Of a stretch of 35,627 nt of DNA, positions 1 through 35,627 are shown in pieces. How positions within the stretch are numbered: the stretch's first letter is position 1; every line of letters starts with the position of its first letter. The DNA is taken from positions 1 through 35,627 of the forward strand of contig NZ_JAUXNA010000070.1 of NCBI RefSeq assembly GCF_030682935.1, in the 5' to 3' direction. The translations under genes and the position numbers were made by a program. The DNA comes from Polaromonas sp. Lineage in GTDB: Bacteria > Pseudomonadota > Gammaproteobacteria > Burkholderiales > Burkholderiaceae_C. Under the pieces are notes generated by a model, which saw only the letters and a list, made by a program, of their open reading frames with translations, was not told the DNA's origin and did no database searches.

Positions 1-4
1 CGCC

Positions 5-1150
5 GTGACCGTCATCACCAACATCGAAGACCTGCGCGTGCTGGCGCAAAAGCGCGTGCCGCGCATGTTCTACGACTACGCCGACTCCGGCTCCTGGACC
101 GAAGGCACCTACCGCGCCAACTCGGACGACTTCCAGACCATCAAGCTGCGCCAGCGGGTCGCGGTCAACATGGAGAACCGCAGCACGGCGGCCACCCTGG
201 TCGGATGCCTGGCAAAGATGCCGGTGGCGATTGCGCCGGTGGGACTGACAGGCATGCAGCATGCCGACGGCGAGATCAAGGCGGCCAGGGCGGCTGAAAA
301 GTTCGGCATTCCCTTCATCCTGTCGACCATGAGCATCTGCTCCATCGAGGACATTGCGGCCAACACGCAGCGCCCTTTCTGGTTCCAGCTCTACATGATG
401 CGCGACCGCGAGGCCATGGCCGCCATGATCGAGCGCACCCGCAAGGCGGGCTGCGACGCGCTGGTGCTGACGCTGGACCTGCAGGTGATCGGCCAGCGCC
501 ACAAGGACCTGAAGAACGGCCTGACGGCGCCGCCCAAGCCGACCCTGGCCAACATCATCAACCTCATGACCAAGCCGCGCTGGTGCATGGGCATGGCCGG
601 CACGCGCCGCCACACCTTCGGCAACCTGGTCGGCCATGTCAAGGGGGTCAGCGACATGAATTCGCTGGCAGCCTGGACCAACGAGCAGTTCGACCCGCGC
701 CTTTCCTGGGCAGACGTGGCCTGGGTCAAGGAAAAATGGGGCGGCAAGCTGATCCTCAAGGGCATCCAGGATGTGGAAGACGCCAAACTTGCTGTGCAAA
801 GCGGCGCCGACGCCATCGTGGTGAGCAACCACGGTGGCCGCCAGCTCGACGGTGCGCAGTCCAGCATCTCGGCCCTGCCCGCCATCGTCGAGGCGGTGGG
901 CCCGGAGATTGAAGTGTGGATGGACGGCGGCATCCGTTCCGGCCAGGACGTGCTCAAGGCCTGGGCGCTGGGCGCACGCGGCACGCTGATTGGCCGCGCC
1001 ATGGTCTACGGCCTGGGCGCCATGGGCGAAGCCGGCGTGACCAAGGCGCTGCAGATCATCCACAAGGAACTCGACATCACCATGGCGTTCTGCGGCCACA
1101 CCGACATCAACACCGTGGACAAAAGCATTTTGCTTCCGGGTACGTATTAA
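5..1150 (+). CDS. FMN-dependent alpha-hydroxy-acid oxidase / L-lactate dehydrogenase family protein (start may lie upstream of window)
   Basis: ORF with FMN alpha-hydroxy acid dehydrogenase motifs (YDYADSGSWTEGTYRAN, SNHGGRQLDGAQSS, DGGIRSGQDVLKAWALGARGTLIGR). Begins at GTG 4 nt from window edge. Confidence 0.9.
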   Translation: MTVITNIEDLRVLAQKRVPRMFYDYADSGSWTEGTYRANSDDFQTIKLRQRVAVNMENRSTAATLVGCLAKMPVAIAPVGLTGMQHADGEIKAARAAEKFGIPFILSTMSICSIEDIAANTQRPFWFQLYMMRDREAMAAMIERTRKAGCDALVLTLDLQVIGQRHKDLKNGLTAPPKPTLANIINLMTKPRWCMGMAGTRRHTFGNLVGHVKGVSDMNSLAAWTNEQFDPRLSWADVAWVKEKWGGKLILKGIQDVEDAKLAVQSGADAIVVSNHGGRQLDGAQSSISALPAIVEAVGPEIEVWMDGGIRSGQDVLKAWALGARGTLIGRAMVYGLGAMGEAGVTKALQIIHKELDITMAFCGHTDINTVDKSILLPGTY

Positions 1151-1282
1151 AAAAAATCGGCGGACCCTTTGGGGAACTCAATGATTCCAGCCCGCGACCA
1201 AACCGGCAACTGATGAGTTGCATGGGGTCGAAATGACTGCCTTCGCTGCGGCGCTTTTGCAGCCGACACCCACAACACCACA

Positions 1283-3298
1283 CTAGTCTCGCAAGTTGGG
1301 GGGCACGATGCCGTGCCGCTTCATTCGTCGATACACGGTCGCGCGGCACAAATCCAGATGACGCGCCGTCTGTGCGATGTTCCACTGATGCTGCTTCAGG
1401 GCCAGCCGCAGGGCCTGCGCTTGCGCATTTGGCAACGTCGGCTCTGAAACAACGACCCTGTCCACGGGGGGAGCGCTTTCCGCGGGAACAACGTCTTCAT
1501 TGAAGCCCAGGGTCGCCAGCCGCGGCGGCGGCATCAGATTGCAGACCGTGCACCGCACATCGGCCGGCAGATGCTCGAGTTCCACCAGCCCGTCATCACT
1601 GAGCGCCAGGGCTGAGCGCAACGTGTTCTTGAGCTGGCGGATGTTGCCCGGCCAGTCGTAGTGCAGCAGCACCGCCAGGGCGTTTTCGGCGATCCCATGG
1701 CTGGCACGCTGCTGGGCCGCCGCTTCCTCGCGCAGCAATTGATGAATCAGCGCCACCTTGTCGCTGCGCTCGCGCAGCGCGGGCAGCTTGAGCACCATGC
1801 CATTGAGCCGGTAATACAGGTCCTGGCGGAATTGGCCCGCGCTGACCAGTTCGGTCAGGTCGCGGTGCGTCGCGCAGATCACCTGCAAGTCCACCGGAAC
1901 CGGTTTTTCAGCCCCGAGAGGCAGCACCTCGCGCTCGGCCAGCACGCGCAGCAGGCGCGTTTGCAGGTTCAGCGGCATGTCGCCAATTTCATCGAGAAAC
2001 AGAGTGCCGCCATCGGCTTGGGTAATCTTGCCGCGCACGCCTTTGGCCCGCGCGCCCGTGAAAGCGCCGTCGCGGTAGCCAAACAGCTCGCTTTCAATCA
2101 GTGACTCGGGAATCGCCGCGCAATTGAGCGCCACGAAAGGTGCGGCCGCGCGTCCGCTGGCCTCGTGCATGGCGTGCGCAAAAACTTCCTTGCCGGTGCC
2201 GGTTTCACCATGCAGCATCACGGGAATGCCTTTATCCAGCACGCGCAAGGCCTGGTTGGCGTTGACCACCATTTGTGCGTCGCCGCCGGCCAGCTTCTGC
2301 AGCGGCCCCTGCAGCCCCTGCGCGACCGGCAAGGCATTCTTGCCCGCGTTGGGCATGCTGCGAACCAGCCGGCTCGGCTGGCTCGGCTGGCTCGGCTGGG
2401 CATAGTAGCGCCGCGCCGACTGCAGGGTGCGCAACGCAAACGGCGCACCATTGGCCGCCGCCATGGCCCGGCCCAGGTCTTCCATGCGCAGGCCAAACAG
2501 GTCTTCCAGCCGCAGCCCGGGCAGGGGCCGGGCTGCGCCGCCGAATTCCAGCTGGGCGCGGGCGTTGGCGGCCACGATCACGCCTTCTTCATTGAGCGCC
2601 AGCAGGCCTTCGACATCAACGTCGAGGAACTCGCGCCGCGCGCTCAGGCGCAGCACCAGGCAATGCTCGAACTGGCGCAGGAAGTGCGCGTTCTCGATCA
2701 TGCGCGCCGTGCCGCTGACCATTTGCAGCACCAGGTGCTGGCTGCGCTTGTCGTCCGGCGAGAACAGGGCCGAGGCATCGAGCACGGCCAGCAGCTCGCC
2801 GCCGGGCGCAAAGATCGGCGCCCCACTGCAGGTCAGCGAGGTGTTGGGGGCGCGGAAGTGCTCGCCATGGTGCACCGTGACCGGCAGCCGGTCGATCGTG
2901 CACAGGCCCACGGCGCAGGTGCCTTCCTCGTCTTCCGACCAGCAGGAACCGAGGTAGAGGCCGGCTCGGCGCAGCTCGCGGTCCAGCAGCGGGTTGTTCA
3001 TGAAATCCACCGTGACACCATGCGCGTCGGTCAGCAGCACCACATAGCCGGCATCGCGTATCTGCGCAAACAGCTTTTCCATGCCACTGCGCGCAATGTG
3101 CAGCAAGGGTTCGAGCGGCGCCTGGTAGTCGCGCAGGTGGTGGGCCGGCAGCACGCGCGGCGGGGCCGGACGCCCCGGGTCGAGCCGATGGACTTCGATC
3201 GAGCGACGCCAGGACTGAGCGATCGGCGACCCGGGCTCGGGCGCGCCCGCGAGCGCGAGCCTGCGGTCCACACCGGCGGCAATCTGGGCCTGGTTCAT
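1283..3298 (-). CDS. sigma-54-dependent Fis-family transcriptional activator, AcoR-like (GAF/PAS + AAA+ + HTH)
   Basis: GETGTGKE Walker A, ESELFGYRDGAFTGA (sigma-54 contact loop), LFLDEIGD, C-terminal Fis-type HTH (IAQTARHLDLCRATVYRRMKRHGI). Start taken at MNQAQIAAGVDRR; the ORF track extends to 3472. Confidence 0.92.
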   Translation of the reverse strand: MNQAQIAAGVDRRLALAGAPEPGSPIAQSWRRSIEVHRLDPGRPAPPRVLPAHHLRDYQAPLEPLLHIARSGMEKLFAQIRDAGYVVLLTDAHGVTVDFMNNPLLDRELRRAGLYLGSCWSEDEEGTCAVGLCTIDRLPVTVHHGEHFRAPNTSLTCSGAPIFAPGGELLAVLDASALFSPDDKRSQHLVLQMVSGTARMIENAHFLRQFEHCLVLRLSARREFLDVDVEGLLALNEEGVIVAANARAQLEFGGAARPLPGLRLEDLFGLRMEDLGRAMAAANGAPFALRTLQSARRYYAQPSQPSQPSRLVRSMPNAGKNALPVAQGLQGPLQKLAGGDAQMVVNANQALRVLDKGIPVMLHGETGTGKEVFAHAMHEASGRAAAPFVALNCAAIPESLIESELFGYRDGAFTGARAKGVRGKITQADGGTLFLDEIGDMPLNLQTRLLRVLAEREVLPLGAEKPVPVDLQVICATHRDLTELVSAGQFRQDLYYRLNGMVLKLPALRERSDKVALIHQLLREEAAAQQRASHGIAENALAVLLHYDWPGNIRQLKNTLRSALALSDDGLVELEHLPADVRCTVCNLMPPPRLATLGFNEDVVPAESAPPVDRVVVSEPTLPNAQAQALRLALKQHQWNIAQTARHLDLCRATVYRRMKRHGIVPPNLRD

Positions 3299-3443
3299 GA
3301 ATTTGTCTCCTGCTGCGAACCTGCTTGGGCCTGCCCATGGTACATCGCCAGCAGAAAGCTGGCCATGGTGTTTACAGCCTGGCGCCAAGTTTGCCGGTGC
3401 AAGCCACGCGCCCCGTAACAATGTCGCAGGCAAGACCGGTATG

Positions 3444-3506
3444 GCGACAGCTGTCGCAGGCCTTGCCGCCAAAAGTCAGCCGGTCCTGCGACAGCTGTCG
3501 CAGGAC
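3444..3506. promoter_or_regulatory. putative upstream activator sequences: palindromes GCGACAGCTGTCGC (3444-3457) and GTCCTGCGACAGCTGTCGCAGGAC (3483-3506)
   Basis: Two copies of the same palindrome, centres 44 bp apart, in the intergenic region between the sigma-54 activator and the operon; a third half-site TGTCGCAGG at 3422-3430. Confidence 0.7.
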
Positions 3507-3565
3507 TGCGGCCTCGACCGCTGATTCATCGCGTTTTTTATGAGGGTTTCTCCCTGGTTCAAGCC

Positions 3566-3581
3566 TGGCATCAATGTTGCC
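3566..3581 (+). promoter_or_regulatory. putative sigma-54 (-24/-12) promoter
   Basis: TGGCATCAATGTTGCC fits TGGCAYN-N4-TTGC with correct GG/GC spacing, 73 bp upstream of the operon ATG and downstream of the palindromes. Confidence 0.7.
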
Positions 3582-3653
3582 TAAAGCGTTGACCTGCCTG
3601 CGAGCCAATGGCGGCCGCTGCAACAGGTCAACCCAATAAAGGAGATATCCGCA

Positions 3654-4661
3654 ATGGAACCAACGACAAAGCAGTTGCTCTGGATGTACGAAACCATGGT
3701 CGAAATCCGCGAGTACGAAGAGACCATGGCCAAGGTCTACCTGGAGGGCAAGCTGCCTCCCAATATCCAGAAGGGCCTGGCCTTCGACATTGGCGCCGGA
3801 CCGGTGCCCGGTGAAATGCATCTGGCGGCCGGCCAGGAACCTGTGGCGGTAGGCGTTTGCGCCCACCTGCGCAAGGACGACACCGTGGTCGGCGCGCACC
3901 GGCCGCACCATTTCGCCATTGCCAAAGGCGTGCCGCTGAATCCGATGACGGCCGAGATGTTCGGCAAGGTCACAGGTCTGAGCCGCGGCAAGGGCGGCCA
4001 CATGCACCTGTTCGACCCCGAGCACAAGTTCAGTTGCAGCGGCATCATCGGCGCGAGCATGCCGCCGGCCTGCGGCGCGGCGCTCGCGGCCAAGAAGCGT
4101 GGCACCGACGCGGTGGCCGTAGCCTTCTTCGGCGAAGGCGCAACGAATCAGGGCGCGTTCCATGAGTCGCTGAACCTCGCGGCGCTGTGGCGCCTGCCGG
4201 TGATCTTCGTCTGCGAAGACAACAAGTACGCGATCTCGGTCGAAAAGTCCGAGTCGACCTCGATTGCCTGGAATTCCGACCGCGCCTCGGCCTACGGCAT
4301 CCCGGGCGTTCGGGTTAAACACAACGACGCGCTCGAAGTGTTCGAGGCCGCGGGTACTGCCGTGGCGCGCGCCCGCCGTGGCGAAGGTCCCACGCTGATC
4401 GAAGTCAAGACTGACCGCTACCTCGGCCACTTCCAGGGTGACCCCGAAACCTACCGCCCCAAAGGCGAGGTGGAGGCGCTACGCAAGAACGACCCGATCC
4501 CCAAGCTCGGCGACCACCTGCGCAAGTTGGGCGTGCTGAACGACGCGCTCGACCAGAAGCTGCGCGCAGCGGTCACCGAACGCATCACCGAGGCCTATGA
4601 CTTCGGCCGCAACAGCCCCTACCCGAAGCCCGAAGACGCGCTGCTGCACGTCTTTGCCTGA
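3654..4661 (+). CDS. thiamine-pyrophosphate-dependent dehydrogenase E1 alpha subunit (acetoin dehydrogenase AcoA-like)
   Basis: TPP-binding motif FFGEGATNQGAFHESLNLAALWRLPVIFVCEDN; E1-alpha fold; follows the sigma-54 promoter. Confidence 0.9.
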   Translation: MEPTTKQLLWMYETMVEIREYEETMAKVYLEGKLPPNIQKGLAFDIGAGPVPGEMHLAAGQEPVAVGVCAHLRKDDTVVGAHRPHHFAIAKGVPLNPMTAEMFGKVTGLSRGKGGHMHLFDPEHKFSCSGIIGASMPPACGAALAAKKRGTDAVAVAFFGEGATNQGAFHESLNLAALWRLPVIFVCEDNKYAISVEKSESTSIAWNSDRASAYGIPGVRVKHNDALEVFEAAGTAVARARRGEGPTLIEVKTDRYLGHFQGDPETYRPKGEVEALRKNDPIPKLGDHLRKLGVLNDALDQKLRAAVTERITEAYDFGRNSPYPKPEDALLHVFA

Positions 4662-4694
4662 ACGCAAACCCGTACTGACAAGGAGACAACTCTC

Positions 4695-5741
4695 ATGAAC
4701 GCACCCGCCACCCGCAAGCTGACCATGGCCCAGGCCATCTCGGAAGCCATTGCGCAGGAAATGGAACGCGACCCCGAAGTTTTTGTACTTGGTGAAGACG
4801 TGGGCAAGTACGGGGGCATCTTCAGCGCCACCGGCGGCCTGCTCGCCAAGTTCGGCAAGGACCGGATCATGGACACGCCGATTTCGGAAACCGGCTTCAT
4901 TGGCACGGCCATCGGCGCCGCGGCCGCAGGCATGCGCCCCATCGCCGAGTTGATGTTCGTCGACTTCTTCGGCGTCTGCATGGACATGATCTACAACCAC
5001 ATGGCCAAGAACATCTACATGTCCGGCGGCAACATCCAGTTGCCCATGGTTTTGATGAGCGCCATCGGCGGTGGCTACAACGATGCGGCGCAGCATTCGC
5101 AGTGCCTGTACGCGACCTTCGCCCACATGCCGGGCATGAAAGTTGTCGTGCCCTCGAATGCCTATGACGCCAAGGGCCTGATGACCCAGGCCATCCGCGA
5201 CAACAACCCGGTGGTGTTTCTATTCCACAAGGGCATCATGGGCCTGCCCTGGATGTCGTACTTCGAGGGCAGCACCAACGAAGTGCCCGAAGCACCTTAT
5301 GCCATTCCATTCGGCCAGGCCCGGGTGGTGCGCGAAGGCTCGGACCTGACCATCGTGACGCTGAGCCAGATGGTGCAAAAGGCTGTGATCGCCTCCGACG
5401 AGCTGGACCGCGAGGGCATCAGCGCCGAGATCATCGACCTGCGCACTATCGTGCCGCTGGACCGCGCCGCCGTGCTGGCCTCGGTGCGCAAGACCGGCCG
5501 GCTGCTGATTGCCGACGAGGATTACCTGAGCTTTGGACTCTCGGGCGAAATCTCGGCCCTGATTGCCGAAAACCTCGACACCGTACCGCTGAAAGCACCC
5601 GTGCGCCGCCTGGCCGTGCCCGACGTGCCCATTCCCTATAGTCGTCCGCTTGAGCAATTTGTGATTCCACAGACCTCGTCGATTGTCCAGGCCGCGCGTC
5701 AACTGGCCCAGGCCAAAAAACTGGTGGGGACGCTGGCATGA
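4695..5741 (+). CDS. 2-oxoacid/acetoin dehydrogenase E1 beta subunit (transketolase-like, AcoB-like)
   Basis: E1-beta motifs (MDTPISETGFIGTAIGAAAAGMRPIAELMFVDF, EIIDLRTIVPLDRAAVLASVRKTGRLLIADE). Confidence 0.92.
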   Translation: MNAPATRKLTMAQAISEAIAQEMERDPEVFVLGEDVGKYGGIFSATGGLLAKFGKDRIMDTPISETGFIGTAIGAAAAGMRPIAELMFVDFFGVCMDMIYNHMAKNIYMSGGNIQLPMVLMSAIGGGYNDAAQHSQCLYATFAHMPGMKVVVPSNAYDAKGLMTQAIRDNNPVVFLFHKGIMGLPWMSYFEGSTNEVPEAPYAIPFGQARVVREGSDLTIVTLSQMVQKAVIASDELDREGISAEIIDLRTIVPLDRAAVLASVRKTGRLLIADEDYLSFGLSGEISALIAENLDTVPLKAPVRRLAVPDVPIPYSRPLEQFVIPQTSSIVQAARQLAQAKKLVGTLA

Positions 5742-5995
5742 GTCGCATCGAGATTGTCTTGCCCGACGAGGTCTGGCAAGACGTGGAGCCCGGGACCGAA
5801 GCCCTGGTCGAAGACTGGCTGGTCGCCGAGGGCGCCGCGGTAACGGCCGGTCAGGCCATTGCCAGCGTGGTCGTGGTCAAGACCAACCACGAGGTGACAG
5901 CGCCAGCCGACGGCGTGATCGAGAAGATACTGGTCAGGGCCGAAGAGACCTTTGCGCGCGGCGCGCCGCTGGGTGTGCTGCGGGGAGCGTCGTGA
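5738..5995 (+). CDS. stand-alone lipoyl-domain protein (85 aa)
   Basis: MSRIEIVLPDEVWQDVEPGTEALVEDWLVAEGAAVTAGQAIASVVVVKTNHEVTAPADGVIEKI: lipoyl/biotinyl domain with K in the hairpin turn; ATGA overlap with the upstream gene. Confidence 0.85.
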   Translation: MSRIEIVLPDEVWQDVEPGTEALVEDWLVAEGAAVTAGQAIASVVVVKTNHEVTAPADGVIEKILVRAEETFARGAPLGVLRGAS

Positions 5996-6702
5996 CGACC
6001 GAGGTCCCGAGCTCACCGGCGGCCGCGCCGTCCGCGCTGATCCCGCTCAAAGGCCTGCGCGGCAGCATTGCGCGCAACGTGACGGCGGGCTGGCAGGCAC
6101 CGCGCGTGGCCCAGGCGGTCGAGGTCGACATGACGCGCAGCCTGGCCCTGCAAGCCAGATTGCAGGCCAGACTGGGCAGCGCGACCCGCATCACCATCAC
6201 GCACGTCGTGCTGCGGGCCGTGGCGCTGACGCTGCGCGCGCACCCCGCGCTCAACGCCTGCCTGCGCGAAGGCGGCATCGAGCGCATGCCCGGCATCAAC
6301 CTGGGCCTGGCGGTCTCGCTGCCCGATGGGTTAGCGGTGCCGGTGATCCGCGATGCCGACATGAAGTCCATTGAGCAGTTGGCCGACGCCTCGCGTGAAC
6401 TCGCTGCGGGCGCTCGCGCCAGTGCGCTCCCGCCCAAGGCATTTCAGGGTGGAACCTTCACGGTGACCAACCTGGGCATGACCGGCATCGACTGGTTCAC
6501 CCCGATCCTGAACCCACCGCAGGTCGGTATCCTGGGTCTGAGCCGCATTGCCGAGCAGGCCGTGGTGCGCAAAGGCCAGATCGTGGCCGCGCCCATGAGC
6601 ACCTTGACCCTGGTCTTCGATCACCGCGCAGTCGATGGCTACCCGGCCGCGCTGTTCCTGGCCGATATCCGCCGCCGGCTGGAGTCCTGCGAGGGCCTAT
6701 GA
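5992..6702 (+). CDS. 2-oxoacid dehydrogenase E2 acyltransferase catalytic domain only (GTG start)
   Basis: Catalytic DHRAVDG motif near the C-terminus; PPQVGILGLSRI. In-frame GTG at 5992 overlaps the preceding stop (GTGA). No lipoyl domain and only ~35 residues before the catalytic fold. Confidence 0.85.
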   Translation: MTTEVPSSPAAAPSALIPLKGLRGSIARNVTAGWQAPRVAQAVEVDMTRSLALQARLQARLGSATRITITHVVLRAVALTLRAHPALNACLREGGIERMPGINLGLAVSLPDGLAVPVIRDADMKSIEQLADASRELAAGARASALPPKAFQGGTFTVTNLGMTGIDWFTPILNPPQVGILGLSRIAEQAVVRKGQIVAAPMSTLTLVFDHRAVDGYPAALFLADIRRRLESCEGL

Positions 6703-7436
6703 AGCGCGACCTGCCTTATGTGCCGCTGTGCGTGCCAGCCCGCGATGAGCAGGTCTGGAACGAGCGTCAGCTTGCCAGTCCCGTGCTGGAACCGCAGGTG
6801 CGCCTGTGGCGTTACCGCACGCCGGCGGTGGTGCTCGGCTGCGCGCAGCGGTCGGCGCTGGCGGGCCTGGCCGGTACGACGGCCACGGGTGTGGACACGC
6901 TCGTGCGCCAGGCTGGCGGCGGCGCGGTGCTGGTCGGCCCCTGGATGCTCAGCGCTTCCATCGCGCTGCCGAATGGGCATCCGCTGGTGACAGCGAGCCC
7001 CGTTTCGAGCTACCGCTGGCTCGGGGAGCTCTACGCAGGCGTGCTGCAAAACCTCGGGATCGCGGCCCATGCGGTAGCGCCCGACGAAGCACGCGGCTTC
7101 GCGCATGCAAACGACGTCGGCAAAGACCTGGACTGGGCCTGCTATGGCGGCGTCTCGCCCTGGGAAGTGGTGGTGGGCTTGCGCAAGATCGTCGGGCTGG
7201 CGCAAATCAGGCGCCGTACCGGCATCCTGCTGGTGGCGGGCCTGCTGCTGGAGCGGCCGCAATGGCCTGCCTTGTGCCAAGCCCTGAGCCGCCCGGCCAC
7301 CCATGTTGACCACCTGATCCAACGCACCACGTCACTCGCCCAGGAGATCGGCGTTGCGCCTTCCGTTTTCGAGATCGCGCATCCGCTGGCCTGGGCCTTG
7401 CACGACGCACTCCATGGAGCGCCCCTCCATCCCTGA
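6699..7436 (+). CDS. lipoate-protein ligase A-like protein (LplA/BPL-LipB fold)
   Basis: LVRQAGGGAVL (cf. RRxSGGGxV), GLRKIVGLAQIRRRTGILL (cf. GrKIaGsAQ), ATGA overlap with the E2 gene. Confidence 0.8.
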   Translation: MKRDLPYVPLCVPARDEQVWNERQLASPVLEPQVRLWRYRTPAVVLGCAQRSALAGLAGTTATGVDTLVRQAGGGAVLVGPWMLSASIALPNGHPLVTASPVSSYRWLGELYAGVLQNLGIAAHAVAPDEARGFAHANDVGKDLDWACYGGVSPWEVVVGLRKIVGLAQIRRRTGILLVAGLLLERPQWPALCQALSRPATHVDHLIQRTTSLAQEIGVAPSVFEIAHPLAWALHDALHGAPLHP

Positions 7437-7545
7437 TTTTCACCACGAAGGAGACGGCATGAGGAACAAGAGACCTGCGCCTGATGACAAGCAAATTGTC
7501 GAAAAGCGCCCACGCATTGAACGAAATTCAACACGGAGACAAATC

Positions 7546-8052
7546 ATGAAAAAGCAAATTCATTCTCTGGCCATGGTGGCGACCTGCGCCATGACGTTTT
7601 TCGCCAGCCCTGCCAACGCGCTCGAGATGAGTCCGACCTTGTCGCTGAATGTGGCCCGAACGATGGCGACGGCTTGCGAATCGCTTGCCACGCAGAAAGG
7701 GTGGCGCATGAACATCGCGGTGGTCGACGGCGGTGCGCAGCCGATTGTCTTCGTAAGAATGGATCGATCATTTCTTGGCAGTGGCGATATCGCCCTGACG
7801 AAAGCGCAGACCTCCGCCAAGTTCCCATTCAGCACCCGCTTTGTTCAAGAGCTGTCCTACGGCAAAGACGGCAAGCCAGCGCCACTCCCGGGATTCGTCC
7901 ATGTCCGCGGGGTTGTTGCCTTTGCGGGCGGCCTGCCCATACGTGCCGCCGGGATGCACATCGGAGGCATCGGCGTCAGTGGAGGCACAGCCGACGAAGA
8001 CGAAACCTGCGCTCAAGCAGGAATAGACGCGGTCAATCACCTCCTGAAGTAA
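7546..8052 (+). CDS. GlcG/HbpS family heme-binding-like protein with signal peptide
   Basis: MKKQIHSLAMVATCAMTFFASPANALEM signal peptide; MNIAVVDGGAQPIVFVRMD and GGIGVSGGTADEDETCAQAGI typical of GlcG/HbpS. Confidence 0.85.
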   Translation: MKKQIHSLAMVATCAMTFFASPANALEMSPTLSLNVARTMATACESLATQKGWRMNIAVVDGGAQPIVFVRMDRSFLGSGDIALTKAQTSAKFPFSTRFVQELSYGKDGKPAPLPGFVHVRGVVAFAGGLPIRAAGMHIGGIGVSGGTADEDETCAQAGIDAVNHLLK

Positions 8053-8300
8053 CGATGGAAGAGCGGAAGTCTGGATAACGCCTGGTCGCCTCAATGACTT
8101 GGGACGTGACCTGCACTACCGCCTCGCGGATGCGCTCGACACGTTCCTTTGCCTCCGCTGGCATCGCCGGGCAGCGGGGCGGCAGGAAGCGCTCCCATGC
8201 TTTTCCAGGCATCCAGGTGCTGCGTCTTTCGACAGGCAGGCCCGGCGGGCTCTTGGCGTATCCTCGCTGTGTGAGCTCTCCCCACCCTGCTGAAAGACCC

Positions 8301-9530
8301 ATGACCCGCCGCATTGCCCACCTCGACATGGACGCCTTCTTCGCATCCGTCGAGTTGCTGCGCTATCCGCAACTCAAGGGGCTGCCGGTGGTGATTGGCG
8401 GCGGGCGGCGCAAGATCGATGAGGAGTTGCTGGCCCGTCATGGCGAGCGGGCATTGCGTTTCATCCCGGTGGCTGAATTTCCGCTGCTCAAGGACTACGT
8501 GGGCCGGGGCGTCATCACCACCGCGACTTATGCGGCGCGGCATTTTGGCGTCGGCTCGGCCATGGGCCTGATGAAAGCGGCCAAATTGTGCCCGCAGGCG
8601 ATTGTGCTGCCGGTGGATTTTGACGAGATCCGCAAATTCTCTCGCCTGTTCAAAAGCACCATCACCGAGATTTCCCCGCTGGTGCAGGACCGGGGCGTGG
8701 ACGAGGTCTACATCGACTTCACCGACGTGCCGGGCGGCCAGCGTGAAGGCGGCCGGGTGCTGGCGCGGCTGATCCAGAAAAGCATTTTCCAGGCCACCGG
8801 CCTGACCTGCTCGGTCGGCGTGGCGCCCAACAAGCTGCTGGCCAAGATGGCGAGCGAGTTCAACAAGCCCAATGGCATTTCGGTGGTGCATGAGGCTGAC
8901 CTGCAAACCTGCATCTGGCCGCTGGCCTGCCGCAAGATCAACGGCATTGGCCCCAAGGCGGGCGAAAAACTGGCCAAACTGAACATCCACACCATTGGCG
9001 AGCTGGCCGCGCAGGACGCTTCGTTCCTGGTCGCCCACTTTGGCAAAGCCACGGGCACCTGGATGCACGAGGCCGCCTGGGGCCGCGACAGCAGCCCGGT
9101 GGTGACGGAAAGCGAGCCGGTCAGCATGAGCCGCGAAACCACCTTTGAGCGCGACCTGCATGCGGTGCGCGACAAGGCCGAGCTGGGCGCCATTTTTACC
9201 CGTCTGTGCGAGCAGGTGGCGGCCGACCTGCAGCGCAAGGGCTATGTGGCCAAGACCATCGGCATCAAGCTGCGCTACGACGACTTCAGGAGCGTGACGC
9301 GCGACCAGACCCTGGAGCAGTTCACCGCTGACGCCCCCACCATCCGCAAAATTGCCGGCCTGTGCCTGAAGCGGGTGCCGCTGGACCAGCGGCTGCGCCT
9401 GCTGGGGGTGAGAGCCGCCACGCTGGCCAAAGCCGGCGAAACCCCGTTTCATGAGTCAAATACGCATTTAGCCCAATCAGAACGGGATTCAGCAGCTACT
9501 GAAACCATAGCAAAAGACCAGCTTTTCTAG
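8301..9530 (+). CDS. dinB: DNA polymerase IV (Y-family)
   Basis: MTRRIAHLDMDAFFASVELLRYPQLKGLPVVIGG; GVDEVYIDFTD; SVGVAPNKLLAKMASEFNKPNG. Start chosen at MTRRIAHLD. Confidence 0.95.
   Translation: MTRRIAHLDMDAFFASVELLRYPQLKGLPVVIGGGRRKIDEELLARHGERALRFIPVAEFPLLKDYVGRGVITTATYAARHFGVGSAMGLMKAAKLCPQAIVLPVDFDEIRKFSRLFKSTITEISPLVQDRGVDEVYIDFTDVPGGQREGGRVLARLIQKSIFQATGLTCSVGVAPNKLLAKMASEFNKPNGISVVHEADLQTCIWPLACRKINGIGPKAGEKLAKLNIHTIGELAAQDASFLVAHFGKATGTWMHEAAWGRDSSPVVTESEPVSMSRETTFERDLHAVRDKAELGAIFTRLCEQVAADLQRKGYVAKTIGIKLRYDDFRSVTRDQTLEQFTADAPTIRKIAGLCLKRVPLDQRLRLLGVRAATLAKAGETPFHESNTHLAQSERDSAATETIAKDQLF
9463..9511 (-). repeat. dispersed repeat copy C (GCTAT-N7-RTAGCT-N19-GGCTA type), inside the dinB 3' end
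   Basis: Reverse complement GCTATGGTTTCAGTAGCTGCTGAATCCCGTTCTGATTGGGCTAAATGCG aligns without gaps to copies at 12702 and 23468. Confidence 0.65.
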
Positions 9531-9677
9531 CGCTGGCCTGCGGCCAGTTCGTGAACTATTTCCGCCTCACGGGGCTTGACTGCAATTTTTTGAATCCAGC
9601 GCCGGGTCGGGACCGTATGGCTAGTACGCATTTCATTACATGCTGTCTAACCCATCCATAAACCCCCCAGGAGCGCT

Positions 9678-10598
9678 ATGAGCACAAAATTTGCAACCCC
9701 TTTGATCGCCGCCTGCGCCGCCGTGTTTTGCGCAGGTGCGCAGGCCGATACCGGCAAACTGCTGCTGACCGGCGGTGTCAGCACCATTGAAGGCGCTGCC
9801 GGCGGAGGCCTGACGCCGTGGGCCGTGATTGGCAGCAACGCCACCGAGGGCGAAATCGGCGGATCGGCCTACGCCACCCGCGTGAACACCAAAGACTATG
9901 GGCTGAACGTCTATGGCGCAGCGGTCGGCATTCAGGACCGCGCTGAGCTGTCGATTGCGCAGCAGGACTTCAACACCCGCGGAACCGGCACGGCGCTGGG
10001 CCTGCCGGACCTGCACCTGAAACAAACCATCGTGGGCGCCAAAGTGCGCGTGCTGGGCGATGCCGTGCTCGACAGTGACTCGCTGGTGCCGCAAGTGGCA
10101 GTCGGCGTGCAGTACAAAACACTGGGTTCGACCGGCCTGGACGGCACGCTCAATGCACTGGGCGCCAAACGACAGGGCACGGACTTCTACGTCAGCGCCA
10201 CCAAGCTATTCCTGGGCCAAAGCCTGCTGCTCAACGGCACGCTGCGCGCCACCAAAGCCAACCAGAACGGCTTGCTGGGCTATGGCGCCACGCTGGGCGG
10301 CGATGAAAGCAGGTACAGCCTGCAGCCCGAAGTTTCAGTGGCTTACCTGCTCAGCAAAAACGTTGCGGTGGGTGCCGAATACCGCTTCATGCGCAACAAG
10401 CTGGAAACCGCGGGGAAGGCAGCCGGCCTGGGCAACGGGCTGCGCGCCGGGGACTGGAAAGACATTTTCATTGCCTGGGCGCCGACCAAAAACGTCTCCC
10501 TGACGCTGGCGTATGTGGACCTGGGCGTGATCGTGCCGGCCACCACGGCCAGCCGCAAACAGACCGGCTACTACCTGTCGGCCCAGGTCGCCTTTTAA
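9678..10598 (+). CDS. DUF3034 family exported/outer-membrane-like protein
   Basis: Signal peptide; LLTGGVSTIEGAAGGGLTPWAVIGS; alternating beta-strand pattern with terminal F (YLSAQVAF). Confidence 0.75.
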   Translation: MSTKFATPLIAACAAVFCAGAQADTGKLLLTGGVSTIEGAAGGGLTPWAVIGSNATEGEIGGSAYATRVNTKDYGLNVYGAAVGIQDRAELSIAQQDFNTRGTGTALGLPDLHLKQTIVGAKVRVLGDAVLDSDSLVPQVAVGVQYKTLGSTGLDGTLNALGAKRQGTDFYVSATKLFLGQSLLLNGTLRATKANQNGLLGYGATLGGDESRYSLQPEVSVAYLLSKNVAVGAEYRFMRNKLETAGKAAGLGNGLRAGDWKDIFIAWAPTKNVSLTLAYVDLGVIVPATTASRKQTGYYLSAQVAF

Positions 10599-10630
10599 AT
10601 CCCGCCAACCACACCCCTCAAGGAACGAAC

Positions 10631-11074
10631 ATGAAAAAATCCCTGCTCTCTTTCGCATTTGCCGCAGCAGGCCTGCTGATGGCGGGTTCTGCATTGGCGC
10701 AATCCGCTTCAAATAACGACCAGCTGTACAAAGCCTTCGGCGAAAAAACCGGCCTGGTGTCCCTGATGGACGACTTCATGACGCGGCTGCTGGCCGACCC
10801 GCGCACCGGCCCCCACTTTCAGCCCGCCAATCAGCAGCATGTCAAGGAACAACTGGTGGACCAGTTCTGTGTGCTGGGCGGTGGCCCCTGCGTTTACAAG
10901 GGCGCCGACATGAAGAGTTCACACGCCGAACTGGACATCAAAAAGTCCGATTTCCATGCGCTGGTGGAAGTGCTGCAACTCAGCATGGACGCCAAAGGCA
11001 TTCCGTTTGCCACACAAAACAAAATGCTGGCCCTGCTGGCGCCCATGCACCGCGACATCATCACGCCTCAGTAA
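10631..11074 (+). CDS. exported group 1 truncated hemoglobin
   Basis: Signal peptide MKKSLLSFAFAAAGLLMAGSALAQS followed by truncated globin sequence (LYKAFGEKTGLVSLMDDFMTRLLADPRTGPHFQ...DIKKSDFHALVEVLQ). Confidence 0.85.
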   Translation: MKKSLLSFAFAAAGLLMAGSALAQSASNNDQLYKAFGEKTGLVSLMDDFMTRLLADPRTGPHFQPANQQHVKEQLVDQFCVLGGGPCVYKGADMKSSHAELDIKKSDFHALVEVLQLSMDAKGIPFATQNKMLALLAPMHRDIITPQ

Positions 11075-11118
11075 GCGCTTTACTGGCCAACGCCCCCCTC
11101 ACGCCCGCCCCCCACATC

Positions 11119-11778
11119 ATGAAAAAAATACTGCTTCTGAGCGCGCTCGCAGCCTTGTCCACCTGCGCATCCGCCGGAAACCTCGTGGTCTCCGTGATCG
11201 ACAGGGAGGGCAAGCCGGTGGCCGACGCGGTAGTGGTGGTCAGCCCGGCCAACAAAACCGTGTTGCCCAAAAAATCGCTGCCCCTCGAGGCCAGCATCAC
11301 CCAGGAAAAGATGCAGTTCCTGCCTGGCGTCACCTTGGTGCCTGTGGGCGCCAAGGTTCGCTTCATCAACAACGATCCGTGGGACCACCATGTCCGCAGC
11401 TCGCCTGCGGGCATGGGCCAGTTCAACGCCAGCAACGCCGGGTTTGAGCTGCGCCTGGAAGGAAAATCGGAAGGCAAGCCCGCCAAACCCACCGATATCA
11501 CGCTCGACAAGACCGGCGTCATGGGCGCCACGCTGATGGGCTGCTTCATTCACGGCTCCATGCGTGGCTATGTCTATGCCAGCGAGTCACCCTGGGCCAG
11601 CAAAACCAGTGCGGAGGGCCTGGCGATTTTTGAAGACCTGCCAGACGGTGCGGCACAGATCAGGGTCTGGCAAGCCGACCAGCTGCTGGATGTGGCGCCG
11701 CAGCAAACCACCGTGGGCGCTGCGCTGGCCAAGAGCGTCGTGCAGCTGTCGGTGGTGCCGAGGCGGCGCAAACTTTAA
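11119..11778 (+). CDS. exported cupredoxin-like protein (methylamine-utilization/plastocyanin-like)
   Basis: Signal peptide; cupredoxin ligand pattern NNDPWDHHVRSS ... GCFIHGSMRGYVYA. Confidence 0.75.
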   Translation: MKKILLLSALAALSTCASAGNLVVSVIDREGKPVADAVVVVSPANKTVLPKKSLPLEASITQEKMQFLPGVTLVPVGAKVRFINNDPWDHHVRSSPAGMGQFNASNAGFELRLEGKSEGKPAKPTDITLDKTGVMGATLMGCFIHGSMRGYVYASESPWASKTSAEGLAIFEDLPDGAAQIRVWQADQLLDVAPQQTTVGAALAKSVVQLSVVPRRRKL

Positions 11779-11797
11779 AAAAGGGCCCGTCAAAAAT

Positions 11798-11830
11798 CCC
11801 GCCAGTTGGGTCTCAGGGGCGACTGGCGGG
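11798..11830. terminator. inverted repeat CCCGCCAGT...ACTGGCGGG, possible terminator/attenuator
   Basis: 9-bp perfect arms, 15-nt loop, between the cupredoxin stop and the crotonase ATG. Confidence 0.4.
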
Positions 11831-11858
11831 CGCTGCCCGCGTGGCTTAAAGTGCAGCC

Positions 11859-12710
11859 ATGAAACACCCTCTACTGACCTGTTTTAGCCTCACCACCACC
11901 GATCATGTGGCCCACCTGGTGCTCAATCGCCCCAAAGCGATGAACACCATGCACCCGACGTTCTGGCGCGAGCTCGATCAGGTGCTGGCGCACCTCCACC
12001 AGCAAGGACTCGCCAGGGTACTGGTGATCTCCAGCACCGGAAAGCACTTCAGCGCCGGCATGGCGCTGGAAACCTTTGGCGGCGATATCGCCATGGACGA
12101 CCAGAGCCCCGAAGGCCGCGCGGCCATCTTTGACATGCTTGCCAACATGCAGGCCACCTTCACCAAACTGGAAACGCTGCGCATTCCGGTGATTGCCGCG
12201 ATTCAGGGCGGCTGCATTGGCGGCGCGGTGGACATGGTGAGCGCCTGCTGCATCCGCTATGCCAGCAGCGAGACGTTTTTCCGCATCCAGGAGATCAACA
12301 TCGGCATGGTGGCCGACGTGGGCACCTTGCAGCGCCTGCCCAAGCTGATGCCGCTGGCGCTGGTCAAGGAGCTGGCCTACACCGGCCGCAAGCTGGGCGC
12401 GGCCCGGGCGCTGGCGTGCGGCCTGGTCAACGAGGTGTTTGACTCGCCCGAGGCGATGCTGGCTGGCGCGCTGCAATGCGCCAAAGAGATTGCCGCCAAA
12501 CCTCCGGTCGCGATCTGGGGCACCAAACAGGCGATTCACTACGCGCGCGACCATTCGGTGGACGATGCGCTCAAGCAGATGGGCTGGCTGCAGGGCGCGA
12601 TCTGGAGCAACCAGCATGTGCGCGAGGCGGTGAGCGCCATGAAGCAAAAACGGCCCGCCAGCTTCCCGGCGCTGGCACCACTCCAGAATTTTAGTGATTT
12701 AGGCCTCTAG
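11859..12710 (+). CDS. enoyl-CoA hydratase/isomerase (crotonase family)
   Basis: LVLNRPKAMNTMHPTFWREL; KHFSAGMALETF; AAIQGGCIGGAVDMVSACCIRYASSETFFRIQEINIGMVADVGTLQRLPKL. Confidence 0.93.
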   Translation: MKHPLLTCFSLTTTDHVAHLVLNRPKAMNTMHPTFWRELDQVLAHLHQQGLARVLVISSTGKHFSAGMALETFGGDIAMDDQSPEGRAAIFDMLANMQATFTKLETLRIPVIAAIQGGCIGGAVDMVSACCIRYASSETFFRIQEINIGMVADVGTLQRLPKLMPLALVKELAYTGRKLGAARALACGLVNEVFDSPEAMLAGALQCAKEIAAKPPVAIWGTKQAIHYARDHSVDDALKQMGWLQGAIWSNQHVREAVSAMKQKRPASFPALAPLQNFSDLGL

Positions 12711-12750
12711 CCCATACAGCACGGTCTGTATAAGCTATTATTTATATAGC
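12702..12750 (-). repeat. dispersed repeat copy B
   Basis: Reverse complement GCTATATAAATAATAGCTTATACAGACCGTGCTGTATGGGCTAGAGGCC matches copy C/A spacing (N7, N19); contains the crotonase stop codon. Confidence 0.7.
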
Positions 12751-12842
12751 AAAAATCTCACCGCCGTCAGCGCCAAAACACCCGCGGCCAGCAACACCCA
12801 CAGTGTCACGGCCACCAGTTGCCCGGCTTCCACACCCAGGTT
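12738..12842 (-). pseudogene. C-terminal remnant of a HupE/UreJ-type membrane protein
   Basis: Minus-strand translation NLGVEAGQLVAVTLWVLLAAGVLALTAVRFLLYK* resembles the HupE/UreJ_2 C-terminal helix (FNLGVE.GQL); no upstream coding continuation. Confidence 0.6.
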
Positions 12843-12933
12843 TAAACTCCCCCTGTCAACGCTTCGCTCCACACCCCCTTTGTGTCAGACTGCTTGTTGC
12901 CTCTAAAAAATACTTTTAGAAGCACAGACAACC

Positions 12934-13318
12934 ATGGGGCAACTTGCCTTCTTTGCCGAATTTTTGGAGACCAGCGGTTTGTTTGAGCGATGGCTGCAAA
13001 GCTGCCCGTTGCGCTACACCAGCCCCAACGCACCCAAGCTGGTCGATGTCCCGGGAACATGGCTGCTGGGCAGCCTGGACGGTCACAGCCGCTACGCCCA
13101 TATCGGCGCACTGCGCGGCGACGGTGTTTATCCTGAAGTGTTGGGCATGAACAAAATCATCGGAGATGCAGCCTGCGCCGACCCACGAAGCGGCCAGCCA
13201 GATCAAGACCACGCTGGCCAATGTCCGTGCGGGTATTGAGCACATTCGAGACGCTGCGCCGCAGTTGGCGGGTAAGCAGTTCTGGTATGCGCTGGCAAGG
13301 CGAATCCGTCCGGCCTGA
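12934..13318 (+). pseudogene. internally deleted transposase relic (copy 1)
   Basis: MGQLAFFAEFLETSGLFERWLQSCPLRYTSPNAPKLVDVPGTWLLGSLDGHSRYAHIGALRGDGVYPEVLGMNKIIGD, then after a frame break EAASQIKTTLANVRAGIEHIRDAAPQLAGKQFWYALARRIRPA*. N- and C-terminal pieces of a DDE transposase with the middle missing. Confidence 0.75.
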
Positions 13319-13382
13319 GGGACGGGCGTTCGTCCCCGCCCGGCGTGCGCTCGTCAGCGGTTAACGCGACAGAACCCGTTTT

Positions 13383-14285
13383 TCAGCCTTTTCCGAGCGA
13401 GCTCGCCGACTGCCGGATCGACATCACCATCTTGGCCGCGAGCAGGGGCAGTTCGGTGTCGCGCCGCGTGACGATCCCGATAGACCGCTCCGGCGCCCCG
13501 CGCAGCGAGGTGATGAACAGGCCGTCGTCCAGCACGAGTTGCGCGCCCGACAGGGGCAGCACAGCGACACCGCAGCCCGCCTTGACGAACTTCGCGATCG
13601 ACGTCAGGTTGTTGAGCTCCATGCAGGGCCGGAACGGCAGCCCCTTGCTGATGAACGCGGCTTCGACGAATTGGCGCGTACCCGTTCCGTGCGGCATTGT
13701 GATGATCGGCAAGGCACCGATTTCCTCCTCCGACCAGGCTCGTATCTTCCGGACGCCGGGATGCTGCCGCGACGACAGCAGAACGAAACGCTCGCACACG
13801 ATTTCCTCGTAGTCCAGGTCCTTGTGAACCACGTCGACGCCGGTCAACGCCAGGTCGACCTTGCACGCACGCAACAGGTCGAGCGCCTGGTCGGTGAACA
13901 CATCATGGATCCGGATGAAGGCGTTGGGCATCTCGGCGCGCAGGGCCGCGACGGGCCCGGGCAGAACCATGGCCGCGAGCGTCGGCAAGGCCGCGATCGA
14001 CAGGCGCTGGATGCGTCGGCGCGCCACCTCCTCGAACTCGGTGAGGCCGACCTCGAATTCCTGCGTCACCCGGCTCGCCACACCGACCAGCGCCTCGCCG
14101 TCCGCGGTCAGCTTGACGCTGCGGGTCGTGCGCTCGAACAGGCGGACGCCGACCTCTTGCTCGATCTCGCGCACGATCTTGCTCAAGGTCGGCTGCGCGA
14201 CACAGAACTGGTCGGCCGTGCGGCTGAAGTTCAGCGATTGCGCGAGCGACACAAAAATCCTCAGTTGACGCGGCGAAAGATTCAT
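13383..14285 (-). CDS. LysR family transcriptional regulator
   Basis: N-terminal MNLSPRQLRIFVSLAQSLNFSRTADQFCVAQPTLSKIVREIEQEVGVRLFERTTRSVKLTADGEAL. Confidence 0.95.
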   Translation of the reverse strand: MNLSPRQLRIFVSLAQSLNFSRTADQFCVAQPTLSKIVREIEQEVGVRLFERTTRSVKLTADGEALVGVASRVTQEFEVGLTEFEEVARRRIQRLSIAALPTLAAMVLPGPVAALRAEMPNAFIRIHDVFTDQALDLLRACKVDLALTGVDVVHKDLDYEEIVCERFVLLSSRQHPGVRKIRAWSEEEIGALPIITMPHGTGTRQFVEAAFISKGLPFRPCMELNNLTSIAKFVKAGCGVAVLPLSGAQLVLDDGLFITSLRGAPERSIGIVTRRDTELPLLAAKMVMSIRQSASSLGKG

Positions 14286-14378
14286 TCCTTCAGTCTATCA
14301 AACCGGTCAAAGAATCTATTTCCCTCAGGGCGCGCTCGTTCTTATAATTTTTTTGAGAGAGACAAAGAGGAAAAAAAC

Positions 14379-15173
14379 GTGCTCAAACTGAATGGGAAAG
14401 TCGCTTTGGTGACGGGCTGCGGAACAGTCGGTGAGGGCTGGGGCAACGGCAAGGCGATCTCCGTCCTGCTCGCGCGCCAGGGCGCCAGCGTCTACGGCTG
14501 CGACCTGAACGAGGCGGCCGCGCAGGCCACCCGCAAATTGATTGAAGCAGAAGGCGGCGTAGCGCACGTCCAGGTCTGCAACGTGACGAAGGCCGCCGAG
14601 GTCAAGGCCCTGGTGGATGCCTGCATCGCCAGGTTCGGCCGCATCGACATCCTGATCAACAACGTCGGCCGTTCGGAACCGGGCGACCCGGTCACGATGG
14701 ACGAGGATATCTGGGATGAGCAGATGGACGTGAACCTGAAAAGCGCCTTCCTCGCCTGCAAGCACGTCCTGCCGGTCATGGAGCGCCAGGGCGGCGGCTC
14801 GGTCGTCAACATCTCGTCGATCGCCGGACTGCGCTATGTCGGCAAGCCCCAGGTCGCCTATTCCGCGAGCAAGGCCGCCCTGATGCAGATGACGCAGACC
14901 ACCGCAGTGATCTATGCGGCACGCGGCGTCCGTCTCAATAGCGTGGTCCCCGGCCTGGTCTTCACGCCGTTGGTCAAGCGCCTGGCCGACAAATACGCCA
15001 AGGGCGACTTCGACGGCTTCGTCGCCCACCGGCACAACCAGGTACCGATGGGGCGCATGGGCGATGCCTGGGACGTGGCGCACGCCGTGCTGTTCCTGGC
15101 GAGCGACGAGAGCAAGTACATCACCGGGCAGCAGCTCGTGGTCGATGGTGGCATCACCGCCGCCACCCGCTAG
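14379..15173 (+). CDS. SDR family oxidoreductase (GTG start)
   Basis: GKVALVTGCGTVGEGWGNGKAI (Rossmann), YSASKAALMQMTQ (YxxxK), DGGI C-terminus; RBS agagga upstream of GTG 14379. Confidence 0.9.
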   Translation: MLKLNGKVALVTGCGTVGEGWGNGKAISVLLARQGASVYGCDLNEAAAQATRKLIEAEGGVAHVQVCNVTKAAEVKALVDACIARFGRIDILINNVGRSEPGDPVTMDEDIWDEQMDVNLKSAFLACKHVLPVMERQGGGSVVNISSIAGLRYVGKPQVAYSASKAALMQMTQTTAVIYAARGVRLNSVVPGLVFTPLVKRLADKYAKGDFDGFVAHRHNQVPMGRMGDAWDVAHAVLFLASDESKYITGQQLVVDGGITAATR

Positions 15174-15181
15174 GAACAAGC

Positions 15182-15991
15182 ATGGAAAAAACAAAAGGAA
15201 GACTGCAGGGCAAGGTCGCCATCGTCACCGGCGCGGGCTGCGTCGGCCCCGGCTGGGGCAACGGCCGCGCGATCGCCGCGCGCTTTGCCGAAGAAGGCGC
15301 ACGGATCTTCGCGGTCGACAAGGACATGAAGGCGATGGACGAGACGCTGGCGCTGGTTCGCGAAGCCGGTGGCGACATCACGCCTTACGCCTGCGACGTC
15401 ACCGACAGCAAGGCGATCGCTGCGCTGGTTGCCGCCTGCCTCGCAACCTATGGCGGGGTCGACATCCTCGTCAACAACGTCGGCGGCCCCGCTCCCGGCG
15501 GGCCGGTGCAGCTGAGCGAAGAAGACTGGGGCAAGCAACTCGACATCAACCTCACCAGCGTCTTCCTCATGTGCAAGCACGTGATGCCGCTGATGGAAAC
15601 AAAAGGCGCGGGGGCGATCGTCAACATCGCCTCCACCTCTGGCATCCGGTGGACCGGCGCTGCCGCCGTCGGCTACGCAACCGCCAAGGCCGGAGTGATC
15701 CAGTTCGGCCGAGTGGTCGGGGTCGAGTATGCGAAGAAAGGCATCCGCGTCAACTCGGTTCTGCCAGGGCAATTGCACACGCCGCTGGTGGACGCGGTGC
15801 TGGCCAAGGACCAGAGCGGCGGCGACATCGAGACGCTGCTCGCGCGCCGACAGGCGCGCATCCCGATGCCTTTCATGGGCGACGGCCGCGACACCGCCAA
15901 TGCGGCGCTGTTCCTGGCATCGGACGAAGCGCGCTGGGTCACCGGCACCGAAATCATCGTCGACGGCGGCATGAGCGCCCGCTGCGACTGA
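15182..15991 (+). CDS. SDR family oxidoreductase
   Basis: GKVAIVTGAGCVGPGWGNGRAIAARFAEEGA; NNVGG; YATAKAGVIQFGR; IIVDGGMSARCD. Confidence 0.93.
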   Translation: MEKTKGRLQGKVAIVTGAGCVGPGWGNGRAIAARFAEEGARIFAVDKDMKAMDETLALVREAGGDITPYACDVTDSKAIAALVAACLATYGGVDILVNNVGGPAPGGPVQLSEEDWGKQLDINLTSVFLMCKHVMPLMETKGAGAIVNIASTSGIRWTGAAAVGYATAKAGVIQFGRVVGVEYAKKGIRVNSVLPGQLHTPLVDAVLAKDQSGGDIETLLARRQARIPMPFMGDGRDTANAALFLASDEARWVTGTEIIVDGGMSARCD

Positions 15992-16020
15992 CACCCTCCC
16001 CCTCACGTTCAAACAAGATC

Positions 16021-16533
16021 ATGGCAAGACTTTCCTACCCGGACCCGAACAATCCCGCGATCGCCCCGGTGGTCGAGCGCATCAAGGCCGAGCGCGGCAA
16101 GGTGCTCAATCTCTACGGCATGCTGCTGCACAGCCCGCCGGTGGCCGAGGGCTGGCTGGCCTTCCTCACCGCGATCCGCCAGAAATGCCAGCTGTCCGGC
16201 CGCATCCGCGAGCTGGCGATCATGCGCATCGCCGTCATCAACGGCGCCGACTACGAATTCCGCGCCCACACCCCTTTCGCCCTGGCCGAGGGTTTCACCC
16301 AGGCGCAGATCGACGCGCTGCGCGAAGGTCGCGCCGAGGGCTTCGACGAGGTCGAGCGCAGCGTGCTGGCCTACACCGATTCGATGACCAAGGAGGTCCA
16401 TGTGCCGGACGCCGTGTTCAAGGACGTCAGGGCACACTTCGACGAACGCGAGATGGTCGAACTGACGGCGACCATCGGTGCCTACAACCTGGTTTCGCGC
16501 TTCCTGGAGGCGCTGCAGGTTGATCACGAATAG
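16021..16533 (+). CDS. carboxymuconolactone decarboxylase (CMD) family protein
   Basis: LSGRIRELAIMRIAVINGADYEFRAHTPFALAEGFTQAQIDAL, CMD/AhpD-like pattern. Confidence 0.85.
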   Translation: MARLSYPDPNNPAIAPVVERIKAERGKVLNLYGMLLHSPPVAEGWLAFLTAIRQKCQLSGRIRELAIMRIAVINGADYEFRAHTPFALAEGFTQAQIDALREGRAEGFDEVERSVLAYTDSMTKEVHVPDAVFKDVRAHFDEREMVELTATIGAYNLVSRFLEALQVDHE

Positions 16534-16574
16534 ACCCCGCAATGGGGCGGCTTTCAACAAGTAAGGAGACAGGT

Positions 16575-17546
16575 ATGCAGATCAAGAAGCGCTCGTTCTT
16601 TCTCGCGGCGGCAGCCGCCGGCATGCTGGCCTTGGCATCGATGCCGGCGCGGGCTGCGGACCCCTTCCCCACCAAGCCGATCCAGCTGGTGATTCCGTTC
16701 GCCCCCGGCGACACCGACAACATGCTGCGTCCCTTCGTCGAGAAGATGGGCGAGTTCATGGGCCAGCCGGTGGTCCTGAACTACAAGCCGGGCGCCGGCG
16801 GCGGCGTGGGCGCCGGCTTCGTCGCCGCCAGCAAGGCCGACGGCTACACGCTGGTGGGCACCTCGCCCGGCTCCATCGTGGTGGTCCCGCTGGCCAACAA
16901 GGACGTCAAGTACACGCCGGAATCCTTCACGCCGATCGCGTCGCTGGCCGAGGGCGGACTGATGCTGGTGGTCAATTCCAGCTCGCCCTGGAAGAACATG
17001 AAGGAGCTGGTCGAGCATTCGAAAAAGAACCCGGGCGCGATCACCTTCAGCAGCTCGGGTGCGATGGGCATTACCCACCTGCTGGCCGAGATCTTCGCCA
17101 AGGAAGCCGACGTCAAGTGGCGGCACATTCCCTACCAGGGCAGCGGGCCCGCCATCACGGCGCTGCTGGGCGGTCACGTGTCGATGGCGGCCACGGCGAT
17201 CGCGCCGGCGCAGGCACACATGAAGGCCGGCACGCTGCGGCCGATGGCCGTCTTCGGCGACACCCGGCTGAAGGCCTTCCCCGACGTGCCGACGCTCAAG
17301 GAGCTGGGCTACAACGTCGGCAGCCCCACGCTGTACGGCATCTCCGCGCCCACGGGCACACCGCGGGAAGTGGTCGACGCGCTCTATAACGCGGCGAAAA
17401 AGGTCAATGAGAAGTACGGCGACGCCATCGCCGCCAGCCTCGCAGTGCTGGGCGCCGAGCCCCGGCTGCTGGGCCCGGACGAGTACGCCGCCTACCTGAA
17501 GAACCAGAACCAGCTGTTCACGGCGGGCATCAAGGCGATCAACTAA
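16575..17546 (+). CDS. tripartite tricarboxylate transporter substrate-binding protein (TctC/Bug family)
   Basis: Signal peptide; FPTKPIQLVIPFAPGDTDNMLRPF; GAMGITHLLAEIFAKEADVKWRHIPYQGSGPAITALLGGHV. Confidence 0.93.
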   Translation: MQIKKRSFFLAAAAAGMLALASMPARAADPFPTKPIQLVIPFAPGDTDNMLRPFVEKMGEFMGQPVVLNYKPGAGGGVGAGFVAASKADGYTLVGTSPGSIVVVPLANKDVKYTPESFTPIASLAEGGLMLVVNSSSPWKNMKELVEHSKKNPGAITFSSSGAMGITHLLAEIFAKEADVKWRHIPYQGSGPAITALLGGHVSMAATAIAPAQAHMKAGTLRPMAVFGDTRLKAFPDVPTLKELGYNVGSPTLYGISAPTGTPREVVDALYNAAKKVNEKYGDAIAASLAVLGAEPRLLGPDEYAAYLKNQNQLFTAGIKAIN

Positions 17547-17554
17547 GCTCTGAC

Positions 17555-17575
17555 CTCCCAGCCTTAAGCTGGGAG
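17555..17575. terminator. hairpin CTCCCAGC-cttaa-GCTGGGAG downstream of the tctC-like gene
   Basis: 8-bp perfect arms immediately after the stop codon; no clear U-tract. Confidence 0.4.
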
Positions 17576-17629
17576 CAGTGAACCTATTTTCCTCAGTTAC
17601 CCTCAGGCAAAATCCCGCAAACGTAGGCC

Positions 17630-17937
17630 CCATGCGGGTTAGCGGGTAATTTGAGGAGACACCAAATGGTGTGAAGCGGATTTTGCACAAAGCCAGACCA
17701 GTCAAGCCTGTCAAGAGGCGATCAAACGATCTGCGCAAGCGGCTGATGAGACGTTGCGCGTGCAGACACCCGGAGGGGTCTTCGAGATGCAATGGAACAT
17801 GCAGGGAAAATCCACCGGGCCAGCTGGCCTTCTTTGCCGAGTTCTTGCAGGCCAGTGGCTTGTTTGAGAACTGGCTGCAAAGCTGCCCGTTGCGCTACAC
17901 CAGCCCCAACGCACCCAAGCTGATTGGATGGTTTTTT
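17630..17937 (+). pseudogene. truncated, frameshifted N-terminal relic of the same transposase (copy 2)
   Basis: EADFAQSQTSQACQEAIKRSAQAADETLRVQTPGGVFEMQWNMQGKST, then frame change to PGQLAFFAEFLQASGLFENWLQSCPLRYTSPNAPKL; homologous to copy 1. Confidence 0.7.
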
Positions 17938-17963
17938 TGAAGTCCAGTCCAGCCGCCTTCGAT

Positions 17964-18809
17964 TTACTGGCGCGCCATGCGGATATTGCCCGGCAAGCCC
18001 TGCGGGTGGCTGGTGCGAAACGGATTGATGTCCAACCCGCCACGCCGCGTGTAGCGCGCATACACCGACAGCTTGGCCGGCTTGCAGCGCGTCCACAGGT
18101 CCATGAAGATGCGCTCCACGCATTGCTCATGAAACTCGTTGTGGTTGCGAAAGCTCACCAGGTATTGCAGCAGTCCGGCCTGCTCGATCTGCGGGCCGCT
18201 GTAGCTGATCCGCACGCTGCCCCAGTCGGGCTGGCCGGTGACCAGGCAATTGCTTTTGAGCAGGTTGCTGGTCAGCACCTCGCTCACGGGTTGCTCGTCG
18301 AACGCGGCGCTCAGCAAATCGGGCGCCGGGGTGTAGCGGGTGCATTCCACGTCGAGGCGGTCCAGACTCAAGCCATCCAGCTCATGCACCGGCTCGCGGT
18401 CAAACAGTTCGGGCAGCAGCAGTTTGACGCCGACGATGGACGGCTGCGGCGCGCCGCGCCAGGCGGCCTCGCTGATGTCGGCCCGAAGCCGCGCCTGCAC
18501 CTCGGCCGCGTCCGCAAAACGCGTGTTGTTGAAACTGTTCAGGTAGAGCTTGAAGGACTTGCTCTCGACGATGTTGGGCGTTTCGCAGGGCACGGTGAAG
18601 TGCGCCAGCGCCACTTGCGGCTTGCCGCGCAGGTTGAGCCAGCTCAGCTCGAACGCGGTCCACAGGTCAGCCCCCAGAAAAGGCGGCATGCCGGCAATGC
18701 CGAGCTCCAGCCGCTTGCCCGCGCGCGGAATCGGAAAGAGCAGCGAGGCGTCGTACTGATCGACATAGGCCGATGTTTTTCCCAGTTGGGAATGTTCAGG
18801 AATATTCAT
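17964..18809 (-). CDS. queF: NADPH-dependent 7-cyano-7-deazaguanine (preQ0) reductase
   Basis: [60 protein letters not shown]. Confidence 0.95.
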
Positions 18810-18834
18810 TTTTCAGGTCTTCTTCAGGATGTAT

Positions 18835-19743
18835 TCAGCGCGCTCTTGCGGCGTCGAAGTGCGGAATCAGCAATTCGAGCAAGCGCTCGACCACGCCGGG
18901 CGGCAAATCATGGCCCATGCCTTCGATGGCGGCCAGCCGGGCGCCTGGAATGCGGCGCGCGGTGTCTTCACCGCAGGCAAACGGCACCAGCGGATCGGCC
19001 TTGCCATGCACCACCAGCGTAGGCACGGCCACGCCGGCCAGCGCGCCAGCGCGCGTGCTGTCGGCCACAATGGCGACCATCTGGCGAACAATGCCCTGCG
19101 GGTGAAAGCTGCGTTCGGTGGCGGCGGTGACGCGTTCGCGCAGCACCGCGTCGTTCATGGGGAAACCGGGGCTGCCGATGGCCCTGAACAGCCCGAGCGT
19201 GTGTTCGACGGCGGCCTGCAGGCTTTTGTCTGCGGGGCGGCTGAGCAGCACGCGCGTGACTTCTGGCCTGGCCGCGGGCAGCCCGCGCGCACCGCTGGAA
19301 CTCATGATGCTGGCCAGGCTGAGCACACGCGCTGGCGCCAGCAAAGCCAGGCGCTGTGCAATCATGCCGCCCATGCTCACGCCCACAATGTGCGCCTTGT
19401 CAATCTGCAGCGCATCGAGCACGCCCAGCGCATCGGCCGCCATCTGCTGCAGGCTGTAAGGCGCTTGGATGCGGCAGCCGAGCCGGTGCTTCAAGCCCAC
19501 CCACAGCAAGTTGGGCGCGCCCAGCGGGTCAAAGTGCTGGCTCAAGCCCACATCGCGGTTGTCAAAGCGCACGACCCGAAAGCCTGCATCGACCAGCGAG
19601 CGCACCATCTCGGGCGGCCAGGCAATCAGCTGCATGCCCAGGCCCATGATGAGCAGCACCACCGGCCTGGCCGTGCCATCGGCATTCATGCCCGGGCCGC
19701 TGTCCTCGACCTCGATGTCAATCTTGTTTGCTCTTATTTTCAT
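18835..19743 (-). CDS. alpha/beta hydrolase
   Basis: VVLLIMGLGMQLIAWPPEMVRSLVDAGFRVVRFDNRDVGLS; nucleophile elbow GVSMGG; GMGHDLPP. Confidence 0.92.
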   Translation of the reverse strand: MKIRANKIDIEVEDSGPGMNADGTARPVVLLIMGLGMQLIAWPPEMVRSLVDAGFRVVRFDNRDVGLSQHFDPLGAPNLLWVGLKHRLGCRIQAPYSLQQMAADALGVLDALQIDKAHIVGVSMGGMIAQRLALLAPARVLSLASIMSSSGARGLPAARPEVTRVLLSRPADKSLQAAVEHTLGLFRAIGSPGFPMNDAVLRERVTAATERSFHPQGIVRQMVAIVADSTRAGALAGVAVPTLVVHGKADPLVPFACGEDTARRIPGARLAAIEGMGHDLPPGVVERLLELLIPHFDAARAR

Positions 19744-19778
19744 AGCTTATTATTCCCGCAGCATATGGACTTGAAGGC
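19732..19778 (+). repeat. dispersed repeat copy E (divergent), overlapping the hydrolase start codon
   Basis: TTATTTTCATAGCT + N19 + GGACTTGAAGGC, same spacing as the other copies. Confidence 0.45.
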
Positions 19779-19849
19779 TGTTTTGCATATAAACTTGGTT
19801 ACGTTCCAGCGACGCCAGCCTGCCGACAGGGGTTTGCCCCGCGAAGACG

Positions 19850-20626
19850 TCAGTCACCCTGCCTGCGCCTGAACACGAGGCGGTCCACCCCGGAAACACT
19901 GGGCTCGAAGCGGTAACCTTCGGCGTCAAAGCCTTCCAGTTTTTTAACGCTGCCCAGCTGGTGTTCAACGGCGTAGCGCACCATCAGGCCGCGTGCGCGC
20001 TTGGCCATGAAGCTGATGATTTTGTACTTGTCGCCCCTGAACTCTTCAAACACGCAGGTCACCACGCGGGCCTTCAGCGCCTTGCGGTCCACCGCCTTGA
20101 AATACTCTTCGCTGGCCAGATTCACGATGACGGGGGAGCTATCAGCCGCAGCGCGTTCATTGAGGTAGTCGGCAATTTGCGTGCCCCAGAACTGGTAGAG
20201 ATTCTTGCCGTGGCCGGTGACCAGCGCGGTGCCCATTTCCAGGCGGTAGGGCTGCATCCAGTCGAGCGGGCGCAGCACGCCGTACAGCCCGCTCAAAATA
20301 CACACATGCTCTTGCGCCCAGCCGAGCTGCGCCTCGCTCAGGGTTTTGGCGTTCAGCCCCTCGTAGACATCGCCATTGAAGGCCAGCACAGCCTGCTTGG
20401 CGTTTTTGGCGGTGAATTTGGGCGACCAGGCCTCGTAGCGCGCCACGTTCAGGCCCGACAGCGCATCGGAGAGTTTCATTAGCGAGCTGATTTCTTGTGG
20501 CGACCTGGTTTTGAGCACCTCAATCAGCTCCGCCGACTGGCGCTTGAACAGCGGCTGGGTGTGCGTTGCAAGGTGCGGCGGGGTGTCGTAGTCCAGCGCT
20601 TTGGCGGGCGAGAGTAAAAACAGCAT
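19850..20626 (-). CDS. yaaA: peroxide stress protein YaaA family
   Basis: MLFLLSPAKALDYDTP; LAFNGDVYEGLNA; ILSGLYGVLRPLDWMQPYRLEMGT. Confidence 0.95.
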   Translation of the reverse strand: MLFLLSPAKALDYDTPPHLATHTQPLFKRQSAELIEVLKTRSPQEISSLMKLSDALSGLNVARYEAWSPKFTAKNAKQAVLAFNGDVYEGLNAKTLSEAQLGWAQEHVCILSGLYGVLRPLDWMQPYRLEMGTALVTGHGKNLYQFWGTQIADYLNERAAADSSPVIVNLASEEYFKAVDRKALKARVVTCVFEEFRGDKYKIISFMAKRARGLMVRYAVEHQLGSVKKLEGFDAEGYRFEPSVSGVDRLVFRRRQGD

Positions 20627-20643
20627 GGCTTTGAGTTCTTGAG

Positions 20644-20661
20644 GTCAGGCAAAAGCCTGAC
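20644..20661. terminator. hairpin GTCAGGC-aaaa-GCCTGAC
   Basis: 7-bp perfect arms between the DUF3501 and yaaA genes; T-run is weak. Confidence 0.35.
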
Positions 20662-20722
20662 TTTACGACAGCTGCGGCACGAGCGGCGCGCCACCGCCGC
20701 CAAACACGGTAAAAAGCCCGCC

Positions 20723-21313
20723 TCAGCGCAAATCGCCGGCCAATGACGCCAGCGTTTCCGCCGGGATCGTGGTGTGCGCAGGGTAATTCGTGTGGTCACA
20801 GCCCAGCTTGACGCTGGCGCCGGCCTTCACGGCGGCGCACATGGCCGGGTCCAGTTCAAAGCGCACAAAATGCACGGCCGAGGTTTTCTCGTCGTTCTCA
20901 CGGTCCATGTCTTCGTCGGCAATCGCATAGACGCGGGCGTGGCCCTCGACCTCGACGAACAGGTGGTCTTCCACACCGATCAGGCGGGCCAGCTCGCGCT
21001 TGCGCTCGTTGACGTCGGGGTACTCCAGCATCATGGTCGCCTTCCAGTTGCTGCCGTCGGGCACCAGCGGCGCATAGGCCTCGATCTCCTGCTCGATACC
21101 GTCCTCTTCAAAGATTTTTTCAATGCGCAGCATTTCCTGGATCTGGTAGCGAACGGTGGTTTCGCTTTCGAACTGCAGGTTGATGTATTCGCCCAGCCGG
21201 ACGCTGCGCAGCTTGCGGTGCGCCATGATCGCGGGCTTGTGGGCCTTGCGGTATTTGCTGTAGGCCTCCAGCGTCATGAGGGAGTCGCGGGTGATTTTTG
21301 CGGTGGTGTTCAT
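20723..21313 (-). CDS. DUF3501 family protein
   Basis: ITRDSLMTLEAYSKYRKAHKPAIMAHRKLRSVRLGEYINLQFE; adjacent to Fe-S/rubrerythrin genes as usual for the family. Confidence 0.85.
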   Translation of the reverse strand: MNTTAKITRDSLMTLEAYSKYRKAHKPAIMAHRKLRSVRLGEYINLQFESETTVRYQIQEMLRIEKIFEEDGIEQEIEAYAPLVPDGSNWKATMMLEYPDVNERKRELARLIGVEDHLFVEVEGHARVYAIADEDMDRENDEKTSAVHFVRFELDPAMCAAVKAGASVKLGCDHTNYPAHTTIPAETLASLAGDLR

Positions 21314-21332
21314 GAATGCATCCAGCTCTGGT

Positions 21333-22682
21333 TTATTTCAGGCCATAGGCCATGCGTATCAGCGTCAGCGGGTGTTTTTGCGGCGGCGCGCCCAGCTGGT
21401 TGACATCAAAGCCCTGCGCAATGTGGTGGCCGCCGAGCGGGCAGTCGCTGCTGATGACATCGGGCAGGCCGCCGTCCTTGTGGCTGGCCATGGCCTTGAA
21501 CAGCGGCTTGCCGATTTTCAGGGCCTGCTGGTGGTAAGGCACTTTGACGCCAAACGTGCCGGCGTGGCCCGAGCAGCGCTCGTGCGTCTGCACGCTGGTG
21601 CCGGGCACCATCCTGAGCATTTCCTCGGTTTTCTTGCCGATGTTCTGGACCCGGCCGTGGCAGGGAATCTGGTAGCTGACCTTGCCCAGCGGCACGCTGA
21701 ATTCGGTCTTGAGCAGGCCGTCGCGCTTGCGCGCCATCAGGTATTCAAACGGGTCCCACATGTGCGCCTTGACCAGTTGCACGTCGGCGTCATCGGGGTA
21801 CATCAGCGGGATTTCCTGCTTGAACATCAGCGTGCAACTCGGCACCGCGCTCAAAATCGCAAAGCCGTCCCTCGCGTATTTGGCCAGCACCGGGATGTTG
21901 GCTTCCTTGCTGGTATTCACAGAATCCAGGTCGCCGAGTTCCAGCTTGGGCATGCCGCAGCACTTTTCCTTTTCAACCAGCACGTAAGGCACTGCGTTGT
22001 GGTCAAGCACCTTGAGCAGGTCGTGGCCAATGCCGGGTTCGTTGTAGTTGATGTAGCAGGTGGAATAAATAACGACCTTGCCGGGCGTTCTTTCGCCGTC
22101 CTTGACCGGGTGCGGGGGCGACTCCGGCGCGCTGGCGCGAAATTTATGGGTTGCCAGCTCGGGCAGCCAGGCGTCTTTGTCCACGCCCAGCACTTTTTCC
22201 ATCAGGGCGCGCACCGGTTGGGTCTTGTTGACCGCATTGGCCACCTGCACCACGATCGGAATGCCGGCAAACTGGCCATGCACGTCGGTCGAGGCCAGCA
22301 AGCGCTCGGCCAGGCCGACATCGCCTTTTTTGAACTTGATGGCCTTGGCGCGCAGCATGGTGTGCGGGAAGTCCAGATTGAACGCGTGCGGCGGCACATA
22401 AGGACACTTGGTCATGTAGCAGAGGTCGCACAGGTAGCACTGGTCCACCACTTTGCGGTAGTCCTGCCTGGCCACGCCTTCGACTTCGCCGGATTTGCTT
22501 TCATCGACCAAATCAAACAGCGTAGGGAAGGCGCCGCACAAACTCACGCAGCGGCGGCAGCCATGGCAAATGTCAAAGATGCGCGCCATCTCATGAACGC
22601 AGGCTTCCTCGTTGTAGTAGTCCGGATTTTTCCAGTCAATCGCATGACGGGTTGGCGCCTGGAGATTGCCTTCTGTGGCCAT
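21333..22682 (-). CDS. Fe-S oxidoreductase with heterodisulfide-reductase-like cysteine clusters
   Basis: CHGCRRCVSLCGAFP, CYLCDLCYMTKCPYVPPH, CCG-type CYINYNEPG...EKCCGMP and CHGRVQNIG...CSGHAG. Start taken at MATEGNLQ. Confidence 0.88.
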   Translation of the reverse strand: MATEGNLQAPTRHAIDWKNPDYYNEEACVHEMARIFDICHGCRRCVSLCGAFPTLFDLVDESKSGEVEGVARQDYRKVVDQCYLCDLCYMTKCPYVPPHAFNLDFPHTMLRAKAIKFKKGDVGLAERLLASTDVHGQFAGIPIVVQVANAVNKTQPVRALMEKVLGVDKDAWLPELATHKFRASAPESPPHPVKDGERTPGKVVIYSTCYINYNEPGIGHDLLKVLDHNAVPYVLVEKEKCCGMPKLELGDLDSVNTSKEANIPVLAKYARDGFAILSAVPSCTLMFKQEIPLMYPDDADVQLVKAHMWDPFEYLMARKRDGLLKTEFSVPLGKVSYQIPCHGRVQNIGKKTEEMLRMVPGTSVQTHERCSGHAGTFGVKVPYHQQALKIGKPLFKAMASHKDGGLPDVISSDCPLGGHHIAQGFDVNQLGAPPQKHPLTLIRMAYGLK

Positions 22683-22755
22683 GGTGTGCCTTTTTATAAA
22701 AGTGGGAAGGGTCTGCACTGGGCGCTGCAAAGAGCGCCCAGCACGCACCCTTCCG

Positions 22756-23178
22756 TTAATCCGCCAGTTCAGCCAGCGCCTTGGTGTAGCGGTTCGCATG
22801 CGAACGCTCGGCCTTGGCCAGGGTTTCAAACCAGTCGGCCACTTCGTCGTGACCTTCGTCGCGGGCGGTTTTGGCCATGCCCGGGTACATGTCGGTGTAC
22901 TCGTGGGTCTCGCCCGCCACGGCAGAGGCGAGGTTGTCGCGGGTGGCCCCGAAAGGCATGCCGGTGGCCGGATCGCCGCACTGCTCGAGCCACTCCAGGT
23001 GGCCGTGGGCATGGCCGGTTTCACCTTCCGCGGTGGAGCGGAACAGCGCCGCCACATCCGGCTGCCCTTCCACGTCAGCCTTGTTCGCGAAATACAAATA
23101 ACGGCGATTGGCCTGTGATTCGCCGGCAAATGCGGCTTTCAGGTTGTCTTCCGTCCTGGAGCCTTTAAGAGCAGCCAT
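22756..23178 (-). CDS. rubrerythrin family protein lacking a rubredoxin domain
   Basis: GSRTEDNLKAAFAGESQANRRYLYFANKAD...AEGETGHAHGHLEWL...GETHEYTDMYPGMAKTARDEGH; no C-terminal CxxC pairs. Confidence 0.93.
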   Translation of the reverse strand: MAALKGSRTEDNLKAAFAGESQANRRYLYFANKADVEGQPDVAALFRSTAEGETGHAHGHLEWLEQCGDPATGMPFGATRDNLASAVAGETHEYTDMYPGMAKTARDEGHDEVADWFETLAKAERSHANRYTKALAELAD

Positions 23179-23261
23179 GGAAATCTCCTTTGTGGGTTGA
23201 TGAAATAAGTAGCCAGTGACTTCGGCGCAGAGCAACCAAAGACGCAATTACCTTAGCGCGG

Positions 23262-23292
23262 TTGACGTGAGGCGTCAAATTAACGGCGTCAA
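23262..23292. promoter_or_regulatory. possible operator: TTGACG-N5-CGTCAA plus third half-site CGTCAA
   Basis: Perfect inverted repeat TTGACGTGAGGCGTCAA ~85 bp upstream of the rubrerythrin start, with CGTCAA repeated 14 bp downstream. Confidence 0.35.
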
Positions 23293-23467
23293 TCGGGAAA
23301 ATCAACAAAAGCTATGGGCTGCACGCGCCCGCAAGCCAGGCCCGCAGCCGCCGCTTGGCAGCCTTCCAGGGTTACGTTATAGTGAATTAATTATGAATAG
23401 GTGAATCAAGGCGTTGGGCGGCCGATGCTGTGGAGGTGCCTGGCATCACCGGTACATTGATTTATAA

Positions 23468-23516
23468 GCTATTTTTTTGATAGCTTCCGGCGCCCGCCCA
23501 CAAAGCGCCAAAGGCC
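23468..23516 (+). repeat. dispersed repeat copy A
   Basis: GCTATTTTTTTGATAGCT + N19 + GCGCCAAAGGCC. Confidence 0.65.
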
Positions 23517-23551
23517 AATTTCATTCATAAAAAGGCAGGAGACAGCGACCC

Positions 23552-25285
23552 ATGACGGACACCCCTACCCCACCGGCCGCCTATGCCGCAGCCAATTTCA
23601 CCAACGGCTACGAATTCACGCAAGGCTCGGGCTATGCGCTGCCCGAGTACCCGTTTGCAGCCCCGCCCGAGCTCACCACGGGCCAGGTGCAGCGCCATCC
23701 GGTGGTCATTGTGGGTGGCGGCATCACGGGCCTGACGCTGGCCTGCGCGCTGGCACGGCTGGGCGTCAAAGCCGTGCTGCTGGACGAGGACAACACCGTG
23801 GGCGTCAAGGGCGCGGCATCGCGGGGCATTTGCTACACGCAAAAATCGCTGGAGATCTTCAACAAGCTCGGCATTTACGAGCGCATTGAAAAAAAGGGGG
23901 TCCAGTGGAGCGTGGGCCGCACCTTTGCGGGCAAGGAAGAGGTGTATTCGTTCGACCTGCGCCAGCAAGACAACTTCAACCTCTCGACCCAGCCGCCGTT
24001 CATCAACCTCCAGCAGTTCTATATTGAAGGCTACCTGGTCGAGCGGATTTATGAATTGGGCCAAGCGGCGCTGCGCTGGAAGTCGCGCGTCACCGCCTTC
24101 GAGCAGAACGCCGACTTCGCCACGCTCACGGTGGAAACGCCCGGAGGCCGCTACCAGCTCCAGGCGGATCACGTCATCGACGCCAGCGGCTCACACACCC
24201 CTTTTCACCAGTGGGTCGGCGCCACGATGCAGATAAAAAACGGCGATGACCGCTGGTGCATTGCCGATGTGCGTTTTTCCACGCACCCGCCGGTCGAACG
24301 CCACACCTGGATCGAAGCGCCGTTCAACGAGAACCGTGCGGTCTGGCAGCACCTGATGGCCGACGACGTCTGGCGCATCGACTACCAGATGGCGCCGGAC
24401 GCCGACCCCGACTACATGAGCCGCGAAGACGTGGTGCGCGAGCGCCTGCAGCGCCAGTTTGGCCAGGATGTGGCGATCGAGATCGTCTGGGTCGGGCCCT
24501 ATGCCTACCGCAGCCGCTGTCTGGACCAGTTGCGCGTCGGCCGCGTCTTCTTCATGGGCGACTCCGCCAAGGTCGTCTGTCCCTTTGGTGCGCGCGGCGG
24601 CAACACCGGCGTGGCGGATGCCGACAACCTGGCCTGGAAACTGGCGGCCGTGCTGCGCGGCCGCGCCAGCCCCACGCTGCTGGACAGCTACAACGCGGAA
24701 CGCCTGGAAGCCGCGCAGCAAAACGTGGCGGTGACCAACCGCACCGCGCGCTTTCTGCGTCCGGCCGACGGCATGGAGCGAACCTTTCGCAACGCCGCCA
24801 TCAGCCTGGCGCGGCAATACCCGTTTGCCCGGGCGCTGGTCAACACCGGCCGCATGGCCGTGGCCAACAGCTACACCCGTTCGCCCATTTGCGAGGGTAC
24901 GGGGGGCCAGTCGGTGCAAAACGCGGCTTTCCGCTGGGCCGACGGTTCGCAAGGCGCGGTCAACGACCTGCTGCAGTGGGCCGCAGGCGATCTGCTGGTG
25001 CTGGTGTTCGGCGAACTGTCGGCCGCCGCAGTGCAGCGCCTGAAGCAGTTGGCGCTGCATGCGCCGGTCCGCAGCGTGCAGGTGCTGGGCCCGGATGACC
25101 GGGCGCAGGCGCGCGAGCATGTGCGCGACATCAATGCCCGTGGCGTCGGCCATCTGCAGGGCGCCTGCCACGTGTTTGGCCACGCCTGGGCCCTGGTGCG
25201 GCCCGACTGCTACCTGGCCGCCACCGGCGAGGCCGTGGACAGCGACCTGATCGCCGCCGTGGAAAAGACCCTTGGCCTGCACTGA
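23552..25285 (+). CDS. FAD-dependent aromatic-hydroxylase-type monooxygenase (PHBH-like fold)
   Basis: PVVIVGGGITGLTLACALARLGVKAVLLDED; GRVFFMGDSAKVVCPFGARGGNTGVADADNLAWKLAAVL. Confidence 0.9.
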   Translation: MTDTPTPPAAYAAANFTNGYEFTQGSGYALPEYPFAAPPELTTGQVQRHPVVIVGGGITGLTLACALARLGVKAVLLDEDNTVGVKGAASRGICYTQKSLEIFNKLGIYERIEKKGVQWSVGRTFAGKEEVYSFDLRQQDNFNLSTQPPFINLQQFYIEGYLVERIYELGQAALRWKSRVTAFEQNADFATLTVETPGGRYQLQADHVIDASGSHTPFHQWVGATMQIKNGDDRWCIADVRFSTHPPVERHTWIEAPFNENRAVWQHLMADDVWRIDYQMAPDADPDYMSREDVVRERLQRQFGQDVAIEIVWVGPYAYRSRCLDQLRVGRVFFMGDSAKVVCPFGARGGNTGVADADNLAWKLAAVLRGRASPTLLDSYNAERLEAAQQNVAVTNRTARFLRPADGMERTFRNAAISLARQYPFARALVNTGRMAVANSYTRSPICEGTGGQSVQNAAFRWADGSQGAVNDLLQWAAGDLLVLVFGELSAAAVQRLKQLALHAPVRSVQVLGPDDRAQAREHVRDINARGVGHLQGACHVFGHAWALVRPDCYLAATGEAVDSDLIAAVEKTLGLH

Positions 25286-25303
25286 CACCTGGAAAAGTAC
25301 CCC

Positions 25304-25489
25304 ATGAAAAACACACCCAACTTCCAGGACGCCGATGCGTTTTACGAGCGCCTGCTGGATGCCCACGGCGGCCTGAGCCGCGACGAATCCGAACTGCTCA
25401 ATGCCCGGCTTATTTTGATTTTGGCCAACCAGCTGGGCGACAGCGCGTTGCTCGACGACTGCATTGCCGCGGCACGCCAGAGCGGCTGA
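25304..25489 (+). CDS. DUF2783-like small protein (61 aa)
   Basis: [61 protein letters not shown], directly downstream of the FAD monooxygenase. Confidence 0.7.
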
Positions 25490-25577
25490 GCCGGCGCGGG
25501 CAGCGCAGTCGAATAAAATCGGGGCAGTTCCATCCAACCCAAGGCGGCATCCCTGCGATGCCGTTTTTCATTGCCCC

Positions 25578-28475
25578 ATGACTGACGCTGCCACCCCTAC
25601 CCCCGCCGCCCCTGCCCCCGAAACCGCCAAAGTGTTCCCCCCGACGCCGGGGCTGGACAGCCTGGCCAAATCGTTTGAGCCTGCGGCGATTGAAAGCCAC
25701 TGGGGTCCGCTGTGGGAGCAAAGCGGCCAGTACGAGCCGACGCTGGACGCGGCCAAACCGTCGTTTGCCATCCAGCTGCCGCCGCCCAACGTCACCGGCA
25801 CGCTGCACATGGGCCATGCATTCAACCAGACCATCATGGACTCGCTGGCGCGCTACCACCGCATGCGCGGGGACAACACGCTGTGGGTGCCCGGCACCGA
25901 CCATGCCGGCATTGCCACGCAAATCGTGGTCGAGCGCAAGCTGCAGGGCGAGGGCAAAACCCGCCACGACCTGGGCCGCAAAAACTTTGTGAGCAAGGTC
26001 TGGGAATGGAAAGAAGAGTCCGGTTCCACCATCACGCGCCAGATGCGCCGCATGGGCGACTCGGTGTCGTGGAAGCACGAGTACTTCACCATGGACCCGA
26101 AGATGTCCAAGGTCGTCACTTCCACCTTTGTGCAGCTTTATGAACAAGGCCTGATCTACCGGGGCAAGCGCCTGGTCAACTGGGACCCGATCCTGAAGTC
26201 CGCCGTGAGCGACCTGGAAGTCGAAAGCGAGGAAGAAGACGGCAACATGTGGCACATCCGCTATCCGCTGGCTGATGGCAGCGGCTCGATCACCGTGGCC
26301 ACCACCCGCCCCGAAACCATGCTGGGCGACGTGGCGGTAATGGTGCATCCCGAGGACGAGCGCTACCAGCACCTGATTGGCAAGGAAGTCGTGCTGCCAC
26401 TGTGCGGCCGCAACATCCCGGTGATTGCCGACGACTACGTGGACAAGGAATTCGGCACCGGCGTGGTCAAGGTCACACCCGCGCATGACGTGAACGACTA
26501 TGCCGTCGGCCAGCGCCACCAGTTGCCCATCATCGGCGTGCTAACCCTGGACGCCGCGATCAACGACAACGCGCCTGAAAAATACCGCGGCCTGGACCGC
26601 TTCGTCGCCCGCAAACAGGTGGTGGCTGACCTGGAAGCCCAGGGCTTTCTGGTCGAAGTCAAAAAGCACAAGCTCATGGTGCCGCGCTGCACCCGCACCG
26701 GCCAGGTGATCGAGCCGATGCTGACCGACCAGTGGTTTGTTGCTGTGAACAAGGTCAGCGACAAGGACCCCACAGGAAAATCCATCGCGCAGAAAGCGAT
26801 TGATGCGGTGGACAGCGGCGCGGTCAAGTTCGTGCCCGAGCAGTGGGTCAATACCTACAACCAATGGATGGGCAACATCCAGGACTGGTGCATTTCGCGC
26901 CAGCTCTGGTGGGGCCACCAGATTCCGGCCTGGTACGACGAAGACGGCAAGGTCTATGTCGCCACTGACGAAGCCGCCGCGCAGGCGCAAGCCCCCGGCA
27001 AAACCCTGCGCCGCGATGAAGACGTGTTAGATACCTGGTATTCGTCGGCGCTGGTGCCCTTCTCTTCGCTGGGCTGGCCCGAAAAGACTAGGGAGCTCGA
27101 TCTCTTTTTGCCCTCCAGCGTGCTGGTCACGGGCTACGACATCATCTTTTTCTGGGTCGCCCGGATGATCATGATGACGACGCATTTCACCGGCCAGGTG
27201 CCGTTCAAGCATGTGTACATCCACGGCCTCGTGAAAGATTCGCAAGGCAAGAAAATGAGCAAGTCCGAGGGCAATGTGCTGGACCCGGTGGACTTGATTG
27301 ACGGGATTGAACTGGCACCGCTGCTGGACAAGCGCTCGCAAGGGCTGCGCAAGCCCGAGACGGCGCCACAGGTGCGCAAGAACACCGAAAAAGAATTCCC
27401 GGCAGGCATTCCCGGCTATGGCGCCGATGCGCTGCGCTTTACCTTTGCGTCCCTCGCCAGCCTGGGCCGCAGCATCAACTTCGACAGCAAGCGCTGCGAG
27501 GGCTACCGCAACTTCTGCAACAAGCTGTGGAACGCCACGCGCTTCACCTTGATGAACTGCGAAGGCCAGGATTGCGGCTTGAACGAGCACACCAAGGACC
27601 AATGCGCGCCCGGTGGCGAGCTGGAAAACTATCTTGATTTTTCCCAGGCCGACCGCTGGATTTCATCGACCCTGCAGCGCGTGGAGCTTGACGTCGCCAA
27701 GGGCTTTGCCGACTACCGCCTGGACAACGTCGCCGGCAGCATTTACCAGTTCATCTGGGACGAGTTCTGCGACTGGTATCTGGAAATTGCCAAGGTGCAG
27801 ATCCAGACCGGCACCGATGCCCAGAAGCGCGCCACGCGCCGCACGCTGATCCGCACGCTGGAAGCCATCCTGCGGCTGGCGCATCCGGTGATTCCCTTCA
27901 TCACCGAAGAGCTCTGGCAAAAAGTGGCGCCCGTGGCAGGCCGCGCCGGTCCGTTCATTGGCATGGCTGCCTACCCGCAAAGCCAGCCCGAAAAGATCGA
28001 CCTGCACGCCGAAGCGCATGTGGCCAAGCTCAAGACCTTGGTCGATGCCTGCCGCAACCTGCGCGGTGAAATGAAGGTGTCCCCGGCCACCCGGCTGCCG
28101 CTGTTTGTGCTCGGCGACTCCGCCTTCATGACCGGCGTCGCGCCCGTGCTCAAGTCATTGGCCAAGCTCAGTGAAGTCAAGGTATTTGAAGATGAAGCCG
28201 AATGGGCTGCAGCGGCGCAGGCCGCGCCCGTGGCGGTGGTCGGCGAGGCCCGCATCTGTCTGCACATGGAAGTGGATGTCGAGGCTGAAAAAGCGCGCCT
28301 CGGAAAAGAAGCCCTGCGGCTTGAAGGCGAGCTGGTCAAGGTCCATGCCAAACTTGCCAACGAGGCCTTTGTGGCCAAAGTCCCGCCGGCCGTGCTGGAA
28401 CAGGAACGCAAGCGCCTGACCGAGTTCACGGCCACCCTGGAAAAAATCAGGGACCAGCTGGCGCGCCTGAAATAG
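25578..28475 (+). CDS. valS: valyl-tRNA synthetase
   Basis: [14 protein letters not shown] (HIGH-type), KMSKSEGN (KMSKS), [17 protein letters not shown]. Confidence 0.98.
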
Positions 28476-28501
28476 CAGCGCCGCGCGTGGGCCTTGCCGA
28501 T

Positions 28502-28529
28502 CCATGCGCGCCGGACGGCGCGCGCATGG
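28502..28529. terminator. GC-rich hairpin CCATGCGCGC-N8-GCGCGCATGG downstream of valS
   Basis: 10-bp perfect stem followed by TTTCGT. Confidence 0.5.
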
Positions 28530-28755
28530 TTTCGTGCCTGCATTCAAGCCAGGCCCCGGCTTCCAGCATCAAAGCATCAAGAAGTAAGATGTCCGTCCGC
28601 TCCGTCCTTATCTTGTAGTTTTCGTGCAGACCTTTTGATTGCGCGGTCGTTATGGATTTATTGCGGGTTTATTGCAAGCCAAATCGGGCCATCGCCCGAC
28701 CCACGCACGGCCTAAACAGTGCAAAACTTGATTCTTATTACCTGATCCAAACCCC

Positions 28756-29643
28756 ATGCAAAAATTCAAACTGAGCACCGCTGTTTTTCCCGTCGCCGGA
28801 CTCGGTACCCGTTTTTTGCCCGCCACCAAAGCCCAGCCCAAGGAAATGCTGCCCATCGTGGACAAGCCGCTGATCCAGTACGCGGTGGAAGAGGCCTATT
28901 CGGCGGGCATACGCCACATGATTTTTGTCACAGGGCGCAACAAGCGGGCCATCGAAGATCACTTCGATACCGCTTACGAAATGGAAAACGAGCTGGAGAT
29001 GGCTCAAAAGCATGATCTGCTGGCCCTGGTGCGCTCCGTTCAGCCCGACGACATGAACTTCACGTTTGTTCGCCAACCCCGCTCACTGGGCCTGGGCCAC
29101 GCCGTGCTGTGTGCCGAACACTTGGTGGGCGACGAGCCCTTTGCGGTCCTGCTGGCCGATGACCTGATGGTGGGCCCGGCCGGCGGCGCCTCGGTCCTGA
29201 CCCAAATGGCCGCGCAGTTTGCGCAGCTGCAGCAGTCCGTGCTGGCCGTGCAGGAAGTGCCGCTGGAGCAGACGCGCCGCTACGGTATCGTGGTCGGCGA
29301 CACCGTCAGCCCGGGGCTGATCAAGGTAGAGAAAATTGTGGAAAAGCCGGCCCCGGAAGTGGCACCGTCGCGCATGGGCGTGGCCGGGCGCTACATTTTC
29401 ACACCTGCCATTTTTGAGCATATCCGCCGTCAGGCCTCTGGCGTAGGCGGCGAGATTCAACTCACCGACGGCATTTCAAGCCTGCTCAGCGAGCAATCCG
29501 TGTTTGCCCTGCAGTATGAAGGCAAGCGCTACGACTGCGGCAGCAAGGAAGGCTTTCTGGAAGCCACCGTGGAACTGGCGCTGCAGCACCCCGAAGTAGG
29601 CGAGCACTTCCGCCACTACCTGCGCGGGCTCAAGCTCGACTGA
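28756..29643 (+). CDS. galU: UTP-glucose-1-phosphate uridylyltransferase
   Basis: [38 protein letters not shown]. Confidence 0.96.
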
Positions 29644-29702
29644 GGCACGCGCCTGCGGTATCACGGGGCGGTCAGCCCCCAAGACCCAAACGACTTAACG
29701 AC

Positions 29703-29930
29703 TTAACGCCGCTTCAGGATGTGAATGAAGTCGCTGCCGGTCACTTGCTGTTCCACCAACTCGTTGCCGGTCTGCTTGGCAAACGCCTGAAAGTCGCGGC
29801 TTGAGCCGGAGTCAGTAGACACCACGCGAAGCAACTGACCGCTGAGCATTTCAGCCAGCGCTTTCTTGGCCTTCAAAATGGGCAAGGGGCAGTTCAGGCC
29901 GCGGGTGTCGAGTTCTTTGTCGATGTTCAT
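29703..29930 (-). CDS. TusA family sulfurtransferase-like protein
   Basis: ELDTRGLNCPLPILKAKKALAEM (CPxP motif). Confidence 0.92.
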   Translation of the reverse strand: MNIDKELDTRGLNCPLPILKAKKALAEMLSGQLLRVVSTDSGSSRDFQAFAKQTGNELVEQQVTGSDFIHILKRR

Positions 29931-30004
29931 GAAAATCCTTAAGTTGCCGTTATTTTAGGCAATAACCAAGCGCGGCCCAATCAGCCAGACATCAGCTAGA
30001 CATT

Positions 30005-30550
30005 TCAGTCAGGCATTGGTTCCATGTCTTTGCCCCACGCTACAAACGTCGGCTCATAGCCGCGCGCGCGCAGCCAGTCAGCCAGCGCGTAGCCCGTGCC
30101 CGCAGGCCAGCACTTGAGTTTGTCGAAATCAAACAACCGGTATTCCAGCAGCTCAGGCGACAGCCTCACGTTGCCAGTGCAGACCGCGTGGTAGGCCATG
30201 ATCACCTGGTTCATGCGCTGAAAATCATAGACACCGATCAACTTCAGCGCCGTAGTGTCCAGATTGGTTTCCTCCTTGATCTCGCGCGCAATCCCGCCCT
30301 CGGGTGTTTCACCAGCCTCCATAAAGCCGGTGATGAGCGCAAACACCTTGCCCGAACACGCGGCATTGCGCGCCAGCAAAATCTGTCCCTGGTACTCGAC
30401 CACAGCCGCCAGCACGGGCGCGGGATTGTTCCAGTGGGTGAAGTTGCAAGCCGGGCAACGCAGGCGCGTCATCTGGCCGCTGTCCTCCATTTGCGACAGC
30501 ATGGCCAGCGGCGTGGCGCAACGCGGGCAAAACCTGAAATCGTCGCTCAT
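30005..30550 (-). CDS. NUDIX hydrolase with N-terminal zinc ribbon (NudC-like)
   Basis: FCPRCATPL...RLRCPACNFTHWNNPAPV; Nudix box GFMEAGETPEGGIAREIKEETNL. Confidence 0.92.
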   Translation of the reverse strand: MSDDFRFCPRCATPLAMLSQMEDSGQMTRLRCPACNFTHWNNPAPVLAAVVEYQGQILLARNAACSGKVFALITGFMEAGETPEGGIAREIKEETNLDTTALKLIGVYDFQRMNQVIMAYHAVCTGNVRLSPELLEYRLFDFDKLKCWPAGTGYALADWLRARGYEPTFVAWGKDMEPMPD

Positions 30551-30576
30551 GAGGGGAAGCTGAAGCGCAATGGTTC

Positions 30577-30620
30577 GCTATATTTTGTATAGCTACCAAC
30601 GCCCGAACTTCTTTGACAAA
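30577..30620 (+). repeat. dispersed repeat copy D (partial)
   Basis: GCTATATTTTGTATAGCT head matches copies A-C; downstream part weak. Confidence 0.4.
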
Positions 30621-30651
30621 ACACGTATTTCACTGCCAAACACGCAGACCA

Positions 30652-31554
30652 TCAGGCCGGAAAGACGCCAGTGGACAGGTAGCGGTCGCCCCGGTCGCAG
30701 ACGATGAACACAATCACCGCATCGGTCACCGTTTTGGCAATTTCCTGCGCCACCCAGCAGGCCCCGGCGGCCGAAATTCCGGCAAAAATACCTTCTTCAC
30801 GTGCCATACGCCGGCACATGTCTTCAGCATCGCTCTGGCTGACCAGCACCAGTTCGTCCACATGGCGGGGGTCATAAATCTTGGGCAAATATTCCTGCGG
30901 CCATTTGCGTATGCCCGGAATACGCGAGCCCTCACTGGGTTGTGCACCGATGATCTTGATGGCCGGATTTTTCTCTTTGAGGTAGCGCGACACGCCGGTG
31001 ATCGTGCCCGTGGTCCCCATGGCGCTGACAAAATGCGTCACCTTGCCAGCGGTGTCCGTCCATATTTCAGGCCCGGTGGTCTCGTAATGAACGCGCGGAT
31101 TGTCCAGATTGGCAAACTGGTCAAGTACCCGGCCTTTGCCTTCCTTTTGCATCTGATCCGCCAGGTCGCGCGAATATTCAATGCCGCCACTTTTGGGCGT
31201 CAGGATCAGTTCGGCCCCGAAAGCCTTCATGGTCTGGGCGCGCTCAATGCTCAGGTCCTCCGGCATGATCAGCACCATGCGGTAGCCCTTGATGGCGGCC
31301 GCCATGGCCAGCGCAATGCCGGTATTGCCCGACGTGGCTTCAATCAGCGTATCACCCGGCTTGATATCGCCGCGCTCCTCGGCACGCTTGATCATGGCCA
31401 GTGCGGGTCGGTCTTTCACGGACCCGGCCGGGTTGTTGCCTTCAAGTTTGCCCAGAATGACGTTGCCGCGTGCGGCATTTTCGGTGGCAGCGATGCGTTG
31501 CAAGGCGACCAGCGGCGTTTTGCCGATCGCATCTTCAATGGTTGGGTAATTCAT
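30652..31554 (-). CDS. cysM: cysteine synthase B
   Basis: MNYPTIEDAIGKTPLVALQRI; GNNPAGSVKDRPAL (PLP Lys); EATSGNTGIALAMAAAIKGY. Confidence 0.95.
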   Translation of the reverse strand: MNYPTIEDAIGKTPLVALQRIAATENAARGNVILGKLEGNNPAGSVKDRPALAMIKRAEERGDIKPGDTLIEATSGNTGIALAMAAAIKGYRMVLIMPEDLSIERAQTMKAFGAELILTPKSGGIEYSRDLADQMQKEGKGRVLDQFANLDNPRVHYETTGPEIWTDTAGKVTHFVSAMGTTGTITGVSRYLKEKNPAIKIIGAQPSEGSRIPGIRKWPQEYLPKIYDPRHVDELVLVSQSDAEDMCRRMAREEGIFAGISAAGACWVAQEIAKTVTDAVIVFIVCDRGDRYLSTGVFPA

Positions 31555-31594
31555 AGCCCACACTGTGCCATAATTTGGGGCTTCGCTTCTTTAT

Positions 31595-31679
31595 GCCCGG
31601 GTGGTGAAATTGGTAGACGCAGGGGACTCAAAATCCCCCGCCGAAAGGCGTGCCGGTTCGATTCCGGCCCCGGGCACCA
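31595..31679 (+). tRNA. tRNA-Leu (anticodon CAA), CCA encoded
   Basis: GCCCGGG...CCCGGGC acceptor, GGGGA-CTCAAAA-TCCCC anticodon arm, variable arm, GGTTCGATTCC T-arm, ACCA end; 85 nt. Confidence 0.95.
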
Positions 31680-31687
31680 CATAAATC

Positions 31688-31739
31688 TTGATTTGCTTCA
31701 CTTTATTTCCTTTTCATAAGGAAATATGAAGCAAATCAA
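31688..31739. repeat. long stem-loop: 13-bp + 9-bp stems with 3-nt bulge and 5-nt loop
   Basis: TTGATTTGCTTCA ctt TATTTCCTT ttcat AAGGAAATA TGAAGCAAATCAA, perfect arms. Confidence 0.85.
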
Positions 31740-31842
31740 CGACTTCCAAGAGATACTGTTTTCCATGTTTTCCCTATAGAGCGGAAAACTTCGGAAAAAC
31801 ATTCTCCCAAAATCAACGCACGCACTCTCCCACGGCTACCCC

Positions 31843-32808
31843 ATGGCTTCCATACTCCCGCACGCCAAAGGCTGGCGCGTCCAGCTCACGGTAAAAGGCC
31901 AGCGCGACTCCCAAGTGTTCGCATTCAAGCGGGATGCGCAGCAATGGGCGGCCCAGCGGGAGATAGAAATGCGCCGTGGGAGCGCCGTGGGAGGGAAAAC
32001 ATTCTCCCAGGCCGCTGATCGCTACCTGGCCGAAGTGTCCAGCAAGAAGGATGGCGCCAAGTGGGAGGGCTTTCGGCTTGCGGCCATGAAGGTGCATTTT
32101 GGCGACAAGACACTGGCGCAGATCGGGCAACCCGAGATTGCGGCTTGGCGCGACTTTCGGCTGAAGGGCGACAAAGACCACAGGCCGGTGGCCGGCTCGA
32201 CCGTACAGCGCGAGAAAAACCTGCTGCGCAACGTATTCACCGTCGCCCGGGATGAGTGGCACTGGATGGATCACAACCCATTCCAAGGCGTATCCATGCC
32301 CGACGAGAATGACCCGCGAACGGCGCTATGGGATTGGAAGCGCATCAGGCGCGTGCTGCGCTTTCTGGGATATGTGCCAGGGCAGAAGCCGGAAACGGCT
32401 TATCAGCAAGTGGCGCTTGCCTTCCTGATTGGCCTGCACACCAGCTTGCGGGCATCCGAAATCCTGCGCGTCAACGCCAAAACCTTCAACCCGGCCACCC
32501 GGGTGATCACGGTCAAGACCAAAACCATGAAGATTGCCAAGGTACCGATCACGCGCCGGGCGGTCAAGCTCTGCAAGCTGGCCGACTTCACGATTGATGC
32601 CCCCAATCTGGACGCGCTGTTTCGCAAAGCGCGAGACAGCACGCTGGCTGGAGACTTCACGTTCCACGATGGCCGGGCATTTGCACTGACAATGCTGGCG
32701 CGCAAGGTGGACATCCTCACGCTCTCGCGCATCAGTCAGCACAAGGACCTGTCCATGCTCCAGCGCTATTACCGTGAAACGCCGGAACAGGTCGCCGGCC
32801 GACTTTAA
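31843..32808 (+). CDS. tyrosine-recombinase/phage-type integrase
   Basis: Catalytic pattern LRASEIL (R), HDGRAF (HxxR), SQHKDLSMLQRYYRE (H...Y); located directly 3' of tRNA-Leu. Confidence 0.93.
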   Translation: MASILPHAKGWRVQLTVKGQRDSQVFAFKRDAQQWAAQREIEMRRGSAVGGKTFSQAADRYLAEVSSKKDGAKWEGFRLAAMKVHFGDKTLAQIGQPEIAAWRDFRLKGDKDHRPVAGSTVQREKNLLRNVFTVARDEWHWMDHNPFQGVSMPDENDPRTALWDWKRIRRVLRFLGYVPGQKPETAYQQVALAFLIGLHTSLRASEILRVNAKTFNPATRVITVKTKTMKIAKVPITRRAVKLCKLADFTIDAPNLDALFRKARDSTLAGDFTFHDGRAFALTMLARKVDILTLSRISQHKDLSMLQRYYRETPEQVAGRL

Positions 32809-32858
32809 GTCATGTTTTCGATTCACCCCCCGACTTGAACAGAATCGCAAACTACCCA

Positions 32859-32981
32859 TCACAGCCGCCGGATGATGGCAATGCAGTGCTCGACCGTCGC
32901 CGCCTTGACCAGCCGGCCTTGCTCCTTCAGGCGCAGCCGGTAGGCGCTCAAGGCTTCGATGATCTTGAGCTTGTCGATCAC
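32859..32981 (-). CDS. tiny ORF, 40 aa, GTG start
   Basis: VIDKLKIIEALSAYRLRLKEQGRLVKAATVEHCIAIIRRL*; GTGA overlap with the upstream tiny ORF; not in the ORF track. Confidence 0.45.
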   Translation of the reverse strand: MIDKLKIIEALSAYRLRLKEQGRLVKAATVEHCIAIIRRL

Positions 32982-33148
32982 TGTGCAGCTTCCGCCTCAC
33001 CAGTCCGTGACGTGACGGCCGTGCGCAGCTTCTGCGCCAGGGTGACCTTACCAGCCGCATCCTCCTGCGCCTTGAGCGCCTTATTCAGCGCCGCCATGTT
33101 CGCCACGCGCGCCTCGTCGATCACGGTAACATCCCATGCATGATTCAC
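32978..33148 (-). CDS. tiny ORF, 56 aa, GTG start
   Basis: VNHAWDVTVIDEARVANMAALNKALKAQEDAAGKVTLAQKLRTAVTSRTGEAEAAQ*. Confidence 0.45.
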   Translation of the reverse strand: MNHAWDVTVIDEARVANMAALNKALKAQEDAAGKVTLAQKLRTAVTSRTGEAEAAQ

Positions 33149-33183
33149 GCCCTACTCTGCCTAGCCCTGCCACCCTCTCCTGA

Positions 33184-34029
33184 ATGACAAGAACTCTCTC
33201 GCGCAAGCCTGCACGCACCAAAACCACTACCGTGCTTGCCCGCCGCCTAGGCCTTGCATTCGTTGCCGCTGTAATTGTCGGGCTCCAAGCCACAAGCTGC
33301 AGCATCCAACCGTTCGAGGCCAGCCCAAGCGCACCTACCCTTCCCACTGGCCAGCAAGCGCAGTCGGAACGATTCAAGGCATGTCCTCAGTTCTTTGCCG
33401 GCAGCATTGCCCCGGCCACACCACCGTCACCCAAGCAGCGTGAACTGTGCTACGAGGCGTTCGCCATCTTGCACAGCGGCGAGACACGCACGCCGGTGTT
33501 TGTTGCCGAAAGGCTCAACCGCCAGGCTGTGCAGGACGCCGATGAAAAGCGTGCAGACAAGTTTTTCGCTGATGCACGCCTGCCCCGTGCCGAGCGCTCA
33601 GAACTGAGCGACTACAAGGGCTCGGGCTACGCACGGGGTCACATGGCGCCAGCAGGCGACATGCCCACGCCGGCGGCCATGGCGCAAAGCTTCAGCTTGG
33701 CCAACATGGTCCCGCAGTCGCAAAAGCAAAACAGCGGCCCGTGGGCCAAGATCGAGAAGGACACCCGGCATTACGCATTGCGGGCCAAGGGCGACGTGTT
33801 TGTCATCACCGGGCCGGTGTTCGACCAGAGCAGTACCACGATTGGCGCAAACAAGGTGCGCGTGCCCAGCCACCTGTTCAAGCTGGTCTATGACGCCAGC
33901 ACAAACAGGGCCTGGGCGCACTGGCAGGCGAATGCGGACGGCACGAAGGCAGGGCCGCCCATCAGCTACCGCGAACTGGTGCAGCGGACCGGTCTAAGCT
34001 TGCTGCCCGGCATTCTCCAAGATGATTAA
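33184..34029 (+). CDS. exported DNA/RNA non-specific endonuclease (NUC1/beta-beta-alpha-metal family)
   Basis: SDYKGSGYARGHMAPAGDM (DRGH-type active site), FSLANMVPQSQKQNSGPWAKIE; N-terminal hydrophobic signal/anchor ending ATSCS. Confidence 0.9.
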   Translation: MTRTLSRKPARTKTTTVLARRLGLAFVAAVIVGLQATSCSIQPFEASPSAPTLPTGQQAQSERFKACPQFFAGSIAPATPPSPKQRELCYEAFAILHSGETRTPVFVAERLNRQAVQDADEKRADKFFADARLPRAERSELSDYKGSGYARGHMAPAGDMPTPAAMAQSFSLANMVPQSQKQNSGPWAKIEKDTRHYALRAKGDVFVITGPVFDQSSTTIGANKVRVPSHLFKLVYDASTNRAWAHWQANADGTKAGPPISYRELVQRTGLSLLPGILQDD

Positions 34030-34052
34030 AAATAAAACAAAGGGAGGAGACG

Positions 34053-34382
34053 ATGAAGAGATGGATCACCGGCCTGGGCCTAGCGCTGGCCGGCTCAACG
34101 GGATATGCGCAGGTTCCACCAATCCTGCTGGAGGCGTGCAACGCCATGGAGCCGGCCAACAAGCGCATGGAATGCCTTCGAGCGGCCAATCAGTCCAGTG
34201 GTGTGGCCAATGGCAGTTCCTCTTCTGACTCAGTGCCACAGTCCGCCTACTCCGCGCCGACCAGCACCGCTGCACGCGCCAGACCGTCAACCGGATCTGG
34301 AGGCGCTACCTGCCACGTCGGACCTCGCGGCGGCACGTACACCATCACAGCCAGCGGGCGGAAGAACTATGCAGGGTGCTGA
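34053..34382 (+). CDS. small exported protein with C-terminal PBCV-basic-adaptor-like motif
   Basis: MKRWITGLGLALAGSTGYAQ signal peptide; LEACNAMEPANKRMECLRAAN; C-terminal CHVGPRGGTYTITASGRKNYAGC. Confidence 0.7.
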   Translation: MKRWITGLGLALAGSTGYAQVPPILLEACNAMEPANKRMECLRAANQSSGVANGSSSSDSVPQSAYSAPTSTAARARPSTGSGGATCHVGPRGGTYTITASGRKNYAGC

Positions 34383-34603
34383 GCCGGTGCAGTGGCCATC
34401 AATTCAAGAGCACCGGGTGAAGACGCGGGATGATCTGCGGGTTTGCCGGTATTTGCGGAAAATCGCACTGGAGCCGTAAGCTCAACTGGCCCACGCCCTC
34501 CTCTGCCTGGCCCTGCTGGCGCCTTTTGTGGCAGAGGGGTTTCCTGCATCGTCAAAGATGCCGAAGAAAGCATGTTGCCGATGCGGCATCGAAAAATTTG
34601 AGT

Positions 34604-34670
34604 GTCGAATCAAGCTTGAACGACAAAGTGTCGATCAAGGTGTATGATAGACACTCTGTCGATCAAGGTG
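34604..34670. promoter_or_regulatory. operator-like array: three direct copies and one inverted copy of GTCGATCAAG
   Basis: GTCGAATCAAG (34604), inverted GTCGTTCAAG (rc, 34615-34624), GTCGATCAAGGTG (34630), GTCGATCAAGGTG (34658), with TATGAT at 34643. Confidence 0.65.
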
Positions 34671-34698
34671 GTTGGCAGTTCTTTAAGGAATTGCAACT

Positions 34699-35627
34699 AT
34701 GAGCGCAGTAGAAACAGTTATAGACCGATCGGGAGACGTTCTAAATGGCCAGGAAGTGCCATCTAGAACTCAGAAATTTAACACCTACGCAATGAGTAAT
34801 TTTCGAGGGGGCATAGGGAAAAGCACGTTATCTTTTAACCTGGCCTACGAAATTTCGGCTACTGAGTCAACTCTGATTTTGGATTTGTGCCCCCAGAGGA
34901 ATATGACGCAGAGTTTGTTGGGAGAGGATTTAAATGAATACGTTACGACAATATATGACGCGCTTCTTGCGGAAGTAACTGGAACTGGTGAAGTTGATTT
35001 TGATGACCTGGTGGTTAGCGTTAGCAATGGCAACGACTCCTTCAAGAGACCAAGAAAGAAATGTTATTCAATTCCTGGATCACAAGAGCTTTTTTTGTTT
35101 CCATCCTTGTTATATAGCCAATTAGCACAGTTTTCTCAGCTTGCCGGGACTCGCGGAAGAGCGCCAAGCGCTAAGGTTCTAACGTCAATAAAAACGATTA
35201 TCCTAAATACTGTTGAAAAGACAAAGGCTACGAAGGTACTCATGGACACCAGTCCATTCTTTGGGGGTGCTACGCACTTGGGTTGGTGTGCAGCCGACGC
35301 CTTAATTATTCCAGTTCGCGTAGATCAACACTCTATCGATGCGTTGAAGTTGACGTTGGAGATGCTCTCCGATAAAACCAGTGAATTTCATAAATTCAAT
35401 GATCGAGCTGGTATTGCTAGTGTCCCAAAAGTTCATGCTGTAGCCATGACCCACTGCGGATGGAGTCGGCAAACAAAAAATAAGCCAGACAACTCCACCC
35501 GATATTTTTTGCAACGCGCATTAGAAATTGCGAAGCAGCATGAGCACTTGTTTTCAGAGCCAAAGGCAGAGGATTGTTTTTATTTGATGGATGATTTTTT
35601 GTCCAGCGGACGTATCAGCGGGAAGCA
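34699..35627 (+). CDS. ParA/Soj-like P-loop ATPase (incomplete; runs off the window)
   Basis: My translation: MSAVETVIDRSGDVLNGQEVPSRTQKFNTYAMSNFRGGIGKSTLSFNLAYEISATESTLILDLCPQRNMTQSLLG...KVLMDTSPFFGGATHLGWCAADALIIPVRVDQHSIDALK; no stop before the window end, so absent from the ORF track. Confidence 0.8.
   Translation, partial: MSAVETVIDRSGDVLNGQEVPSRTQKFNTYAMSNFRGGIGKSTLSFNLAYEISATESTLILDLCPQRNMTQSLLGEDLNEYVTTIYDALLAEVTGTGEVDFDDLVVSVSNGNDSFKRPRKKCYSIPGSQELFLFPSLLYSQLAQFSQLAGTRGRAPSAKVLTSIKTIILNTVEKTKATKVLMDTSPFFGGATHLGWCAADALIIPVRVDQHSIDALKLTLEMLSDKTSEFHKFNDRAGIASVPKVHAVAMTHCGWSRQTKNKPDNSTRYFLQRALEIAKQHEHLFSEPKAEDCFYLMDDFLSSGRISGK

Follow-up and report, generated by a model that had tools for sequence, protein, structure and literature searches.

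A ThDP-dependent dehydrogenase operon of Polaromonas sp. that encodes a split E2 and its own LplA-fold enzyme

A compact five-gene operon of Polaromonas sp., located within the 35,627-nucleotide stretch analysed here (the window; contig NZ_JAUXNA010000070.1), encodes the parts of a ThDP-dependent dehydrogenase whose E2 is divided between a free lipoyl-domain protein (LIP) and a separate catalytic protein, accompanied by a protein of the lipoate ligase/octanoyltransferase fold (LPL). The best explanation, to which a probability of roughly two in three is given, is that these genes specify a sigma54-controlled, oxidative C-C-cleaving system of the pyruvate/acetoin type with its E2 dissolved into two proteins. 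In textbook 2-oxoacid dehydrogenases, the lipoyl arm is carried covalently on E2 and a subunit-binding domain holds E1 and E3. A family with neither a tethered arm nor a subunit-binding domain would provide a natural experiment on the need for tethering and channelling, and LIP and LPL together would represent a compact acyl-carrier unit that can be separated from the rest and brings along the enzyme that lipoylates it. Individual gene annotations already exist for every part in RefSeq, including all five in Phaeobacter; new, within the literature searched, is the bacterial system as a whole. No paper on a bacterial split-E2 system was found in that literature, most subscription papers lying outside it, nor any biochemistry on a member of the system, which counts against the best explanation; the layout is widespread in bacteria yet apparently unstudied.

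The operon occupies positions 3654-7436 of the window and comprises, in order and all on the forward strand, E1alpha (3654..4661, 335 aa), E1beta (4695..5741, 348 aa), LIP (5738..5995, 85 aa), E2 (5992..6702, 236 aa, with a GTG start) and LPL (6699..7436, 245 aa). The last four genes are linked by 4-nt overlaps, namely ATGA at 5738-5741 (E1beta/LIP), GTGA at 5992-5995 (LIP/E2) and ATGA at 6699-6702 (E2/LPL). Gene order, overlaps and the placement of the lipoyl and catalytic parts of E2 in separate reading frames were all described in a sequence-only reading of this DNA, and the observation of a split-E2 operon is confirmed. So unusual a layout might suggest that a canonical operon has decayed or been mis-sequenced, a frameshift having split its one E2 gene. 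However, the synteny survey that the earlier reading proposed found LIP and E2 in separate frames in some 30 independent genomes, most of which repeat the 4-nt overlaps, with intact overlapping start and stop codons, so that neither chance nor a frameshift explains the split; catalytic residues are also conserved, and the one relative in which the two parts are fused likewise has no subunit-binding domain. A frameshift has practically no chance of being the explanation. The named genomes, about 30 in number, share the five-gene order (many of them with the 4-nt overlaps) and extend from Limnohabitans to Azoarcus, Cupriavidus and Phaeobacter.

Both ThDP-dependent E1 subunits of a canonical complex are present. 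E1alpha matches the E1_dh family (PF00676, 1.4e-78) and is 69-86% identical to the E1alpha of 80 related operons, while E1beta matches Transket_pyr and Transketolase_C (PF02779/PF02780) and scores 349.8 bits against the pyruvate dehydrogenase E1 beta profile NF006667 (cut-off 321).

The E2 protein consists of the catalytic domain only (2-oxoacid_dh, PF00198, 1.1e-67 across residues 16-234) and contains the active-site motif DHRAVDG, corresponding to the canonical DHRxxDG, with D210 and H211 found in 35 of 35 sequences. The absence of a subunit-binding domain, claimed from sequence alone, was borne out by the profile search: E3_binding (PF02817) gave no match in the window E2 even at E<=1, although the same kind of scan detects the domain in three canonical E2s and three other proteins of the window genome carry it. 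Among the aligned split E2s, PF00198 is found in 32/32 and PF02817 in 0/32. A binding domain hidden in the E2 N-terminus was ruled out by the same missing match, and an upstream in-frame extension starting from TTG at 5683 was judged non-coding by eye, its translation being Arg-rich and overlapping LIP.

In one relative, a Chloroflexi metagenome-assembled genome (L049), LIP and E2 are naturally fused through an Ala/Pro-rich linker of about 25 residues, still with no subunit-binding domain, which shows that the two proteins are partners; this is the only relative in which lipoyl and catalytic domains share a chain as they do in canonical E2s. The fusion would also suit an arrangement in which the separate parts still form one conventional multienzyme particle, LIP docking non-covalently on E2 or E1, and the family-specific conserved residues W13 and W27 of LIP could form the docking face. 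Against this, neither a docking domain nor an extra extension can be recognised, and the stretch of split E2s ahead of the first conserved Arg of the catalytic core is variable, at 9-38 residues. Such a docked particle is considered improbable.

LIP is a Biotin_lipoyl domain (PF00364, 2.4e-12) whose lipoyl-bearing Lys48 is kept in 86 of 86 homologs. Its AF2 model is mostly a beta domain (mean pLDDT 91.6); AlphaFold modelling throughout used input free of plasmid-record rows. It had been proposed that LIP acts as a free, GcvH-like shuttle. A free shuttle remains the favoured role, by analogy with the glycine cleavage system, in which the free lipoyl protein GcvH visits several enzymes; kinship with GcvH, by contrast, was ruled out by weak scores (GCV_H, 0.051; gcvH, 17.6 bits of 115.85), which place LIP outside that family. 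Among curated families, LIP matches the E2 of acetoin dehydrogenase best (1.5e-10, against 0.0031 for GcvH), so that LIP resembles an E2 lipoyl domain and would be GcvH-like in role only. Against the profile of the acetoin AcoC family (NF011457), LIP scored 40.6 bits, under the cut-off of 307.

LPL has the LplA/B catalytic fold (LplA-B_cat, PF21948, 6.2e-14; AF2 model, mean pLDDT 93.1), and its residues of note are Arg70, Gly73-Gly75, Cys148 and Lys163. Cys148 and the catalytic Lys163, which it precedes by 15 residues, are each invariant in 64/64 sequences, a combination of active-site Cys and catalytic Lys in a single-domain fold that is of the LipM/LipL type. The closest solved sequence in a profile search was BH3822, presumably a LipL-type enzyme, at 5.8e-10 compared with 9.1e-7 for LplA, and Cys148 is aligned with it; a single-sequence PDB search with LPL had given no relevant match. 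The lipoate-binding motif of LplA has been defined as RRxTGGGxxxHD (PMC3904984). LPL carries VRQAGGGAVLVGP at this place, with GP instead of the HD end, and as a single domain of 245 aa it has no accessory domain of the LplA type. The gene had been described as a dedicated ligase: an LplA-fold gene does lie in the operon, but the label of ligase is not established given the invariant Cys148 and Lys163 and the proximity to BH3822. A thioester acyltransferase, as in LipL, appears at least as likely from these residues, and an ATP-dependent ligase no likelier.

An ATP-dependent lipoate-protein ligase, similar to the single-domain ligases of sHdr-LbpA systems, is nevertheless a contender only somewhat short of even odds. 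Sulfur oxidisers provide proven examples of single-domain ligases devoted to a single free lipoyl protein (PMC6067878), the Phaeobacter copy is named lipoate--protein ligase in RefSeq, and the best fold match of LPL is LplA bound to lipoyl-AMP. Foldseek matched both LplA (2art, 1.1e-12) and LipB (2qhs, 2.2e-9) and was set aside as a discriminator, while the features weighing against a ligase are the invariant Cys148 ahead of Lys163, the ranking of BH3822 above LplA with alignment at the Cys, and the altered motif end. The sHdr-LbpA systems with their dedicated sLpl ligase (PMC6067878, PMC10332631) resemble the window operon in that a free lipoyl carrier of one domain is encoded close to an LplA-like enzyme, likewise of one domain, that is dedicated to it; however, LbpA is GcvH-like, has two conserved Cys residues and serves sulfur oxidation, whereas LIP is E2-lipoyl-like, lacks Cys and is paired with a ThDP E1.

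No lpd-like (E3) gene was found near the window operon, as had been claimed, and at most two related loci have such a gene in their vicinity. Elsewhere in the window genome are E3 (TIGR01350, over cut-off), LipB and LipA fragments, LPL being the only other LplA/B-fold gene. In the mechanism proposed, E1alpha2beta2 would cleave an acetoin-like alpha-hydroxyketone or decarboxylate a 2-oxoacid, and would reductively acylate the lipoyl-Lys48 of free LIP. Acyl-LIP would then diffuse to the core-only E2, whose catalytic domains would assemble at least into trimers and would transfer the acyl group to CoA, and dihydrolipoyl-LIP would be re-oxidised by the shared dihydrolipoamide dehydrogenase of the cell. 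LPL would be the dedicated LIP-modifying enzyme, probably passing octanoyl or lipoyl from a thioester on Cys148 to Lys48; sulfur insertion, where required, would fall to LipA.

The control region resembles that of acetoin systems. A divergent gene (1283..3298, reverse strand) encodes an AcoR-like sigma54-dependent activator (PF00158, 3.9e-66; PF02954), with homologs at 32 of the related loci examined, and a predicted sigma54 -24/-12 promoter, TGGCATCAATGTTGCC, lies at 3566..3581 on the forward strand (score 13.0/15.5). Sites of this kind are predicted for 28 of 30 E2-bearing operons, compared with 2.7% of shuffled upstream sequences. The perfect palindrome GTCCTGCGACAGCTGTCGCAGGAC at 3483..3506, with further half-sites at 3422 and 3452, is probably the activator site; four of the window's five TGTCGCA/TGCGACA words fall at 3422-3502, and these words occur upstream of 22 of the 30 E2-bearing operons. 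Promoter and activator together give, at the sequence level, the sigma54/AcoR trait of acetoin dehydrogenase systems (acoXABC/acoABCL). AcoX-like genes accompany some relatives, and some E2-less relatives adjoin acoXABC, where NF011457 scores 469-472 bits. A polyol-dehydrogenase-like GMC enzyme accompanies the operon in 27 of the 28 relatives whose LIP and E2 are separate; it is absent from the window and no copy turned up in the genome, which is 89% complete, an absence that counts against the best explanation. These conserved neighbours (promoter, activator, GMC dehydrogenase, AcoX-like gene and adjacent aco operons) point to acetoin-type chemistry, and an acetoin-like alpha-hydroxyketone is slightly favoured over a 2-oxoacid as substrate.

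A route from 2-hydroxyacid to 2-oxoacid had earlier been suggested by the gene at 5-1150, which encodes an FMN dehydrogenase of the LldD kind (NF008398, 431.9 bits). It lies about 2.5 kb off, beyond the divergent regulator, and is encoded next to no related operon; it was rejected as a conserved partner and provides weak evidence for the route, which, set against the acetoin-type neighbours, is judged unlikely. An HbpS-like neighbour was also rejected, there being no copy directly beside related operons and a single weak match (36 bits) several kb away in L079. E1alpha does not separate the two chemistries, being 40% identical to an acetoin-operon E1alpha and 39% to a pyruvate dehydrogenase-annotated one, which counts against the best explanation; its tree and pairwise identities were not decisive, the outgroups lying on long branches.

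The operon differs from known complexes in several ways. The E2 of acetoin dehydrogenase is one chain (lipoyl, subunit-binding and PF00198 domains in the Enterococcus copy), and L029 and L040 carry an AcoC of the NF011457 family, whereas the window operon splits the lipoyl and catalytic parts and adds an LplA-fold gene; no AcoC-family E2 (NF011457) scored over cut-off in the window genome. Pyruvate and branched-chain 2-oxoacid dehydrogenase complexes share the homologous E1 and E2 catalytic domains, the DHRxxDG motif and probably the use of a shared E3, but the window E2 lacks their covalent lipoyl domain and E3_binding domain, and the operon their local E3. Similar in layout are haloarchaeal operons, which in Halobaculum and Haladaptatus encode E1alpha, E1beta and LIP with or without a core-only E2; these have no annotated LPL gene, and their E1alpha is about 57% identical. 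Archaeal single-domain lipoyl proteins have been noted previously (PMC3904984), and few substrates of the Haloferax enzymes have been established either (PMC8305020).

E2 is the variable part of the operon family. Because 31 related loci, some within the window's own genus, keep E1, LIP and LPL without E2, this protein may not be the essential partner of LIP everywhere, a point against the best explanation; Rhodoferax and Curvibacter are among the E2-less relatives. LIP could be a general diffusing acyl carrier for the ThDP enzyme, kept by its own Cys-dependent lipoylating enzyme, with CoA transfer by a dedicated E2 being optional and acyl-LIP passing in E2-less relatives to another acceptor or a borrowed E2; this extension is put forward tentatively and is itself rather unlikely. 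In the split operon of Rhodococcus opacus, lipA occupies the position of LPL. A search of plasmids with LPL gave no match, which reflects a limit of sensitivity, since the Gemmobacter, Aminobacter and Phaeobacter copies were recovered by Pfam.

The operon at 3654-7436 of the window's plus strand encodes E1alpha (3654-4661), E1beta (4695-5741), a free lipoyl-domain protein of 85 aa (LIP, 5738-5995), a 236-aa E2 (5992-6702) and a 245-aa protein of the lipoate-ligase/octanoyltransferase fold (LPL, 6699-7436), and these five open reading frames, with their three 4-nt overlaps, coincide exactly with those of the sequence-only reading. Their products match the Pfam families E1_dh, Transket_pyr/Transketolase_C, Biotin_lipoyl, 2-oxoacid_dh and LplA-B_cat, and Shine-Dalgarno-like sequences precede E1alpha (AAAGGAG), E1beta (AAGGAG) and the GTG start of E2 (GGGGAG). 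The 2-oxoacid_dh match spans residues 16-234 of E2. The earlier reading had also found E2 to lack a subunit-binding domain, and this was upheld: E3_binding (PF02817) gave no match in the protein at E<=1, whereas an identical scan detected it in three canonical E2s, and a profile search found it in three other proteins of the same draft genome (3.59 Mb, 403 contigs, 89% complete). Each of the 32 split E2s that were aligned gives a PF00198 match and no PF02817 match; across the E2 alignment, the active-site residues Asp210 and His211 are invariant and 9-38 residues lie ahead of the first conserved Arg. In a Chloroflexi MAG locus (L049, 8563-9552), LIP and E2 are fused through an Ala/Pro-rich linker into one 329-aa chain, in which no subunit-binding domain was found either. 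No other observation points as strongly as this natural fusion to LIP and E2 being partners and to absence of the binding domain being a trait of the family.

LIP itself is modelled by AlphaFold as a confident, mostly beta domain, and its Lys48 is invariant in 86/86 sequences. Its best curated profile is that of the acetoin dehydrogenase E2 family (1.5e-10), with gcvH reaching only 0.0031. From the gene and residue content observed, we infer a cycle in which E1 would charge free lipoyl-LIP, LIP would diffuse and ferry the acyl group to the core-only E2, and a shared E3 (dihydrolipoamide dehydrogenase) would re-oxidise it, LPL being the predicted source of its lipoylation.

The AlphaFold model of LPL (mean pLDDT 93.1) is grouped by Foldseek with LplA, BH3822 and LipB, and all 64 sequences compared share Arg70, Gly73, Cys148, Lys163, Gly166 and Gln169. 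Profile searches place BH3822, which we take to be a LipL-type amidotransferase, first (5.8e-10, with the Cys aligned) and LplA behind it (9.1e-7); LipM and LipL use a Cys at the matching position. Octanoyltransferases employ an active-site Cys according to PMC7253636, which also warns that proteins of the LplA/LipB-type fold are impossible to assign from sequence alone; a single-domain ligase serving one free lipoyl protein exists (PMC6067878). Both readings of LPL are therefore retained, a thioester transferase (probability roughly 0.6) being somewhat more probable than a ligase. Since the genome also encodes LipB, and LipA as fragments at contig ends, LPL is its second predicted lipoylating enzyme.

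Eighty named loci, obtained by an E1alpha-alignment scan with one genome per species and annotated by comparison with the window proteins, fall into three layouts, whose numbers are counts rather than frequencies because E1alpha similarity determined which loci entered the set. The synteny of all five genes (E1a-E1b-LIP-E2-LPL) recurs in many genera, including Limnohabitans, Comamonas terrae, Hydrogenophaga pseudoflava, Azoarcus, Aromatoleum, Thauera, Cupriavidus gilardii, Ralstonia, Massilia, Denitromonas and Bordetella genomosp. 2. A second layout, E1a-E1b-LIP-LPL without E2, is found in 31 loci for which 3 kb or more of sequence is available downstream (L017, L018 and L019 are among such operons), including Rubrivivax, Rhodoferax, Curvibacter and two genomes of the window's own genus (G008, G004); a third (G017) shares it on a short contig. 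The remaining layout is E1a-E1b-LIP alone. The E2-less operons of related genera are the main fact that the proposed transfer from LIP to E2 leaves unexplained: either another E2 serves them or acyl-LIP has a different acceptor. Of 399 genomes sampled evenly across the order, 22 have an LPL-family match (E<=1e-10). One LPL homolog, about 42% identical, stands alone (L021:9304-10254): no E1 or LIP genes are close to it, and an FMN dehydrogenase that resembles, by eye, the one at window 5-1150 lies some 6.5 kb away.

The split order is also carried on plasmid records of Gemmobacter, Aminobacter and Phaeobacter, the last with all five genes named by RefSeq, lipoate--protein ligase included. A Rhodococcus opacus plasmid shares the split order but has lipA (lipoyl synthase) at the LPL position (L015:7949-8959), and a Diaphorobacter plasmid carries a split-E2 operon of a more distant branch (L118:4983-8699), adjoining an MMPL transporter and with a 233-aa protein lacking Pfam matches after E2. 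Among haloarchaea, plasmid records show the split order in Halobaculum lipolyticum and E1-LIP without E2 in Haladaptatus; a Haloferax operon whose lipoyl domain is unattached was reportedly described by van Ooyen and Soppa (2007, cited in PMC8305020). A class of single-domain lipoyl proteins has been noted in archaea (PMC3904984). The component families and gene-by-gene RefSeq annotations are already known; no paper on the bacterial five-gene system turned up in the library that our literature searches covered.

On the E1alpha tree, the window groups (SH-aLRT 95) with Limnohabitans, Pseudoduganella and Massilia, which all have E2 and a GMC (polyol-dehydrogenase-like) oxidoreductase; presence and absence of E2 require five changes, and long branches make the deep placements among canonical enzymes unreliable. 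Upstream of the operon lie a perfect 24-bp palindrome (3483-3506) and a sigma54-like -24/-12 site predicted by sequence score (3566-3581), whose score, taken alone, is equalled by 2.7% of shuffles. Such sites precede 28/30 E2-bearing operons, 12/34 E2-less LPL operons and 2/18 LIP-only or incomplete operons, against 2.7% of shuffled sequences. A divergent AcoR-like activator is encoded at 1283-3298 on Pfam evidence, and 32 of the related loci that were searched carry a homolog of it.

Where annotation shows LIP, E2 and LPL as separate genes, the GMC gene is present in 27/28 loci; it occurs in none of the annotated E2-less LPL operons. A small Tat-signal protein adjoins it in E2-bearing loci, and the closest solved structures to the enzyme are FAD glucose and fructose dehydrogenases. 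An AcoX-like gene of the NAD-kinase family lies close to the operon in about 14 loci. In two loci (L029, L040), an acoXABC-type operon adjoins the E2-less one, its AcoC (acetoin dehydrogenase E2) scoring 469-472 bits against a cut-off of 307. In these two, the loci in which AcoC was scored, and in L035, the acoX-acoA-acoB-acoC-type operon lies close to the split operon and runs opposite to it. Neither GMC nor AcoC was found in the window's available genome (89% complete). The upstream 2-hydroxyacid oxidase had been read as a clue to the route; this clue is weak, as the FMN dehydrogenase, like the HbpS-like neighbour, lies directly beside none of the related operons. Together with the conserved GMC, AcoX-like and acoXABC neighbours, this points to acetoin-like compounds as the somewhat favoured candidate substrates. 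The HbpS-like protein (PF03928; 7546-8052), directly downstream of LPL and with an apparent signal sequence, has no strong homolog near related operons. At the window's end, an integrase-like frame (31843-32808) and a DNA/RNA endonuclease-G-like frame (33184-34029), both recognised by eye, possibly mark the edge of a mobile element.
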